64,000 bases of DNA, from positions 62,001 through 126,000 of the forward strand of contig JAOUJW010000007.1 of NCBI GenBank assembly GCA_029882975.1. The letters are read 5' to 3'. Position 1 is the stretch's first letter, and every line of letters begins with the position of its first letter. Of this stretch, positions 1 to 64,000 are shown piece by piece. This stretch comes from Gammaproteobacteria bacterium (GTDB taxonomy: Bacteria > Pseudomonadota > Gammaproteobacteria > SZUA-152). Both the position numbers and the translations under genes were made by a program. Below the pieces are notes generated by a model that did not search any database, was not told where the DNA came from, and was given only the letters and a program-made list of their open reading frames with translations.

Positions 1-435
1 CCCGCTGCTAAAACCGTGGATAAAGTTCTGGTGCTCAAGGCTGAGCGAAAAATGTTTTTGTTACACAAAAACCAACGCTTGAAAGAATACAGTATCTCGT
101 TGGGTGATGATCCCATTGGACATAAGCAGCAACAAGGCGACGAACGTACCCCCGAAGGCCATTACATCATTGACTACCGCAATCCCCAGAGTCGCTATCA
201 TTTGTCCCTGCATATCAACTACCCAAACGCTGCAGATAAACAACGGGCGAGACAAAAAGGCGTCAACCCCGGTGGAGACATCTTTATTCACGGCCTTCCC
301 AATGGCATGGGCCTGTTGAGTTCCGCCTTCAAACACAGCGACTGGACTGACGGCTGTATCGCCGTAACTAACGAAGAAATAGAAGAAATTTGGCGTCTGG
401 TAAAAAACGGTACCCCCATCGAAATTCGCCCCTAA
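1..435 (+). CDS. L,D-transpeptidase catalytic domain protein, 5' end outside window
   Basis: YkuD-type L,D-transpeptidases act in the periplasm and cross-link peptidoglycan stem peptides or attach proteins to them. The visible 140 or so residues contain the family signature: a conserved His in 'IHGLPNG' near residue 93 and the catalytic Cys in 'DGCIAVTN' near residue 114. The spacing between His and Cys matches the YafK/ErfK-like branch. The reading frame is open to the first base of the window, and no signal peptide is visible. The GTG at 16 is therefore probably internal and the gene starts further left. Family assignment is firm; substrate is unknown. Confidence 0.85.
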   Translation, partial: PAAKTVDKVLVLKAERKMFLLHKNQRLKEYSISLGDDPIGHKQQQGDERTPEGHYIIDYRNPQSRYHLSLHINYPNAADKQRARQKGVNPGGDIFIHGLPNGMGLLSSAFKHSDWTDGCIAVTNEEIEEIWRLVKNGTPIEIRP

Positions 436-537
436 TATTCAATTATTAATATTAGGTGATTTAGTTCACATAATCTTTAGCTTTTCGCGGACTATCCGAT
501 ACAAGGCATGAATCACCACGAAAATGGAGTAGAAGCG

Positions 538-1344
538 ATGTATAGACTAGCCCTTTTACTGCTCGTTAGCCTGCTTGCAAGCTCTTTTGTCTATGCAGCG
601 GAAGATTTTCCGGGCAGAACTCACAATAAGTATAAAAATGTGCCCTACATTGAGCTGAATGATTTACATAGCCGTTTGGCCAATGTCACTATTGTGGACG
701 TGCGTTCGGCATTTGAATTCAACACGCTCAAAATCAAGAGCGCCATCAACATCCCGGTAGCATTTGACACTTTTGAAGATGAAGTTAAAAAACTGCATGC
801 CAAGACCAAGAAAACTCTAGTGTTTTACTGTAATGGTCATACCTGTATGAAATCTTACGCCGCTGCCCAACGTGCCAAGGAAGCCGGTTTAGATGATGTG
901 CTCGCCTTTGATGCCGGTATTTTCGACTGGACCAAGGCCCATCCCGATCAGGCCGTTTTATTGGGACAAAGCCCGGTCAATATCGGCGACCTGATACCCA
1001 AGAAAAAACTTAAAGCTCGTATGCTGGACCCCGACAAATTCAGCGATATGGCCACCCAAGATCAGTCGAAAACATTGGTAATCGATATACGTGATAAGTT
1101 TCAGCGCGCCGGTGTGGGCTTCTTTCCCGGCATGGAGCGTTGGACCAGCCTGAATGATATGGACAAGCTCTATATGCACGTGAAAAAAGCGGCCGCTAAA
1201 AACAAAACCATTTACATTTATGACGAAGTCGGTAAGCAGGTTCGCTGGCTGCAATACGCCCTGGAACGCCTGGGGGTGAAAAATTACTACTTCATGAGTG
1301 ATGGCGCCCGTGGTTATTACAAAATGATCGCCAAAGCACCATAA
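538..1344 (+). CDS. Exported tandem rhodanese-domain protein
   Basis: Rhodaneses carry sulfane sulfur as a cysteine persulfide. The protein starts with a clear signal peptide (MYRLALLLLVSLLASSFVYA), so it is probably periplasmic. The first rhodanese domain (about residues 40-150) has 'IVDVRSAFEF' and the active loop 'YCNGHTC' with the likely catalytic Cys at residue 98. The second domain (about 175-265) keeps the fold signature ('LVIDIRDKFQ') but has Asp-Glu where the Cys should be ('IYIYDEVGKQ'), so it is probably non-catalytic. The ATG at 538 has GGAG 8 nt upstream and gives a proper signal peptide. The in-frame ATG at 508 would add ten polar residues before it and is less likely. A terminator follows directly. 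Confidence 0.88.
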   Translation: MYRLALLLLVSLLASSFVYAAEDFPGRTHNKYKNVPYIELNDLHSRLANVTIVDVRSAFEFNTLKIKSAINIPVAFDTFEDEVKKLHAKTKKTLVFYCNGHTCMKSYAAAQRAKEAGLDDVLAFDAGIFDWTKAHPDQAVLLGQSPVNIGDLIPKKKLKARMLDPDKFSDMATQDQSKTLVIDIRDKFQRAGVGFFPGMERWTSLNDMDKLYMHVKKAAAKNKTIYIYDEVGKQVRWLQYALERLGVKNYYFMSDGARGYYKMIAKAP

Positions 1345-1360
1345 GCTGATATCTCCACGG

Positions 1361-1389
1361 AAAAAGCCGGTTTACACCGGCTTTTTTTT
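1361..1389 (+). terminator. Rho-independent terminator after the rhodanese gene
   Basis: The stem AAAAAGCCGGT pairs with ACCGGCTTTTT across the loop TTAC and is followed by a run of eight T. It lies 16 nt after the rhodanese stop codon. The left A-run mirrors the T-run, so it could also stop leftward transcripts. Confidence 0.9.
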
Positions 1390-1474
1390 GCATTTCCAAA
1401 AGCGCGGCTGGAACCGTGGCATTAATTATGCTAATTATCAAAGGATAGGCAACGAACAGAACAAGGGACCATAC

Positions 1475-2026
1475 ATGCAAACCACTAACCCCGAAGATAT
1501 TCTGCAGTTTTGGTACAAGCCGGAAAATGCAACCCAATGGTTCAGCGCCACTTCGGAGTTGGATGTTGAAATCCGTATTCGTTACTTGCACGTTTGGAAA
1601 CAAGCTTTGGACGGCAAACTGGATAATTGGAAAGACAATGCCAGTGGTTGTCTGGCCCTATGCATCATCCTGGATCAGTTTCCCCTGCACATTTTCCGAG
1701 GCAGCGCCAAAAGTTATTCATCGGAAGCAGCAGCCATTGACGTGGCCAAACACGCCATACGCCAAGGATTCAATAAACTCATTCCGGATGAACAAATCGC
1801 ATTTTTGTATATGCCACTGATGCACAGTGAAAACAAAAATGATCAGGAGCTTTCGGTAAAACTGTTTGAATCCACAGGATTGAAAGAGAGCATCAAGTTC
1901 GCCCGTCATCACCGCGATTTAATCCAGCGCTTTGGCCGTTTCCCTCACCGCAATAAAATCCTGGGGCGGGAAAGTACTTTAGAAGAACTGAGTTACCTGG
2001 AATCCAAAGAAGCGTTTACCGGCTAG
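1475..2026 (+). CDS. DUF924 family protein
   Basis: This 183-residue protein begins 'MQTTNPEDILQFWY', the usual N-terminus of DUF924, an all-helical TPR-like family. The family landmarks 'ILDQFPLHIFRG' and 'RFGRFPHRNKILGRES' are present. The biochemical role of the family is not settled and I assign none. The ATG at 1475 has AAGGGA about 7 nt upstream. Earlier in-frame starts would fall in the preceding terminator. The 3' end overlaps the convergent deaD gene by 11 nt. Confidence 0.88.
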   Translation: MQTTNPEDILQFWYKPENATQWFSATSELDVEIRIRYLHVWKQALDGKLDNWKDNASGCLALCIILDQFPLHIFRGSAKSYSSEAAAIDVAKHAIRQGFNKLIPDEQIAFLYMPLMHSENKNDQELSVKLFESTGLKESIKFARHHRDLIQRFGRFPHRNKILGRESTLEELSYLESKEAFTG

Positions 2027-3794
2027 AACGCTCCCGCTTGGCCGGTGCCCGAGGTTTGGCACGACTTCGATCCAATGCTTCCAACAAACTGATATTCAAA
2101 GGTTTTTGTTGTACCCGAACCTTTTTTAAATGCTGAAAGATTTCTTTGGGCATACCTTCCGGTAGATCCACGGTGCTGTAATTGTCGTAAATTCGAATCC
2201 GGCCAATGTACTGGCTGTCTAAACCGGCTTCATTGGCAATGGCGCCTACAATATCTCGAGCCGTCGCCCCGTGAGTTTCCCCCACTTCCAGACGATACCC
2301 CAGCATGCCAGGATCCTTCGATGAAGATTTTTTATCCTTTTTCTTGTCACGCTTGGGCTTGTCCCGACCCGCCGGCGTGAATTCACTGTCTTTTTGTTTA
2401 AATTTGGATTTTGGCTTTTCGTCCTGATGCTTTCTGGCAACAGAGTCGCTGTTAGCGCTTTCTGTTTTACCCCGGGCTTGGCTTTTCGCAAATAAGCCAC
2501 TGCCCCCCGATTGGGCCACCAAGGCAGCCGCTATGGTCTCAGCGCTGAACCCCGATTGTTGCTTTAAGGTTTCCACGACTTGCTCATAGGGCACCAAATC
2601 CTCTGTTTGTACGGTGTTAATCACAGATTCCATATATCGCTGCAAGCGCAAACTGGAGACCTCAGCTGAGGTGGGTATTTGCAGCGGAGCAATGCGACTT
2701 CCTGTCGCCTTTTCCAAGCCCCGCAACAGACGCATTTCTCTCGGAGCTGCAAACAGGATGGCTTTACCATTGCGTCCGGCTCGGCCGGTGCGACCAATGC
2801 GGTGCACATAAGCCTCTGAATCGTATGGAATATCATAATTAAATACATGGGTAATGCGAGATACATCCAAGCCACGGGCGGCAACGTCTGTGGCCACGAC
2901 AATGTCCAGAGAACCCCGTTTCAGCTGCTCTACGGTTTTCTCCCGTAAGGGTTGGTTCATATCTCCGTTGAGACAAGCACTGGCAAATCCTCGCGCTTCG
3001 AGTTTCTGTGACAGTTCGACGGTGCTGTTTTTGGTCCGCACAAAAACGATCGCCGCATCCATTTCCTCTGTTTCCAGTATTCGGGTCAAGGCATCAAGCT
3101 TATGAATACCGTCGACTTTCCAGAAACGCTGTTCAATGGTTTCCACCGTTGTGGTATCGGCCTTGATGACCACCTGCTCGGGATTGTGCAAATGTTTCTG
3201 TGCCACTTTGCGAATGGCTCCCGGCATAGTTGCCGAAAACAAAGCCATTTGCCTCTCTTGTGGCAGCTGCTGCAAGATCCAATCAATATCGTCGATAAAG
3301 CCCATTTTCAGCATTTCATCGGCTTCATCCAGCACCACGCTGCGCAAGGATTCCACATGAATGGTTTTGCGTCGCATGTGGTCCATCACCCGCCCCGGCG
3401 TTCCCACAATCACGTGAACACCCCGTTTTAATTGACGCAGCTGTAAACCCATACTTTGACCGCCATATACCGGCAATACATGAAATCCGGGAAGAAAACG
3501 GCCATAGCTTTGCAGGGCTTCAGCCACTTGCAAGGCCAGTTCGCGTGTTGGCGTAAGTACCAGCAATTGGGTTTGACGCTGGTTCAAATCCAAACGCTGC
3601 AAAAGCGGTAAAGCAAACGCAGCCGTCTTTCCGGTACCGGTCTGAGCCTGGCCTAAGATATCCTTGCCTTCTAACAGTAAGGGAATACAAGACGTCTGGA
3701 TGGGTGAAGGGGTTTCGTACCCCAATTCATTCAACGCCCGACAAACGGGCGCACTCAAACCAAGGTCACTAAACGGGGAAACCGGAGCAGACAT
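2016..3794 (-). CDS. deaD: ATP-dependent DEAD-box RNA helicase DeaD/CsdA
   Basis: DeaD unwinds structured RNA during ribosome assembly and mRNA decay, especially in the cold. All core motifs are present: AQTGTGKT (about residue 50), PTRELA, TPGR, DEAD (about 155), SAT, ARGLD and HRIGRTGR (about 330). A Lys/Ser-rich linker (about 440-500) leads to a DbpA-type RNA-binding domain ('YRLEVGETHGATARDIVGAIA') and a basic tail rich in Arg. At 592 residues it fits the CsdA class. AAAAGG precedes the ATG by about 8 nt. The 5' region up to about 3990 contains a GGTCCGT/GGACGGTCC hairpin at 3858-3880, consistent with a structured leader like that of E. coli deaD; this part is inference. Confidence 0.95.
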   Translation of the reverse strand: MSAPVSPFSDLGLSAPVCRALNELGYETPSPIQTSCIPLLLEGKDILGQAQTGTGKTAAFALPLLQRLDLNQRQTQLLVLTPTRELALQVAEALQSYGRFLPGFHVLPVYGGQSMGLQLRQLKRGVHVIVGTPGRVMDHMRRKTIHVESLRSVVLDEADEMLKMGFIDDIDWILQQLPQERQMALFSATMPGAIRKVAQKHLHNPEQVVIKADTTTVETIEQRFWKVDGIHKLDALTRILETEEMDAAIVFVRTKNSTVELSQKLEARGFASACLNGDMNQPLREKTVEQLKRGSLDIVVATDVAARGLDVSRITHVFNYDIPYDSEAYVHRIGRTGRAGRNGKAILFAAPREMRLLRGLEKATGSRIAPLQIPTSAEVSSLRLQRYMESVINTVQTEDLVPYEQVVETLKQQSGFSAETIAAALVAQSGGSGLFAKSQARGKTESANSDSVARKHQDEKPKSKFKQKDSEFTPAGRDKPKRDKKKDKKSSSKDPGMLGYRLEVGETHGATARDIVGAIANEAGLDSQYIGRIRIYDNYSTVDLPEGMPKEIFQHLKKVRVQQKPLNISLLEALDRSRAKPRAPAKRERSSR

Positions 3795-4040
3795 ATAAAA
3801 AACCTTTTAAATCACAATGTGGTACAAGTGGGTAACTGTGTGGAAATACTGCCTGCAGCGGTCCGTGGTTGGACGGTCCCGGATAGAGGTTCGTAATCGC
3901 GAGGATAATTATACCCCAACGGCGCGCTAATAACACCGCTCAAACGCAAATACTACAGGGTTTTTTGTCAAGAAGATAAAGAATCCCGGCTCCTGAACCG
4001 ACACTGTTTTTACTAAAACAACCCAGGTCGGGCTTACGCT

Positions 4041-5012
4041 GTGGGAAATACCGTCACTATCCATTATTTGAACCAAACCGTGTGCTGCAACTCCGGTGAG
4101 ACCGTTTTGGACGCCTTGCTGCGCCAGGGACAAAAACTCAGCTTTTCCTGCCGTAACGGTATCTGTCACACCTGCCTGTTACAGTGCAGTGCCGGTTCGC
4201 CGGGAGCGGAAGCGCAAAAGAGCTTGAGCCCGGACTTGGTGACCAAAGGCTACTTTCTGCCGTGCAAATGCCGCCCCGCCGATGATTTGCACATTGCCCC
4301 GGCCCAATTGGAAGACTTGTACACTCAGGCGGTAGTCCACAGCAAACAATGGTTGTGTGATTCGGTAATGAAACTTTTATTGCAACCACAATCCAATCTG
4401 ATGTACCAGGGCGGCCAATTCTTGAACATCCTCCACCCGGGCGGTTGCGTGCGCAGCTATTCCATTGCCGGCAACTTTCTGGAAGATCCCTACCTGGAAC
4501 TGCATATCAAACACCACCCGCAGGGAACACTAAGTCATTGGCTCTGCAACAGCGTAAAAGTAGGCGACACGCTATCCATACAAGGCCCACAGGGTCGCTG
4601 CTGCTACCATAAGCGTCTGAGACCGAAAAACCTCTTATTGATCGCCAATGGAACCGGCTTGGCTCCACTGCAAGGCATTATCCGCGACGCCCTGGCCGAA
4701 GGACACCGAGGGAATATCTACTTGTATCACGGTAGTCGCCAAGCCTCCGGCCTGTACCATCGAGACTATTTCAAGCAATTGCAGCAGGAACACAGCAATT
4801 TGTTTTATCAGGCCTGCGTATCCGGCAATAACACCTCCGCCCCGGAGCTGCACCAGGGCAGAGCCGATTCAACGGCATTTGCAAACCATCCGGATCTAAC
4901 AGACTGGGCGGTGTTTATCTGCGGTTTACCCGTCATGGTAAGCAATGCCGCAGTAACAGCGGCTCGCTTAGGAGCGGCGCAAGACGATATATTCTCGGAA
5001 GGATTTGATTAA
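4041..5012 (+). CDS. 2Fe-2S ferredoxin / FAD-NAD(P)H reductase fusion
   Basis: A single chain carries an N-terminal plant-type ferredoxin domain and a C-terminal ferredoxin-NADP reductase module, the arrangement of oxygenase reductases and CDP-6-deoxy-glucoseen reductase-like proteins. Iron-sulfur ligands are Cys37, Cys42, Cys45 ('CRNGICHTC') and Cys75 or Cys77 ('FLPCKC'). FAD is expected to bind at 'RSYSIAG' and the pyridine nucleotide at 'NGTGLAPLQG'. It passes electrons from NAD(P)H to an acceptor. No oxygenase or other partner gene is adjacent, so the acceptor is unknown. The start codon is GTG at 4041, 11 residues before the conserved beta-strand pair; its ribosome-binding site is modest. 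Confidence 0.85.
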   Translation: MGNTVTIHYLNQTVCCNSGETVLDALLRQGQKLSFSCRNGICHTCLLQCSAGSPGAEAQKSLSPDLVTKGYFLPCKCRPADDLHIAPAQLEDLYTQAVVHSKQWLCDSVMKLLLQPQSNLMYQGGQFLNILHPGGCVRSYSIAGNFLEDPYLELHIKHHPQGTLSHWLCNSVKVGDTLSIQGPQGRCCYHKRLRPKNLLLIANGTGLAPLQGIIRDALAEGHRGNIYLYHGSRQASGLYHRDYFKQLQQEHSNLFYQACVSGNNTSAPELHQGRADSTAFANHPDLTDWAVFICGLPVMVSNAAVTAARLGAAQDDIFSEGFD

Positions 5013-5017
5013 ACGCC

Positions 5018-6016
5018 TCAATCGTTCAGCAACAACACCTTACCCTGAGCGGTTTGGGTCTCGAAATAACGGTGGGCCTTGGCAACCTCGTTAAAGCCAA
5101 AACGTTCCTTGTCCAACAAGAGCGTTAACTCACCTTGGTCAACCAGAGAAACCAGTTGGCGCAAAATTTCTCCATGCCCTGCTCTACCCACGTTGTGCAA
5201 CAAAGGGATCAACATAAACACGACATGCAATGACAGCCCTTTACTATGCATCAAACTCAAGTCTTGCGTAGAGCGTGTGGAAACCGAAACCACGGTGCCA
5301 TTCAATGCGGCCGCTTGGAAAGATTGTTGTATGTTGTCACCACCCACAGTGTCAAAAACCACATCAAACCCCTTTCCATCGGTTGCCTGTTGCACGTATT
5401 CCGCAACGTTCTGTTGCCGATAAAGAAAACACTCGTGGGCACCTAAGCGTTTGGCTATTGCTGCTTTCTCTGCCGAGGAACAGGTCGCATACACCTGAGC
5501 ACCGCGACTGCGAGCCAATTGAATGCCTATATGACTTACGCCACCGGTAGCCCCGTGAATCAACACACTTTGCCCGGCCTGCAATTTGGCTTTTTCCATC
5601 AGAGCCGTCCAGGCGGTTATGCCTACCAAAGGCAAAGCAGCTGACTGAGCCAGATCCATTTTTGCCGGGGCCGGTGCAAGCAGACGAGCATCCACCAGCA
5701 TTTGATCGGCCAAAGCACCCCCGGTACCTCTTACGCCTCCGCCGCAACTGATCACCTTATCCCCCACGGCGAAACCTTGCACGTCATCCGCCACCGCTGC
5801 CACGGAACCGGATACATCACCGTGCAACACGGCGGGAAAGTCCGGCGCAATGGCGGCCAACTTACCTTGACGAATTTTAGTATCCACCGGGTTAATGCTT
5901 GTGGCCATGACGTTAATCAACACATGCCCCGGACACAATTGCGGGGCCTGCAATTGCGTTTGCGTAAACACTTCAGGTGCGCCGAACTCCCGAATTACCA
6001 TCGCCTTCACTGTCAT
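5018..6016 (-). CDS. MDR-family zinc-less quinone oxidoreductase-like protein
   Basis: Medium-chain dehydrogenase/reductases of this branch reduce quinones or enones with NADPH. The GroES-like N-terminal half starts 'VKAMVIREFGAPEVF' and the Rossmann half has 'VLIHGATGGVSHIGIQLARSRGA'. The structural and catalytic zinc cysteines of alcohol dehydrogenases are absent, as expected for quinone reductases. The start is ambiguous. The ATG at 6016 lies directly against a GGGGAGG sequence, which is too close. The GTG at 6010, two codons later, has that sequence at an ideal 7 nt and gives the usual family N-terminus. It ends 5 nt from the convergent reductase gene. Confidence 0.88.
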   Translation of the reverse strand: MTVKAMVIREFGAPEVFTQTQLQAPQLCPGHVLINVMATSINPVDTKIRQGKLAAIAPDFPAVLHGDVSGSVAAVADDVQGFAVGDKVISCGGGVRGTGGALADQMLVDARLLAPAPAKMDLAQSAALPLVGITAWTALMEKAKLQAGQSVLIHGATGGVSHIGIQLARSRGAQVYATCSSAEKAAIAKRLGAHECFLYRQQNVAEYVQQATDGKGFDVVFDTVGGDNIQQSFQAAALNGTVVSVSTRSTQDLSLMHSKGLSLHVVFMLIPLLHNVGRAGHGEILRQLVSLVDQGELTLLLDKERFGFNEVAKAHRYFETQTAQGKVLLLND

Positions 6017-6203
6017 TCCTCCCCAGTACCACAATGTGAACGCACATATTACAGTCCTACGCTATAAAAACAAGCGCTACTTCACGATACTAAATACAAC
6101 TATATATAAGCTTCGTATTCGCCTCGACATTTAACACACGTTTAATAAATTTCCCTTGCACCAACGCCGATAAAAATTTTGTATCTATTTGTGCAGGTGC
6201 CTC

Positions 6204-7439
6204 ATGTTATCAAGAAAAGATATGTCAACAATTAATGGCGGCACACTGGGTTTATTTTTCCCGCTGTGTTACATGAACAAAAACGAGTTGGAGCTTTTGG
6301 CTCAGGACGTCATCGTCTTTGTCGGAAAGAAAGGCAAACGCCTGGTAGAACAAGGCTCCACCGATCACAAAGCGCTCTATCTGATCAAAGGCAAAGTCTG
6401 CCTGGAAACAGACGATGGCAAAAGGCAATTTATTGAAGAATACACTCGCGCCTCCAAAAGTCCGGTGTCGTTTTCCGATCCGCATAAATACACGGTCACC
6501 TGTGACACCACCGTGGAATTTATGCGTATAGACAATCATATTATCGATAACCTATTAGAACGCCATCGTGATGCGCATCAATGCCAGTTCGACTACAGTT
6601 GGCTGAACAACCCCCTGTTTTTTGATATCTACCGGGACTTAAGTCAGGATGCGCTGATTATCCCTACATTGCCCAAGCTGGCTCTGAACATTCGCAAAGC
6701 CATTGATGATGATGCTGACCTGAGAAAAATCGAAATCCTGATTCAGGCGGACCCCACTTTAGCCACTATATTAATTCGCACAGCCAATAGCGCGCTCTAT
6801 AAGCGCGACAACCCCGCCGAGACCATTGAAAAAGCCATAATCCGCTTAGGTATGCAAACCATTAAAAGTCTGGTGACCCACTATTCGTTAAAGAGCTTGT
6901 TCCGCACCGAATCCACAATTCTCAAAGCCAGAATGCACGACCTGTGGATACACAGCACGGAAGTGGCCGCCATGTCTTTTGTATTGGCCCGCAAACTTAT
7001 GACATTGGATCCTGAACATGCCCTATTGCTTGGCTTACTCCACAATGTGGGGGCACTGCCCTTATTGAGCTACGCTGACAAGTACTCTGAATTCCGCAAC
7101 AACCCCGAAAAACTCGATAAAGTTGTCGTTGAATTATCCCATCATATCGGGGCACTGGTATTCGATGAATGGGGTTTTCCAGAAGATTTTGTTCAAGTTG
7201 CCAAAGAAAGTAACAACTGGGGGAGAGAATCCGGTGAAAGAGCGGACTACTGCGACTTAATCATAGCGGCCAAATACCATACCCTGCATTCACACGGTAA
7301 AACCGCAGCTTTGCCGCCACCGGAATCGGTACCGGCATTGAGAAAGCTCGGACTCATCGAGGAACTGAGCGACAACGAGCGCTTACTTTCTGATGTCAAA
7401 AATCAAGTGTGGGAAGTCCGGCGTATGCTGTCGATGTAA
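6204..7439 (+). CDS. HDOD-domain signalling protein with N-terminal cyclic-nucleotide-binding-like domain
   Basis: HDOD is a non-catalytic relative of HD phosphohydrolases found in bacterial signalling proteins. Residues about 15-130 look like a cNMP-binding beta-roll ('LVEQGSTDHKALYLIKGKVCLE'). Residues about 150-340 form the HDOD domain, with 'IPTLPKLALNIRKAI', 'DPTLATILIRTANSAL', 'AIIRLGMQTIKSLV' and 'LLGLLHNVGALPLL'. The metal-binding HD pair is replaced by HN. The ligand of the N-terminal domain is unknown. AGGTG lies 5 nt before the ATG at 6204; an alternative ATG is at 6222. It stands alone, convergent with the PhnD-like gene. Confidence 0.82.
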   Translation: MLSRKDMSTINGGTLGLFFPLCYMNKNELELLAQDVIVFVGKKGKRLVEQGSTDHKALYLIKGKVCLETDDGKRQFIEEYTRASKSPVSFSDPHKYTVTCDTTVEFMRIDNHIIDNLLERHRDAHQCQFDYSWLNNPLFFDIYRDLSQDALIIPTLPKLALNIRKAIDDDADLRKIEILIQADPTLATILIRTANSALYKRDNPAETIEKAIIRLGMQTIKSLVTHYSLKSLFRTESTILKARMHDLWIHSTEVAAMSFVLARKLMTLDPEHALLLGLLHNVGALPLLSYADKYSEFRNNPEKLDKVVVELSHHIGALVFDEWGFPEDFVQVAKESNNWGRESGERADYCDLIIAAKYHTLHSHGKTAALPPPESVPALRKLGLIEELSDNERLLSDVKNQVWEVRRMLSM

Positions 7440-7457
7440 CACCCGACTATTTGACCC

Positions 7458-7476
7458 TTAAGTGCTTCGCACTTAA
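7458..7476. repeat. Perfect 8-bp hairpin between convergent genes
   Basis: TTAAGTGC and GCACTTAA flank the 3-nt loop TTC between the HDOD stop codon and the stop of the PhnD-like gene. There is no T-run on either strand. It may be an mRNA 3'-end stabiliser or a weak shared terminator. Confidence 0.5.
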
Positions 7477-7499
7477 ATCCAATCGTGCCCACCACACAC

Positions 7500-8318
7500 T
7501 TACCAGCCGAAAATGGAGTTATCCTGCAGTAAGTTGTGATCCTCGTAATCCAAGGTCTGTGCCGGTTCAAATGACGCCGTCTTGCTTTGAAATCTTTGCA
7601 ATATAGGTAAGGTGGACGTTTCCCCTTTCGTCAGGGAATGAATAATTTTATCCCGTTCGGCAGAAGTGATCCTCGTACTGCTGGTAATTCCCTGGTTGGT
7701 TAAGGCCACACTGCGGCGCAATATACGAGTTCTATTGCGCAATTCTTCGTTGGACGATTTACGATAAAAAGCCGATCGAATGATCAGTCCCCGGCACTCT
7801 CCCTTCATAAAAGCCACTGCGGCTTCCTTAAACCCACCATCGATAATTTTGTATTTAGGCTGCCGCGCCGGATTGGGAAACATGGCGAATAAGGTCAAAG
7901 CCCCAAGATTGGGAGCCGGTAAAGTACAGATCATTTGCCCAAAGAGATCATCGGGCGTTTTGATACGTTCATCATCCTGAGCTGTCAGCAATACAAATTG
8001 CAAGGAACCCGACAATTTGACTAATGGCTTTGCGCCCAAGTGCCGAATCCGCCAAGCCGCAAAATGGGGACCGTCAAAAACGATATCATACTCATCGTTT
8101 TTCATTTTCTTTTCGTATTCCCGCCAGCTTTGTGGATGCTGGTAAACCACGGACTTACCCAGTAGTTGCGACAAATGTTGTGCTAAGGGCGCGTATACCC
8201 GTTCACCTTCCTGTTTACTTTCTCTTGGAGGAGCGCTCATTATCAGATCGGCGTGCACAACTGCCGAACAAATTATCAGCAAACACGATACAACCCTTAA
8301 CAGCCAAATCCTTGACAT
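7500..8318 (-). CDS. PhnD-like phosphate/phosphonate-type substrate-binding protein
   Basis: A 272-residue secreted protein with a signal peptide (residues 1-23, ending 'SAVVHA') and a periplasmic-binding-protein type 2 fold. The segment 'YAPLAQHLSQLLGKSV' followed by 'YDIVFDGPHFAAWRI' is typical of PhnD-family proteins, which bind oxyanions such as phosphonates or phosphite. No ABC permease or ATPase gene lies beside it, so it is either an orphan or feeds a sensor rather than a transporter. The bound ligand cannot be told from sequence. Confidence 0.8.
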   Translation of the reverse strand: MSRIWLLRVVSCLLIICSAVVHADLIMSAPPRESKQEGERVYAPLAQHLSQLLGKSVVYQHPQSWREYEKKMKNDEYDIVFDGPHFAAWRIRHLGAKPLVKLSGSLQFVLLTAQDDERIKTPDDLFGQMICTLPAPNLGALTLFAMFPNPARQPKYKIIDGGFKEAAVAFMKGECRGLIIRSAFYRKSSNEELRNRTRILRRSVALTNQGITSSTRITSAERDKIIHSLTKGETSTLPILQRFQSKTASFEPAQTLDYEDHNLLQDNSIFGW

Positions 8319-8891
8319 GCTTATGGGATCCCGCCCCTATTTATAATCGTCGTTGATATTAAGAATTCTTCTAATTCTAAATAATTATAATTAACGTAAT
8401 ACTTAGATTATGCTTACGCGCCCCGCTAAGAACTACCGTAGCACAGTTTCAGTTACAAAAGTAAGCACCAATTTTATTCAACTCGCACCGCCCACCAAGT
8501 CAACCCATGGACAACCCAGAGATAAGATTGGTGTCTTGTCGGCGTTTGTAAAATGATACGGATCAATTTTCCCTGCCCACCCCACAAACAGCACCATTAA
8601 GTCTATATTTTTCATACAAAATCCCGAACAAATCAACACCACAGGCGAACCTGGAAACGGCGATATTGGAGAAAGCCACTTGCTTATTTTCGTTAAAAAT
8701 TGAATACTTTAGTGACTAGCACTGGAAGGATCCGGGTTGTGTGGTTTTTGTGCCCGGATGAACACAATATACACAACCCAATTAAGTGTAAGCGCAACAT
8801 TTCTAGTTTAAGTGCCGGGAATCCACCATAAAATCTATGGTCTTAGTGCTGGTATTGCGCAAACGATAAGTTTGTAAGGGGGGTACATCCA
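8319..8891. other. 573-nt intergenic region with alternative hairpins
   Basis: This AT-rich gap lies between two divergent genes and must hold both promoters. I see no convincing coding frame; a 48-codon ORF at 8409-8553 lacks a ribosome-binding site. Nested inverted repeats lie at 8730-8779. The sequence CCATAAAATCTATGG (8828-8842) forms another small hairpin. AAGGGGGG at about 8876-8883 is the ribosome-binding site of the Sel1 gene. Confidence 0.6.
8730..8779 (+). promoter_or_regulatory. Mutually exclusive stem-loops upstream of the Sel1 gene
   Basis: ATCCGGG (8730-8736) can pair with CCCGGAT (8753-8759). GGGTTGTGT (8734-8742) is the exact reverse complement of ACACAACCC (8771-8779). Both stems need GGG at 8734-8736, so only one can form at a time. 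This is the layout of a switch or attenuator, but no known riboswitch class is recognised. Confidence 0.35.
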
Positions 8892-11288
8892 TTGCTGTGT
8901 CTATTGTGCAGACAAGGCAACGTTCGTGGCTACCAAAGAGTATTGCCACGCAAGCCTGTGTTAACAACGACTGTATTAATCGTGTCATTTTTTGCTGTGT
9001 TTCAGCTCGCTCGTGCCGAAGCTCAGTTTGAAACTCATATTGATTCCACCATTTATAAATTGGCAACGGAACACAACGACCGTTCCGCACAGTATTTGCT
9101 GGGTAAGAAATATCTATTGGGAAAATCCGTTGAGCGAAACATGGCCGAGGCCATTAAGTGGCTGGAACTGGCTGCCGCGCAAAATCACAAGAAAGCTCAA
9201 TATAGCTTGGGCAAGATGTACCTGTACGGCGAAGGCGTTGCTGCCAACTATATCTACGCTTTGGATTACCTATCCAAAGCCGCCAATGCCAACCATGTCG
9301 GGGCCCAATTTGAACTGGGCAATTATTACGCCATGGGTGTGGTCGGACCGAAGAACTATCAAAAGGCCGTCAAGTGGTATCGAGAAGCCGTTGATCGTCA
9401 ATTTGCACCGGCCATGTCGGCGCTGGGTAAAATCCTCTATGAAGGCAGCGGCGATGTACGCCAACAAACGATTGAAGCTCGTAAATTGCTGCAAGCCGCG
9501 GCCGATGCCGGAGAAACCGATGCAGTGGAATATCTCCGTAATGCCAAACAAAACGGTAATGTGATCGCCGCCACCGGTTCATCCGCACCCCAACCCACTT
9601 TAAGTGATTTGGAAATCAGGGCACAAAAAGGCGACAGCAATGCTCAATTTGAATTAGGCACCGCTTACCTCAACGGTGAACTGCTACGAAAAGACACCCT
9701 GGCCGCGGCAAAATGGTTTCGCATGGCCGCCAATGAAAGTCATCCGGATGCCCAATACCAACTGGCTATCATGTATCGCGACGGTGTGGGCGTGGCGCGC
9801 GACCCGGGTAAATCCAACTATTGGATGAAAGCTGCAGCAAAGGCGGGACACCTACTGGCCTTACGCCAGAACCTGGACGATTCCAACCCATTCACAGACG
9901 CCGGCATTGGCTCACAAGCACAAGCTGACCTGGATCCAGCTCCCAGTCTGACGGCCGGCTCACGTTTAAATCCCGCCGAAATGAACACACCTGACCTGCA
10001 AAGCGCAAGTCTCAACCCGGCGCTGGACCCTGAGCCCGTTGACGTAAAAAAAGCAGACAGCGATCCCCGCTTGGATTCCAATCCCGATATCCAGAACCAG
10101 TTGGATCGCAGCCTCAACACCCTGAGCACGGACAGCGCCATCGACCGTGATGGACCCAGCCGTCCGGATGCTCAATTTGCCTTAGGCATGAATCACCTCA
10201 ACGGGATCGGTGTTGATCGCAACCGTAACCTCGCCGTCTCCTGGCTCACCAAGGCTGCCAGCCAAAACTATGCGCGAGCCCAGTTTGCTTTGGGACAGCT
10301 GTATTTTTCCGGCGAACATTTTCCCATCAATACAACCAAAGCCAAAGAGTGGCTAATCAAAGCCGCCGACAACGGCCACGTAGAGGCTAACTTGCTATTG
10401 CAGGACATGCTCAACGGCGTGGCGACAGCACCGGATTCAAAAACCACTGATGTTGCCCTGACCAAGACCGATAAGCCGGGTGCTGATATAGCCCAACAAA
10501 ACCCGGCAGTTGCCCCCTTGATTCAAACCGCAACACTGGATCCGGATATTGGTATGGATCCCTCATTGCAGCGCACCAGCACCGATGCCGCCAATTTCGA
10601 CCGCGCACCAAGTCAACCATCCACGCAGTCCATAGGCCCCGCTACCCTGGAACCGGGCATAGCATTGGACCCGGTCTCCACACCCGTACAAAAGCTGTCG
10701 ACACAAAGAAGTTCCCGCGAAGCATTCACTCAAACAACGCTGGAAAGCACCAATCGCAGGCCAAGCCCCAGTGTGGCAGCAGCCGCTGCAAACCAAGCGG
10801 CCGCTCCAAGTGCGCCTCCCACCCAAGTGGCGTTTAACACCCCACCAAACAATCTACCCCCCATCAGTAATGTGAAACTACCGGACGCAGAACTGCAAAG
10901 AGCCGAACGGGGTGATAGCCAATCCCAATTTAAAATTGGTATGATTTATATACTGGGCAAAGGCAAACGCACCTCCCAGGACAAGCAACAAGGTATCAAA
11001 TGGTTAACCAAAGCCGCTGACAGTGACTACTTGGAGGCTCAACTAAAACTGGCCGAACTGTATTACAATGGCGAAGATATCGGGCAAAACTTTTCCGCGG
11101 CAGCCAAATGGTATGAAAAAGCGGCCCTCACCGGAGACAGTGACGCGCAATACACCATAGGCAATATGTATAAAGAAGGTTTGGGTGTGCAGCGGGATAA
11201 CAGCAAAGCCATTAAATGGCTACGCAAAGCAGCCAACCAAGGGCATCACATGGCAAAGAAAAGTCTGGGCGGCTGTCGCATCTGCTAG
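8892..11288 (+). CDS. Large exported Sel1-repeat protein
   Basis: Sel1 repeats are TPR-like helical pairs that mediate protein-protein contacts. This 798-residue protein has a signal-type hydrophobic segment (about residues 22-42, ending 'ARAEA'). About eleven Sel1 repeats lie in four blocks near residues 60-205, 240-325, 425-505 and 675-790, each with the signature 'AQ..LG..Y..G' then 'A..W...AA'. The blocks are joined by long Pro/Asp/Thr/Ser-rich linkers holding recurring 'LDPDIGMDP'-like phrases. The start is a TTG at 8892 with AAGGGGGG about 8 nt upstream; no in-frame ATG precedes the signal sequence. The partner is unknown. The outer-membrane protein gene follows after 79 nt. Confidence 0.82.
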   Translation: MLCLLCRQGNVRGYQRVLPRKPVLTTTVLIVSFFAVFQLARAEAQFETHIDSTIYKLATEHNDRSAQYLLGKKYLLGKSVERNMAEAIKWLELAAAQNHKKAQYSLGKMYLYGEGVAANYIYALDYLSKAANANHVGAQFELGNYYAMGVVGPKNYQKAVKWYREAVDRQFAPAMSALGKILYEGSGDVRQQTIEARKLLQAAADAGETDAVEYLRNAKQNGNVIAATGSSAPQPTLSDLEIRAQKGDSNAQFELGTAYLNGELLRKDTLAAAKWFRMAANESHPDAQYQLAIMYRDGVGVARDPGKSNYWMKAAAKAGHLLALRQNLDDSNPFTDAGIGSQAQADLDPAPSLTAGSRLNPAEMNTPDLQSASLNPALDPEPVDVKKADSDPRLDSNPDIQNQLDRSLNTLSTDSAIDRDGPSRPDAQFALGMNHLNGIGVDRNRNLAVSWLTKAASQNYARAQFALGQLYFSGEHFPINTTKAKEWLIKAADNGHVEANLLLQDMLNGVATAPDSKTTDVALTKTDKPGADIAQQNPAVAPLIQTATLDPDIGMDPSLQRTSTDAANFDRAPSQPSTQSIGPATLEPGIALDPVSTPVQKLSTQRSSREAFTQTTLESTNRRPSPSVAAAAANQAAAPSAPPTQVAFNTPPNNLPPISNVKLPDAELQRAERGDSQSQFKIGMIYILGKGKRTSQDKQQGIKWLTKAADSDYLEAQLKLAELYYNGEDIGQNFSAAAKWYEKAALTGDSDAQYTIGNMYKEGLGVQRDNSKAIKWLRKAANQGHHMAKKSLGGCRIC

Positions 11289-11367
11289 GGCTGGCACCAA
11301 GCATACTAAAAACGAAACCTGGGCCTGTGTTTACAAGGCTTATAATTAGAAGATTACGAGGGGCGTC

Positions 11368-12468
11368 ATGGGACGAATACTGCTATCCTTACTTACTTTT
11401 TCCATTTTGATATTACCACCGTCGGCACGGGCTCTGGAATTCAGCCTGTTCGGCGATGTGTCTTTTACGTCTCACGACGGTGAGCAGTCCTTTGGCATTG
11501 GTTCCTTTAACCTCATTGCCGATCAACACGTGAGTGAAACCAGCTCCATCACTACGGACCTTATTTTCCAAACCGGTGAGCACGGCATTGAGGTGGAACT
11601 GGAACGCTTTAAAATTACCAAGGAGACTGAACTGGCCAATGTCACCATGGGCCGATTCCATAAAACCCTGGGTTTCTGGAATCACAACTTCAATCACGGC
11701 TCTCTATCGCAAGACACCGCTTCGCGGCCTTTCTTTTTGGAATTGGACAACTCCCACGAAGGTATTTTCCCTGCGCACATGGTAGGACTGTTGCTGGGTA
11801 AAGAGCGAGAAAACTATAGCTGGCAATTTGCCTATGGTAATAACGCCGGCATGAATACCGAGGAAGCGGCCTTGGCAGCCGGTTCCGGTGGGGAAATGCA
11901 CGGTGAAATGGAGTCCTTGAACCGTAGCGATCCCAGCGGCGATAAAGCCTATGCGTTTCGCGGCACCTACCGTGTTAATAACGATATGGAAGTGGGCATG
12001 TTCCTCATGGCCAACAATATCGTTGAAACCGGCGGCGAAGATGGAGCCACCGCTCTGACCACCCATGGCAATATCCTGTTTACCCAAAATGTGGTGGGCT
12101 TCGACGCCAGTTACAATAAAGAAAAATTTTATGTATTCGGTGAATACTATAATGTAAGCTATGAGGATAACCCCTTCATTGCCGGTTTCAATACCGCTTC
12201 GTATACCGCTGACGCTTTCTATGTACAGGGAGGCTATCGATATTCCAGCGACATCCGCATTGCCTTGCGGTATGAAAATTTGAGTTTTGGGGACAATGCC
12301 ACCTTTCTGCAATTTCACGAGTTGGTTCCGCAAACTCGAACCATCGTCGCTGTTAACTACCGCATTGAAGAAAGTAATTCCTTGCGCTTTGAAATGCAGA
12401 ACATTTCTCCGCAAGGGGGTGGTGGTGAATCCTCCATTACCATTCAGTGGTTCTTCTATTTGCTGTAA
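11368..12468 (+). CDS. Outer-membrane beta-barrel (porin-like) protein
   Basis: The product has a signal peptide (residues 1-22, 'PPSARA') and then alternating amphipathic strands rich in Tyr, Phe, Gly and Asn throughout its 366 residues. It ends in 'SITIQWFFYLL', close to the aromatic C-terminal pattern used for barrel assembly. The N-terminal half ('MGRFHKTLGFWNHNFNHG') resembles porin-like proteins of unknown substrate. A Glu/Gly/Met-rich loop at about 165-190 may be surface-exposed. GAGGGG lies before the ATG. No transport partner is nearby, so function remains general permeability or an unidentified uptake role. Confidence 0.75.
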   Translation: MGRILLSLLTFSILILPPSARALEFSLFGDVSFTSHDGEQSFGIGSFNLIADQHVSETSSITTDLIFQTGEHGIEVELERFKITKETELANVTMGRFHKTLGFWNHNFNHGSLSQDTASRPFFLELDNSHEGIFPAHMVGLLLGKERENYSWQFAYGNNAGMNTEEAALAAGSGGEMHGEMESLNRSDPSGDKAYAFRGTYRVNNDMEVGMFLMANNIVETGGEDGATALTTHGNILFTQNVVGFDASYNKEKFYVFGEYYNVSYEDNPFIAGFNTASYTADAFYVQGGYRYSSDIRIALRYENLSFGDNATFLQFHELVPQTRTIVAVNYRIEESNSLRFEMQNISPQGGGGESSITIQWFFYLL

Positions 12469-12526
12469 TCTCTACTTTGACAACACCGGTATCGAGCCGG
12501 CGGTTCATCGTTCATAGCGATTAAAA

Positions 12527-12566
12527 AAATTCTACCTGGTGGAATACACAAGTTTTTCCACCAGGC
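12527..12566 (-). terminator. Rho-independent terminator of the DUF1223 gene
   Basis: CCTGGTGGAA (12535-12544) and TTCCACCAGG (12556-12565) form a perfect 10-bp stem with an 11-nt loop. On the minus strand it is followed within a few bases by seven T. It lies just past the stop codon of the leftward DUF1223 gene. Confidence 0.85.
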
Positions 12567-12579
12567 AGGAGTCATAAAC

Positions 12580-13371
12580 TCACGATTGTATCCAGCCACC
12601 TGCCGCCTGAAGCGGTTCAGGGTCATTACCGCGGGTGACCCAAAAGATCAGTGCTTTAAAACCATCGCCGTCACGGAATGTGGGAGCATAGTTTAAACGC
12701 CACTCAGGATCCGGTTTGTCGACATTACTTGTACCGACGGTTGTGGCCGGAAACCGGTCCCAGCTTAGCGCCACAAAATCATGGGCCAAGGTTTTACCCT
12801 GATTTTCTCCACTGGGCACCTGCGTCTGCAAATCAAAACCCAGAGCCACGACATGCAGCTGATAATCTGCACTTGTTGTGGTGCCATGCGGAGAATACCC
12901 GGCTTTGAGGGTATTACCATCCCAATGCACCCGAAGTACGCCGCCCTTTGAAAACTTTGCATTGTTACCGGGCTTTGCCCTCTCCTCTGTCGCAGATGGC
13001 AATATGCGCGGCCGAAACCAACCGCGCCACTCCCTGCCATTGAGGAAAAATCCGGGGGTATAGACGCTTCCTGCGTACCCGTGACGAGCATATTGACGTT
13101 GTCGTTGGGAAAATCGTGCTTGGGAAAACGGATCCTGCCAACCCAGATAGTTCCAATAATCCACATGAAAAGCCACCGGGACCAGAGTCTGCCATAAAGC
13201 CGGGTCCTGCCGCAGTTGGCGCAGCCACCGGTCTGCCGGAGGACAACTGCTGCACCCTTCGGAAGTATACAGCTCCAACAATCGTACCTGCTCTTGCGAA
13301 CTTTGCAGCTGTAACGAAGCAGCAGAACAAGCTCCTGATAATAAAAACAAAATTAAAAATACGCGGGCCAT
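12580..13371 (-). CDS. DUF1223 thioredoxin-fold exported protein
   Basis: This 263-residue protein carries the DUF1223 hallmark 'LYTSEGCSSCPPADRWL', a thioredoxin-like fold with a CxxC pair, near residue 40. Its signal peptide ('MARVFLILFLLSGACSA') places it in the periplasm; the Cys there could make it a lipoprotein, but the box is imperfect. The family has no assigned substrate. The start at 13371 is chosen because AGGAGG lies 6 nt upstream; a start six codons earlier would break the signal peptide. It stands alone and ends at a strong terminator. Confidence 0.87.
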   Translation of the reverse strand: MARVFLILFLLSGACSAASLQLQSSQEQVRLLELYTSEGCSSCPPADRWLRQLRQDPALWQTLVPVAFHVDYWNYLGWQDPFSQARFSQRQRQYARHGYAGSVYTPGFFLNGREWRGWFRPRILPSATEERAKPGNNAKFSKGGVLRVHWDGNTLKAGYSPHGTTTSADYQLHVVALGFDLQTQVPSGENQGKTLAHDFVALSWDRFPATTVGTSNVDKPDPEWRLNYAPTFRDGDGFKALIFWVTRGNDPEPLQAAGGWIQS

Positions 13372-13530
13372 GGGACACCTCCTATGCACTATTCTAGGAC
13401 AGGCTCATCACAAATCTTTCACGGCAAGGACCAATCGGCAGGGGACGTGCTATAATTCGAGCAAACATGGTCGCATTCAGGCACATTCTTTTTATAAACA
13501 ATGGGTTACTGATTTCTCACTTGACTTAAA

Positions 13531-14847
13531 ATGAAATTATCCCCCGATTCTCAACGCACTCCGTCCCTATCCATTACCTACATTTTGATTTTTACAATCG
13601 GTCTGGCCTGTATGACCGTAGCCGGCTATTTTTTGATTGAAGGCTTGTCGCAATTTTCCGGCAGTGATGGCGCGCGACGCATGCTCATTGTCGGCGGTGT
13701 GTTATTTCAGCTTACGGAATCCATTTGTTTTATCGCCGCATCGGCATTGACATACCACTCGCTGCGCTGGCGCTACATTTTATTAACACTGGGTATAATT
13801 TTGTTTAGCTTCTCCATTGCCGTGATGACGCTGGCGCAAAAAACCGCCCTGCAAACCGGCGAGGCCCAGGCCAATGCCATTGATGAAAAACGCGAACACA
13901 TCCGCCGCCAGATCCAGAGCCTGGAACAAGTCATCGGCAGTTACCGTTTCAATGCGGAAAAACAAAGCAAGTCCATATATAAAGACAGCCGCGCCATGGG
14001 ACAGGATTCCATCAACCGGGCAGCAGAAATGGAAGAGAAAAAAATTAAATTATCCGAACAACTGTTTCAGCTCAACCTGCAACGACGTCAAACATCGTCC
14101 GACTTTTTTAAACGCCTGGAAGAAATCACGGGTTTTACCGCCAAAACCACCGAATTTTATTTCCTGGTGATTCGGTCCCTGTTGCTGGAACTCAGTGGTA
14201 TTATTTTAATGTCCTTTGGCGCCAATTTACGCGCCTACAACAAATTGGTTGCGGACGCCAAACAAGTGGATATTGAAGCCACCATTGCCAAACGAACCAT
14301 ACCCAAACCCGCCAACCCAAATCCCACAATGGCGACTCTCACAGACACGAAACCGGCGATTGAAAACAGTGAGACCGGGACAAACAAACCTGTTGAACCG
14401 GCTCAAGCTTCTTTAGCAGAGGAACCTAAACTGGAACCAAGCGTATCCGTAAAAACAACACCCGAAACAACACCCGAAACAACACCCGTAACAACACCCG
14501 TAACAACACCCGTAAAAAAACCGCCCTTAGTGCGACCACGGCAAGTACAAACTCATCCCAATGTCGCTGCGACCAGGCAACCAAGCATCATTGACGGCAG
14601 TGACCCCAGTGACGAAGAAACCATCGCTGCCACTGACCCCACTGAAGCAATACCCCACATTCCCAATCAACCCTTGGATTTAATCTGTAATATGGCGGCA
14701 GATTTATTCGAACAAAATATTATTGGCAACTTGAAAGCCCAAACCATTCAAGCCGGTTTGGCAAAACATTGCCATAAAAAAGTCAGTGAAGAACAAGCTC
14801 GCATAGTTTCAAAAATTCTCACCAGCCGTTTGGAAGAAACTTGTTAG
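13531..14847 (+). CDS. Unrecognised membrane protein with coiled coil and Thr/Pro-rich tail
   Basis: I do not recognise this 438-residue protein. Hydrophobic segments lie near residues 14-36, 50-73 and 78-98, followed by a charged, probably coiled-coil stretch (about 110-185), then a fourth membrane segment (about 202-222). The rest is a low-complexity Pro/Thr/Lys region holding five TTPE/TTPV tandem units, ending in a compact conserved-looking domain (about 385-438, with two Cys and 'LDLICNMAADLFEQ'). The layout suggests an inner-membrane scaffold with a disordered tail and a terminal docking domain, which is inference. The ribosome-binding site is weak. Confidence 0.7.
   Translation: MKLSPDSQRTPSLSITYILIFTIGLACMTVAGYFLIEGLSQFSGSDGARRMLIVGGVLFQLTESICFIAASALTYHSLRWRYILLTLGIILFSFSIAVMTLAQKTALQTGEAQANAIDEKREHIRRQIQSLEQVIGSYRFNAEKQSKSIYKDSRAMGQDSINRAAEMEEKKIKLSEQLFQLNLQRRQTSSDFFKRLEEITGFTAKTTEFYFLVIRSLLLELSGIILMSFGANLRAYNKLVADAKQVDIEATIAKRTIPKPANPNPTMATLTDTKPAIENSETGTNKPVEPAQASLAEEPKLEPSVSVKTTPETTPETTPVTTPVTTPVKKPPLVRPRQVQTHPNVAATRQPSIIDGSDPSDEETIAATDPTEAIPHIPNQPLDLICNMAADLFEQNIIGNLKAQTIQAGLAKHCHKKVSEEQARIVSKILTSRLEETC
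14455..14515 (+). repeat. 12-bp tandem repeat coding for TTPE/TTPV units
   Basis: The unit ACAACACCCGAA or ACAACACCCGTA is repeated five times head to tail inside the membrane-protein gene. Each copy adds four residues (TTPE or TTPV), so copy-number changes keep the frame. Confidence 0.85.
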
Positions 14848-14869
14848 GATGGCCCGAAAAACGGTGGGT

Positions 14870-15100
14870 TTAACCCAGACTGTCCAGTTCCGGACCCATA
14901 ATATAGTCCACCGTTGCAAAACCTTTTTCTTCGAGCAACTCCTCCAGTTCCTCATAGGAACCCGACCCCTGTTCCTGATACGCAGCGATTAATCCCGTGG
15001 CATTACGAAACGCTTCGTGTTCTTCCATATCCTCCGGAATGCTCAGCAAGCGAATATTACGAAATTCACGACTGGGGAGGATCATTAATTTTATTTTCAT
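14870..15100 (-). CDS. Small acidic hypothetical protein
   Basis: This 76-residue protein has no recognised domain. It starts 'MKIKLMILPSREFRNIRLLS' and continues with an acidic, helix-favouring segment ('SYEELEELLEEKGFATVDY'). There is no signal peptide or membrane segment. GGAG lies about 7 nt before the ATG and the codon pattern matches its neighbours, which supports a real gene. It lies alone between a rightward membrane-protein gene and leftward RNase Z. Confidence 0.6.
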   Translation of the reverse strand: MKIKLMILPSREFRNIRLLSIPEDMEEHEAFRNATGLIAAYQEQGSGSYEELEELLEEKGFATVDYIMGPELDSLG

Positions 15101-15197
15101 GTAAAACTCCGATTCACGCTGGAATCAAAAGTATAACACAGTAAAACCGATGCGCAGTGCAGCCAATCAAGACTCACCCGCGCGGCACAAACAAGCA

Positions 15198-16151
15198 TCA
15201 GAGTTTTATCAACTCTCCTTCTTTTAACTGGAAAGTATCCAGATCACTGGCCAAATGCAGATTTCCGGAGAACGCTTGCCGTGCCTCCGTTTCCAACTGT
15301 AACAATGCCTCCGCGTTTTCACGACCATGGTAACGCGGACTAAAGTGGGTAAGCACCAGATTCTTCACACCTGCCGCTTGTGTGTAAGCGGCAATACCGG
15401 CCGCGCTGCTATGCCCATAATCACGCTTGGAAGCTTTTAGCGTCGCTTCATCGTAGGTCGCCTCATGAATAATCACATCCAATTCCTCTGCCGCACTCAA
15501 TAATTGCGGCGAATCGTTATCACCACCGACCAGCACCCGTTGTTGTTGCACAAAGGACACAATGTAATCGGCACTCTTGAGCGTGGTGCCATCTTCTAAA
15601 TCCACGTCCATGCCGCTTTGTAATCGCCCCCACAACGGACCGGCCGGTACTCCTTGTTGTTGTAACTTAAGGGTCAACAAGCGGGTTTTTTTCCGGCCGG
15701 CAGTAAAACAATAGGCATAAGAAGGAACCCGATGCGATAACTCTACCCGGCTCACGTCCATACCGGCGGCGCTGATACTATCTTGCAGCGAACTCACATC
15801 AATGAAAGATAATTCGTAGTTCAAATTAAGACAGGTAGCACGGAGGGCTGCATCCAAAAAATGTTTTAGCGGTGCCGGTCCGACAACTACCAAAGGAAGC
15901 CGGCGAGCATTCATCGCCGCACTGGCCAACAAGCCCGGCAGACCGAAACAATGATCGCCGTGAACGTGGGTGATAAATATCGCTTCTAACTTAGCCAGGG
16001 AATACGATGTACGTAACAATTGGTGCTGTGTTGCCTCACCACAATCCACCAGGCACCAGGACTTTTTATCATCACAGCGTATGGCTAGACCGGATACGTT
16101 TCGACTGGTAGTGGGTACGCCGGAAGAGGTTCCTAAAAACGTGAACTGCAT
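15198..16151 (-). CDS. rnz: Ribonuclease Z
   Basis: RNase Z cuts the 3' trailer from tRNA precursors using two zinc ions. The 317-residue chain begins 'MQFTFLGTSSGVPTTSRN' as in the ElaC class. It has the metallo-beta-lactamase motif 'THVHGDHCFGLPG' near residue 60, the later ligands in 'VGGDND' and 'HEATYDEATLKASKRDYGHSSA', and the final His in 'LTHFSPRYHG'. The length fits the short bacterial form. The acylphosphatase gene lies 42 nt upstream on the same strand. Confidence 0.95.
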   Translation of the reverse strand: MQFTFLGTSSGVPTTSRNVSGLAIRCDDKKSWCLVDCGEATQHQLLRTSYSLAKLEAIFITHVHGDHCFGLPGLLASAAMNARRLPLVVVGPAPLKHFLDAALRATCLNLNYELSFIDVSSLQDSISAAGMDVSRVELSHRVPSYAYCFTAGRKKTRLLTLKLQQQGVPAGPLWGRLQSGMDVDLEDGTTLKSADYIVSFVQQQRVLVGGDNDSPQLLSAAEELDVIIHEATYDEATLKASKRDYGHSSAAGIAAYTQAAGVKNLVLTHFSPRYHGRENAEALLQLETEARQAFSGNLHLASDLDTFQLKEGELIKL

Positions 16152-16193
16152 ATCAGCCGGTGTCCGTCATTATCCTTGTTAACCACGTAATTG

Positions 16194-16466
16194 TTACGCA
16201 ATATTAAATCCTTTTGGTGGACTGGGTAACTCCACCACTTGACAACTCACGTCTGTTACCTGAGCAAGCTGTGGCCCCTGCCACAACCAGTCTTTGAGTT
16301 GCTGAACCGCGTCTGCATCGCCACAGGCCAGCACTTCCACTGTACCATCTGCCAGGTTATGGGCATAACCTGTTATTCCCAGGCCAAGAGCTTTTTCCCG
16401 AGTCGATCCCCGAAACCATACCCCTTGTACTTTGCCACTGACACGGCACTTTTGACAACTATCCAT
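16194..16466 (-). CDS. acyP: Acylphosphatase
   Basis: Acylphosphatase hydrolyses carboxyl-phosphate bonds in small molecules. The 90-residue protein holds the signature 'VSGKVQGVWFRGSTREKA' with the catalytic Arg, and 'GITGYAHNLADGTVEVLACG' with the catalytic Asn. The start is the ATG at 16466 or the GTG one codon earlier. Two head-to-tail copies of GATGGATAGTTGT lie here, so an extra ATG upstream opens a frame that stops after five codons. Confidence 0.93.
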   Translation of the reverse strand: MDSCQKCRVSGKVQGVWFRGSTREKALGLGITGYAHNLADGTVEVLACGDADAVQQLKDWLWQGPQLAQVTDVSCQVVELPSPPKGFNIA

Positions 16467-16507
16467 CACAACTATCCATCACAATGATCCATCGCCATCA
16501 TCCACAC

Positions 16508-17284
16508 TCAAGGCAGGACCACGGTCACTTTGCGGCCGGTACGGTAGAATTGGCCTTTACTGGAGAACTTTACTTTCACTGCGTAACGATTGGATTGGGG
16601 AAAAGGCTCATATGCCACTTCTGAAACCGTTGCCTTGATTCTGGACTTACCGACAAGAATAGTAACTTTCGTGCCCATTTTCACCTTGGGTAAAGCAGAA
16701 CCGGTTACAACGAACTCTGCCGCCATGGTGTCGGTCGCCGCCACCTCTAACAAGGTAAGCGCGGTTTGACTGCTGACCACCGTTTGACCCGGTGTCGCTT
16801 GAAGCGCCACAACAACGCCATCAAAAGGCGCAGTGATCTTACTGTAGTGTAACTCGTACTCAGCTAATGCCGCTGTCTTTTTAGCATGACTGAATGCAGC
16901 CAGGCTTTTTTCATACTGGATGTGCGCGGCTTCCAACTCATGATTGGACAACAAGGTGCGCTCATATAGCTCAATATTACGCTCCAACTCCTGTTTGGCT
17001 TCTTTGTTTAAACGCTCCTGGTATTTCAAATTCACCATGGCATATTCGGACTGAGCCTGGAACACCCGAGCATCCAATGACAATAACACATCACCTGCTT
17101 TTACCCGATCTCCTGCTTGCACTTTGATTTCAGCCACCACTCCGTTTACAGGAACGCTAAGCGCGGCTTTTTGGTACCAATTAATCCGGGCTTCCACTTC
17201 CTCTGCCAGAACCACGTCGCCGAGCCACAACAGGCCAATCAGTATGGCCACCGGCTTAGCCGCTTTTGACTTACTTAGTTTCAC
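16508..17284 (-). CDS. HlyD/RND-type periplasmic adaptor (membrane fusion protein)
   Basis: Adaptor proteins bridge an inner-membrane pump to a TolC channel. The 258-residue chain has an N-terminal signal segment ('AILIGLLWLGDVVLAEE'), a biotinyl-lipoyl half-motif ('SVPVNGVVAEIKVQAGDRVKAGDVLLSLD'), a helical hairpin (about 78-140), the second lipoyl half ('YSKITAPFDGVVVALQATPGQTV') and a beta-barrel domain. It is short for the family. It overlaps the upstream TolC-like gene by 14 nt, so the two are coupled. No RND, ABC or MFS pump gene follows, which is unusual. Confidence 0.86.
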   Translation of the reverse strand: MKLSKSKAAKPVAILIGLLWLGDVVLAEEVEARINWYQKAALSVPVNGVVAEIKVQAGDRVKAGDVLLSLDARVFQAQSEYAMVNLKYQERLNKEAKQELERNIELYERTLLSNHELEAAHIQYEKSLAAFSHAKKTAALAEYELHYSKITAPFDGVVVALQATPGQTVVSSQTALTLLEVAATDTMAAEFVVTGSALPKVKMGTKVTILVGKSRIKATVSEVAYEPFPQSNRYAVKVKFSSKGQFYRTGRKVTVVLP

Positions 17285-18626
17285 TTGGCTTCTCCTTCAC
17301 GGGAAACACATCCTTACCTAATAAAGCATCCAGTCTGGCCCAGGCAATTGCGGTATCATAGGTCACCTTGGCCAATCGATAGCGGGCATCGGAAACCTGT
17401 ACCATGGAATCTCCCAGGTCTGTTTTCCATTCCAATTCATACAGCGCCCGGCTTCTGTCCAGATATAACTCTCTGAACTCCGATTCTTTCTGCATATGAT
17501 CCCGCAATACGCGCAATTCGTCGAGCAACTGCCAGGTTTCCAGGATTTTTTGCCCCACATCCATTTGCACCTGATTATATAAGGCCTGTTGTTTCATCAA
17601 GGTGCCTCGAGCTTGAGCCAATGCCGCATCACTCCTTCCCCCCGTCCACAAAGGAACGTTGAGACGTAGCTCCACTTCCCAGCGATTTCGATTGCCAAAA
17701 GCACGAGTATATTCTGCCATGCGGGCTTCAGTGTCGATGAAAGGGCGCCCAAACGCACGGGCCGACTCCATGCTATCCTGTGCAGCCTGCAGCTTATAGC
17801 GCATAGCTTTAAGTACAGGATTGTGTGCCAAAGCCTGTTGTTGCAAAACCTCAATATCCGGCAACTTGTCAAACAAACCCGTCAGTTTGGGTTCCGCCAC
17901 TTCGGCCGCCAATTCGCCCGGCCGATTGATACTGTTGGCCAAACGATTTCGACTGCTGCGCTGTAACGATCGGCTGGAATAGAACTTACGTCGACTGTTT
18001 TGATAAATCGTTTCCGCTTCCAGGATTTCAATATCGGATTTTTGTCCCAGTTCCTGACGTTTTCGCAACCTATCCAGGCTGACAAAGGCGACTGACATGG
18101 CCTCATTGTCGCGTATGAATGACAGGTCCGCTAACAATACATCAAAAAAGTGCCGCATGATTTCTATGCGATGGCGATTTCGAGTCGCCACCAAATCCCA
18201 CTGACTACCTTGCTCGTTTTGCTGCGCCGCATCTTCGGCATGGGAACTGTGTCCGAAATCATAAAGGCGTTTTTGCAGAGACCACTGTACATAGTGATCT
18301 TCCTCAGCTTCCACACCGCCCGGGGGTTCCACATATCGTAGGGCACCTTGCAATGTAGACTGTAACCCGGTGGCGGATTGCGCACCCAGTGTACGTGCCT
18401 GGCTGTGCTCAATCTCTGCCAATGCGTGAAGCACGTTGGGGTGAGAATCCGTACCAAGACTAAGAACATAGTCTAATGTCAGCGGGGATGGTAATGGACT
18501 GCGTTGATCTGCAGCGGACACCGCATCGGTTGGCGCTTTCATATCTCCCGAACCCGGATCGGCACCCAACAGCCCACAGACTGACAGGAGTGATGCACTT
18601 ATCAATGCTTGGTTGTATATACGCAT
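17271..18626 (-). CDS. TolC-family outer-membrane efflux protein
   Basis: TolC proteins form a trimeric outer-membrane channel with a long periplasmic helical tunnel. The 451-residue protein has an N-terminal secretion segment and then two similar helical repeats. Landmarks are 'LTLDYVLSLGTDSHPNVLHALAEIEHSQA', 'VQWSLQKRLYDFGHSSHAEDAA' and 'VELRLNVPLWTGGRSDAALAQARG', typical of the family. It is coupled to the adaptor gene downstream and lies 47 nt after the SoxW-like gene. The exported substrate is unknown. Confidence 0.88.
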   Translation of the reverse strand: MRIYNQALISASLLSVCGLLGADPGSGDMKAPTDAVSAADQRSPLPSPLTLDYVLSLGTDSHPNVLHALAEIEHSQARTLGAQSATGLQSTLQGALRYVEPPGGVEAEEDHYVQWSLQKRLYDFGHSSHAEDAAQQNEQGSQWDLVATRNRHRIEIMRHFFDVLLADLSFIRDNEAMSVAFVSLDRLRKRQELGQKSDIEILEAETIYQNSRRKFYSSRSLQRSSRNRLANSINRPGELAAEVAEPKLTGLFDKLPDIEVLQQQALAHNPVLKAMRYKLQAAQDSMESARAFGRPFIDTEARMAEYTRAFGNRNRWEVELRLNVPLWTGGRSDAALAQARGTLMKQQALYNQVQMDVGQKILETWQLLDELRVLRDHMQKESEFRELYLDRSRALYELEWKTDLGDSMVQVSDARYRLAKVTYDTAIAWARLDALLGKDVFPVKEKPSETK

Positions 18627-18673
18627 TTTTTCTAACTCTTATGGAAAGCCGGCCGTTGTCTAAGACATCGGAT

Positions 18674-19219
18674 TTAAAGCTTCTCCTGCGCTTTTTTTCT
18701 TTCCCGTTTGTATTTGGAAAACCGCATTTTTTCGTAACCGCCCTGAACCACAAATTCTCCTAACCAAAGGAACTCCTGTATTCCATTGGTAGCGCCCGTG
18801 TAACGAACGATTTGTTTCCCGGACAAATCATAGAAGGCAAACACCGGCGTGGCCCTGACCCGGTTAATCTTAAAAGCGAAGTCTTTTTGCGACATGACCT
18901 CCCCGCTAAAACCGGTGATTTCCACATCACCCTCGATATCGACGGCAATGTTAAGAAAGTGCTGCTTGAAATAAGCTTGTACTTCGGGCTGGTTCAACAC
19001 GGTTTCTTTCATTCGATGACAAAAGGGGCACTCGTCCATTTCAAAGAAAATCAAAATCCCCTTTTTACCCATTTCCCGGGCCCGCTCCACTTCTTCTTGA
19101 AAGTTTCCCCAGGTTTCATCAAAAAAATACACATAGGGGTCTTTACCCCCTGCGCCCAAAACCGAACTTGCATATAGGTACAGACATAACAATAAACTCA
19201 GCGGGTATCTTGTTAACAT
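18674..19219 (-). CDS. SoxW-like exported thioredoxin-fold protein
   Basis: A 181-residue protein with a signal peptide ('LSLLLCLYLYASSVLGAG') and a thioredoxin fold carrying the redox pair Cys-Pro-Phe-Cys in 'FFEMDECPFCHRMKETVL' near residue 63. The cis-Pro loop is 'VRATPVFAFYD'. This resembles SoxW and related periplasmic thioredoxins that keep partner cysteines reduced. CAGGTAG lies about 6 nt before the ATG. It sits 55 nt after the TlpA-like gene and 47 nt before the TolC gene, so the four genes look like one transcription unit. A Lys/Arg-rich C-terminal tail is unusual. Confidence 0.83.
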   Translation of the reverse strand: MLTRYPLSLLLCLYLYASSVLGAGGKDPYVYFFDETWGNFQEEVERAREMGKKGILIFFEMDECPFCHRMKETVLNQPEVQAYFKQHFLNIAVDIEGDVEITGFSGEVMSQKDFAFKINRVRATPVFAFYDLSGKQIVRYTGATNGIQEFLWLGEFVVQGGYEKMRFSKYKRERKKAQEKL

Positions 19220-19274
19220 AAGCGACTACCTGACTCTTAACTGACTTACCAAACAATTTCCTAAATCGCTGCTC

Positions 19275-19865
19275 TCAATTGGATTGTGCCGATTCTGATC
19301 CGGAACGCGAAACCACTGCTTTGTTGCTTTCCTGAGTGATAAATTCTTCAATCATTTTTTTAGTGATAGGACCGGTCTGTTGAGCCACCAATTCTCCACT
19401 GGGAGAAACCAAAAAGGTGGTGGGCAAACCGGTAATGATACCCAGCTCACTGCGTGCAACCGGTTTCATACGTAAAATGGGGTAACTCATAAAATAGTCT
19501 TCTACGAATAATTTGAGCTTAGCCAGTTCCACATCTTCAAAATCGATACCCAGGACGACGGCATTCTTGTCCTTATGAGCCTCGTGAAAATCCACCAATT
19601 CTGGAATTTCTTCCAAACAGGGGGGGCACCAGGTGGCCCAGTAGTTCACCACAACCCACTTGCCGCGATAATCGGACAACTTATGTTGTTTTCCATGAAT
19701 ATCCATAAGGCTAAAGTCAACCTTGCTCGCGGGAGTCGAATCCGCAGGTTTTGAATGTTCTGGTTTTAAGGGCGCTGGTTGGTCCGGCTTTGGTTTTTGT
19801 GCCGCAAGCGCGGGCCCAGCCAGTAAAGCCAGGATCGTGGGGATAATAAAAACCGGTTTAATCAT
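19275..19865 (-). CDS. TlpA/ResA-type thiol-disulfide oxidoreductase
   Basis: TlpA-like proteins are periplasmic reductants, often for cytochrome or copper-site maturation. The 196-residue chain has a signal peptide, a Pro/Lys-rich linker (about 22-48), then a thioredoxin-like domain with 'WVVVNYWATWCPPCLEEIPEL' and the cis-Pro segment 'GLPTTFLVSPSGELV'. It is the first gene of the leftward four-gene run ending in the adaptor. Its leader holds three SD-like copies in a 10-bp tandem repeat. Confidence 0.9.
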   Translation of the reverse strand: MIKPVFIIPTILALLAGPALAAQKPKPDQPAPLKPEHSKPADSTPASKVDFSLMDIHGKQHKLSDYRGKWVVVNYWATWCPPCLEEIPELVDFHEAHKDKNAVVLGIDFEDVELAKLKLFVEDYFMSYPILRMKPVARSELGIITGLPTTFLVSPSGELVAQQTGPITKKMIEEFITQESNKAVVSRSGSESAQSN

Positions 19866-19871
19866 GCTAGA

Positions 19872-19899
19872 CCTCTCAGTGCCTCTCAGTGCCTCTCAG
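19872..19899 (-). repeat. 10-bp tandem repeat carrying tripled SD-like sequence
   Basis: On the minus strand GAGAGGCACT occurs twice and a third partial GAGAGG follows, just before the TlpA-like start codon. Only the copy nearest the ATG has normal spacing. Slippage here could alter translation; that is inference. Confidence 0.7.
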
Positions 19900-19965
19900 C
19901 CGGGACCGTGAGTGATCCCTGGGCAATGGTAATGAATTTGCGCCTTCTACGCCATGATAATTTAG

Positions 19966-20000
19966 ACAAAAAAAAGCCCGGGAGTTCACCGGGCTTTTTC
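19966..20000 (-). terminator. Rho-independent terminator after gacA-like gene
   Basis: On the minus strand AAAAAGCCCGG pairs with CCGGGCTTTTT around the loop TGAACTC, and the T-run is eight long. It lies about 25 nt after the regulator's stop codon. The symmetric A/T runs may make it bidirectional. Confidence 0.9.
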
Positions 20001-20024
20001 TCATTTTTCATGTACTTAGTCGGG

Positions 20025-20681
20025 CTATAGAGCTCCAGCTTCGAGTACATCGTCGACCACGCCATAGCGCATGGCCAGACGGGTGAGTGCCACATCACTG
20101 CTCACACCCAGTTTATCGTATAAACGATGGCGGTAGGTGCTGACCGTCTTTGGGCTGAGACACAATTTGTCAGAAATTTCTTGTACTTTAGTACCCTGAG
20201 TCAGCATGAGCATCACCTGAAGCTCTCTGGGCGATAATGAATCAAAGGGTGATTCATCGCCCCCGGGCATGAGTTTTAATGCCAAGTGCTGTGCCACATC
20301 GGCACTGATGTAGCGCCGGCCGGAATACACTTCTTTGATTGCATTAATAATTTCATCTACGGCGCAGCCCTTGGTCAAATACCCCATAGCCCCCGCCTGC
20401 AGCATTCGAGATGGGAAAGGATCATCCATATGAATGGTGACCACAATAACTTTCAACTCCGGATACATCTGAATCAGTTTTCGAGTAGCTTCAAAGCCAC
20501 CGATGCCCGGCATATTCACATCCATTAACACGACATCCGGTTTGTGTTGACGGACCACTTGAACCGCTTCTTCGCCACTGGACGCTTCTGCGACAACTTC
20601 GATTTCTGGAACATCACTCAACAGGCGAATAATACCGGTTCGCACCAGTTCGTGATCGTCGACGATAATAACCCTAATCAT
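20025..20681 (-). CDS. gacA: GacA/UvrY-type response regulator
   Basis: GacA (UvrY) is the regulator of the Gac/BarA system, which switches on Csr/Rsm small RNAs and so controls carbon storage, including glycogen, and secondary metabolism. The 218-residue protein has a receiver domain with phospho-acceptor Asp54 ('VVLMDVNMPGIGG') and a LuxR helix-turn-helix ('LSPRELQVMLMLTQG' then 'ISDKLCLSPKTVSTYRHRLYDKLGVSS'). It matches GacA nearly throughout ('DDPFPSRMLQAGAMGYLTKG'). The ATG at 20681 gives the standard 'MIRVIIVDDHELVRTGI' start with GGGGG 6 nt upstream. No uvrC gene, its usual neighbour, is adjacent. Confidence 0.9.
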   Translation of the reverse strand: MIRVIIVDDHELVRTGIIRLLSDVPEIEVVAEASSGEEAVQVVRQHKPDVVLMDVNMPGIGGFEATRKLIQMYPELKVIVVTIHMDDPFPSRMLQAGAMGYLTKGCAVDEIINAIKEVYSGRRYISADVAQHLALKLMPGGDESPFDSLSPRELQVMLMLTQGTKVQEISDKLCLSPKTVSTYRHRLYDKLGVSSDVALTRLAMRYGVVDDVLEAGAL

Positions 20682-20875
20682 TGCAATACCCCCGCATTGT
20701 GCGTGCATTGGAGCGTCATGCTCGCCATACACACCCTAGATTCCAACATTCTACCGTAAATTACAAGTAAATAGCGAGTAAATTCTAACCAATTGAATAC
20801 TATGACTCAATGGTGAAAAGTGCAATTTTGTATTTCTAATACCTGATTTAACTGGGGTTATAATCTGGGGAGGGG

Positions 20876-21559
20876 TTATAAACTGGACTCGGCATTCACC
20901 ACCAGACGGTAGTCTTCATTGGCTTGTTGCAGGCGTTGCGGGGTACCAATATCCATCCAAAATCCCTGATAATACTCACCGCTGATTTGACCTTGGGCAA
21001 TTTTCTCTATGAGCAACGGTGCCAAAGCGCGTCTTCCCGGTGTGTATTGGGCAAAAAATTCCGGTTGATACACCGCCAGACCGCTGAAGGTCAACTTCCG
21101 TTCCCCAACCGGGTGTAGCATCCCCTGCTGCAGCGCAAAATCCCCTTTGAGATTGTGTTGTGGATTGTCCACCAAAACCAGATGGGCTAAGGCCGCCGGA
21201 GCGCGCGGCACCTGAGAAAAAGGATAGTCCAACAAGACATCACCATTTACCACTAAAAAGGGCTTATCTCCCAACAGAGGCAGTGCTTTAATTATCCCTC
21301 CGGCGGTTTCCAGCGCCTCCCCCTCGGCAGAATACTGAATTGTTACACCGAAACGGCTACCCGAACCCAGGGCCTGTTCGATTTTCTCTCCCAACCAGGC
21401 ATGGTTAATCACGATATCCTTAAAACCTGCCTGAGCCAAACGCTCAATGTGATGTTGAATCATAGGCTTACCACAAACCTCCAGGAGCGGTTTGGGTAAA
21501 TGGTCGGTTAAGGGTCGCATGCGCTCGCCGCGCCCGGCTGCCAGTATCATTGCTTTCAT
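20876..21559 (-). CDS. murU: N-acetylmuramate alpha-1-phosphate uridylyltransferase
   Basis: MurU converts MurNAc-1-phosphate and UTP to UDP-MurNAc in peptidoglycan recycling that bypasses fosfomycin-sensitive synthesis. The 227-residue nucleotidyltransferase has the N-terminal loop 'LAAGRGERMRPLTDHLPKPLLEVCGKP' and the metal-binding 'VVNGDVLLDYPF'. Sequence alone could also suggest mannose-1-phosphate guanylyltransferase. The amgK gene 4 nt upstream makes MurU the better call. Confidence 0.88.
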   Translation of the reverse strand: MKAMILAAGRGERMRPLTDHLPKPLLEVCGKPMIQHHIERLAQAGFKDIVINHAWLGEKIEQALGSGSRFGVTIQYSAEGEALETAGGIIKALPLLGDKPFLVVNGDVLLDYPFSQVPRAPAALAHLVLVDNPQHNLKGDFALQQGMLHPVGERKLTFSGLAVYQPEFFAQYTPGRRALAPLLIEKIAQGQISGEYYQGFWMDIGTPQRLQQANEDYRLVVNAESSL

Positions 21560-21563
21560 AGGT

Positions 21564-22535
21564 TTAGACAGGATTGATGCTGCTGATTAAATCGTTGAGT
21601 GGATGCAATGCTTTGTAGCGATCGGTTACATCCAAAACATAAGACAAGGTACGGGGTATATCCTTTAAATAACCGGGCTTACCGTCGCGTTGATCCAGGC
21701 GCGCGAATATACCGGTAGCCTTTAAGTGACGCTGTACCCCCATCCAGTCGAACCATTGCAACCATTGTTGCTCACTGACCGGTTGCATAATCTCTTTCTG
21801 TTGTGCCTGCTGTTGGTAGTCCAAGGCCCAATTTCGCACCTGCTCCGCAGGCCAGGCCACGTAACAGTCTTTTAACAGGCTCACTAAATCGTAGGTGACG
21901 GCACCAATCACCGCATCCTGAAAATCCAAAATTCCGGGATTGTTAGCGGTAGTAACCATCAAATTGCGCGAATGATAGTCCCTGTGTACGCAAACTTGAG
22001 GTTGTTCCAGCGCGCTTTGCGCCAGCAATTCAAACATATCGTCCAACATGGCCTGCTGTTTGGCAGACAATCGCAGCCCCAGGTGTTTTTGCAAATACCA
22101 TTCACGGAACAGCTCCATTTCCCGCAGTAACAACTCATGATTGTACAATGGCAATCCCTGTCTCGGTGCACCTGCCTGCAGGTTTAGCAGAGCACGGATG
22201 GCATCACCGTATAAACTGTTGGCATTGTCTGCGGTTAACACGCTTAAATACTGTATATCACCCAGATCGCTGAGCAGTAGAAAACCGTCCTCAATATTGG
22301 CCTGCTTGACCACGGGGACATTGAGGCCGATATCCGCCATCAGCGCACTGACATGTATAAACGGTCCGGTGTCCTCCTTAAACGGCGGCGCATCCATAAC
22401 GATATAGGAGTCTTCCGTCGCTAAGGTAATGCGAAAATAGCGCCGAAAACTGGCATCACTGGACGCCGTTTCCCAGCCATAGTCTTCATACCCCAGGCCA
22501 TGGAGCCAGGATTTTATTTTTTCAATTCGCTGCAC
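21564..22535 (-). CDS. amgK: Anomeric N-acetylmuramate/N-acetylglucosamine kinase
   Basis: AmgK phosphorylates MurNAc at C1, feeding MurU. The 323-residue protein has an aminoglycoside-phosphotransferase-like kinase fold. 'SSDASFRRYFRI' forms the nucleotide loop, 'VCVHRDYHSRNLMV' is the catalytic loop with Asp and Asn, and 'GILDFQDAVIGAVTYDL' holds the metal-binding Asp. The start is GTG at 22535 with GGGAG 6 nt upstream. With murU it forms a two-gene operon. Confidence 0.88.
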   Translation of the reverse strand: MQRIEKIKSWLHGLGYEDYGWETASSDASFRRYFRITLATEDSYIVMDAPPFKEDTGPFIHVSALMADIGLNVPVVKQANIEDGFLLLSDLGDIQYLSVLTADNANSLYGDAIRALLNLQAGAPRQGLPLYNHELLLREMELFREWYLQKHLGLRLSAKQQAMLDDMFELLAQSALEQPQVCVHRDYHSRNLMVTTANNPGILDFQDAVIGAVTYDLVSLLKDCYVAWPAEQVRNWALDYQQQAQQKEIMQPVSEQQWLQWFDWMGVQRHLKATGIFARLDQRDGKPGYLKDIPRTLSYVLDVTDRYKALHPLNDLISSINPV

Positions 22536-22553
22536 TGCTTTCTCCCGACCGCA

Positions 22554-22572
22554 TTGATCGCAAAACGATCAA
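22554..22572. promoter_or_regulatory. 7-bp inverted repeat in amgK leader
   Basis: TTGATCG and CGATCAA surround CAAAA, about 19 nt before the amgK GTG and between it and the divergent SDR gene. It could be an operator or an mRNA hairpin. No T-run follows, so it is not a terminator. Confidence 0.4.
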
Positions 22573-22714
22573 AAACATTTAAACTACCGACACTGCCGTA
22601 AAACTTCAAAATGTCGCCACTTTTGGACCGCAATAATGGTAAAGTAGTTTACCTCGATTTATTGACACATTTAACTATTTCTACCTTATTACTATTTTCT
22701 TTAATGGACTGCTT

Positions 22715-23563
22715 ATGGCGAACTCGAAAACCATTTTTATCACCGGCTGTTCCTCAGGTATCGGTTTAACCGTAGCCCTGGGCCTGCAAAAACGCAACTA
22801 CCGGGTGATTGCCTCAGCACGTAAGGATTCAGATGTACTCAAACTAAAAGAAATGGGCCTGACTTGCCTGCAACTGGATTTGGATGAGCCCCAATCTATC
22901 GACACAGCCGTGCAACAATTAAACCAGCTCTGTGATGGAAAACTGGATGCCTTGTTTAACAATGGCGCTTACGGGCAAGCCGGTGCTGTCGAAGATTTGA
23001 GCAGAGAGGCCCTGCGAGCGCAATTTGAGACCAATGTATTCGGCACCATAGAATTGACCAACCGCATTCTACCCATGATGCGTCGCCAGGGTCACGGTCG
23101 CATCATCCAAAACAGTTCCGTATTGGGTTTGGCGGTTATGCCATTTCGTGGCGCATATAATGCCAGCAAGTTCGCACTGGAAGCCTTGTCGGATACCCTG
23201 CGCCTGGAACTGAGATATACCGACATACATGTGATTCTGATCGAGCCCGGCCCCATTGAAAGCCGCTTCAGAGCCAATTCCTATCTGGCGTTTAAGAAGT
23301 ACATAAAAGCTGAAACCAGCGTACACCATAGCGTTTATGCCGCCATGGAACGGCGACTCACTAAGGAGGGAGCCGCTGTGCCCTTTACCCTGCCAGCGGA
23401 CGCGGTTCTGAAAAAGGTAATCCACGCCTTGGAAAGTCCGAATCCCAAAATCCGCTATTATGTGACGTTTCCGACTTACCTATTTGCCTATCTAAAACGA
23501 CTGCTACCCTACCGCCTGATGGATAAAGTTATGCTGGCCGCTTCCGGAGCAGAAGGTAAATAG
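22715..23563 (+). CDS. Short-chain dehydrogenase/reductase
   Basis: A classical SDR of 282 residues. The cofactor site is 'TGCSSGIGLTVALGL', the structural motif is 'NNGAYG' (usually NNAG), the catalytic Ser lies in 'IIQNSSVLGL', and the catalytic Tyr and Lys are in 'YNASKFALEALSDTLRLEL'. The tail has a membrane-prone stretch ('YYVTFPTYLFAYLKRLLPY'). The substrate is unknown; similar enzymes act on retinol-like, steroid-like or acyl substrates. It is a single gene, divergent from amgK. Confidence 0.88.
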   Translation: MANSKTIFITGCSSGIGLTVALGLQKRNYRVIASARKDSDVLKLKEMGLTCLQLDLDEPQSIDTAVQQLNQLCDGKLDALFNNGAYGQAGAVEDLSREALRAQFETNVFGTIELTNRILPMMRRQGHGRIIQNSSVLGLAVMPFRGAYNASKFALEALSDTLRLELRYTDIHVILIEPGPIESRFRANSYLAFKKYIKAETSVHHSVYAAMERRLTKEGAAVPFTLPADAVLKKVIHALESPNPKIRYYVTFPTYLFAYLKRLLPYRLMDKVMLAASGAEGK

Positions 23564-23598
23564 ATTGGAGACAGCCGATGATGTTTTGAAGCAATGGA

Positions 23599-24729
23599 CT
23601 AGTGATTAATCACTCGGTGCAATTCTACCAACACCGCATCCACACCTTCATCGTCACGGTTTTCCCGCGGTGGTTCCCATAGACTTAAAACTTCGCGCCG
23701 GGTATCGCGAATCAGTGAAAACAAGATTTGCGCCTGATCTTGATTAAGTCCCAATGACTCCACGGTCAGGGCTAAATTGGAGTGTAATTTATCCATCACT
23801 ATAGGCAGTTGTCGTCGTTGTCGTGCCTGGGATTCTGATAAATGGGTCAGGGTATCCTGTGCATGCTTTATCGCCTGCAACAAACCGGCTTGATTCAACA
23901 AATCCGATTGCGCCTTAATTGCGTTAATACGAACTTCTGCGCCTTCGGCCACCACCAGCAGATGTTCTTTAAGTTTCTCGTATTTTTCCTTATCGGTGTG
24001 GGAAACGCCTTTGACCAAAATAGAAATACTATCCATATTGAGGATAGTGCGCGGCCCAATATCAATACATCGATCATCACTACTGATACGTTGCATCACG
24101 GTCACTTCCAAAGGATTAATGTGGCCTTCGCTACTGTTATTGACTTCTATTTCTCCGGCACGAATCTGCACCGTTGAACGATAACCAAATCCCGCAATGG
24201 TATCTATCACCAATTGGGATAAACTCTGATACTCCTGACATTGGAAACTGGCATTGAGAAATTGCAGCACGATGCCGATTTCATTGGTACTGGCGAGGGC
24301 ATTGTTGGCCAAACGCTTGGCAAACTCCATATCCTGTTTTAAACCGTCCAAGGTAGCGCGATTTTTCAGGGCGACACGGACTTTTTTTAGCAGCTCCTTG
24401 GCCTGAAAGGGTTTGGTAATGTAGTCATCACCGCCTGCCTCATAGCCGGCCAGGCGGTCGGCCAAAGTATCCAATGCCGACACAAAGGTCACTTGTATAT
24501 GTCGGGTGGTATCATCGGCTTTTAATTTTGCGCAAACATCATAACCGCTCATACCCGGCATGCTAACATCCAGTAGGATCAGTTCCGGCTTGAACTGTGG
24601 TACCCGCTCCAGGCACTCCTGCCCTGAACCGACCACTTCCAACTCGAAACTCTGTTCAAGTATGTCCTTGAGTATTTCTCTGTTAAACGGCTCATCGTCT
24701 ACAATGAGAATTCTACCGGTTTCACTCAT
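23599..24729 (-). CDS. Response regulator with unrecognised C-terminal sensory domain
   Basis: The N-terminal receiver domain (about residues 5-125) has 'RILIVDDEPFNREIL', phospho-acceptor Asp in 'LILLDVSMPGMSGYDV', and 'GGDDYITKPFQAKELL'. A helical linker leads to a GAF-like region (about 150-275) without an output enzyme motif, and a helical C-terminus. There is no HTH, GGDEF, EAL or HD-GYP. It is the last gene of a three-gene set and overlaps the preceding kinase gene by the ATGA junction, so it is probably phosphorylated by it. Confidence 0.85.
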   Translation of the reverse strand: MSETGRILIVDDEPFNREILKDILEQSFELEVVGSGQECLERVPQFKPELILLDVSMPGMSGYDVCAKLKADDTTRHIQVTFVSALDTLADRLAGYEAGGDDYITKPFQAKELLKKVRVALKNRATLDGLKQDMEFAKRLANNALASTNEIGIVLQFLNASFQCQEYQSLSQLVIDTIAGFGYRSTVQIRAGEIEVNNSSEGHINPLEVTVMQRISSDDRCIDIGPRTILNMDSISILVKGVSHTDKEKYEKLKEHLLVVAEGAEVRINAIKAQSDLLNQAGLLQAIKHAQDTLTHLSESQARQRRQLPIVMDKLHSNLALTVESLGLNQDQAQILFSLIRDTRREVLSLWEPPRENRDDEGVDAVLVELHRVINH

Positions 24730-25904
24730 TTGTGCACCTCATCGTTTTGCATCGAATCTCTTCCTTGTGATTCAAACTTCACCGGAACCATCAATAAAAA
24801 GCTCACACCCTTAACCCTGCGGTTTCGAGCCTGTATCCGGCCATGATGTCGCCGAATAATGTCCTGACAGATAGCCAGGCCCAGGCCGGTACCTCCGGCG
24901 CCGGTTTTGGTGTTACTGGACTGAACAAAATTGCCAAACACCAGTTCCAATTCATCCTCCGGTATGCCCATGCCTTCGTCTTTGATTTCAAAGGCGATTG
25001 CCGGCTTGGCATTGAGAACGTCGTGACGCAATTCCATTCGCACCACACCGCCTGGGGGAGAAAATTTCAAAGCGTTCCCTAGTAAGTTACGGAAAACCTG
25101 GGTTATTTTCTCCGCATCCACTTCTGCCTCAAACACGCCGTCAACATACTCTATCTGTATGCCTTGCTTGGCTCGCAAGGCGTCAGTTTCGTCCAAAACT
25201 ATATCGACCAATTTCCCCAAATCGTTATTGGCAATGTGCATCTCCACCATCCCTGCTTCGAGCTTGGAGAGATCCAGGAGATTATTGAGCAAAGAAAGCA
25301 ATCGTTGGCCGCTTTCAAACACACGGTTAAAGTAGCGTTGCAGCAACTGGGAATCCGCTTCAGCAACGCGCTCTGCGCCTAGTTCGGCAAAATTCAAAAT
25401 GGCGTGCATGGGAGTACGTAATTCGTGAGACATATTGGCCAGAAATTCGGACTTGGCCTGATTAGCCTTATCTGCGGCCATTTTGGCCTGCACAATCGCG
25501 GTTTCGGCTTCCATGGATTCGCAGATTTTGGCCAGACGGTGGATTAACAAAGGCCAACAAATGGGCTTAGTAATGTATTCCACTGCACCGGCGCTGAAGG
25601 CTTGGTCCACCGATTCATCGTCTTCCAGCCCACTGACCATAATCACCGGGGTATTTTGGCCTCGATCCGATTGTTTAATAACCTGCGTTGCGCTAAAACC
25701 ATCCATGCCCGGCATATTGGCGTCCATGAGCACAATATCCGGCTGCTCCCGCAGAAAACATTGAATTCCCTCTTCGCCCGTTTCCGCTTCCAGGACGTCA
25801 TAACCCTGCTTAATCAAGCGGCCGCGAATCAAACGTCGCAACATGGCGTCATCATCAACCACCAGAATGCGAGCAGCTGTACGGTTCAGAGGCTCCGCAC
25901 TCAT
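24726..25904 (-). CDS. Histidine kinase with N-terminal receiver domain
   Basis: The order is receiver domain (about residues 10-125, Asp in 'IVLMDANMPGMDGFSA'), coiled linker, HisKA with the phosphorylated His in 'FLANMSHELRTPMHAILNFAEL', and HATPase with 'NLLGNALKFSPPGG', 'DEGMGIPEDELELVF' and 'GAGGTGLGLAICQDIIRRHHG'. There is no membrane segment, so it is cytoplasmic and takes input through its receiver. It overlaps both neighbours by ATGA, which points to translational coupling and equal dosage. Confidence 0.92.
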   Translation of the reverse strand: MSAEPLNRTAARILVVDDDAMLRRLIRGRLIKQGYDVLEAETGEEGIQCFLREQPDIVLMDANMPGMDGFSATQVIKQSDRGQNTPVIMVSGLEDDESVDQAFSAGAVEYITKPICWPLLIHRLAKICESMEAETAIVQAKMAADKANQAKSEFLANMSHELRTPMHAILNFAELGAERVAEADSQLLQRYFNRVFESGQRLLSLLNNLLDLSKLEAGMVEMHIANNDLGKLVDIVLDETDALRAKQGIQIEYVDGVFEAEVDAEKITQVFRNLLGNALKFSPPGGVVRMELRHDVLNAKPAIAFEIKDEGMGIPEDELELVFGNFVQSSNTKTGAGGTGLGLAICQDIIRRHHGRIQARNRRVKGVSFLLMVPVKFESQGRDSMQNDEVHK

Positions 25905-26830
25905 GGTGACGACACCACGGCTTGCGATACCGCTGTGACACTATTACCGCAGGTGTTGTATTCGAGGTACTGGAAACACTTTCCAGCGAAGGCAATACCA
26001 CGGCCGTGATTATCCCTGGCCCGCTCGGGTGCAATGTGCAAATAGGCACTGCTATCAAAACCCGGACCTCTATCGTCTATTTGATAGTGGATTTGATTGG
26101 ACTGTAGCGACACTCGGATAAGAGCTTGATTTTCATTCCGGGCTGACCGACGAACGATTTCGTCCTCCCAGCTACCGGCTTCAATCAAGCGGGTTTTGTC
26201 ATCGTAGCCCACTCCCAGCAGGCCATGCTCCACCGCATTGCTCAGAAGTTCATACAAACCCACGACAGTTTTTTGCGGTTGCGCAGAGGCCGCCGCCAAT
26301 TGCACTGCCAAAGTTTTGGCAGCACCCAGGGTGGAGAAAGACCATTCACCGGCTTGTGGAGGTTGGACTGGTTCGGCGCAGACAACATCGCATAGCTCGC
26401 GGTGCAGGCGGGTATCGGCAACCGCTGTGGACATGATGGAAAACAAGCCTTCGCGGTTATAGGGTTTGCTGAGGTAGTATAAAATACCGGCCGATAATCC
26501 CGATTCTATATCTCCCACTGTCGCGGCTGCGGTTTGCATCACAACGGGGATCCGACATAAGCGCTCATCGGCCTGCATTTGCTCGAACACTTCCAGACCG
26601 CTCATATTCGGCATCATGCGATCTAACAGAACAATATGATATGCCTCTGTTGCACTGCGCAAACACTGCAAAGCTTCGGTGCCGTTGTTAACAGAAGTCA
26701 CCTGGTCACCGCTGCGAGACAAACATTCTTGCAGGATTTCCAGGTTGAATTCGTCATCATCCACCACCAAAACGCGGCGAACCGAATCTCCACGCCTGCG
26801 CTCAATTGCTTGTTCATTTGTGTATGTCAT
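25901..26830 (-). CDS. Receiver-domain protein with C-terminal HATPase (anti-sigma-like) domain
   Basis: The first gene of the phosphorelay operon. The receiver domain has 'RRVLVVDDDEFNLEIL' and Asp in 'IVLLDRMMPNMSGLEV'. The C-terminal third is a GHKL ATP-binding domain without HisKA: N box 'LYELLSNAVEHGLLGVG', G1 'QIDDRGPGFDSS', G2 'NHGRGIAFAGKCF'. Such domains occur in RsbW-type Ser/Thr kinases and in some regulators, so the output may be phosphorylation of, or binding to, a partner protein. No anti-anti-sigma gene is adjacent. Confidence 0.85.
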   Translation of the reverse strand: MTYTNEQAIERRRGDSVRRVLVVDDDEFNLEILQECLSRSGDQVTSVNNGTEALQCLRSATEAYHIVLLDRMMPNMSGLEVFEQMQADERLCRIPVVMQTAAATVGDIESGLSAGILYYLSKPYNREGLFSIMSTAVADTRLHRELCDVVCAEPVQPPQAGEWSFSTLGAAKTLAVQLAAASAQPQKTVVGLYELLSNAVEHGLLGVGYDDKTRLIEAGSWEDEIVRRSARNENQALIRVSLQSNQIHYQIDDRGPGFDSSAYLHIAPERARDNHGRGIAFAGKCFQYLEYNTCGNSVTAVSQAVVSSP

Positions 26831-27017
26831 TGATTTATCGATAGTTCATTCGTCTGTCCCGGGAAAGGCCCACGAATTGCATTACTTTAGACGCAGACCC
26901 GTTTATTGCATCGGCAATAGTGAAACGCGACTTTAATGGCAGTTTTGGGAATAAAACCTAAGGTGAGACGGGACTGTGCCGATGACACCTTAAAGGACAG
27001 ACTTCGGAGGCACGATT

Positions 27018-27152
27018 ATGATGGGCATGTTGTTGGAATCAGTGGTCATAGCGTTTGTATTCGGTGGAATTTTAGGTGCGGTCACAGCTCTGCATTTAAG
27101 CAGTCCTAAAAAATCCCATGCGATGATTAAGGAAAGAACCAAAAAGGAGTAG
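27018..27152 (+). CDS. 44-residue single-span membrane peptide
   Basis: The frame starts ATG-ATG at 27018 with GGAGG 7 nt upstream, one of the strongest ribosome-binding sites here. It encodes one hydrophobic helix ('LLESVVIAFVFGGILGAVTALHL') and a basic tail ('KKSHAMIKERTKKE'), so it would sit N-out, C-in. It lies between two leftward genes on the opposite strand. No family is recognised. Confidence 0.65.
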   Translation: MMGMLLESVVIAFVFGGILGAVTALHLSSPKKSHAMIKERTKKE

Positions 27153-27189
27153 GTCGCGTCACTCCGGGCGGATAATGAGACGGATGCGA

Positions 27190-28230
27190 TTATCCGTCCC
27201 GAGCACAACGAAATCCTACATCGTGGTTAACCGTCTGCGGCGCAGCGTAGGACCGCGCTGAGCCGCGAAAAAACACACTGAGCGAATAGTGCCCGGTACC
27301 TCCCCCGCCACCACGAATCACCCGATTTTTCTGACCAAAATCCTTGTGCTCATAAGTGGACCCCGGGTAGGGTTCATACCAGTCCTGAACCCACTCCCAC
27401 ACATTCCCTGCCATATCATACACCCCGTAGATGGATTTGTTTTTTTCGTATACCCCGACAGGAGCCAAGCCACTTTCCCAACGACTGTTGTCGCCGGTAT
27501 TGGCATAGTCTTCGTGCCAATCATTGCCCCAGGGGTATGTATTGCCCTTATCTCCCCTGGATGCTTTTTCCCATTCCTTTTCAGTAGGCAAGCGTTTACC
27601 CATCCATTCACAGTATTTCTGGGCGTCATACCAACTAACACCACTGGCCGGTAACCGGTCCATATTATGTTGCTGCGCTACCATCGCCTTTAATAAATCG
27701 GGTTTGCCAGCCACGCGCGTATCCATATCCAGTTTGAAATACTCTGTTGCAATCCAGCGCAGGGTGTCTACTTCTGTTGCCTGCAAGCGTTTGGGCACCA
27801 AGTTATAGCCGTTTTGGCTCCATTCAAACGGCTCTTTGTGGCGGGCGGATTGGGTAAAATGCTTGTATTCCAGGTTTGTCACTTCAAAACGATCAATGTA
27901 GAAGGCTTCGGTGTGGCTGGTATGTAGCGGATGTTCATCCAAATACAGAGGATTCACCAAACCATATTCCTGCTGCTTACCGCTGTTATCCACCAAATCG
28001 CTACCGCGAACAAACTCACCGGCAGGCACAAACACCATATTCTTGTATTTACCGGAACCGATACCGACGTTGGAATTACCGGCGCTGGGGTCGGCAGAGT
28101 TCTGAGTCTTGCCCCCCAGTGGTGCACCTCGATCTGAACAAGACGTCCACAAGAGTGCAATGAGGACACATTTTAAAAAAAATACACAATGTCGGAACGG
28201 CAACTTTTTAATCAACTGTTTAAGACTCAT
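27190..28230 (-). CDS. FGE-sulfatase (SUMF1)-fold lipoprotein
   Basis: The 346-residue protein has a lipoprotein-like signal ('CVLIALLWTSCSD') and a formylglycine-generating-enzyme fold: 'MVFVPAGEFVRGSD', 'LPASGVSWYDAQKYCEWMGKRLPTEKEWEKASRG', 'GVYDMAGNVWEWVQDWY', 'VIRGGGG' and 'VGFRCARDG'. The reactive Cys pair expected before the final strand in true FGE is missing, so sulfatase activation is unlikely. Such domains often act as binding or regulatory modules. No sulfatase gene is in the window. It is divergent from glgP. Confidence 0.85.
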   Translation of the reverse strand: MSLKQLIKKLPFRHCVFFLKCVLIALLWTSCSDRGAPLGGKTQNSADPSAGNSNVGIGSGKYKNMVFVPAGEFVRGSDLVDNSGKQQEYGLVNPLYLDEHPLHTSHTEAFYIDRFEVTNLEYKHFTQSARHKEPFEWSQNGYNLVPKRLQATEVDTLRWIATEYFKLDMDTRVAGKPDLLKAMVAQQHNMDRLPASGVSWYDAQKYCEWMGKRLPTEKEWEKASRGDKGNTYPWGNDWHEDYANTGDNSRWESGLAPVGVYEKNKSIYGVYDMAGNVWEWVQDWYEPYPGSTYEHKDFGQKNRVIRGGGGGTGHYSLSVFFRGSARSYAAPQTVNHDVGFRCARDG

Positions 28231-28259
28231 CTATGGTAATCTTCAGGAGAACTTCTATA

Positions 28260-28301
28260 ATCGTGTACAACATATCGTGTAAAATAAATCGTGGAAAATA
28301 A
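28260..28301. repeat. Three 14-bp imperfect tandem repeats between divergent promoters
   Basis: ATCGTGTACAACAT, ATCGTGTAAAATAA and ATCGTGGAAAATAA follow one another without gaps, 30 nt upstream of the FGE-like gene and 179 nt before glgP. The ATCGTG core is invariant. This layout suits an operator for a cooperatively binding regulator. Confidence 0.55.
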
Positions 28302-28479
28302 AAGGCTTGTAGCGGCAAATTAGGAAGCCCCTGATTCACCTGCATTTACCCGGCACGAATACCCGACATGAACCACGCAAAGTCCAGAATACAGAATTTT
28401 ATCATTACCGGGATCTATTTAGTAAGTCAAAAAAAGACAGCCTACGTCAACAAAAGTAAGTCAAATAAGGAATCATAAA

Positions 28480-31026
28480 ATGCCAGGTACGCGCTTTTCG
28501 CTGGAAGTTCAACCCAAAATCCCCGCTCAACTTGCCCGCCTGGAAGAGTTGGCCAACGATTTGCTGTACAGTTGGGATCGAAACGTGCGAGCGCTTTTTT
28601 TCCGCCTGGATCCCGAATTGTGGTATCCCTGCGGCCACAGCCCCAAGGTCTTTTTACGTCGAGTTTCACAACAACGTCTGGAGCAGGCAGTTCATGACCA
28701 GGTGTTTATGGAGGACTACCATCGAGTCTTGTCCATTTATGACAACTACCACCATAATCCTCCAAAAAATCTCACCTGCCTCAACCCCGAGACCGATTTG
28801 ATTGCTTATTTTTGCGCCGAATTTGGTTTACACGAAAGCCTGCCTATCTACTCCGGAGGTTTGGGGATTCTCGCCGGTGACCACTGTAAAGCCGCCAGCG
28901 ATATGGCTCTACCGTTTGTCGCCGTGGGTTTGTTGTACCGTCAAGGTTATTTCACTCAAACCATAGACAAGCACGGCAATCAGGTGGCTCATTACGCCAC
29001 CACCAATTTTTCCGACTTACCCATAACCCCGGCCATCGACAATGAAGGCAAAGAACTCCACGTCAATGTGCACATTCGTGAAACCGAAGTGGAGGTTAAA
29101 GTCTGGGAGGCAAAAGCAGGACGAATTCGTATTATCCTTTTGGATACCGACCTGCCGACCAATTCTCCTAAATTACGTTCTATTACCCACCGCTTGTATG
29201 GCGGCGATAAAACCACCCGAATCCAACAGGAGATTGTTCTGGGCATCGGTGGGGTCAGAGCATTAAAAACTCTGGGTCTGGCACCCAGCATTTGGCACAT
29301 TAACGAGGGTCACTCGGCCTTCCAAATTTTGGAACGCTGCCGCCTGCATGTGGAAAACAATCTGGACTTTGATGCCGCGCTGGAATTGGTGGCGGCAGGT
29401 ACGGTATTCACCACGCATACACCGGTATCCGCCGGGCACGATATATTTGAATACGAAATGGTAGAAAAGTATCTGAACCATTTCGAAAACCAGTTGCGTA
29501 TCGGTCGTGAACAGTTTCACTCCTTGGGCTCAAGCCCTGGCTCGGAAGGCTTTAATATGACTGCGCTGGCCATTCGAGGCTCCCGCTTTCAAAACGGCGT
29601 CAGCCAAATTCACGGCAATGTCGCCTCTAACATGGAAAACTATGTCTGGCCGCAAATTCCTGCAGAAGAAAATCCTATTTCTTATGTTACCAATGGCGTA
29701 CACGTCCCCACCTTCCTGGCGCGAGAATGGGTAAACCTTTTTGATATGCGCTTTCGAGAATGGCGCAACGAATTCAACAACGAAAAATACTGGCATTGCA
29801 TTGATGAAATTCCCGATCATCGTTTTTGGAGTTTGCGCCAATCCTTAAAAACGGAAATGCTCGAAAGCGTTTGGAAACGCGTCAATCACCAACTGCACCG
29901 CAACGGCTGCAGCGAAGCACTCATTAAAAGATTGACGCGCCACTTGGAACCTAAAGAAACGGACATCTTAACCTTGGGATTTGCCCGACGTTTTGCCACT
30001 TACAAACGTGCCACACTGTTGTTCTCCGACCCGGAACGACTGGCCCGCATCATCAATAACCCCAAAAGACCGGTATTATTGTTTTTCGCCGGGAAAGCTC
30101 ATCCTAATGATGAGCCCGGACAGCATTTGATCCGCGTCATTCACGAGTTTTCCAGACGCCCGGAGTTTGAAGGCCGGATCATTTTATTAGAGGGCTACGA
30201 CTTATCGCTGGCACGAAAGCTGGTCTCCGGTGTGGACGTGTGGATCAACACACCGGAATATCCTCTGGAAGCCAGCGGTACTTCGGGTGAAAAAGCAGGA
30301 ATCAACGGCGTATTGAACTTAAGCGTGCTGGACGGTTGGTGGGGCGAAGGTTTTCGTGGTGATAACGGCTGGGGCATCACCCCCCACGGCCCGGAATTCG
30401 ACCCCGAATATCGTAACCAGGAAGAGGCCAAGGACCTGCTGGATATTATCGAAAATGAAGTGGTTCCGCTGTACTACCAGCGTGATGGCAGGGGTTATTC
30501 GGAAGGTTGGGTGCGCATGTCCAAGGCCTCCATGAAAACCATTATTCCCAACTTTAACGCCCAACGGATGGTCACAGATTACGTCAACAAGTTTTATTGC
30601 CGAGCCAATGCCCACTGCAAAACACTGGCGCATGAAGAGCGCCAACAGGCAACCCAATTGGCTCGCTGGAAAAAACACATATCGAATATCTGGCCCCAGG
30701 TTTCATTCAGACGTATTGACGACTGCAGTCAAAAAATTCTGGCGGGTGAATCCCTGCCCATACGCATTGCAGCGAATTTGGCGGGTTTACAGCCGGATGA
30801 TGTCACCGTGGAATGTGTGGTGGGTATTGAGCAACGTCACAATGAATTTATCCCTAAGCAACACATCATCATGGAAGCTGTGGGTCAAAATGACAAAGGC
30901 GAAACCCTGTTTAACCTGGACCTCGCGCCTACATTATCCGGGCAGCAGTTTTACAAAATCCGCATTTACCCGTCTCACCGTTCACTGGCTAACCGGTTTG
31001 AAGTGGGATTGATGATTTGGCTGTAG
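28480..31026 (+). CDS. glgP: Alpha-glucan (glycogen) phosphorylase
   Basis: Phosphorylase releases glucose-1-phosphate from glycogen ends using PLP. The 848-residue chain belongs to the TIGR02094-type alpha-glucan phosphorylases: 'ELANDLLYSWDRNVRALF', 'AYFCAEFGLHESLPIYSGGLGILAGDHCKAASD', 'WHINEGHSAFQILE', 'TTHTPVSAGHDIF', 'FARRFATYKRATLLF', and the PLP-region segment 'EASGTSGEKAGINGVLNLS'. A C-terminal beta-rich extension (about 730-848) is also family-typical. AAGGA precedes the ATG by about 9 nt. It opens the glycogen region. Confidence 0.93.
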   Translation: MPGTRFSLEVQPKIPAQLARLEELANDLLYSWDRNVRALFFRLDPELWYPCGHSPKVFLRRVSQQRLEQAVHDQVFMEDYHRVLSIYDNYHHNPPKNLTCLNPETDLIAYFCAEFGLHESLPIYSGGLGILAGDHCKAASDMALPFVAVGLLYRQGYFTQTIDKHGNQVAHYATTNFSDLPITPAIDNEGKELHVNVHIRETEVEVKVWEAKAGRIRIILLDTDLPTNSPKLRSITHRLYGGDKTTRIQQEIVLGIGGVRALKTLGLAPSIWHINEGHSAFQILERCRLHVENNLDFDAALELVAAGTVFTTHTPVSAGHDIFEYEMVEKYLNHFENQLRIGREQFHSLGSSPGSEGFNMTALAIRGSRFQNGVSQIHGNVASNMENYVWPQIPAEENPISYVTNGVHVPTFLAREWVNLFDMRFREWRNEFNNEKYWHCIDEIPDHRFWSLRQSLKTEMLESVWKRVNHQLHRNGCSEALIKRLTRHLEPKETDILTLGFARRFATYKRATLLFSDPERLARIINNPKRPVLLFFAGKAHPNDEPGQHLIRVIHEFSRRPEFEGRIILLEGYDLSLARKLVSGVDVWINTPEYPLEASGTSGEKAGINGVLNLSVLDGWWGEGFRGDNGWGITPHGPEFDPEYRNQEEAKDLLDIIENEVVPLYYQRDGRGYSEGWVRMSKASMKTIIPNFNAQRMVTDYVNKFYCRANAHCKTLAHEERQQATQLARWKKHISNIWPQVSFRRIDDCSQKILAGESLPIRIAANLAGLQPDDVTVECVVGIEQRHNEFIPKQHIIMEAVGQNDKGETLFNLDLAPTLSGQQFYKIRIYPSHRSLANRFEVGLMIWL

Positions 31027-31276
31027 TTAGTCCGGACTGGGGTGGGTATGATTTCGTACCCACTCAAGCGACGCCGCTGCTTAATCTTGCCAACACCAAC
31101 CACACCACTGAGCGTAAGCCGGTTCGACTACCCGGCACATGCAGGAAACCGACAAAACCAGAGTGCTTGACAACACAATTGACCGGCCAAATAATGGCAA
31201 CCGTTTCATTTAAAGTCGGAATAAGCTTTATTTCGGAATTGACCGCTTCCGTGTAAACAACCCATTGGAGAAAGTT

Positions 31277-32017
31277 GTGTACAAAGGTTTATGCGCATCT
31301 TTTATTATTCTCATGTCACTCCCAGGCAATGCTGTTTTGGCAGACGCCGGCAAGACATTGGTGATTAGCAATGGTGCAACCAAGCCTCCCATGCATACAA
31401 AAGATTTTACCGGTTTTATTGACATCATACTGGGTACCGCACTGAAAAGAATTGGCTATCAATTGGATACCCGCGCCTTACCCAATGAGCGCTCGCTTAT
31501 CAATGCGGACCGCGGCATTATCGATGGTGAATCCAATCGAATCGCAGGCTTGGATGAAGTTTACCCCAATTTGATTCGGGTTCCTGAGAAAATCATGGAT
31601 TGGGAATTTGTCGCGTTTGCAACTCAAGACATTGATATGGCTAATGGGTGGGAAAGTCTAACCCCTCATCTCACCTGCTTTATCACCGGGTGGAAAATTT
31701 TCGAATTCAACGTGCCTCGAGAAACGGTTGTTACAAAAATAAAACACCCTGAGCAATTGTTTATTTTATTGGACAAAAACCGTGTCGACATTGCTCTTTA
31801 TGAACTATGGCAGGGCTTGGGGCTCATCCAAAAATTCAACTACAAAGGTATTAGAGCGCTATCCCCTCCCCTGGCCAAGAAAGAAATGTTCACCTATTTG
31901 AACAAAAAGCATGTAAACCTCGTACCTAAATTGGCTCAGTCACTCAAGGAATTAAAAGCTGACGGAACCTATGAGCGCATTTATACACGCATCCTGGCCC
32001 CGCTAAAGAATCGCTAG
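31277..32017 (+). CDS. Periplasmic solute-binding protein, probable kinase input
   Basis: A 246-residue type 2 periplasmic-binding fold of the extracellular solute-binding family 3 kind. It has a signal peptide ('FIILMSLPGNAVLADAG') and conserved segments 'FTGFIDIILGTALKRIGYQLD' and 'RVDIALYELWQGLGLI'. The start is GTG at 31277 with GGAG 7 nt upstream; the TTG four codons earlier overlaps that site. No transporter gene is near. The histidine kinase begins 13 nt after its stop, so it probably presents a ligand to that sensor. The ligand is unknown. Confidence 0.8.
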   Translation: MYKGLCASFIILMSLPGNAVLADAGKTLVISNGATKPPMHTKDFTGFIDIILGTALKRIGYQLDTRALPNERSLINADRGIIDGESNRIAGLDEVYPNLIRVPEKIMDWEFVAFATQDIDMANGWESLTPHLTCFITGWKIFEFNVPRETVVTKIKHPEQLFILLDKNRVDIALYELWQGLGLIQKFNYKGIRALSPPLAKKEMFTYLNKKHVNLVPKLAQSLKELKADGTYERIYTRILAPLKNR

Positions 32018-32030
32018 AATACCCAGCACA

Positions 32031-33476
32031 ATGAAAAACAGACTACCACTGGCGCGAAAGGGGATCGGTTTCAAACTCACCACTTCCACCATTTTTTTCA
32101 GTTCTATCATTACCTTGGTCATTACTGCGTTTCACTTATACGCAAGATATACTTACGACGTCAATTTAATCGACTTGAAATTCAAGCAAATTCAAGACAT
32201 ACATCTTTCTTCCATAATCAGCAATCTGTGGCTTGTCGATAAAAATGAACTCCAAGTTCATATGAAAGGATTGTTGAAAATTCAGGATATCCAGTACATA
32301 GAAGTCTATGATAACGAAAAGTTATGGGCATCCGCAGGAACAAAACACCACAACAAAATAGTGACTCGGGAATACCCGTTAAAATACGCTTATAAAGACA
32401 AAATCGTCGACATTGGCATGCTCAAGGTGGGTGCCAGCCTGCATAATGTTTACCAAAACATATATCAAGAGCTTTGGGTAACACTTGCCACTAACGGCGT
32501 AAAAACTTTCCTTGTAGCTTTTTTTATGCTGTTTCTTTTTCACAAACTGGTGGTCCGTCACCTAATAAAAATTAGTAACGATTTAACCCTATTGCGAGTA
32601 AAAGATAACGACAGAAATATCCAGTTAGACCGCAACCGCGCCCAGCAGGAAACCGATGAAATTGACTTACTGGTTAATGCATTCAATGAACTTCAAAAAG
32701 AATTGAGGCTTTCTTTTTTGTCGATTGAAGAAAAGGTCCAGCAGCGCACCCAGGAACTTCTGCAGGCGAGAGAAGAAGCCATTGCCGCCAGCAGCGCTAA
32801 AACAGAATTCTTATCCAGAATTAGTCACGAATTCAGAACCCCTCTGAACGCAGTGCTCGGTTTTGCCCAGTTGCTGCACACCGACGACAATCTTACTGAG
32901 ACTCAAAAAAGCAATATTGACGAGATACTAACAGCAGGCGGCCATTTGCTGGAGTTAATTAGTGAAGTATTGGATTTATCACGAATTGAATCCGGGACTT
33001 TGGCCTTAACATTGACTGCGGTAAGAATATCCGATGTCATCGACGAATCGGTATCTTTAGTTCGCCCTCTGGCGGAAAAGAAAAACATAGCGCTGCAGTG
33101 GCAGGGAACCAAGCAGCAGAATCTATTGGTACTAGGCGAAAAATTCAGACTCAAAGAAGTCTTGATAAACTTATTATCCAATGCTATCAAATATAACGTA
33201 GACAACGGCACCATTATAATTAACACGGAAACCAGTGGATCCCAGTTAAGAATCGATGTCATTGATTCCGGCATGGGACTGACCCCCGAACAACAGCAAG
33301 TCATTTTCAACCCCTTTGATCGCGCCGGCCAGGAAATTACAAATATCGAAGGCGCCGGAATTGGGCTCACAATCGCGAAACGTCTCATCGAAATGATGCA
33401 AGGAGAAATTGGCGTGGAAAGCAGCCTGGGAAAAGGGAGCTGTTTCTATCTTCTGGTAAAACTGGCAGATGAATAA
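32031..33476 (+). CDS. Membrane-bound sensor histidine kinase
   Basis: The 481-residue chain has two membrane segments (about 16-38 and 150-172) enclosing a periplasmic sensor domain of about 110 residues. These are followed by a HAMP-like linker and coiled coil, HisKA with 'FLSRISHEFRTPLNAVLGFAQLL', and HATPase with 'NLLSNAIKYNVDNGT', 'DSGMGLTPEQQQVIF' and 'GAGIGLTIAKRLIEMMQG'. No response-regulator gene is adjacent, so the output partner is elsewhere. It appears to be co-transcribed with the binding protein, forming a split sensor inside the glycogen cluster. Confidence 0.9.
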   Translation: MKNRLPLARKGIGFKLTTSTIFFSSIITLVITAFHLYARYTYDVNLIDLKFKQIQDIHLSSIISNLWLVDKNELQVHMKGLLKIQDIQYIEVYDNEKLWASAGTKHHNKIVTREYPLKYAYKDKIVDIGMLKVGASLHNVYQNIYQELWVTLATNGVKTFLVAFFMLFLFHKLVVRHLIKISNDLTLLRVKDNDRNIQLDRNRAQQETDEIDLLVNAFNELQKELRLSFLSIEEKVQQRTQELLQAREEAIAASSAKTEFLSRISHEFRTPLNAVLGFAQLLHTDDNLTETQKSNIDEILTAGGHLLELISEVLDLSRIESGTLALTLTAVRISDVIDESVSLVRPLAEKKNIALQWQGTKQQNLLVLGEKFRLKEVLINLLSNAIKYNVDNGTIIINTETSGSQLRIDVIDSGMGLTPEQQQVIFNPFDRAGQEITNIEGAGIGLTIAKRLIEMMQGEIGVESSLGKGSCFYLLVKLADE

Positions 33477-33506
33477 CGCACGCCCCAGACAACTATACTC
33501 AGCCAT

Positions 33507-35018
33507 CTAAAGAGCCTCTGGAAAAGCGTCTCTCCCATACATTTGCAACAAGCGCCGAAACCGGGTCGGCATATCCTCGGGGATTTGATTCCAGTTAAAC
33601 CTCCACTGCCAGTTACCGTCGCTGACACCGGGCCGGTTCATTCGGTGCGAGCCGTTCAGTGCCAATAAATCCTGCATCGGCACCACCACCAAGCGTGATA
33701 CTGAAGCACAGGCGGCCCGAATCATAGCCCAGGGCATGGGTTCATCGTGATAGCCCAGGTAATTATAAACCGCTCGTTTTTGACCATAGTCCAGTTCCTC
33801 ATACCAACCCAGGGTAGTATTGTTGTCATGGGTTCCCGTATAAACCACACTATTCGGCACATGGTTATGTGGTAAATAATCATTATTGGCATCGCCGTCA
33901 AAGGCAAACTGTAGAATTTTCATTCCCGGAAATCCAAACTTATCTCGCAACGCCGTGACTTCCGGGGTTATGATTCCCAGGTCTTCGGCAACCAAAGGTA
34001 AATCATCAAACGATTGTAGCAAGGCACTGAACAATGCTTTGCCCGGGGCTTTCACCCACTTTCCTTCAATAGCGGTTTGCGCTTCAGCCTTAATCTGCCA
34101 AAAGGCTTCAAAACCGCGAAAATGGTCCACCCGTATCAAATCAAATTGTTCTAAACCGGCAGCCACCCGTTCCCGCCACCAGGCAAAACCGTCTTGCTTC
34201 ATCACTTTCCAATCATAGTGAGGGTTACCCCAGCGCTGACCGGTCTCAGAAAAATAATCCGGTGGTACCCCAGCGATAGTGCGCGCTGACCCATCGGCAT
34301 GTAAATCAAAGCAACCTCGGTTGGCCCATACCTCGGCACTGTCATGAGCAACGAATATAGGCATATCACCGAATATCAACACACCTCGTTCATTCGCATA
34401 TTTTCTAATTTCATTCCATTGTCTAAAAAACAGGAATTGCTCGAAATACACCTCCTGCACCAGAGTCACCAGTTGTGAACCCGCCTGTTTCAAGGCGTTT
34501 GACTCCCGATCCCGGTAACTACCAGGCCATTGAAACCAGGCCGCACCGTTATGTTCTTCACGCAAAGCCATAAATAAGGCAAAATCGTGCAACCAATCCC
34601 GGTGATTCTGGATAAAGGTATCGTACGCCTGCCGCTCTTGTGCCGATGCGTTTTTTTCAAAACCGCGTTTGGCCAAGCGGATACAATGCTTGCGATGATG
34701 CTTAGGAATACGACCTGCGTGATGACCTAACTCACCCGGAGGCAACCAACCGCATTCCTGCAATAAAAACAAACTGATTAGGTCAGGGTTACCGGCAATA
34801 GCGGATAAACCCATATAGGGCGATCCGTCATGGCTGGGAACAAGTGGCAATACCTGCCAAACACTGGCGCCACAGGAAACCAGGAAATCCACAAAATGAT
34901 AGGCTTCAGGCCCCAGATCGCCGCAACCCGGGAGCGAGCTGGGGTGTAGCAACACGCCTGCACGTCTTCGATCCAGAATCTCTCGAGTGGATTTATTTCT
35001 TTTACCAGGCTCAACCAT
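33507..35018 (-). CDS. malQ: 4-alpha-glucanotransferase (amylomaltase)
   Basis: MalQ moves maltodextrin segments between glucans and frees glucose. The 503-residue GH77 protein has 'RRAGVLLHPSSLPG', 'SPYMGLSAIAGNPDLISL', 'LIRVDHFRGFEAFW' with the nucleophile Asp, 'PLVAEDLGIITPEV' with the acid/base Glu, and 'YTGTHDNNTTLGWY'. It starts 7 nt after the GH57 stop, so glgC, the GH57 gene and malQ form one leftward operon. Confidence 0.95.
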   Translation of the reverse strand: MVEPGKRNKSTREILDRRRAGVLLHPSSLPGCGDLGPEAYHFVDFLVSCGASVWQVLPLVPSHDGSPYMGLSAIAGNPDLISLFLLQECGWLPPGELGHHAGRIPKHHRKHCIRLAKRGFEKNASAQERQAYDTFIQNHRDWLHDFALFMALREEHNGAAWFQWPGSYRDRESNALKQAGSQLVTLVQEVYFEQFLFFRQWNEIRKYANERGVLIFGDMPIFVAHDSAEVWANRGCFDLHADGSARTIAGVPPDYFSETGQRWGNPHYDWKVMKQDGFAWWRERVAAGLEQFDLIRVDHFRGFEAFWQIKAEAQTAIEGKWVKAPGKALFSALLQSFDDLPLVAEDLGIITPEVTALRDKFGFPGMKILQFAFDGDANNDYLPHNHVPNSVVYTGTHDNNTTLGWYEELDYGQKRAVYNYLGYHDEPMPWAMIRAACASVSRLVVVPMQDLLALNGSHRMNRPGVSDGNWQWRFNWNQIPEDMPTRFRRLLQMYGRDAFPEAL

Positions 35019-35025
35019 ATCTTGA

Positions 35026-36720
35026 TCAGGATCCTCTACGCATCACACCACCGGCATCCAACTCACCGCCACCGCCGTGGGCGAACACATGAGAAAGATA
35101 CTCTGGGGGTTGTTCACCCAAAATCTGATACAGATTCACCAGTTGCATGCGGTACAGGCGCTCAAAATCGCTGACCGTACTGGCCGGATTGTAGTCACCA
35201 AACCACCAGAACCAATCTGACCCCTCACAAACGGCCAATTGTTTCTGCGCTGCCGCAATCCGCTCCTCTGAAATCCTTTGCGATTGAACCACTTGGTCAA
35301 AACAGGCTTTGGCTTCGCCTAACATATCCCAGGCGCGATTTTTATCCACATCCCCTATCCATGTGGAAAAAGTGCCATACACCCAGCTCCCGGCAACCCA
35401 TCGGGCCACACGTACCGGTTCCACGCCCTGATCCAGGCAAGCCCCGAAAGTGGTAAGTTCAAACTCGGGATCGCTTCCCAACTGTTCATACAGAGCACTG
35501 AGAAAATAGTAGCCGTTTTCCGGATAGTATTCCCAAGCGTTTTCCCCATCGAGCACAATAGAGACCACGGAATTGTGTAAGTTACTTTGTTGCACTTGAG
35601 CGATGTTTTTTAAATGGTGTACTAAGTTGGCCACTGCATCATCGGCGTGCCAGGTGGCATAGGTAAAACCCACCAAATCCGACAAACCATCATCGCGAAA
35701 AAAACAACATACACTACTGTCATCCAGGGCAAAGACGCGATGAATGGGCTCTTCCTTCCGTCCTAAGGCACCGAGACTGTTGCGAATCACGTTTTCACCG
35801 CCGGCGATCCATCGAAAGCCGGCTTCGGCATAATAGGGCATGGAATCTGTGCTCACCCCTCCTTCGGAGGGCCAACACCCTTGTGGTCTAATTCCAAAAA
35901 AATGTTCAAAAGTTTCCAATCCTTTTTGCACATGCCAACGTACACGCTCGGCACCACCTTCATACTGCTTTAGCATCGGCATACGCACCTGTGGCATAGC
36001 TTCCTTGGCACAATTCAAGTCCAACAACAAGGGTACAATGGGGTGGGCATAAGGTGTCATGGACAATTCTATGCGTCCTTGGCGGGCTAAATCTCGGTAA
36101 CGGGATATAACTGTATCCAACTGCTCGCTGATGACCTCGACCAGAACGCGTCTGTCCTGATACAAAAAACCATGACCCTTTTTAATCAAAGCCTGAACCC
36201 GCGGTTCACTGCGCCGTACGCTCTCCCCCATCCAGGCCAGATGGTACCAAACCAGCATATCCACTAAAAACTGGTCATTCCAATACACATGGGTATAGGG
36301 GTTTTTGATCAACCAGGACGCCATTCTGGCCAAACGCCGATACGGAACGAAACGATTCACTAAACGTTCTTTGTTAGCCCGGAGACAATCTTTTACCAGC
36401 CCTATCCGTTGCTCCAAATCCGCCGGTAACACAACAGAGCTGAGTGCACACAATAAAGGATCGCGGATTTGCTCTCCGGTACTGAGAAAAGCTTTTAGCT
36501 GACGGGCATAGGCATCGATTTGCTCTAACAAAATGGGCGCAAAATTGACCACGGCCCGCGCTTTGGGATTGGCCTCCAGATGCGCCGCCATATCGGTATA
36601 ATCTTTAATAGCGTGCAAATACGTCCATGGAAGTTGAAATTCGCCATTGAGCCGGTTGACGTACTGTGGCTGGTGCATATGCCAGCACAGCACAACTTTT
36701 AAACGCGGCTTAGCGGACAT
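35026..36720 (-). CDS. GH57 family glycoside hydrolase/glucanotransferase
   Basis: GH57 enzymes act on alpha-glucans as amylases, amylopullulanases, glucanotransferases or branching enzymes. The 564-residue protein opens with the family signature 'VVLCWHMHQPQYVN', has 'GCWPSEGGVSTDSM' with the probable nucleophile Glu, and 'VVSIVLDGENAWEYY' with the probable acid/base Asp. The ATG at 36720 is chosen; it overlaps the end of glgC by 11 nt. Position between glgC and malQ indicates a glycogen role; the exact activity (amylase or transferase) is not decided by sequence. Confidence 0.9.
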   Translation of the reverse strand: MSAKPRLKVVLCWHMHQPQYVNRLNGEFQLPWTYLHAIKDYTDMAAHLEANPKARAVVNFAPILLEQIDAYARQLKAFLSTGEQIRDPLLCALSSVVLPADLEQRIGLVKDCLRANKERLVNRFVPYRRLARMASWLIKNPYTHVYWNDQFLVDMLVWYHLAWMGESVRRSEPRVQALIKKGHGFLYQDRRVLVEVISEQLDTVISRYRDLARQGRIELSMTPYAHPIVPLLLDLNCAKEAMPQVRMPMLKQYEGGAERVRWHVQKGLETFEHFFGIRPQGCWPSEGGVSTDSMPYYAEAGFRWIAGGENVIRNSLGALGRKEEPIHRVFALDDSSVCCFFRDDGLSDLVGFTYATWHADDAVANLVHHLKNIAQVQQSNLHNSVVSIVLDGENAWEYYPENGYYFLSALYEQLGSDPEFELTTFGACLDQGVEPVRVARWVAGSWVYGTFSTWIGDVDKNRAWDMLGEAKACFDQVVQSQRISEERIAAAQKQLAVCEGSDWFWWFGDYNPASTVSDFERLYRMQLVNLYQILGEQPPEYLSHVFAHGGGGELDAGGVMRRGS

Positions 36721-37975
36721 GGTGCAGCTTTTGCCCAAGCATCTCCGGTGTCACAAGAACCACGTCATTGGGCGTCACATAAAACCGCTCCGCGTCTTTT
36801 TTTAGATCAAAGCCAATCTCTGTTTCCGGCGGCACCACACAGCCCTTATCTATCACGGCGTTACGAATTCGACAGTGACGGCCAATTCTCACATCCGGTA
36901 ACACCACCGTATCCTGTAGCTCACAGTAGGAATTCACCCGTACATTGGAGAACAATAATGAGTGGGTTATTTTGGAGCCTGAAATCACGCAGCCACCTGA
37001 TACCATGGAATCCACAGCCATGCCACGGCGGTCATCGTCGTCAAATACAAATTTAGCCGGAGGCGACTGCTCCTGATAGGTCCAGATGGGCCATTCTTCA
37101 TCGTACAAATTCAATTCCGGTACCACACCAGTAAGCTCCAAATTGGCTTTCCAAAACGCATCCACAGTGCCTACATCACGCCAATAGGCGCTCTTACCGT
37201 TGACCGGATCCCGAAATGAATAGGCATGGGCTTTGTAGTCACGTATGACGGCGGGGATGATATCATTACCAAAGTCATGACTGCTATCCTGGCTGTCTGC
37301 ATCTTCGATCAATAGACGATATAACAATTCCACATTAAAGACATAAATACCCATTGAAGCCAGAGCCACATCGGGCTTGCCGGGCATAGTCTCGGGGTTT
37401 TCCGGTTTCTCGGAGAACCGGACAATACTGCCCGCTTTATCCACGGCCATGACCCCATAGGATTTAGCCTCCTCCGTGCTTACTTCCACACAACCCACGG
37501 TCAAATCGGCCCCACTGTCCACATGAGCGGCTATCATGGGGCCATAATCCATTTTATAAATATGATCTCCAGCCAGAATCAAAACAAACTCCGGCTTGTG
37601 ATTGCGGATAATGTCCAGGTTTTGATAAATGGCATCCGCCGTTCCCGCATACCAGCTCTCTTCTATGCGCTGTTGTGCCGGCAGTATCTCAATAAACTCC
37701 CCGAACTCTCCCCGCAGAAAACTCCACCCTTTTTGCACATGCAATATGAGCGAATGGGATTTGTATTGGGTCAACACGCCCACCTGACGAATACCGGAAT
37801 TAATGCAGTTGGACAGTGGGAAATCAATGATTCGAAACTTCCCCCCAAAGGGTACAGCCGGTTTGGCTCTCCAATCGGTAATTTGTTTTAACCGAGATCC
37901 GCGGCCCCCAGCCATGATTAGTGCCAGGGTTTTCTTGGTCAGCCGACTTACAAATCGCGTTTGTTCCGCTTGCAT
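36710..37975 (-). CDS. glgC: Glucose-1-phosphate adenylyltransferase
   Basis: GlgC makes ADP-glucose, the committed and allosterically controlled step of glycogen synthesis. The 421-residue chain has 'LALIMAGGRGSRLKQITDWRAKPAVPFGGKFRIIDF', the substrate site 'WYAGTADAIYQNLDII', 'FSEKPENP', and a C-terminal left-handed beta-helix with hexapeptide-like repeats ('DVRIGRHCRIRNAVIDKGCV'). It is the first gene of the leftward glgC-GH57-malQ operon and is divergent from glgB-glgA, with 213 nt between them for both promoters. Confidence 0.96.
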   Translation of the reverse strand: MQAEQTRFVSRLTKKTLALIMAGGRGSRLKQITDWRAKPAVPFGGKFRIIDFPLSNCINSGIRQVGVLTQYKSHSLILHVQKGWSFLRGEFGEFIEILPAQQRIEESWYAGTADAIYQNLDIIRNHKPEFVLILAGDHIYKMDYGPMIAAHVDSGADLTVGCVEVSTEEAKSYGVMAVDKAGSIVRFSEKPENPETMPGKPDVALASMGIYVFNVELLYRLLIEDADSQDSSHDFGNDIIPAVIRDYKAHAYSFRDPVNGKSAYWRDVGTVDAFWKANLELTGVVPELNLYDEEWPIWTYQEQSPPAKFVFDDDDRRGMAVDSMVSGGCVISGSKITHSLLFSNVRVNSYCELQDTVVLPDVRIGRHCRIRNAVIDKGCVVPPETEIGFDLKKDAERFYVTPNDVVLVTPEMLGQKLHHVR

Positions 37976-38188
37976 AGGTTTTCCTTCATGTTACACGGTT
38001 GAGTCATCTCTAACTGAGATAGATTCCGTATTTATAGTGTTTTTAACAACAAACAAACTCGTCTCTGCACTTTTTGCAGTTCTACTATAAACATAGTAAA
38101 AATTGCATCACATTACAGCCCACTAAATTAATCTTGATCATTGCAAACACGTAAAATTAGTAATAAGTTAAACGCCTACCTATAATTA

Positions 38189-40561
38189 GTGGATCCCATG
38201 AGAAAAAAACCCCCAGTCCCAAAAACCCAGGTTACGCGGAGCGCGCCAGACCGTCAAACACCCGAACCCTCTGCACTATCCTCTGCTATAGAACCTTCCA
38301 CACGGGAACCGTCACAGGAAGCTCCTTCCAGCGAATCCGCCGCCCGGGAAATTCAACCGGCACAACCCGACCCAGCCCAAATCCTACAGGACAATATTCA
38401 GGCGGTCCTTGAAGCCAGGCACCATGACCCACGTTGCGTTCTCGGCAAACACACAGACGCCGCCGGTAATACAATCATCCGTGTATTTCGCCCCCGCACC
38501 CGTGAATTACGTCTACATGACTCGGACACGTTGCTGCAGCGACTTGGCCATAGCGATCTGTTTCACTGGCAAGGGGAAACCGATATACAGGAACCGTACC
38601 GATTACGCTATGTGGATGACCAAGGCGACACCACAGTGGAATATGACCCTTATTCCTTCGCCCCTCAAATTTCAGATTTTGACCTGCATCTATTTTCGGA
38701 GGGTAAACACTGGCATGCCTATCGGATCCTTGGTGCCCACCCCGTCACTGTGAGCCAAATAGCCGGCGTACGTTTCAGCGTCTGGGCACCCAATGCCGGA
38801 CGTGTCAGTGTGGTAGGTGAATTCAACCACTGGGACGGAAGGGTACATCCCATGGTTAATCGGGGGGGGAGCGGCATTTGGGAGATTTTCATTCCGGGGA
38901 TTGGTTGCGGCAGCTTGTATAAATTTGAGATTCGTCACCCCTCCGGTCGCATACTCTTAAAAACGGACCCCTATGGACAGGAATTCGAAAACCGTCCCAA
39001 AACAGCGTCCATCGTCACCGAGAGCCACTACCAATGGCAAGACGCCACCTGGCTCGAGGCACAACGCCGGCGTGACTGGCTGCACAGCCCCTTGTCCATT
39101 TACGAACTGCACCTGGGTTCCTGGAAGCGGGGACATAGCGAAGGATTTCTCAATTACCGTGACATCGCCACAGAACTTATCCCCTACATCAAGTCTCTGG
39201 GATTTACCCACATTGAATTATTGCCGGTAACGGAACATCCCCTGGATGGATCCTGGGGCTACCAAACCACGGGATACTTCGCCCCCAGCAGCCGCTTTGG
39301 AACACCGGATGACTTACGCGACTTTATTGACCAATGTCACCAAAGCCAAATTGGCGTACTGGTCGACTGGGTTCCGGCTCATTTCCCCAAAGATGACCAT
39401 GGATTAAGCGTCTTTGATGGCAGCGCCCTGTATGAACACGAAGATCCTCGCCTGGGTGAACACCGTGACTGGGGCACATTGATCTATAACTACGGTCGAG
39501 CCGAAGTGAAAAACTTTCTTCTGGCCAGTGCGGTGTACTGGTTGGAAGAGTTTCATATCGACGGCTTGCGGGTGGATGCGGTGGCCTCCATGCTGTATTT
39601 GGACTACTCGCGAGAAGCAGGTGACTGGCTTCCCAACAAGTACGGTGGCAATGAAAACCTTGAAGCTATAGATTTCTTGCGCGAACTGAATACGGTGATC
39701 CATTCTCAGTTTCCCGGTTGCCTGGTAATGGCCGAGGAATCCACTTCCTGGCCCCAGGTCACACGCCCATGCTATCTGGGCGGACTGGGATTCAGCATGA
39801 AATGGAATATGGGTTGGATGCACGACACACTCAATTACATGAACAAAGACCCCATCTATCGCCGCTTTCACCACGACCAGCTCACGTTCGGTATGATGTA
39901 TGCCTTTAGCGAAAATTTCATTCTGCCCCTCTCCCATGATGAAGTGGTGCACGGAAAAGGCTCCATGATTCGCAAAATGCCCGGTGACGATTGGCAGAAA
40001 TTTGCCAATTTGCGAGTTTTGTATACGTATATGTTTACTTACCCGGGTAAAAAACTCTTGTTCATGGGGAGCGAATTCGGTCAATGGTCGGAATGGGATT
40101 TTGATAAGTCCCTGGATTGGTACTTATTGGAATTGCCGTTCCATCAAGGGTTGAAATCTACGGTGAGCGACTTGAACCGGCTCTACACCCAAAATACCGC
40201 TTTGCATGAACTGGATTTTGAAAGCGACGGCTTCCAATGGATTGATTGTCATGACGCAGACCAGTCTATTATTAGTTATATTCGTAACAGCCCCGAACAA
40301 ACTATGATAATCATCCTGAATTTCACCCCTAAACCCCGTGACCACTATCGTATTGGGGTACCCTCCCCGGGAGATTACGAGGAAGTCTTCAATTCAGACT
40401 CCAGCTATTACGGCGGAAGCAATGTGGGTAATCTGGGCCTTATTCCGGCGGAAAATACGCCCTGGATGAATAACCCTTGCTCTCTCTTGCTCACCATTCC
40501 ACCGTTGGCCGGAATGGTACTGACACACAAGCCTGACGGTAAAACAAAAATAGAACCATGA
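38189..40561 (+). CDS. glgB: 1,4-alpha-glucan branching enzyme, copy 1, with N-terminal extension
   Basis: GlgB introduces alpha-1,6 branches. The 790-residue protein has a Pro/Ser/Glu-rich, probably disordered extension (about residues 1-65), then an N-terminal beta module, a CBM48 ('[24 protein letters not shown]') and the GH13 barrel. Catalytic residues are Asp in '[18 protein letters not shown]', Glu in '[10 protein letters not shown]' and Asp in '[12 protein letters not shown]'. The start is GTG at 38189 or ATG at 38198; neither has a strong ribosome-binding site. The stop overlaps the glgA start (ATGA). A second glgB is at 50249-52423. Confidence 0.95.
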
Positions 40562-42054
40562 GCAAAGTCCTGTTCGTCGCCAGTGAAGTGCAACCACTGA
40601 TCAAAACCGGCGGTCTCGCGGATGTCGCCGGCGCGTTACCTGCCGCTTTGAAACAACTGCGCGACAGCGTTCGAGTTATGCTACCCGCGTACCAGGATAT
40701 TCTGGAAAGCGGCATAAAGACCAAGAAGTTGGCCAGTTTTTATCTACCCGGTACGCCGGGAGAAGTGCAGTTGCTGGAAGCCTGCATGCCTCAAAATCGG
40801 GTAAAACTCATCCTGGTGGACTACGCCCCGGCATTTGCTCGCAGAGGAAACCCTTACTTACAACCGGACGGTAATCCCTGGCCCGATAACGCCGAACGCT
40901 TCGCACTGTTATGTCGAGCCGTCGAACGGGTGGCTTTAAACAGTGCCGGCCTGGATTGGCAACCGGACATTGTCCATTGCAATGACTGGCAAACCGGACT
41001 CATACCGGCTTTACTCAGTCGTTCACCGATGCGACCGGGCACCGTGTTCACCATTCACAATCTGGCCTATCAGGGCTTGTTCTCGCGGGAAACCTTTATC
41101 TCTCTGGGCTTGGATGAGAAATTCTGGCACCCATTTGAACTGGAGTTCCATCATCAACTTTCCTTTATCAAAGGTGGGCTGGTGTACTCCGATCGCTTGA
41201 CCACCGTAAGCCCAAATTATGCCGAGGAAATTCAAACCAGCCGGTTTGGCTACGGCCTGGAGGGCTTATTGTCTTTCCGCCAGGATGTTCTACATGGCAT
41301 CATCAATGGCATAGACACCGACACCTGGAATCCACAAACCGACCCATTAATCAGCGCCAACTATGCCCCTGACAATTTAGTCGGCAAGCGTTTAAACAAA
41401 GCGGCATTGCAACAAACCATGGGCTTACCACAGGAGCAAGATGCTTTTCTGCTGGGTTCTATTGGTCGGCTGGTGGATCAGAAAGGCGTGGATTTGATTA
41501 CCGAGATTGTGCCCAAACTACTGGCTTATCCCATCCAGTTGGTGGTCCTGGGAAGTGGCGAAACCAAGTACGAGGCTGCGCTAAAACAGTTAGCTGAAAA
41601 ATATCCTCAGAAAATGGCCGTTACTTTGGCCTACAACGAATCCCTGGCCCACCAGATAGAAGCCGGAGCGGATGCCTTTCTCATGCCTTCCCGATTTGAA
41701 CCCTGCGGTTTAAACCAACTGTACAGTTTGCGCTACGGCACCATTCCCATTGTTACTCGAGTGGGCGGACTGGCAGATACCGTCGTAGATACTCCGAAAC
41801 ACAAACGCAGCGGCTTTATAGTCAATGAAGCCACCCCCGCCGCTTTGCTTACCACCACATTAGAAGCACTGGATGTGTTTCGCACGACACAGTGGAAAAA
41901 ACTGATCAAAACAGCCATGGAGCAGGATTTCAGTTGGGACAACAGTGCAGCACAATACCATAGCTTATACCAAGACATCATTCGTGCACGCAAACCCAAA
42001 CCCGTGAAAATAAAAAAAACTACGACTCCACAGCACTTACCGGCTAAACGGTGA
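40558..42054 (+). CDS. glgA: Glycogen synthase (ADP-glucose)
   Basis: GlgA extends alpha-1,4 glucan chains from ADP-glucose. The 498-residue GT5 protein begins '[28 protein letters not shown]' with the ADP-glucose-binding KTGGL, and has '[17 protein letters not shown]', '[14 protein letters not shown]' and the C-terminal '[26 protein letters not shown]' with the conserved Glu. A Lys-rich tail of about 20 residues follows. It is coupled to glgB by a 4-nt overlap and converges on glk. Confidence 0.96.
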
Positions 42055-42077
42055 AACCCCTAACATCGACAGGATGT

Positions 42078-43019
42078 TTATAGTCGCCGCGCCACTTCCT
42101 GGGCCCCCAATAACCCCACTTCCGGGTCCAACACGATCTTTACAGGCACTTGTTGCAGCAGAGCCCCCATTTTGCTTTTATGTCGAAAACTTTCCATAAA
42201 CGGCCCCACCATCAACTTATCTGCAATTCGGGCCGCAATACCCCCGGCCACATACACACCCCCCAGAGCCAAACCGGTTAACGCCAGATTGCCGGCCTGG
42301 GCTCCATAAATTGACATAAACAGGTCCAGCGCCTGCACAGCAACCTCTTCCTGATTGTCCACAGCCTGGGTGATAGCCGCCGCATTCAACTCATCTGACT
42401 CACCTCGTTCATGTTGTAAAAACATATAGATCCGCTCTAGCCCGGGACCGGAACATAACAGTTCATAAGATACACAATCGTGAGTTTTGAGCAGAAACCG
42501 TAATAAACGAATTTGCAGTTCATTGGTGGGGGCAAAGTCTGCATGCCCCCCCTCTGAAGCCAGTACTTCATAGCCGCCATCGCGCCACACCAGGATCGCC
42601 TGTCCCAAACCGGTTCCGGCGCCAATGATGACTTGGTTTGCGTGAGGCTGTACCTGTCCCTTTTGCATGACTTGAAAACCGGAATCCGCCAAGGTGTTCA
42701 AGCCATAACCGATGGCTTGGAAGTCATTAATTAAACGTACTTGCTGAAATCCAAACCGTTGTTTCAATGTGACGGCATGGATCTGCCAGGGTAAGTTCGT
42801 GACACCGGCTTGTTCACCGGAAACCGGCCCGGCCACACCCACGCAAAAATTTACCACGTCTGTTTCGCCGTCTAAAAAATGTTCGAGTATGGCTTCAAAT
42901 GAAGTATAAATTCCGCTTTCATAACGTTGTTGTCGTAACACTTCGCAGTCGTCTTTGTCCACCCGGCACAGGCGCAACAAAGTCTTGGTACCCCCCAAGT
43001 CGACAGCGACAATCTTCAT
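42078..43019 (-). CDS. glk: Glucokinase
   Basis: Glucokinase phosphorylates free glucose released by MalQ or by debranching. The 313-residue ROK-like protein of the Glk class has the ATP site 'IVAVDLGGTKTLLRL', 'VGVAGPVSGEQAGVTNLPWQI', the sugar/catalytic segment 'VRLINDFQAIGYGL', 'IGAGTGLGQAILV' and 'ASEGGHADFAP'. Its start overlaps the stop of the upstream phosphogluconolactonase gene by 4 nt (ATGA), so the two are coupled. Confidence 0.94.
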   Translation of the reverse strand: MKIVAVDLGGTKTLLRLCRVDKDDCEVLRQQRYESGIYTSFEAILEHFLDGETDVVNFCVGVAGPVSGEQAGVTNLPWQIHAVTLKQRFGFQQVRLINDFQAIGYGLNTLADSGFQVMQKGQVQPHANQVIIGAGTGLGQAILVWRDGGYEVLASEGGHADFAPTNELQIRLLRFLLKTHDCVSYELLCSGPGLERIYMFLQHERGESDELNAAAITQAVDNQEEVAVQALDLFMSIYGAQAGNLALTGLALGGVYVAGGIAARIADKLMVGPFMESFRHKSKMGALLQQVPVKIVLDPEVGLLGAQEVARRL

Positions 43020-43777
43020 CGCTTCGTCAACAGTGAATCGGGTAATTCGGCAGCAGCTGATTCATCCAAACGCCATTGCAATTCGTGCTCGGCTCCATGG
43101 AGTACTTGCTCTACAGGATATGCAGGCCGCGACGCAGATTCTGCCTGAAACAGTTGACCCAATACCGCGGCCTTAGCTTCCCCGGCAATAAGGAACACAA
43201 TGTTGTGAGCGGCATTGATTACTGGAAACGTTAAACTGACACGCCAAGCATTGAGTTTTTTCACATACACCGCGCCGGCCCATTGTTGGGTTTCCTGCAA
43301 CAGCTCGGTTCCGGGAAACAAACTGGCAGTATGGCCATCATCACCCATACCTAAAAGCATTAAATCAAACTGGGGTAAACCTTTGCTGTTTTTGGGTAAG
43401 ACATCCAATGCCGCCGCATACCCGAGAGCACTGCCTTGCGGGTCTCCTTCCACGATATCCACAGCATGCACGTTCGCCGGAGGTATGGGAACCGAGCCAA
43501 TAAAGGCGTCTTTGGCCATACGGTAATTGCTATCCGCATGATCCTTAGGTACACAGCGTTCATCGCCAAAAAACAGATGCACTTTTTGCCAATGAATTTC
43601 TTCTGCAAAAGGCGGTGTGCTGAGTAAATGGTAGAGTTTTTGGGGGGTACTACCCCCAGCCAAAGAAACATAAAAACCGTCATGATCTGCAACAGCCTGC
43701 CGACAAAGTTCCAGCCAATGCCGCGCTACCGCTTCATTAAGCTGATCAACCGATTGGTGAACGAAAACTTTACCCAT
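43016..43777 (-). CDS. pgl: 6-phosphogluconolactonase
   Basis: Pgl hydrolyses 6-phosphogluconolactone in the oxidative pentose-phosphate or Entner-Doudoroff pathway. The 253-residue DevB-type protein has 'FYVSLAGGSTPQKLYHLLS', 'VHLFFGDERCVPKDHADSNYRMAKDAF' and 'FDLMLLGMGDDGHTASLFPGT'. The ATG at 43777 has AGGGA 5 nt upstream. The usual partner, glucose-6-phosphate dehydrogenase, is not in the window; glk follows instead. Confidence 0.94.
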   Translation of the reverse strand: MGKVFVHQSVDQLNEAVARHWLELCRQAVADHDGFYVSLAGGSTPQKLYHLLSTPPFAEEIHWQKVHLFFGDERCVPKDHADSNYRMAKDAFIGSVPIPPANVHAVDIVEGDPQGSALGYAAALDVLPKNSKGLPQFDLMLLGMGDDGHTASLFPGTELLQETQQWAGAVYVKKLNAWRVSLTFPVINAAHNIVFLIAGEAKAAVLGQLFQAESASRPAYPVEQVLHGAEHELQWRLDESAAAELPDSLLTKR

Positions 43778-43832
43778 GGCATTCCCTGCTCCCACCGAAT
43801 TATTTCAGAGGCTTTCCATAAGTTTAGCCTAT

Positions 43833-44528
43833 TTAATGCTGGTGTTGATCCTGTTGCTCGTGGTTTGCAGGCTGTTTTGTCTCTGCTTCAGGTGGGGGCG
43901 GTCGGCGTGCATGACCGATTTTTTGGGTTTGAAACGGCGCCAGGTATTTCCTGTAGTATTCCCGTGAAATCTTGCGAACATTGGTTTTCATTTCCTCTGA
44001 CATTTCCTTGGAAACTATTTCACGGTTTTCAAACGCTGCTTGCACTCCTTGGGCCGCAGCCAGATTCAACCATACATAGGCCTGAATAATGTCCTGTTTT
44101 ACCCCCTGCCCGGAAGCGTAAAGAACACCCAGATTGGTTTGGGCCGCCGGCTGTCCCTGCTTAGCCGCTTTTTCGTACCACACCGCCGCATACTGAAAAT
44201 TTTGATCGACGCCCAATCCAAATTCATACATATTGCCCAAGTGGAATTGGGCATCCGCCAGCCCTTGGTCTGCAGCTTTGCGGAACCATTGTGCTGCTCC
44301 CTTATAATCCTGGTCCACACCCTGTCCCTGGCGTAACAACATGGCCAGATTGTACTGTGCCTCAACATCTCCGGATTCAGCCAGCTCGGTAAACAGGCTC
44401 GCGGCCTGTTTAAAATCCTTTTTTTCCACCGCGTCCAGGGCAGATTTCATGTCTGCAAAGACCCCTCGACTACTCCCTAGTAACAACAACAATGCAAAAA
44501 AGGAAATGACCCCACGCTGAAACTTCAT
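43833..44528 (-). CDS. Exported Sel1-repeat protein
   Basis: The 231-residue protein has a signal peptide ('GVISFFALLLLLGSSRGVFA'), four Sel1/TPR-like repeats (about residues 45-170, 'AQYNLAMLLRQGQGVDQDYKGAAQWFRKAADQG' style) and a Pro/His/Gln-rich tail ending 'DQHQH'. It is a binding scaffold without catalytic motifs. The ATG at 44528 has AAGG about 8 nt upstream; earlier in-frame starts precede the signal peptide by 29 residues and are unlikely. Related in type to the larger Sel1 protein at 8.9-11.3 kb. Confidence 0.85.
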   Translation of the reverse strand: MKFQRGVISFFALLLLLGSSRGVFADMKSALDAVEKKDFKQAASLFTELAESGDVEAQYNLAMLLRQGQGVDQDYKGAAQWFRKAADQGLADAQFHLGNMYEFGLGVDQNFQYAAVWYEKAAKQGQPAAQTNLGVLYASGQGVKQDIIQAYVWLNLAAAQGVQAAFENREIVSKEMSEEMKTNVRKISREYYRKYLAPFQTQKIGHARRPPPPEAETKQPANHEQQDQHQH

Positions 44529-44754
44529 ATGAAAAACCTTTTTAATTGGTACTTTTTTACCTGTTAGAGGCCAATCATACCACTGCCGGCAGTAAAACCT
44601 AAACCCGTAAAACACCTAAAATTTATAGAGGATTCAACCCCTTAACATATGGTCTAAAATAGATGAAAAAAAGGTCGATGTATTACTAACAAACCCCTCT
44701 CTGGTGGGCCAAATCCTCAACAATAGGGGCGAATTCCAGGTAATTGGAGTCTGC

Positions 44755-45423
44755 ATGAGCGTCAACACTGAAACCATATCTTTATCTTCCAATGACTTGC
44801 CCAAGTTGAATGCAGAAGCCGCAAAAAAGGTGACCGCCAAAATCACTCAGGTTAAGAAGTGGAAAAAACACGCTAAAGTGGTGCAAATTTTAGACAAAAC
44901 TTTTTTGCACATCACCCAGTTTGAAGGCAGTAAAAAGACCTACTGGGTGAACATTATCTCTTTAAGCAGTAATTGGAAACGAAAACTGCACATTGAATGG
45001 AAATGGTTGATCTTGTCTGTAGCGCTTCTGGCTTTAAGTTATGCGGCTTATACCACTGCGTCAGGTATGCAACTATTCAGCAAATACAAATATCTCGAAT
45101 CAACCATTATAGCCAGTGTCACAATCGGTCTGATATTTTTCGTGACTTTTATCAATAAAATCCAAAACTCAACGGTATTTTATTCGAGAAAATCCAAAAT
45201 TCCTCTGTTCGAAATTTATCACAACGCACCTTCCAAAGCGGAATACCGCCGTTTTCTGGAACTACTGAGTGTCGTTAATGCCAAGCTGAAGGAAAGTGTC
45301 ACCATCCCGGAAGACCGGGTGTTGGCGGGAGAGCTGGAGGATTTGCGCCGTTTAAAAGATGCCCGGGTTTTGTCGGATTCCTTGTACAATAAAGCCAGAC
45401 AGCGTCTGTTATCGGGTCATTGA
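44755..45423 (+). CDS. Two-span membrane protein with SHOCT-like C-terminus
   Basis: Not recognised as a named family. The 222-residue chain has a basic cytosolic N-terminal domain (about 1-80), two membrane helices (about 84-104 and 114-133), and a cytosolic tail ending 'LEDLRRLKDARVLSDSLYNKARQRLLSG', which resembles the short SHOCT oligomerisation motif. The ATG at 44755 has GGAG 6 nt upstream and is preferred over an ATG-like start 17 codons earlier. It converges on the next gene with 21 nt between them. Confidence 0.65.
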   Translation: MSVNTETISLSSNDLPKLNAEAAKKVTAKITQVKKWKKHAKVVQILDKTFLHITQFEGSKKTYWVNIISLSSNWKRKLHIEWKWLILSVALLALSYAAYTTASGMQLFSKYKYLESTIIASVTIGLIFFVTFINKIQNSTVFYSRKSKIPLFEIYHNAPSKAEYRRFLELLSVVNAKLKESVTIPEDRVLAGELEDLRRLKDARVLSDSLYNKARQRLLSGH

Positions 45424-45444
45424 TGCGACACGTATGAGGTTCGC

Positions 45445-46200
45445 TCAGTCAAGATCAATAATAAAACGTTGATAAAAATGGTCAGTACCTGATTGGTCGG
45501 ATTTTTGTTCCGTTTTTCTATCCAAAGAAAACGCCCGTACCAAGTTTCGTCGTTGTTTTTTTTCCTGCTCCGGTCCGATCTTTGGGGATTTTGCCGCAAC
45601 ATTCATTAACACTGTTTTGTCCAAATCGACCGCATCCATTTGCCGAACTGTGTCGTTGCGGGTTGGACGGTTATCTTTATAAAGCACCGTGGCAGCATTG
45701 CTGATTTGATTAGACTGCAGTTCCTCTTCCGTCCACAAGGTCAGTGCTTCGCAGTACTTTTCTTTAAGAATGGAAATTTTTCGTTGCGAAGTACCGTTCT
45801 TTAATTGTAACTCGTGGACCTGAAACTTGGTAATATGTCCGGACATGGTGGGTTTGGTGAATACAAAAAATTGATTTCGGGCTATTTTCTCGCGTAGAAA
45901 TTGATAAAAACTTTGCGGTTTACCGTAATGATAAGTGACTGTGGGTGTTTTCCATACCCGGTCATAGCGATCGTAATGACTGGAAACCAAATCGCCTTGG
46001 GCGATGGAAACACCTTTGATGTCGTTCTTTAACAAACGCAGGGGTTCGCTTTGGGTGCGACGAAACGTACCATCCTCAGCTTCCGAATATACAATCACGA
46101 AATGAGTACCGTTCTCAAAGGTATAAACTGGTGTATTGATTAACATTAAAACAAAACTCCCGGACCCCCGTGTTCTGCTCAGCATTTCATTTTCTGACAC
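45445..46200 (-). CDS. Hypothetical soluble protein
   Basis: I do not recognise this 251-residue protein. It has no clear signal peptide or membrane span. The first half is beta-rich ('NTPVYTFENGTHFVIVYSEA'), the second half is charged with basic clusters ('EQEKKQRRNLVRAFSLDRKTEQK'). The start is uncertain: GTG at 46200, ATG at 46185, or ATG at 46146, which would begin 'MLINTPVYTFENG' and has GGGAG 10 nt upstream. Confidence 0.55.
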   Translation of the reverse strand: MSENEMLSRTRGSGSFVLMLINTPVYTFENGTHFVIVYSEAEDGTFRRTQSEPLRLLKNDIKGVSIAQGDLVSSHYDRYDRVWKTPTVTYHYGKPQSFYQFLREKIARNQFFVFTKPTMSGHITKFQVHELQLKNGTSQRKISILKEKYCEALTLWTEEELQSNQISNAATVLYKDNRPTRNDTVRQMDAVDLDKTVLMNVAAKSPKIGPEQEKKQRRNLVRAFSLDRKTEQKSDQSGTDHFYQRFIIDLD

Positions 46201-46415
46201 AACGGGCCGTGTGATTTTTTTGGTACCAGTTTTTTTGGGGGACCGGTACTAATGTGTCCCGAGACTCTGCCCCCACCCTATTATTTTGGTTATAGCGGCT
46301 ATCGGTTCCGACATCATAGCCTTAGACTGCAGGCAGCTGCAAGTCGTAAACGCTCACCATATATCAGATCATAATAACAAGCGTAGCACAATTTAAGCTA
46401 TGTAATAAGAATCCC

Positions 46416-46748
46416 CTAATCCAGCCAATCGTCGCCGTAATCATGTGTGATTTCCTCACCCGCTTTAATATCTTTAAGCGCAATCACGGTAAAATCGTCG
46501 CAATAACAGGCATTGGCGCGCTTGTTGTGATTGATGTATTTGAATAGGCATTTCACTTCAAAACCGTCTTTGGCGTCGTTTATCCACAAAACATAGGGGC
46601 CATCCGATTTTGCCGGGACTGCTTCTACTTCACCCAGAACAGCCCCTTCTTTGATATCGGTTTTTGCAAACAAACCGCGTCCGTGAATGGCGCTTTTTTT
46701 CACATACACTAAATCGTGTTCTGAGTTATTCTCTATCGCTTTTTTCAA
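46416..46748 (-). CDS. SET-domain protein
   Basis: SET domains are S-adenosylmethionine-dependent lysine methyltransferases, best known from eukaryotes. The 110-residue protein is a minimal SET domain: 'SAIHGRGLFAKTDIKEGAVLGEVEA' (N-SET, SAM contact), 'LFKYINHNKRANACY' (the NH.. SAM motif) and 'IKAGEEITHDYGDDWLD' (the ELTYDY-like pseudoknot with catalytic Tyr). There is no post-SET Cys cluster. The start is a TTG with GGAG 7 nt upstream. The target protein is unknown. Confidence 0.85.
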   Translation of the reverse strand: MKKAIENNSEHDLVYVKKSAIHGRGLFAKTDIKEGAVLGEVEAVPAKSDGPYVLWINDAKDGFEVKCLFKYINHNKRANACYCDDFTVIALKDIKAGEEITHDYGDDWLD

Positions 46749-46882
46749 CGAACTTCTCCTTTACAAACATCTAACAGGTACTGCTGCTTCAACGGAATTT
46801 ATTTGAGGCTTTTACATATATAGTGGTAATTAGGGTAAATTGAAGGAGGAAACAATAATTTTACCATTAACTGATGGATGGG

Positions 46883-47416
46883 TTAAAACCATTGAAACCG
46901 AGCACGTATACCCGCGTTGATACCATAAACCAATAGTTCTTTATCGTTTTCGGAGTAATATCGTGTGTACTCTAAAGTAAAACTGAGCGCCGGCAAACTC
47001 ACCAAACGCTCCTCGGCACCGATACCGTAAGCAAAACCGTGGAATTCTTTGACAAACTTTCCTGACGACGTATCCCTCAGCGCATCCACCATGGCATAAC
47101 CTGCAATGCCGTATAAGCGCAGTTTGCGATCATCATGAGTTCCGTAACGTAAAAACAAACCACTTAGCGAGGGGATTTGCATTTCTTCATTGTCCACCGT
47201 ATCGCCATAGGCATGTGTACCCACCAAGGCCTCAACAGCATAGATGCTGCTGATACGGTATCCCAGTTTGGCCCTTGCAATATAAGGCGAATAGACCTTC
47301 CCCGCCATTTCCACATTGATTTGCCCAAGGCCGGATTCAGTATAGAAGGACGAAGCCTGTGCTTGGATCGACACCAAGGCCACCAAGCTCAATACGATTA
47401 CTACAAATTTTTTCAT
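46883..47416 (-). CDS. Small outer-membrane beta-barrel protein
   Basis: The 177-residue protein has a signal peptide ('FVVIVLSLVALVSIQAQAS') followed by about eight amphipathic strands ('PYIARAKLGYRISSIYAVEALVGTHAYG', 'LRLYGIAGYAMVDAL', 'FAYGIGAEERLVSLPALSFTLEYTRYY') and ends in 'GIRARFQWF', with the terminal Phe that the BAM complex recognises. The size fits an OmpA/OmpX-type 8-stranded barrel. Function unknown. Confidence 0.8.
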   Translation of the reverse strand: MKKFVVIVLSLVALVSIQAQASSFYTESGLGQINVEMAGKVYSPYIARAKLGYRISSIYAVEALVGTHAYGDTVDNEEMQIPSLSGLFLRYGTHDDRKLRLYGIAGYAMVDALRDTSSGKFVKEFHGFAYGIGAEERLVSLPALSFTLEYTRYYSENDKELLVYGINAGIRARFQWF

Positions 47417-47643
47417 AGTTTATGAGACCTTACTTCAGAACAAACCCCTCGTTCCAACCATCACCTGAGACGGAAACAGAACCCGGACGGCAAACCCCGG
47501 CGATTTTACCACGATGCACGCCCGGGAACCAATCCGGTTCCTGAGTTAACTATTCAGTCTTACCGGTGGAATTTTTTCAACTCGCTGCAATCATAGTAGA
47601 ACGCGAATGGCAACACGGCTCAGCCGGAAAAGGGACCTCAACA

Positions 47644-47940
47644 ATGTTAAACCCAAAACAACAATCCTTGTATGAAGCATTTTATAACGCCACCCATAAC
47701 AATTCGGTATTGGACTCCAGAACCGAATTGCTGGTGGGCCTTGCGGCAGCTGTCGCCATGAACTGTGAACCCTGTACTGCAAACTACTTATCAAAGCTCA
47801 AACAGGATGGCGCTTCCAAAGAGGAAATCCAAGAGGTGACCGCTAAGGTCATGGCCGTGGCAGCCGGGCAGAAAAAACTGCAGACTCAACGGGTGCTGAA
47901 AGACTTCGACATTGAGCTGGATGAATTTGGTAAGTCATGA
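47644..47940 (+). CDS. AhpD-like carboxymuconolactone decarboxylase family protein
   Basis: The 98-residue protein is one AhpD-like helical domain. It has the redox CxxC in 'AVAMNCEPCTANYLSKLKQDG' near residue 43. The usual His after CxxC is replaced by Asn, so peroxidase-type chemistry may be altered. The ATG at 47644 follows AAGGGA and gives the common length; an upstream in-frame start would add 26 residues. It stands alone. Confidence 0.85.
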   Translation: MLNPKQQSLYEAFYNATHNNSVLDSRTELLVGLAAAVAMNCEPCTANYLSKLKQDGASKEEIQEVTAKVMAVAAGQKKLQTQRVLKDFDIELDEFGKS

Positions 47941-48076
47941 CCCATTAGGGTAAGGATGCCGATTAATCTGAAGCACCGACCTTTTGCGCTGGTCGACCCG
48001 AGGTGCAAAAACGGAAGTTCTCCCAACTTGTCTTTGCTTATGCCGATAAGATTTTAACCTGCCCCGTGGACTAGAA

Positions 48077-50233
48077 TTACACATCACCGGACAATAACGG
48101 TCTTTGTTGTTGAATCAACAACACCAGAGAACGTTTTTGCAGGGGATACACCGCACCGGAATGATAAAAACGGTTATCCATTTCAGCCAGTGTTTCATTC
48201 TCGGTATCCACCAGTACCTCCCAACGACTGTTAGGCGGCTCTGCAGGTAAGGTAAACGGTATGGCTTCATGGTCTGAGTTAAACAGCAGGATCATATTAT
48301 CGTCTTTAACCGGACACCCTCTGTCATCGTGTTCATCGATCACTTCGCCGGCCAGAAACAGCCCCAAACAACGGGCATAGGACTTATTCCATTCCTGGTC
48401 TGTCATTTCCGTACCACTGGGCATTAGCCAGGTTATATCCTTAATGGAACTCCCCTTGATGGAGCGCCCCTGAAAAAAATAGCGTCGCCGAAAACCGGGG
48501 TGCTCTTTACGCAAGCGAATTAAGTAACGCACGAACTGAAACAATTCCTGCTGTTCCCGCTGTAAATCCCAGTTTACCCAATTGAGTTCGTTGTCCTGGC
48601 AATAAGCGTTATTGTTACCTTTTTGGGTGCGACCCAACTCATCACCCGCCAGCAACATGGGTACGCCTTGTGATAAAAACAAAGTCGCGAGAAAATTGCG
48701 TTTTTGGCGGTTTCTCAGCCGTAAAACGTGCAGATTATTCGTAGCCCCTTCCTCACCACAGTTCCAACTTTGGTTATGGTTATCACCATCACGATTGTTT
48801 TCCAGATTGGCCTCATTGTATTTCCGGTTGTAGCTGACCAAATCCTCTAGAGTGAACCCATCATGGCAGGTGATAAAGTTAATGCTGGCATACGGCCTGC
48901 GGCCGCCATGCTCATACAAATCACTGGAACCGGTAATGCGATAAGCCATATCACCAATCAAACCGCCATCTCCTTTCCAGTAAGCGCGGATCAAATCGCG
49001 ATACTTGCCATTCCATTCGGTCCAGCCCACCGGAAAGTTTCCCACCTGATAACCGCCTTCACCCAAGTCCCAAGGTTCGGCTATTAACTTTACCTGAGAC
49101 AGGATTGGATCCTGGTGGATAATATCGAAAAACGCACCTAAGCGATCCACGGCATGCAGCTCCCGCGCCAGAGCCGACGCCAAATCAAAGCGAAAACCGT
49201 CCACGTGCATTTCCTGCACCCAATAGCGCAAACTGTCCATAATGAGCTGCAGCACCCTTGGATGACGCATATTCAAAGTATTACCACAACCGGTGTAGTC
49301 GGTGTATAGCTGCGGGTTATTTTTGTCGAGGCGATAGTATGCGCTGTTATCGATACCGCGGAAACACAGTGTGGGCCCCAAATGACTGCCTTCGGCGGTG
49401 TGGTTGTAAACCACATCCAATATGACTTCAATACCGGCAGTATGCAGATGCTTCACCATGGTTTTGAACTCATTGATACTGCCACTGGCAGAATATCTGG
49501 CATCTGGAGCAAAAAAACCAATGGAGTTGTAGCCCCAGTAGTTTCTTAGCCCGTTTTCCACCAGACGCCGGTCATCGATAAATGCATGCACCGGCATTAG
49601 TTCGACCGCGGTAATACCCAAACGCTTGAAATGCTCTATGGCAGGAGCGGAACTGAGACCCGCATATGTACCGCGAATCTCTTCGGGAATATCGGGATGG
49701 TTTTGCGTAAACCCTTTAACATGCAATTCATAAATTATGGTGTCATGCCAGGGTGTCCGTAGCAATTTGTCATCACCCCAGGTGAAGGATTGATCCACCA
49801 CGCGGCTACGCAACATGGCATTGGCACTGTCCCAATCATTTGCTGCCAAATCCTGCTTTTTATGCCGGGGGTCATAAGCAAACAGGGAATCCTCCCAATG
49901 CAATTGTCCTACGACATCCTTGGCGTAGGGATCCAACAGCAGCTTGCTGGCATTGAAGCGATGACCGTTGGCAGGGTCGTAGCGACCATGGACGCGGTAA
50001 CCGTATAACAAGCCGGGCCGGGCTTCGGGCAAATAGCAGTGCCAGACCTGATCGGTTTTCCACTTCACATTGATGGTATGAACCACCTCATTGGATTTGG
50101 AATCGATCAAACATAGCTCGACTGTTTGGGCATTTTCCGAAAAAAGGGCAAAATTCACGCCTTCCCCATCCCAGGTAGAACCCAAAGGATAAGGTTTGCC
50201 GGGCCAAACATCCGGTAACCGTCTATACAACAT
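48077..50233 (-). CDS. glgX: Glycogen debranching enzyme
   Basis: GlgX hydrolyses alpha-1,6 branches of phosphorylase limit dextrin. The 718-residue GH13_11 protein has a CBM48-type N-terminus ('WPGKPYPLGSTWDGEGVNFALFSENA'), 'IIYELHVKGFTQ', 'ILDVVYNHTAEGSHLGPTL', nucleophile Asp in 'HVDGFRFDLASALAREL', acid/base Glu in 'LIAEPWDLGEGGYQVG' and the second Asp in 'NFITCHDGFTLEDLVSYN'. The upstream glgB copy 2 stops 15 nt before it, so they form an operon. Confidence 0.95.
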   Translation of the reverse strand: MLYRRLPDVWPGKPYPLGSTWDGEGVNFALFSENAQTVELCLIDSKSNEVVHTINVKWKTDQVWHCYLPEARPGLLYGYRVHGRYDPANGHRFNASKLLLDPYAKDVVGQLHWEDSLFAYDPRHKKQDLAANDWDSANAMLRSRVVDQSFTWGDDKLLRTPWHDTIIYELHVKGFTQNHPDIPEEIRGTYAGLSSAPAIEHFKRLGITAVELMPVHAFIDDRRLVENGLRNYWGYNSIGFFAPDARYSASGSINEFKTMVKHLHTAGIEVILDVVYNHTAEGSHLGPTLCFRGIDNSAYYRLDKNNPQLYTDYTGCGNTLNMRHPRVLQLIMDSLRYWVQEMHVDGFRFDLASALARELHAVDRLGAFFDIIHQDPILSQVKLIAEPWDLGEGGYQVGNFPVGWTEWNGKYRDLIRAYWKGDGGLIGDMAYRITGSSDLYEHGGRRPYASINFITCHDGFTLEDLVSYNRKYNEANLENNRDGDNHNQSWNCGEEGATNNLHVLRLRNRQKRNFLATLFLSQGVPMLLAGDELGRTQKGNNNAYCQDNELNWVNWDLQREQQELFQFVRYLIRLRKEHPGFRRRYFFQGRSIKGSSIKDITWLMPSGTEMTDQEWNKSYARCLGLFLAGEVIDEHDDRGCPVKDDNMILLFNSDHEAIPFTLPAEPPNSRWEVLVDTENETLAEMDNRFYHSGAVYPLQKRSLVLLIQQQRPLLSGDV

Positions 50234-50248
50234 ATTAGATCCCGTGTC

Positions 50249-52423
50249 TTAATCAGACATCCGTTTTAACACAACCCCAGCCAGCGGCGGCAACGTAATA
50301 TTTATGGACCAAGACCGCCCCATCCATCCGATGTCTTCGCTGTGCAGACCAAGGGAGCCATTACCCATATTACTACCACCGTAGTACTGAGAATCGGAAT
50401 TGAACAGTTCCTGGTACATTCCCGGCTCCGGAACACCCAAACGATAGGCTTGTCGTACCACCGGCGTAAAATTAATAATCACTATAATACAAGTATTTTG
50501 GTCCCGGCGAATATAACTGATAACAGATTGCTCCGAATTCTGGCAATCTATCCATTCAAACCCCTGCCAATCAAATTCATAGGTATGCAAGGGTGCTTGG
50601 GCCTGGTACAGATGGTTCAAATCCTTTACCAGGTTTTGCACGCCCTGATGTAGAGGATATTCCAACACATACCAATCCAAAAAACGACCACTGTCCCACT
50701 CCAAGCCTTGCCCGAACTCACAACCCATAAAGAGTAACTTTTTGCCGGGGTGGGTAAACATATACGTATACAACAATCGCAAATTGGCAAATTTTTGCCA
50801 TTCATCACCGGGCATTTTATTCAACAAAGACTGCTTACCGTGAACGACCTCATCATGGGAAAAAGGTAACAGAAAATTCTCCGTGAATGCATACAACATG
50901 CTAAACGTCAGTTCATTATGATGATGTTTTCGATGCAGCGGATCGTTTTCCATATAAGCCAAGGTATCGTTCATCCAGCCCATATTCCATTTCAAGTCAA
51001 ATCCCAAACCTCCGGCAAAAACCGGACGACTGACTTGCGGCCAGGAAGTGGACTCTTCCGCCATCATCAACACACCTTTACAGGCCTGGTGTACCACCGT
51101 ATTGAGTTGCTGTATAAACTCAATGGCGGCCAGATTTTCCCGACCACCGTACGCATTGGGTAACCAGTCCTCCCGGGAGTAATCCAGATATAACATAGAG
51201 GCAACGGCATCCACCCGCAAACCATCCAAGTGAAACTCTTCCAGCCAGAATAAAGCGCTGGATAACAGAAAATTCTTCACTTCATTGCGACTGAAATTGT
51301 AGATCAAGGTGGACCAATCCAGGTGTTCTCCCAAACGCGGATCTTCGTGTTCATACAAGGCGCTGCCATCAAAACGTGCCAAGGCAAAATCGTCCTTGGG
51401 AAAGTGCGCAGGCACCCAATCCAGGAAAACACCGATGTCATTTTGGTGACAATAGTCAACAAAATAGCGAAATTCATCCGGACTCCCATAGCGCGATGTG
51501 GGCGCATAATAGCCGATGGCCTGATAACCCCAGGAAGGATCAAAGGGAAACTCTGTCAGTGGCAATAACTCAATATGGGTAAAACCCAGGGCTTTTACGT
51601 GCGCCACCAATTGGTGTGCCAGCTGCCGGTAGTTCATACCCGAACCATCGCTGTTACACTTCCAGGAACCTAAATGAACTTCGTAGATGGAAACCGGACG
51701 GTGCTGCCAGTCAAAGCTTTCCCTTTGCTGCAACCAGAGGTCATCCTGCCATGAATAAGCTTGTACCTGCGGTACTATCGCAGCGTTACTCGGTCTTAGC
51801 TCAAATTGCTGCGCGTAGGGATCGGTTTTCAGAAATACCGCACCGGTGTGGCGATTTCGAATTTCGTATTTGTATAAGCTCCCCGGCGCCAGATCCGGTA
51901 CGAACAACTCCCAAACACCGGAACCGCCCCGACAACGCAAAGGGTGACGTCGACCATCCCAGTGATTAAAGTCTCCCACCACACTGACCCGCTCCGCATT
52001 GGGAGCCCAAACGGCAAACAATACACCTGCAATACCTTGTGCCTCATGGGCATGTGCCCCAAGAAACCGGTAGGCGTGCCAATGTTTTCCCTGAGCAAAC
52101 AAATGCAAATCAAAATCGGGGATTTGTGGGGGAAAACTATAAGGATCATGCAGCACATGCCGACTTCTGTTGGCGTCATACCATAGTAGTTGATAAGGCT
52201 TGCTGATCGATGCTTGCCCGCGCCATTGGAACAGATCCGAACTATCGATACGACTCATATGCTGTTCATTGTCCAGCAAGGTAACGGAACAGGCACCCGG
52301 CAGGTAGGCTCGGATGACGGTTTCACCGTTGATCTGATGCGGTCCCAGAAAAGAGAACGGATCGTGATGTCTGGCGCTGCAAAGTTTTTCCAGATCCGTC
52401 AGAGATTCTCGCGTTTCATCCAT
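50249..52423 (-). CDS. glgB: 1,4-alpha-glucan branching enzyme, copy 2
   Basis: A full-length 724-residue branching enzyme, clearly paralogous to copy 1 but lacking the disordered N-terminal extension. It has '[24 protein letters not shown]', Asp in '[18 protein letters not shown]', Glu in '[10 protein letters not shown]' and Asp in '[12 protein letters not shown]'. The ATG at 52423 is chosen because GAGGGAAG lies about 6 nt upstream; an earlier in-frame start at 52447 is weaker. It is followed by glgX, so this operon may serve remodelling rather than synthesis (inference). Confidence 0.94.
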
Positions 52424-52838
52424 AACATTCTTCCCTCTCCCATCCATTACATTGGTGACACTACCGTCTCATATAATAGAAGAAATTGGCTTGTACCACA
52501 CAGACGGGACATGTTGTAGACAGGACTGGCTGAACAAAATCGCAGGCAAAAAAAACACCCCTTAGGTGAAACTCACGGTCGGGGTGCTAGTGCAGCCAAA
52601 CTGGCTTGTCGGATGACACATCACCCAACGAGAATTCTGTACCACTCTTACAGAGCAATTGCTGTGCCATACTTTTATCCTGTTGTTTTAAATGATAATT
52701 ATTTGATTTCCCTGAAATGTCAGCACAGTTTTGTAAAGATTGTCGACGATCCGGAAATGCAAACTTTATGTAATCTGGCTAATTTTTTTTCAAAGGAACC
52801 GATATACAGGGATAATAGACGGATAAGACGAGAACACG
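52424..52838. other. 415-nt intergenic region with a leftward terminator
   Basis: The left part must hold the promoter of the glgB2-glgX operon. A strong minus-strand terminator is at 52547-52588. From 52590 to 52838 I see no convincing gene on either strand; this stretch could be the 3' UTR of the glycerate kinase mRNA or a small RNA ending at the terminator. Confidence 0.6.
52547..52588 (-). terminator. Rho-independent terminator, leftward
   Basis: On the minus strand CACCCC pairs with GGGGTG, enclosing a second hairpin GTGA-GTT-TCAC, and eight T follow. It lies about 380 nt past the glycerate kinase stop codon, with no leftward gene in between. Confidence 0.8.
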
Positions 52839-52985
52839 ATGTTCCAGAAAACCATAAACGAAGAAAATAATCGACTGGCTCAAACCACCAAAAAGTGGGG
52901 AGCACTGGCTTTCCTTTTTTTCCTTATCAAAGGACTGGCCTGGATAATCGTACCCTATGTACTTTATTTACTGGGCTCGGAGTAA
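52839..52985 (+). CDS. 48-residue single-span membrane peptide
   Basis: The frame reads 'MFQKTINEENNRLAQTTKKW' then one hydrophobic helix ('GALAFLFFLIKGLAWIIVPYVLYLLG') and ends 'SE'. A basic pair before the helix predicts N-in topology. The upstream AAGACGAGA is only a moderate ribosome-binding site. The last 22 nt overlap the convergent glycerate kinase gene. Family not recognised. Confidence 0.6.
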   Translation: MFQKTINEENNRLAQTTKKWGALAFLFFLIKGLAWIIVPYVLYLLGSE

Positions 52986-54109
52986 CCCACAAACTGCTGT
53001 AACAGTTCCCGACTTGCCTGTTGCAAGTAAGACGCAGCATCCTGCATGGATTGATGCATATCCACAGTCTGATTACAAATACTGGTAACTTTATCAAATC
53101 CCAAGGCTTGAAGCGCTGGGGGATCCAGCGTGACCTTACCGGCTACGACGATACAAGGTACCCCAAAATCAGATGCTCTCTTTGCAACCGCCACAGGCCC
53201 CTTGCCACATCCCGACTGGGCGTCCAAACAACCCTCAGCCGTAATCACCAGTTCACAAAGCTGCAACTGTTTATCCAACTCAATAAGATCAAAAATGAGC
53301 TCGGTTCCAGACTGTAAAACAGCCTGACAAAAGGCCATTAAACCGGCCCCCAATCCACCTGCGGCACCCGCCCCTTTTGCACACGAAACATCCAAGCCCA
53401 TCTCTTGGTGGATACGTTCAGCAAAATTCTTCAATCCCTCGTCCAATCTTGACACCTGGGCGGGATCGGCACCTTTTTGCGCTGCAAACATGTGAGCCGC
53501 GCCTGTGGGCCCATATAGAGGGTTATCCACATCACACATCACCCGAATATCAGTATGCCTCAAACGTGGATCCATGCCGCTGGTGTCGATATGCCATACC
53601 GTTTCCAGAGCAGCGCCACTGCCACTTAACACTATTCCCTGAGCGTTAAGAAATCTGACACCCAGAGCCTCAGCCATCCCCATTCCTGCATCATTGGTCG
53701 CGCTGCCGCCCAAGCCGATTAATATTTGCTCAGCCTTTAGGTCCAGCGCTTTGAGAATCAATTGCCCCAAACCATAACTACCGGCTAATAAAGGATTTGC
53801 AGGTTCGCCGGAAATAAGCCGCAACCCAATCACATCCGCTGACTCTATGATCGCTGTTCTTTGATCCGCATGGAAATACAATTGTGTTTGTTGCGGCCGC
53901 CCCAATGGGCCACGAGCCTCAAGTCGAATCGTTGTTGCGGCAAGAACAGCCGCTAGAATGGCACCACAACCATCGCCACCGTCGGCAATGGGTAACAAAA
54001 CCGTTTGCGCCTGAGGACAAGCTTGTTTTACTCCCAGCTCAATAGCTTGAGCCGCTTCAGACGCCGTCAAACTACCTTTGAAAGCATTGGGGGCTATTAG
54101 GATTTTCAA
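52964..54109 (-). CDS. Glycerate kinase (GarK/GlxK type)
   Basis: Phosphorylates D-glycerate to 2- or 3-phosphoglycerate. The protein begins 'LKILIAPNAFKGSLTASEAAQAIELG' as in this family, with 'VLLPIADGGDGCGAIL', 'LIGLGGSATNDAGMGMAEALG', 'AQKGADPAQVSRLDEGL' and 'VITAEGCLDAQSGCGKGPVAVAKRA'. Family-length proteins are about 380 residues, matching a TTG start at 54109; TTG codons further up (54169) would add 20 residues not typical of the family. No glyoxylate genes are near. Confidence 0.9.
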   Translation of the reverse strand: MKILIAPNAFKGSLTASEAAQAIELGVKQACPQAQTVLLPIADGGDGCGAILAAVLAATTIRLEARGPLGRPQQTQLYFHADQRTAIIESADVIGLRLISGEPANPLLAGSYGLGQLILKALDLKAEQILIGLGGSATNDAGMGMAEALGVRFLNAQGIVLSGSGAALETVWHIDTSGMDPRLRHTDIRVMCDVDNPLYGPTGAAHMFAAQKGADPAQVSRLDEGLKNFAERIHQEMGLDVSCAKGAGAAGGLGAGLMAFCQAVLQSGTELIFDLIELDKQLQLCELVITAEGCLDAQSGCGKGPVAVAKRASDFGVPCIVVAGKVTLDPPALQALGFDKVTSICNQTVDMHQSMQDAASYLQQASRELLQQFVGYSEPSK

Positions 54110-54202
54110 GGCATAAACAACCTTTAGGGATAACGCGCCCAGCTTACCCAAGCGCGCCGGAAAATCCAACCCGGTTGGATGAATTTGAAGTCCAGCGACG
54201 GC

Positions 54203-55540
54203 TTATTCGACGATTTGTGAGGATAAAAGCTGCGCTTCAACGCAACTGGCGCTGACACCCAGCTTGCAGGCTTTTTCATAGTCTTGAACAGCGCGGCTTA
54301 GATTGCCCTTTTTTTGATAGGCGTAGGCACGGTTGTTAAAGGCGATACCGTTGTCCGGTTCAGTGGCAATAACTAAATCACAATCCTGAATGGCCTCCTG
54401 ATACATACCCATTTCCGTGTAAGCCACCGAGCGGTTAATAAACGCATTGGAAGCGGCCGGATTAGACTTAATAATTTGATTGCTCAAAGTGATCACCGAG
54501 GGCCAATCTTTTTGGCCCATACGAATAACACTCTCGTCCAGTGCCACTTGAATTTCCGCTTCGGTGAGCTTTGCCGAACCGGGCTTCTTGAGTTTGGGCT
54601 TTGAACCTTCCGGCGACGCTTCACCCGGTAAGCGAGCCTCCACAACGGATGCCAGAGTGCCGGATACGTTTTCTACCGTTTCCGTCGGCTCCAATTCGTT
54701 TGCAGCGGCCAAACTGGGATCGGACACCAGCGCTTGGCTTTCCTCTTGAGCTTCCACTTGGGCGTCCATTACGGTTGCCGATGCCGTTTCTTCTTGAGCA
54801 ATACTGGCTTTAGGTTTAGTCACCTTGGATTGGGACTGGCTTTTTGTTGAATCGCCATATTTGTCCGCTTTGAATTCATATGCTGTCGTCTTAAACAAGG
54901 TATCTTTGTTGCCGTATATGTAGCCTCCCCCGAATCCCAGCAAGACAATAATGGCGGTAAAGACCATGGGCATTTTACTGCCGCCTGATATAGCTTTGGA
55001 CCGTTTTTCGGTAACGGAACTTCTGCTTTGGCTTCGTTCCGATCGTCTCGATCCGGCGCGGCCTGGGGAAGCGCCAAACGGTTCGCTGTCGGCAGCACCG
55101 AAGGGTTGACTGCCGGACGCTTTGGATTGCATTAGTTCATTTTGTTTTTTCTGAAGTAATTTTTTGCGTATTTCCTGAGTCTGGCGTGCCTGCTGTTCAA
55201 ACGCTTGTTGCTTACGTAACTGCTCTTGCTGCCTTTGTTGCGGGGTTTTGGCCTGCTCTTGCTGCCGTAGCTGTTGCAGTCGCTTTTTCTCCTGAAGTAA
55301 GCGTTGTTTTTCTTGATTTAATTTTTTTTCAGCTTCCGCAAGACCATCATCCCACACCTCGCGGGCGTCCTCGAAAACCTCATCTTCCATGTCCACGGGC
55401 ACTTCAAGACTGAAATCGTCTTTCTTCGGCGGCGGTTCCGAGTCCAGCAAATAACCTGTGTCCTCATGATCAGACGATAAGGTGCTGTCCCACATGTCTT
55501 CTTCAGAGATCCACTTATTCTTACCCGGTTTATCAGCCAT
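54203..55540 (-). CDS. Membrane-anchored coiled-coil and TPR protein
   Basis: The 445-residue protein has an acidic N-terminus, a long Gln/Lys/Arg-rich coiled coil (about 65-135), a basic Ser/Arg linker (about 155-185), one membrane helix (about 190-210, 'MPMVFTAIIVLLGFGGGYIYG'), a low-complexity periplasmic stretch and two or three TPR units near the C-terminus (about 330-440, 'NAFINRSVAYTEMGMYQEAIQDCD', 'IAFNNRAYAYQKKGNLSRAVQDYEKA'). Architecture suggests a cytosol-to-periplasm scaffold; function unknown. Confidence 0.75.
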   Translation of the reverse strand: MADKPGKNKWISEEDMWDSTLSSDHEDTGYLLDSEPPPKKDDFSLEVPVDMEDEVFEDAREVWDDGLAEAEKKLNQEKQRLLQEKKRLQQLRQQEQAKTPQQRQQEQLRKQQAFEQQARQTQEIRKKLLQKKQNELMQSKASGSQPFGAADSEPFGASPGRAGSRRSERSQSRSSVTEKRSKAISGGSKMPMVFTAIIVLLGFGGGYIYGNKDTLFKTTAYEFKADKYGDSTKSQSQSKVTKPKASIAQEETASATVMDAQVEAQEESQALVSDPSLAAANELEPTETVENVSGTLASVVEARLPGEASPEGSKPKLKKPGSAKLTEAEIQVALDESVIRMGQKDWPSVITLSNQIIKSNPAASNAFINRSVAYTEMGMYQEAIQDCDLVIATEPDNGIAFNNRAYAYQKKGNLSRAVQDYEKACKLGVSASCVEAQLLSSQIVE

Positions 55541-55802
55541 AATCTATGCCATTGAATTTCGGTTAATTATCATTGAATTTTCATTTATCTCTGTGTGAAA
55601 TAGCCGCCAAAACACAGTCCTTGCGGCGATAGAGAGTCCGTATAAAATATTCGTCAATACACAGCAGAACTTTAGTTTTCGTTAGTTAAATTACTCAATA
55701 ATCAAATAAAGCTATATTGTTTATCGGCCCTGTTTTCGGTTTGTTGCTGACCGTTACCACACTTTGCGTAACTCCCCTGCCAAAGCACCTGCCAAAGCAG
55801 TT

Positions 55803-56894
55803 CTACAGCAAAGCGATCTCAGGCTGTGCCGGCCCCTGCAACCTTATCAAACTTGAATCCCAAGACACTGTTTCTATACAGGTTTTATAAATCTGCAGCG
55901 GAAATTGCTGCAGTATTCCACACAAGGGATTGTGCCTCGACATACCCACAACCAAGGATTCAATACCCTTTTGTGCCGCCCGGCCCAAACCGTCCTGCAA
56001 TAGGGGCACAGCCAGCCGCGTCACAGTCTCATCCAGCGCCAAAAAACACCAATAGGCCTGCGAAAACAACCGACCTCGGGGCGGTAAAGAGATTCTCCCG
56101 GTAAGCCGAGCAAATCCGTTATAAAACGGACGCAGCATATTGACAGGAAAACGATATCCCTGGACGCGGATTTGCTTGAAGGCAGTTTGATCCCAAAACG
56201 CCATACAAGCCTTCAATTCGCCGGCCTGCTCGTACACCCAAAAATCCTCTAAGCGCAATCCATGACTTCCATCCAGGGAGTATAACCATGACTCTTCCAA
56301 TACTGCCGAAAATTGGTAGGCTTGCACAGTGCGGTTATATAATTCTGTGATCGCAGTCACGTCATCGGCTTGGGCGGGACGCAATAATCCGTGAATTTTT
56401 CCTTGCCGGGTAGACATTGCTAAACTGAGCAGTTCATCCACCCATTCATAGCGCGGCAAACCTTTGAGACCGGCTTCCAATAATCGCCGTGCCACCCGGT
56501 TTTCAGAAGCGATGCTGGTGAAATAAAAAGGGAGACTGCCGTCAAAAGGTAGCAGTTGGCGTATCGATTCAAAACCGTTTTTCAAAATACGAAAGCGCAT
56601 ACGATACCGGGGGTTGACCCGTAACCCCCCTAGATAGACTAAATTCCGGGCTTGGCCATTCACGTGTACGGGTAATCGATTACAGTTATACATGCCTACC
56701 ACGCACCCATCATGAGTATGAGCAATTACGGTGACGGAATCGCCCATCAAGCCACTGCCTTGAAAATACGCGGGTTCCCGCTCCATAGCCAGTTGCACCC
56801 AGGAATCCATGGCATTGGCCTTGAGCAGCTGTCGCAATTCTACATCGTGCTCTGCGCGGGCAATACGATGTTCAATACCTCCCGCCTCAAACAC
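55803..56894 (-). CDS. GNAT-like acyltransferase, last gene of the GH3/radical SAM operon
   Basis: The 363-residue protein has an N-terminal GNAT-type domain (about 10-140) with 'VVGMYNCNRLPVHVNGQARNLVYLGGLRVNPRYR' where acetyl-CoA pyrophosphate contacts are expected, and a second, similar half (about 175-350), so a tandem GNAT fold is likely. The start is GTG at 56894 with GAGAGG 5 nt upstream. It begins 9 nt after the second radical SAM gene. Substrate unknown; an acyl or aminoacyl donor for a product of the operon is inference. Confidence 0.72.
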   Translation of the reverse strand: MFEAGGIEHRIARAEHDVELRQLLKANAMDSWVQLAMEREPAYFQGSGLMGDSVTVIAHTHDGCVVGMYNCNRLPVHVNGQARNLVYLGGLRVNPRYRMRFRILKNGFESIRQLLPFDGSLPFYFTSIASENRVARRLLEAGLKGLPRYEWVDELLSLAMSTRQGKIHGLLRPAQADDVTAITELYNRTVQAYQFSAVLEESWLYSLDGSHGLRLEDFWVYEQAGELKACMAFWDQTAFKQIRVQGYRFPVNMLRPFYNGFARLTGRISLPPRGRLFSQAYWCFLALDETVTRLAVPLLQDGLGRAAQKGIESLVVGMSRHNPLCGILQQFPLQIYKTCIETVSWDSSLIRLQGPAQPEIALL

Positions 56895-56903
56895 CGTCGC
56901 CTC

Positions 56904-58274
56904 TCATACGGGTAGCAAATTTCCCTGCCAACGTTCATCGCCCAGCGGATAACCGTTGCGTTTATCCACATCGGCACGATGAATAAAATTAATGGGAAAA
57001 TAGTTTCGGAACATAAATGAGTCACTGCGGTTAGTCTTGTCAAAACCACGCTTAAGAATACTATTGATGGAATAAAACCGCCGCCGTGCCTGCACACACA
57101 AGCGAGTGACATCCTGGGGTTGTAATTGGTGCGGTATAAACGGCACATCATTGTAGCGGTAGGCTTCATCCAACCACCATTGTTTATAACGCAAACGTCC
57201 TTGCGATTGCAGTTTGTCGTACAAGGGAGTTCCCGGAAACGGTGTCAAATGATTGAAAGCGGCAATGTAGAGTTTTTCATCAATTGCGAACTGCACCGCT
57301 TCATCAAAAGAGGAATGTTTGTCATGATCGTAGCCGAATACGAATGTACCATACACACGAATATTATGTCGGCGCAGGTTGGCCAAGGCGCGCGGATAAC
57401 CCCCTTTCATGGCGTTAAACCCCTTTTGCATCGCCTTTAAATTGGCCTCATCAAGACTTTCAAACCCGATCAACACGCCCTTACACCCGCTGCGTGCCAA
57501 CAATTGCAGGAAGTCTTCGTCATGAGCCGCGTTGATACTCATTTGCGTTACCCACTTAATATTTAAAGGTTGTAATGCGTGCAGGAATTCCGAGGCCCGT
57601 TTAATGTTGCCGGCAAAATTATCATCAACAAAAAAAAACAACCGTGTTCGCGGTTTAAGTTCTATGAGTTCACGAATCACGGCATCAACCGGTCGCGAGC
57701 GGTGCGTCCGTTTGAAGACGGTTTGGATAGCGCAAAAGTCGCAAGGAAAGCGACACCCTCTACCGGTTTCCACCAAGGCAATTGGTAGATAGTTCTTATG
57801 TGCAAATATAGAACGATCCACCTGAATGTGACTCAAATCCGGAGCCTCTTGGTTTTCATACACCCGCTGCAGTGAGCCGTGTAATAGATCGTCCACTAAC
57901 TCCGGCCAGACCCGCTCAGCCTCGCCAATCACGATAGCATCAGCGTAGCGCGAAACTTCTTCGGGTTGTAAAGTGGCATGAAAACCGCCCAAAATGACCG
58001 GAACACCCCGCCGACGATATTCGCTGGCAATTTGGTAGACACGCTTTGCCGTATAGGTTTCCACCGACATCGCCACGGCATCAGTCGGTTCATCAAAAGG
58101 TAGGGTTTCCATGCGGTCGTCATAGAATCGCACTTCAACACTATCCGGTGTCAATCCTGCTATTGCCGCAGCCGGTAAAGGTTCCATCTGCCAGGAACGA
58201 ATATAGTTTTCACCGATTTTATGACCAATGGCCGGATGAATAATAGTCAACCTGGTTTTGAATACAGAATCCAT
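56904..58274 (-). CDS. B12-binding-type radical SAM protein 2
   Basis: Radical SAM enzymes of this class couple a 4Fe-4S cluster with a cobalamin-type domain to carry out methylations, cyclisations or C-C bond steps. The 456-residue chain has an N-terminal cobalamin-binding-like Rossmann domain ('AVAMSVETYTAKRVYQIASEYRRRGVPVILGG', 'ADAIVIGEAERVWPELV') without an obvious DxHxxG, then the cluster motif 'GRGCRFPCDFCAIQTVF' (CX3CX2C) near residue 180. A C-terminal segment of about 110 residues follows the barrel. It starts 1 nt after the first radical SAM gene. Confidence 0.88.
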   Translation of the reverse strand: MDSVFKTRLTIIHPAIGHKIGENYIRSWQMEPLPAAAIAGLTPDSVEVRFYDDRMETLPFDEPTDAVAMSVETYTAKRVYQIASEYRRRGVPVILGGFHATLQPEEVSRYADAIVIGEAERVWPELVDDLLHGSLQRVYENQEAPDLSHIQVDRSIFAHKNYLPIALVETGRGCRFPCDFCAIQTVFKRTHRSRPVDAVIRELIELKPRTRLFFFVDDNFAGNIKRASEFLHALQPLNIKWVTQMSINAAHDEDFLQLLARSGCKGVLIGFESLDEANLKAMQKGFNAMKGGYPRALANLRRHNIRVYGTFVFGYDHDKHSSFDEAVQFAIDEKLYIAAFNHLTPFPGTPLYDKLQSQGRLRYKQWWLDEAYRYNDVPFIPHQLQPQDVTRLCVQARRRFYSINSILKRGFDKTNRSDSFMFRNYFPINFIHRADVDKRNGYPLGDERWQGNLLPV

Positions 58275-58275
58275 G

Positions 58276-59649
58276 CTAATAGTCTCCGGACACGGTGGAG
58301 CTCTTTACACTCGGGGTGACCGAATTGGGTAGCACCTGCCATTGCCAATCGCAATTGTAAAAGCGCTGCAGATGATGGGCATAAAACCGGTATCCCATAT
58401 TGGTACTCAAAGCCAAAGGTTTTAGATTACCCGCCTTCCATAGACGCCGAGCGATAGCGGACCAGGCGTATACTTGTTTCCAGGCTCGCTCATGTCCCTG
58501 GAGTAACTGACTCACGGACATGTTTTTCGGTTGAAAGACCACATGTTGGCCGTCATACAACTCCCAATCCCGGGTCAGAATGCGCCCTTCCGCTGCCAGA
58601 CGTTGGTATAAAGGAGTACCTGGAAAAGGAGTCAACACAGCGAAGCGAGGCAAATCTACACCGGCATCGATAGCAAATTCTACAGTTTCACTAAACACAT
58701 CCGGGCTATCATGGTCCAAGCCAAACACAAAGCAACCCTGGATGGAGATGCCCAGCGCATGCAAACTATTAATCAGGCTTTTATAGTCTACCGAGGCATT
58801 AAAAGGTTTTCGGGTTTTACTCAGGTTGTCGCGAGAGACCGTCTCCAACCCCAACAATAAACCCTTACAACCGCTACGCGCCATCAATTCCATCAATTGA
58901 GGATCATGGGCAATTAAGACAGTGGACAATCCGTACCAATGGACATTTAGTGGAATGAGTTGGGTAAACAATTCTTTGGCATAAGCCACATTGGAAATCA
59001 GATTCAGATCGACAAATAGGATTTTTTTCTCGCCTACGCGTTTGATATCTTCTATCACCCATTCAACAGGCTTTTGATATTGCTTGCGCCCCCAGGCAGA
59101 CGGAGCCACGCAAAATTCACAATCGTGGAGACAGGAGCGGGTCGCCTCAAATACGGCCTGGGTAAGAAAGTAGCGCTTGTCCAACAATTCTCTTTTTGCG
59201 AAGGGCATGTTTTCCAGCGATAAATCCTCACCTTGACGATAACAGATTTGGAGGGCACCACGGTTGAAATCTCGCAGGAGTTGTGGCCACGCCTGTTCGG
59301 CATAACCAATACAGATGGCGTCCGCATGTTGCTGAGCTTCTTCCGGCATCAAGGTAACGTGCGGGCCACCCAAAACTACCGTTTTTCCCTGTTGGCGATA
59401 TCGCTCAGCCAGTTCATAAGCACGGCCGGCGGTACCGGTAATGACTGTCATTGCCACCAGATCCGCATCGGTTTTTTGCGGAGCATCGCAGATACCTTCA
59501 TCCACCAATTCCAGCTTCACGTCCAAATCCTCGGGAACTAAAGCGGCCAAGGTGGTCAGCGTGAGGGGTTGGTAACGCAGAGATTTTTTGAATATACCGC
59601 CCTTGTTTCGATACAAAGGACCTTTGGGGGACAGCAATAAAATTTTCAC
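58276..59649 (-). CDS. B12-binding-type radical SAM protein 1
   Basis: The 457-residue paralogue of the gene downstream. The N-terminal half contains 'KTDADLVAMTVITGTAGRAYELAERYRQ' and 'VVLGGPHVTLMPEEAQQHADAICIGYAE', and the cluster motif is 'TRSCLHDCEFCVAPSAWG' (CX3CX2C). 'GVDLPRFAVLTPFPGTPLYQRL' is typical of the class. As in its partner, no DxHxxG is evident, so cobalamin may bind without a lower His ligand or not at all. The start is GTG at 59649, giving 'VKILLLSPKGPLYRN' with GGGAG 8 nt upstream; it overlaps the GH3 stop as GTGA. Confidence 0.88.
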   Translation of the reverse strand: MKILLLSPKGPLYRNKGGIFKKSLRYQPLTLTTLAALVPEDLDVKLELVDEGICDAPQKTDADLVAMTVITGTAGRAYELAERYRQQGKTVVLGGPHVTLMPEEAQQHADAICIGYAEQAWPQLLRDFNRGALQICYRQGEDLSLENMPFAKRELLDKRYFLTQAVFEATRSCLHDCEFCVAPSAWGRKQYQKPVEWVIEDIKRVGEKKILFVDLNLISNVAYAKELFTQLIPLNVHWYGLSTVLIAHDPQLMELMARSGCKGLLLGLETVSRDNLSKTRKPFNASVDYKSLINSLHALGISIQGCFVFGLDHDSPDVFSETVEFAIDAGVDLPRFAVLTPFPGTPLYQRLAAEGRILTRDWELYDGQHVVFQPKNMSVSQLLQGHERAWKQVYAWSAIARRLWKAGNLKPLALSTNMGYRFYAHHLQRFYNCDWQWQVLPNSVTPSVKSSTVSGDY

Positions 59650-61274
59650 TGGTTGCGCTCCCGGCGGGGTTTCCCACTCGCCATATTGTCCACTCTTTCC
59701 TTTCTCTCCGTATTCCCTTTCTCCATATCCCACTCCGTTATCTCTTGGGTAAACAAGCTCAATCGGTCAGTATCCAGCAGCAACGCGGGCACTTTAATGT
59801 CTCCAAGTCGCTGCGTTTTAGAAGCACAGAATAAATACCTGGACAAAGCTTTTTCCATTACACCCAGACGCAAGGGCCTTAACTGCCCTATCTGCAGGGC
59901 ATAGGCGTATTGCGGATTGCGCTTTAATTGCCGCTCCACCTGCTGCACACATTGAGAAGGAGACACTTGCCCCCCTGAATCCACTAACAAAATATAACCC
60001 GGTTTACTCTCTTTGGATGGTACCAACATTCTGAACCCGGATACACCCTCGATACAATGTGAGACAAACGACTCCGTTAACTTCTCTCCAACCAAATCCG
60101 ACACTCGACCCATCCTGCCTTCAAAGCGCAACACAGGGTCATCACTTTGGACGGACTCACAGACCACACGGTCACCGGTTCGATAGCGATACAATCCGCC
60201 GGATGTCGTCATGATCACTTCATAACTCGAACCGGGCTGAAGTTCCCGGGGCAAGTAAATATCGCCATCATGAAGAAACTCATAAAATCCACAACCGCGC
60301 GCCAGACGGCAAAGCCCGGCTGTATCGGGAACGGTCACCACTCCCTCCGTAGACAACAAACCTTTGGCTTCAAACTGAGTATAAGGCAATCTTTGTTGTA
60401 ATTGGTGGTAGTAAGTTTCTGAGGATGCATGGGTCCAACAACTGACCAAAGATAATTGCGGCCACAATCGTTCACAATCCGCATCCAGCAAAAATGCCTT
60501 GAAACGTTGTAAGGCCTGAGCGTCCGCTTCTACCTTCATACCCGGCTCATGACATCCAAACCGCAACAAGGCGAGTAAAGAATCTTGTTGCTGTAGCAAA
60601 CCATCCAACAAGGTAATGAAAAACGTCGGGCTCCAAATGGAAATAAACTGTAAATCGTAGCTACGTAATAAATAGTACAAGCTGAGCCGTTGCCATTGGT
60701 GATACTCCGTAAGTTGCGCCACATCCGATGGTACTGCCGATAACTCCGCCAACAAGGGCAAAACATCCTTACCTAAATAGGCTCCGTCACTCAAACCCAG
60801 CGGTATTCCCCCGGTAGTAAACTGTTGCATGCGCATCGCCGGACTGATGGCCCAGTATGCTTTTGCGGTATCGGACAGTTTTTGTGCAACACGTCCAAGC
60901 CAGGGCAACAGAGCTAAACGAAAATCCTCTAAGCTCCGAGAAGAGTAAGGGATAAGCTTGGGTCCACCACCACTGCCCCCCGTGATTTCAAATGCCACGG
61001 CGCGTCCCTTGAACAATATATCCGGCTCCCCCTGAGCAATACGCTCAATGGAATGATGCGCATCCCCATAACCACACAATGGGACGAACTCTCTATAATC
61101 GTCCACTGATTGAATCCGTTCGAACTGGCATTGATGGCCGTAGTCTGTTGCCTGATTTTCCTTTAAGCAACGCCAAAGCCAATCTTCACAGCTGCCGGCT
61201 TCCGGCAATTGACACGCCAACAGCGAAAGTTGCCGCCAAAGAGAATTTTGTTCCTCGCGAGAAGAAAAGCTCAT
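59646..61274 (-). CDS. GH3-family acyl-acid amido synthetase-like protein
   Basis: GH3 proteins adenylate a carboxylic acid with ATP and join it to an amino acid; plant members conjugate auxin and jasmonate. The 542-residue protein has the phosphate-binding loop 'ITGGSGGGPKLIPYSSRSLEDF', the adenylate-binding 'YEVIMTTSGGLYRYRTGDRVVCE' and the hinge 'RMGRVSDLVGEKLTESFV'. The family is rare in bacteria compared with plants. It is the first gene of a four-gene leftward operon with two radical SAM genes and a GNAT-like gene. Confidence 0.88.
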   Translation of the reverse strand: MSFSSREEQNSLWRQLSLLACQLPEAGSCEDWLWRCLKENQATDYGHQCQFERIQSVDDYREFVPLCGYGDAHHSIERIAQGEPDILFKGRAVAFEITGGSGGGPKLIPYSSRSLEDFRLALLPWLGRVAQKLSDTAKAYWAISPAMRMQQFTTGGIPLGLSDGAYLGKDVLPLLAELSAVPSDVAQLTEYHQWQRLSLYYLLRSYDLQFISIWSPTFFITLLDGLLQQQDSLLALLRFGCHEPGMKVEADAQALQRFKAFLLDADCERLWPQLSLVSCWTHASSETYYHQLQQRLPYTQFEAKGLLSTEGVVTVPDTAGLCRLARGCGFYEFLHDGDIYLPRELQPGSSYEVIMTTSGGLYRYRTGDRVVCESVQSDDPVLRFEGRMGRVSDLVGEKLTESFVSHCIEGVSGFRMLVPSKESKPGYILLVDSGGQVSPSQCVQQVERQLKRNPQYAYALQIGQLRPLRLGVMEKALSRYLFCASKTQRLGDIKVPALLLDTDRLSLFTQEITEWDMEKGNTERKERVDNMASGKPRRERNQ

Positions 61275-61376
61275 GACCGATAAGTATCCAATGGAACAAC
61301 ATGCTACAATAAGCTTACTGTTATTGTGATGTGACGAGGGGTTCCAGTCAACCGGATTTACGCCTGGGAGGCGAAT

Positions 61377-62036
61377 ATGAAAAAACTGTTTCTGCTATTG
61401 TTGTTTATTTTCAGTACGACTTTTGCTTTTGCTGATAGCACTTCTGACAGTACTTCTGACAGCACTGTCGGCCTTTCCGGCAACGGCTCTGCCTCAACTC
61501 AGTCAGTATCGGCTCCCCATGAACAAGACCGGGCAGCGCTTAAACAAATACTCAAGGAAATCGAAGCGGCAATTAATGCTATGGACTTCGAAGGTCTGTT
61601 CAAACACTTTGACGAAAATATCAGCGTTAATTTTATGACCAACGATATCGCAGTGGGTAAAGAGGCTATTATTGCCTTTTACAATAAGCTGTTTAAAGAT
61701 GAGGGCGCCATCTTACAAAGCCATAAAACCACAGCCAGTCTGGGTGCCCCTGCCGTGTTTCACGATAACACCATTACAGCCTATGGCATGGCCAGGGATA
61801 CGTTTGAATTAAAAGACGGTACTATCCATCACTTTGATACCCGCTGGACCGCCAGCGCTGTGAAGAAAAACGACCAATGGAAAGTCGTATCACTCCATTT
61901 TTCAGTCAGCCCCTTCGCCAATCCCATTTTGGAGCAACTTACCGGCAAGCTGGGACTGTTCAGCGTAGTCGCTTTTGCCGTGGGTATCATTATCGCTTTC
62001 TTTATCGCCCGGTTTGGCAGGCGCTCTACCACTTAA
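61377..62036 (+). CDS. Exported NTF2-like (SnoaL/DUF4440-type) protein with C-terminal anchor
   Basis: The 219-residue protein has a signal peptide ('LFLLLLFIFSTTFAFA'), a 12-bp tandem repeat coding for 'STSDSTSDST', an NTF2-like cone fold (about 55-175, 'ILKEIEAAINAMDFEGLFKHFDENISVNFM' and 'DTRWTASAVKKNDQWKVVSLHFSV') and one C-terminal membrane helix ('LGLFSVVAFAVGIIIAFFIARFG'). Such domains bind small hydrophobic ligands or act as weak enzymes. It overlaps the convergent PAP2 gene by 4 nt and is divergent from the GH3 operon. Confidence 0.8.
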   Translation: MKKLFLLLLFIFSTTFAFADSTSDSTSDSTVGLSGNGSASTQSVSAPHEQDRAALKQILKEIEAAINAMDFEGLFKHFDENISVNFMTNDIAVGKEAIIAFYNKLFKDEGAILQSHKTTASLGAPAVFHDNTITAYGMARDTFELKDGTIHHFDTRWTASAVKKNDQWKVVSLHFSVSPFANPILEQLTGKLGLFSVVAFAVGIIIAFFIARFGRRSTT

Positions 62037-62686
62037 CCCTTGGCCTTGGCCGACAACCGGAGGGTTTCTCCGGTGTCGGCTAAACCGGGCAGAAATACCC
62101 AACGATAGCATAAATACGACAAAACCATACCACCCACAATATCCACCATATGGTGCTGGTGCACCAACAACACGGAAATACTCAACAGCAACCACCAGAA
62201 CATCATTAACAACAAAGGAATTCTGGGAACTGAAAAATAAAAAGCCAAATGCATAACGAAGGTGGTATAAGCGACGTGTAACGATGGAAAGAGATTGTGC
62301 GGCATATCCAATGTATATATCAAAGAAAACAACAACCCGGCATCAGTGTTAAAGGACGCCCTGGGAATTGCCAAGGTAGTCGGAAACGTAAAGAAAATTA
62401 TCCCGGCAACCAGCGTCATAACTGTATAACTCAGAGCCCAGGGCTTCAAAGCCGTCTCGCGCAAATAGAACATCGGTAGCAATAGAAATAAAACCAAGGA
62501 CAAATAGACATAAACAAAAGTGGGAACAAACGGAAGCGACAGCTCCCACTGGAAATACCAACGATACCAATCAGCTTGCCGTGTTGCCCACCAATTGGTG
62601 AAGCCGTACACCAAAAAACATTGCAAGTAGAGAAGCGTACCGACTCCCATATATTTTCTAAACAACGAACCGCCTGGCCACTTCAT
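62033..62686 (-). CDS. PAP2-family membrane phosphatase
   Basis: PAP2 enzymes remove phosphate from lipid or isoprenoid phosphates. The 217-residue protein has about six membrane helices. It has 'MPHNLFPSLHVAYTTFVMHL' (the PSLH motif with catalytic His) and 'VHQHHMVDIVGGMVLSYL' (the HxxxD motif). The first motif (KX6RP) is not clearly visible, which points to the IPC-synthase/DUF2838-like subgroup. Substrate unknown. Confidence 0.85.
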   Translation of the reverse strand: MKWPGGSLFRKYMGVGTLLYLQCFLVYGFTNWWATRQADWYRWYFQWELSLPFVPTFVYVYLSLVLFLLLPMFYLRETALKPWALSYTVMTLVAGIIFFTFPTTLAIPRASFNTDAGLLFSLIYTLDMPHNLFPSLHVAYTTFVMHLAFYFSVPRIPLLLMMFWWLLLSISVLLVHQHHMVDIVGGMVLSYLCYRWVFLPGLADTGETLRLSAKAKG

Positions 62687-62877
62687 GATTGCCTACGCCT
62701 TACACGATAACGAGTTCTGCAGATTATATCGCAGCTGTCTGTTTTGACAGGTGCGTGTGAATCCCATTCAGCCGAATATAACTGGACTCGCGGCCGATTA
62801 TAACATTACGAATGGCATGGTAAATGCATTTTTGGAATATAAAACAATTAATAATGAATGAAACAAAGATCACAGTA

Positions 62878-64000
62878 TGTCGTTTTCCATAACAAGCAGA
62901 GAGATCAACCCGCAAATTGGTGTTTTCGCTGTGCCGGGCGATACGCTCTCAGCACAGAGTATTCTCATCGCCACTTTGATTAACAGGCACCCGGTCGAGT
63001 TATGCAATATGCCGGTAACTGACGGGATATTGAAACTACTGGAGGCGCTGCAACATTCCGGCGCCACCGTACGCCGCCAAAGTGATGTTTTGAGTTTAGA
63101 CTATGACTCCATGAGTTCCTACAGCGAAACGACGTTAACAAACTTACTGGATGCACTGGACGAACCGTCCCTATTACTGCCTGCCGCCTTAGCACTCAAC
63201 GGTGAAATCACACTAAACCGGGAACAACTTGCGCGGTGCACAACCACCCCCATGAGTGCAATCTCGCAAGTACTGGAAAGTTTCGGTGTAGCCGTGTCCG
63301 TCACAAGTGACAGCGTTTGTGCAAAAACCCATTTTTTTAAACCATCCAACATAAACTTGCAAGACTACCTCCATAGACAATGGCAGGACACAGAAAAGCG
63401 ACAACAAAATGCCGCCTTAAACTTGTCTATGATTGCCATCATCACCGCCGCCGCCGTGACGCTGGGTGCCAGCACTGTGCAACTTCCTATCAGGCACCCT
63501 GTTGTGGACGAGTTACTGACGTTTTTAAAAGCCGGCGGTTACAGAGTAGCCCGCAAAGACCTGAGCGTAGCCATTACTCCGCCTCGAAAAGCCAAAAATA
63601 TGGTGAGTTTCAACTTACGTCCTAACCCAAGTAACATTTTCGCATACGTAACCGCCGCCACGTTTTTCAATATCCCCCTGGTATTACGTAATGTACCGTT
63701 ACAAACCGTAAAGCAACACCAGGCCGAAAAACTGTTATTAGAGCGCATGGGATTGAACATCGTCTACGAATGCAACTCCATGTATATTCCGGTAAGAGAG
63801 TCCGTCAAGCTATCCCCAATGGAGATCGACCTGGAAAAAACCGGCATACACCCAAACCATCTGGCTTTTTTTGCCTTAATGCTCAATCGCTCCCAAGGGC
63901 CCAGTTATATCCGTCCTTGGCCTGCGGAGCTGAATTGTATTATGGAGCTGGCGAAACTTGGCCTGCGACTGGAAATCGCCAATGACGTGTTGCGGATCAA
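62878..64000 (+). CDS. Divergent EPT-fold (MurA/EPSP synthase superfamily) protein, 3' end outside window
   Basis: The frame is open from the ATG at 62878 to the last base with no stop, giving at least 374 residues. The repeat pattern is that of enolpyruvyl transferases: 'VPGDTLSAQSILIATLI' and 'ELCNMPVTDGILKLLEALQHSGATV' in the first domain, then 'VRHPVVDELLTFLKAGGYRV'-like units and 'IFAYVTAATFFNIPLVLRNV'. The MurA catalytic Lys-Asn ('GAKNA') and the MurA Cys loop are not seen, nor the EPSP synthase SKS motif, so activity may be lost or changed. The upstream ribosome-binding site is weak. Not near aro or mur genes. Confidence 0.7.

Follow-up and report, generated by a model that had tools for sequence, protein, structure and literature searches.

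The only characterized bacterial GH3 enzyme found in the open-access literature searched is OlsH, a lyso-ornithine lipid synthetase from Singulisphaera that makes N-acyl-ornithine from a free fatty acid and is encoded beside OlsG and OlsI (PMC12493201). The majority of cobalamin-dependent radical SAM (rSAM) enzymes are methylases, and BchE is a six-electron oxidase (PMC13142503). N-myristoyltransferase (NMT)-type structures have been noted in bacteria without a function, and double GNATs with small-molecule acceptors, such as HisAT, exist (PMC12219266). In the window, a 64,000-nucleotide stretch of gammaproteobacterial DNA, a GH3 gene neighbors GNAT and radical SAM genes instead of olsG and olsI. 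The CC-licensed, open-access PMC literature held no matching cluster for GH3 combined with radical SAM, GNAT, desaturase or PAP2, and no characterized cluster in the libraries searched matched, in agreement with the earlier note, which knew of no described pathway of this composition. The pathway is therefore apparently undescribed.

All four reading frames lie on the minus strand of the window (Table 1). Their junctions confirm the tight leftward arrangement first noticed in the sequence: the GTG start of rSAM1 at 59649 overlaps the GH3 stop codon as GTGA, 1 nt separates rSAM1 from rSAM2, and 9 nt separate rSAM2 from GNATb. This rSAM1 start (MKILLLSPKGPLYR) agrees with the starts of orthologues and is preferred to a 485-aa frame opening at 59733, which is a mechanical over-extension. 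Promoter and terminator scans returned matches at chance level.

Table 1. Genes of the GH3 operon and its flank in the window.
Feature	Position	Strand	Basis
GH3-family acyl-adenylating amide synthetase (542 aa)	59646..61274	-	PF03321/PF23571 above cut-off, plant GH3 profile match, nucleotide motifs
rSAM1, cobalamin-binding radical SAM enzyme (457 aa)	58276..59649	-	PF02310, PF04055, CX3CX2C
rSAM2, cobalamin-binding radical SAM enzyme (456 aa)	56904..58274	-	PF02310, PF04055, CX3CX2C
GNATb, double-GNAT NMT-like acyltransferase, predicted (363 aa)	55803..56894	-	AlphaFold2 model, fold match, fixed C-terminus
SnoaL-like protein (219 aa), divergent from GH3	61377..62036	+	PF13474; family recurs at GH3 loci
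PAP2-family membrane phosphatase-like protein (217 aa)	62033..62686	-	PF01569; family recurs at GH3 loci

A scan seeded with GH3 across about 85,000 species yielded 80 loci, 42 of them with full flanks (7 kb or more on either side); profile searches of stop-to-stop frames took the place of antisense artefact ORFs in high-GC loci. The set of GH3, radical SAM and GNAT genes co-occurs far beyond the window genome, and is spread over ten or more bacterial phyla. GNATb and a second, single-domain acyltransferase, GNATa, are present at all 42 full-flank loci. Around this core, rSAM1 is found at 31 and rSAM2 at 32 loci, while eight carry an O2-type set (a Rieske oxygenase, a membrane protein and an RnfD-FG-GAP-UnbV protein), and rSAM1/2 and the O2 set never occur together (module A, 0/42, Fisher p 4e-7). 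Seeming exceptions proved to be low-scoring cross-matches (rSAM1, 36 bits at L072; FG-GAP, 59 bits at L036). A second module B behaves similarly, with rSAM3/4 alone at 18 loci, Rieske/hydrolase genes alone at 15, both at one and neither at eight (p 8e-5, n=42). Two loci (L083 and L086) encode GH3, GNATa and GNATb with neither module within the stretch seen. The SnoaL-TM family, whose window member has a signal-like N-terminal and a hydrophobic C-terminal segment, and the PAP2 family each recur at 31 of the 80 loci (25 and 26, respectively, of those with full flanks), and these flanking genes belong to the same system. Among 369 genomes of the class, GNATa occurs in eight, all of which encode GH3 (p 2e-14), and rSAM1 orthologues are confined to the same eight. 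Carriers available in culture include Malikia spinosa, Sulfitobacter algicola, Zhengella mangrovi, Aeoliella, Planktothricoides and Segetibacter, which puts the product within reach.

One half of a pathway of about 11 genes lies in the window; in this genome the pathway is split in two. GNATa, present as a single copy, lies on contig C29 in one operon with rSAM3, rSAM4 and genes for an AurF-like protein, a hexapeptide protein and a desaturase. A complete 11-gene cassette resides on a mobilizable Citrobacter plasmid, and no copy of it turned up in DNA searches of 5,426 E. coli genomes. The gene set is horizontally mobile, and the plasmid-borne cassette suggests that some 11 genes are enough and that, once transferred, the trait repays its cost.

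Building on the observed gene content, co-occurrence, exclusivity, motifs and split locus, and on the predicted fold, we infer substrates, an order of steps, a lipid product and a preference for oxidation over methylation. We hypothesize, with a probability of roughly 0.6, that GH3 and the NMT-like GNATb assemble a fatty amide that is oxidized by cobalamin-rSAM pairs or, in aerobic variants, by oxygenases. GH3 would convert a carboxylic acid to an acyl-AMP and couple it to an amine, for example an amino acid. GNATb would take a long acyl chain from acyl-CoA or ACP and attach it to a primary amine, with the carboxylate of its own C-terminus as the base. GNATa may add or position a further acyl or aminoacyl group. 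The rSAM1/2 and rSAM3/4 pairs would then perform two oxidations in succession, whether hydroxylation, desaturation or oxidative ring closure; aerobic variants would carry out these steps with Rieske and desaturase modules served by a dedicated membrane redox partner. The membrane accessory proteins (desaturase, SnoaL-TM, PAP2, AurF-like and hexapeptide) would finish the product in the membrane, and their type suggests a lipophilic substrate. The earlier idea of GH3 conjugation combined with radical SAM modification fits this evidence, with step order and product still presumptive, and the interpretation as a whole is supported. What was an odd four-gene operon becomes a testable pathway with a GNATa, GH3 and GNATb core and two swappable oxidation modules. 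We lean slightly toward a broader proposal, that this is a new class of bacterial lipo-amides made by a plasmid-transferable pathway present in at least ten phyla. A GH3 ligase would work together with an NMT-type acyltransferase, and each of two separate oxidations would have interchangeable catalysts, an O2-independent cobalamin-rSAM pair or an O2-dependent Rieske enzyme.

A diffusible signal or antibiotic-like natural product, perhaps quorum-controlled in the window genome, is a somewhat unlikely substitute for a membrane lipid. LuxI- and LuxR-like genes lie 2–5 kb further upstream on the same contig (L011), the distribution is patchy and plasmid-borne, and the SnoaL-like protein weakly matches the SgcJ/EcaC family. 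In addition, the O2 variant contains RnfD and UnbV domains, which are known from enediyne clusters, and its fused RnfD-like and FG-GAP/UnbV_ASPIC protein presumably resembles enediyne UnbU/UnbV. However, the families conserved at other loci do not include LuxI, and the families counted include no conserved dedicated transporter or resistance gene. Unlike enediyne clusters, the loci have no polyketide synthase among their conserved genes, and the window version has no RnfD-UnbV protein; the same open-access literature returned nothing for UnbV, RnfD and enediyne.

Another candidate is a variant of OlsH/OlsI-type aminolipid synthesis, in which GH3 would form an N-acyl amino acid, the GNATs would O-acylate it and the radical SAM proteins would decorate the fatty chains. 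Membership of the GH3 family itself is clear. The window protein scores 121.4 bits against PF03321 (gathering cut-off 23.6) and its three nucleotide-binding motifs (TGGSGGGPK, HASSE and GGLYRYRTGD), as defined for GH3 enzymes (PMC12493201), are intact. In a profile search, plant GH3 structures (e.g., GH3.15, 6avh; JAR1) match it over its whole length (about 490 positions, E 5e-27), although the plant acyl-acid amido synthetases differ in their low identity and their neighbors. With OlsH it shares the fold family, recognizable nucleotide motifs and, as a predicted function here, amide formation in bacteria, and OlsH, which acylates ornithine from a free fatty acid, is its nearest NCBIfam model. 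Yet the score against that model (NF052613) is 37.6 bits, far below the equivalog cut-off of 620, the window operon contains neither OlsI nor an alpha/beta hydrolase, and radical SAM genes go unmentioned in the OlsH paper (PMC12493201). A hydrolase-like protein, HYD, which has no Pfam match, occurs at some other loci only. We consider this explanation unlikely, and the GH3-GNATb pathway would give bacterial GH3 enzymes a second context besides OlsH.

A comparably improbable alternative is that the radical SAM pairs act as cobalamin-dependent C- or P-methylases in the synthesis of a branched small molecule, and that the oxygenase loci make a different, related product. Methylation is the usual chemistry of cobalamin-rSAM enzymes (PMC13142503), and weak matches to the PhpK and HpnR models were seen. 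Both window proteins are B12-type radical SAM enzymes, as first read from the sequence, with PF02310 above its cut-off (37.8 and 51.4 bits against 32.1), PF04055 matched as well, and CX3CX2C in all 52 orthologues each of rSAM1 and rSAM2; the motif is present in all orthologues of the four rSAM groups. In the phylogeny each forms an orthologous group of its own, to which every locus contributes a single tip (rSAM1 52/52, rSAM2 52/52, rSAM3 28/28, rSAM4 25/25), and the co-occurrence of rSAM1 and rSAM2 is therefore not chance. Against methylation, the module A rSAM and O2 sets swap around the same GH3/GNATa/GNATb core without overlap, and the best model matches of rSAM2 are BchE and HpnJ, not methylases. 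The earlier note had allowed methylation, ring formation or C-C chemistry; of these, methylation is now less likely than oxidation because O2-dependent oxygenase modules replace the rSAM genes. These role assignments rest on mutual exclusivity, and it is conceivable that an O2 module belongs to a parallel route with a different product.

Like BchE and HpnJ, the window proteins combine B12-binding and CX3CX2C architecture, and those two enzymes are O2-independent counterparts of O2-dependent steps, as is proposed for the cluster pairs. Unlike them, the cluster proteins occur as tandem pairs, and tetrapyrrole or hopanoid genes are absent from the cluster. For rSAM1/2, assignment to the BchE (100.2/72.9 bits, cut-off 481), HpnJ (96.2/78.9, cut-off 578) or ladderane TIGR04072 (84.1/57.3, cut-off 360) equivalogs was rejected. 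A defense system was rejected too, since the radical SAM proteins gave no more than weak cross-matches to PDC-M51A. The cobalamin domains of rSAM1–3 lack a DXHXXG motif, and rSAM4 has one chance-like match. The exchange of radical SAM for O2-dependent enzymes would mirror BchE/AcsF, offering a rare side-by-side view of cobalamin-radical SAM and oxygenase solutions to seemingly the same reaction.

NMT uses its C-terminal carboxylate in catalysis. In GNATb, 62 of 63 homologues end at one alignment column with L, V, I or M as last residue, a putative signature of that carboxylate; most other cluster families reach 13–68%, and few are similarly fixed. The AlphaFold2 model (pLDDT 96) aligns with the NMT fold over 302 of 363 residues (Z 24.6, rmsd 3.0; Foldseek E 4e-14), closely followed by the mycobacterial tandem GNAT 7q3a (E 1.1e-12). 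By sequence, window GNATb has no Pfam NMT match, and NMT_C was detected in one of 61 homologues (E 0.0037). The original GNAT-like label reflected a real match below Pfam cut-offs; the predicted fold settles it and refines it to a predicted NMT-like double-GNAT acyltransferase. GNATb resembles eukaryotic NMT in its full-length predicted double-GNAT fold, invariant C-terminal end and aliphatic last residue, and differs in its bacterial operon context and in that a protein acceptor is unlikely. It is highly improbable that GNATb serves protein lipidation, acylating the N-terminal glycines of proteins as NMT does, with the other genes making an unusual acyl donor: the predicted fold and fixed C-terminus would fit, but the clusters have no conserved substrate protein, a GH3-GNATb fusion in one lineage (L053) points to a small-molecule amide, and HisAT is a small-molecule double GNAT (PMC12219266). 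Double-GNAT folds are also found in enzymes that acetylate small molecules. The pathway places bacterial NMT-type double-GNAT proteins without known function (PMC12219266) in a genomic context, which suggests a likely role for them. For GNATa, fold searches returned general GNAT matches only (GCN5, NatD and LasI; Z 11–13).

The earlier note described four leftward genes for a GH3-family enzyme, two B12-binding radical SAM proteins (rSAM1 and rSAM2) and a GNAT-like protein (here GNATb), and the operon was recovered as described, with a GTGA overlap between the GH3 stop and the rSAM1 GTG (59649) followed by gaps of 1 nt and 9 nt. The family assignments also held, the GNAT matches being sub-threshold. 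The GH3 protein matches PF03321 at 121 bits and retains all three of the family's nucleotide motifs, and its subfamily profile aligns plant GH3 structures over nearly their full length. The upstream SnoaL-like and PAP2 genes are seemingly unrelated neighbours that recur as partners at other loci.

Positions of the operon, its partner genes and nearby features
Feature	Position	Strand	Setting
GNATb	55803-56894	-	window operon
rSAM2	56904-58274	-	window operon
rSAM1	58276-59649	-	window operon
GH3	59646-61274	-	window operon
SnoaL-like protein, hydrophobic ends	61377-62036		upstream neighbour of operon
PAP2 protein	62033-62686		upstream neighbour of operon
EPSP synthase/MurA-like, LuxI- and LuxR-like genes	L011:878-4520 (first part, window 62857-64000)		C7, the window's contig, just past window right end
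P450/NRPS-like stretch	L011:10274-19682		C7, ~10 kb further
Glycogen region	28480-52447		window
Branching enzymes	38189-40561; 50249-52447		glycogen region
GNATa	C29:13155-13934		L098, second locus of the same genome
rSAM3	C29:13921-15279		L098
rSAM4	C29:15276-16604		L098
AurF-like diiron protein	C29:16628-17605		L098
Hexapeptide-repeat membrane protein	C29:17602-18321		L098
Desaturase	C29:18312-19268		L098
Fifth radical SAM gene	L111:23070-24383		Citrobacter plasmid

The gene set is not peculiar to this genome. A genome collection was scanned with the window GH3 protein and three relatives as seeds, a query blind to neighbours, and the 80 loci retained were annotated by running family profiles against all frames. 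Among the 42 loci flanked by 7 kb or more at each end, all 42 carry GNATb and a second GNAT-like protein, GNATa (a single GNAT of ~250 aa without a Pfam family), beside GH3, and 32 carry rSAM1 and rSAM2. The commonest order is GNATa-GH3-rSAM1-rSAM2-GNATb, frequently followed by rSAM3-rSAM4, a ~222-aa membrane protein, a fatty-acid-desaturase-like protein, SnoaL and PAP2. A phylogeny of 166 radical SAM proteins resolved four groups, each represented once per locus (52/52, 52/52, 28/28 and 25/25); some inner forks are modestly supported. The loci span alpha-, beta-, gamma- and zetaproteobacteria as well as Acidobacteriota, Planctomycetota, Cyanobacteriota, Bacillota, Deferribacterota, Myxococcota, Bacteroidota, Thermodesulfobacteriota, Omnitrophota and Synergistota, though many are metagenome bins whose individual phylum assignments may be wrong; the most doubtful is Synergistaceae locus L023, nested among proteobacteria in the GNATa tree. 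Isolates among the carriers include Morganella, Malikia, Sulfitobacter, Zhengella, Aeoliella, Planktothricoides and Segetibacter.

Two parts of the cluster occur in alternative forms. Around the same core, rSAM1 and rSAM2 (32 of the 42 full-flank loci) are exchanged for an O2 set (8) comprising a VanA-type Rieske oxygenase, the membrane protein TM220 and a fused RnfD/FG-GAP/UnbV protein; two loci have neither and none has both (Fisher p 4e-7). Likewise, rSAM3/rSAM4 (18) alternate with a second Rieske or hydrolase-like protein (15), with both in one locus (L069) and neither in eight (p 8e-5); both tests take loci as independent, yet the loci are related. The rSAM/O2 label requires at least three changes on the GNATa tree, so that independent evidence comes from a handful of switches rather than from dozens. 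Loci assigned to Desulfobulbaceae (L092), Mucispirillum (L088) and Clostridiales (L074), which are anaerobic groups, are among those with the rSAM form; cyanobacteria (L029, L057) and proteobacteria are among the carriers of the O2 form. Because O2 modules replace them, as with BchE and AcsF, this pattern argues that rSAM1/2 and rSAM3/4 would catalyze oxidations also within reach of O2 enzymes, rather than methylations. In L009, L010, L055 and other O2-variant loci, the RnfD-like/FG-GAP/UnbV_ASPIC fusion accompanies the Rieske oxygenase and the unannotated ~220-aa TM220; the fusion and TM220 may serve the oxygenase as its own membrane redox chain.

GNATb falls outside the Pfam N-myristoyltransferase (NMT) families by sequence. 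Its AlphaFold2 model (61 homologues, mean pLDDT 96) retrieved only NMTs in the top 50 VIA-align rows (Z 24.6-22.9 over ~300 of 363 residues), and Foldseek likewise placed NMT first (E 4e-14) and a mycobacterial tandem GNAT a close second (E 1.1e-12). The catalytic base of NMT is its own C-terminal carboxylate, called unique within GNATs (PMC4964394). The GNATb C-terminus occupies a single column, as L/V/I/M, in 62 of 63 sequences, compared with 13-68% in most other cluster families, an imperfect control given that the C-terminus of Rieske1 (10 members) is likewise fixed. After its final long strand GNATb runs on for ~19 residues, which resembles the extended C-terminus of NMT1 but not HisAT (PMC12219266); that study recorded bacterial NMT-type structures as a surprise, without function. 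GNATb is predicted to share the NMT fold, and its mechanism is probably NMT-like as well. GH3 and GNATb are fused in one 929-aa chain in locus L053, which argues that they act on the same molecule.

In the window genome, rSAM3/4 do not adjoin the operon; a search located the pair on contig C29, within a run from GNATa to a desaturase whose genes are nearly all adjacent or overlapping. Since this GNATa is the genome's only copy, the four window genes are half of one pathway divided between two loci. In the GNATa tree this copy falls closest to the O2-variant clade, a weakly supported placement that suggests mosaic assembly of the pathway.

Most likely, GH3 and GNATb, both amide-forming, would build a fatty amide, one via ATP and a free acid and the other via acyl-CoA or ACP. 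GNATa would contribute a further transfer, radical SAM or Rieske modules two oxidations of the product, and membrane proteins (desaturase, SnoaL-TM, PAP2 and others) its completion; a lipophilic product is proposed because membrane-type partners recur. The conserved families at the loci lack a fatty-acid synthase, a polyketide synthase and a transporter, and the pathway would therefore draw on host metabolites. The sole characterized bacterial GH3 found is the lyso-ornithine lipid synthetase OlsH, whose paper mentions no radical SAM genes (PMC12493201). Identity of the window GH3 with OlsH was rejected, as the protein falls far short of the OlsH model. The combination appears in no open-access paper searched, and an earlier description may exist elsewhere. 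The apparently undescribed pathway is assembled from known enzyme superfamilies.

Among 369 genomes of the class, GNATa occurs in eight and a close GH3 in 11, covering all eight (hypergeometric p 2e-14). Orthologues of rSAM1 (E < 1e-200) occur in three of the 369, all within those eight; weaker matches (E ~1e-104) score like the paralogues rSAM2-4. The trait is patchy, since only two of 24 genomes in the window's own family have GH3, one per version. A complete rSAM-type cassette of 11 genes, including a fifth radical SAM gene, lies on a mobilizable IncF plasmid of Citrobacter portucalensis, and a DNA search found no copy in 5,426 E. coli genomes. This fifth cobalamin-type gene adjoins the desaturase in enterobacterial versions (L027, L028 and the plasmid), and in Morganella loci its product is ~41% identical to rSAM1. 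Records filed under Acinetobacter phage MD-2021a carry an annotated distant GH3 gene, which may be bacterial DNA within the assembly.

Directly upstream of the PAP2 gene are genes for an EPSP synthase/MurA-like protein, which reaches neither equivalog cut-off, and then LuxI- and LuxR-like proteins; none of the three is conserved at other loci. Further along the contig, inspected translations indicate a separate cluster encoding a cytochrome P450, NRPS-like, asparagine synthetase and acyltransferase-like proteins and two sterol-desaturase-family proteins. Within the window, inspection also revealed a dense glycogen region encoding phosphorylase, amylomaltase, a GH57-type protein, ADP-glucose pyrophosphorylase, glycogen synthase, debranching enzyme and two different branching enzymes.
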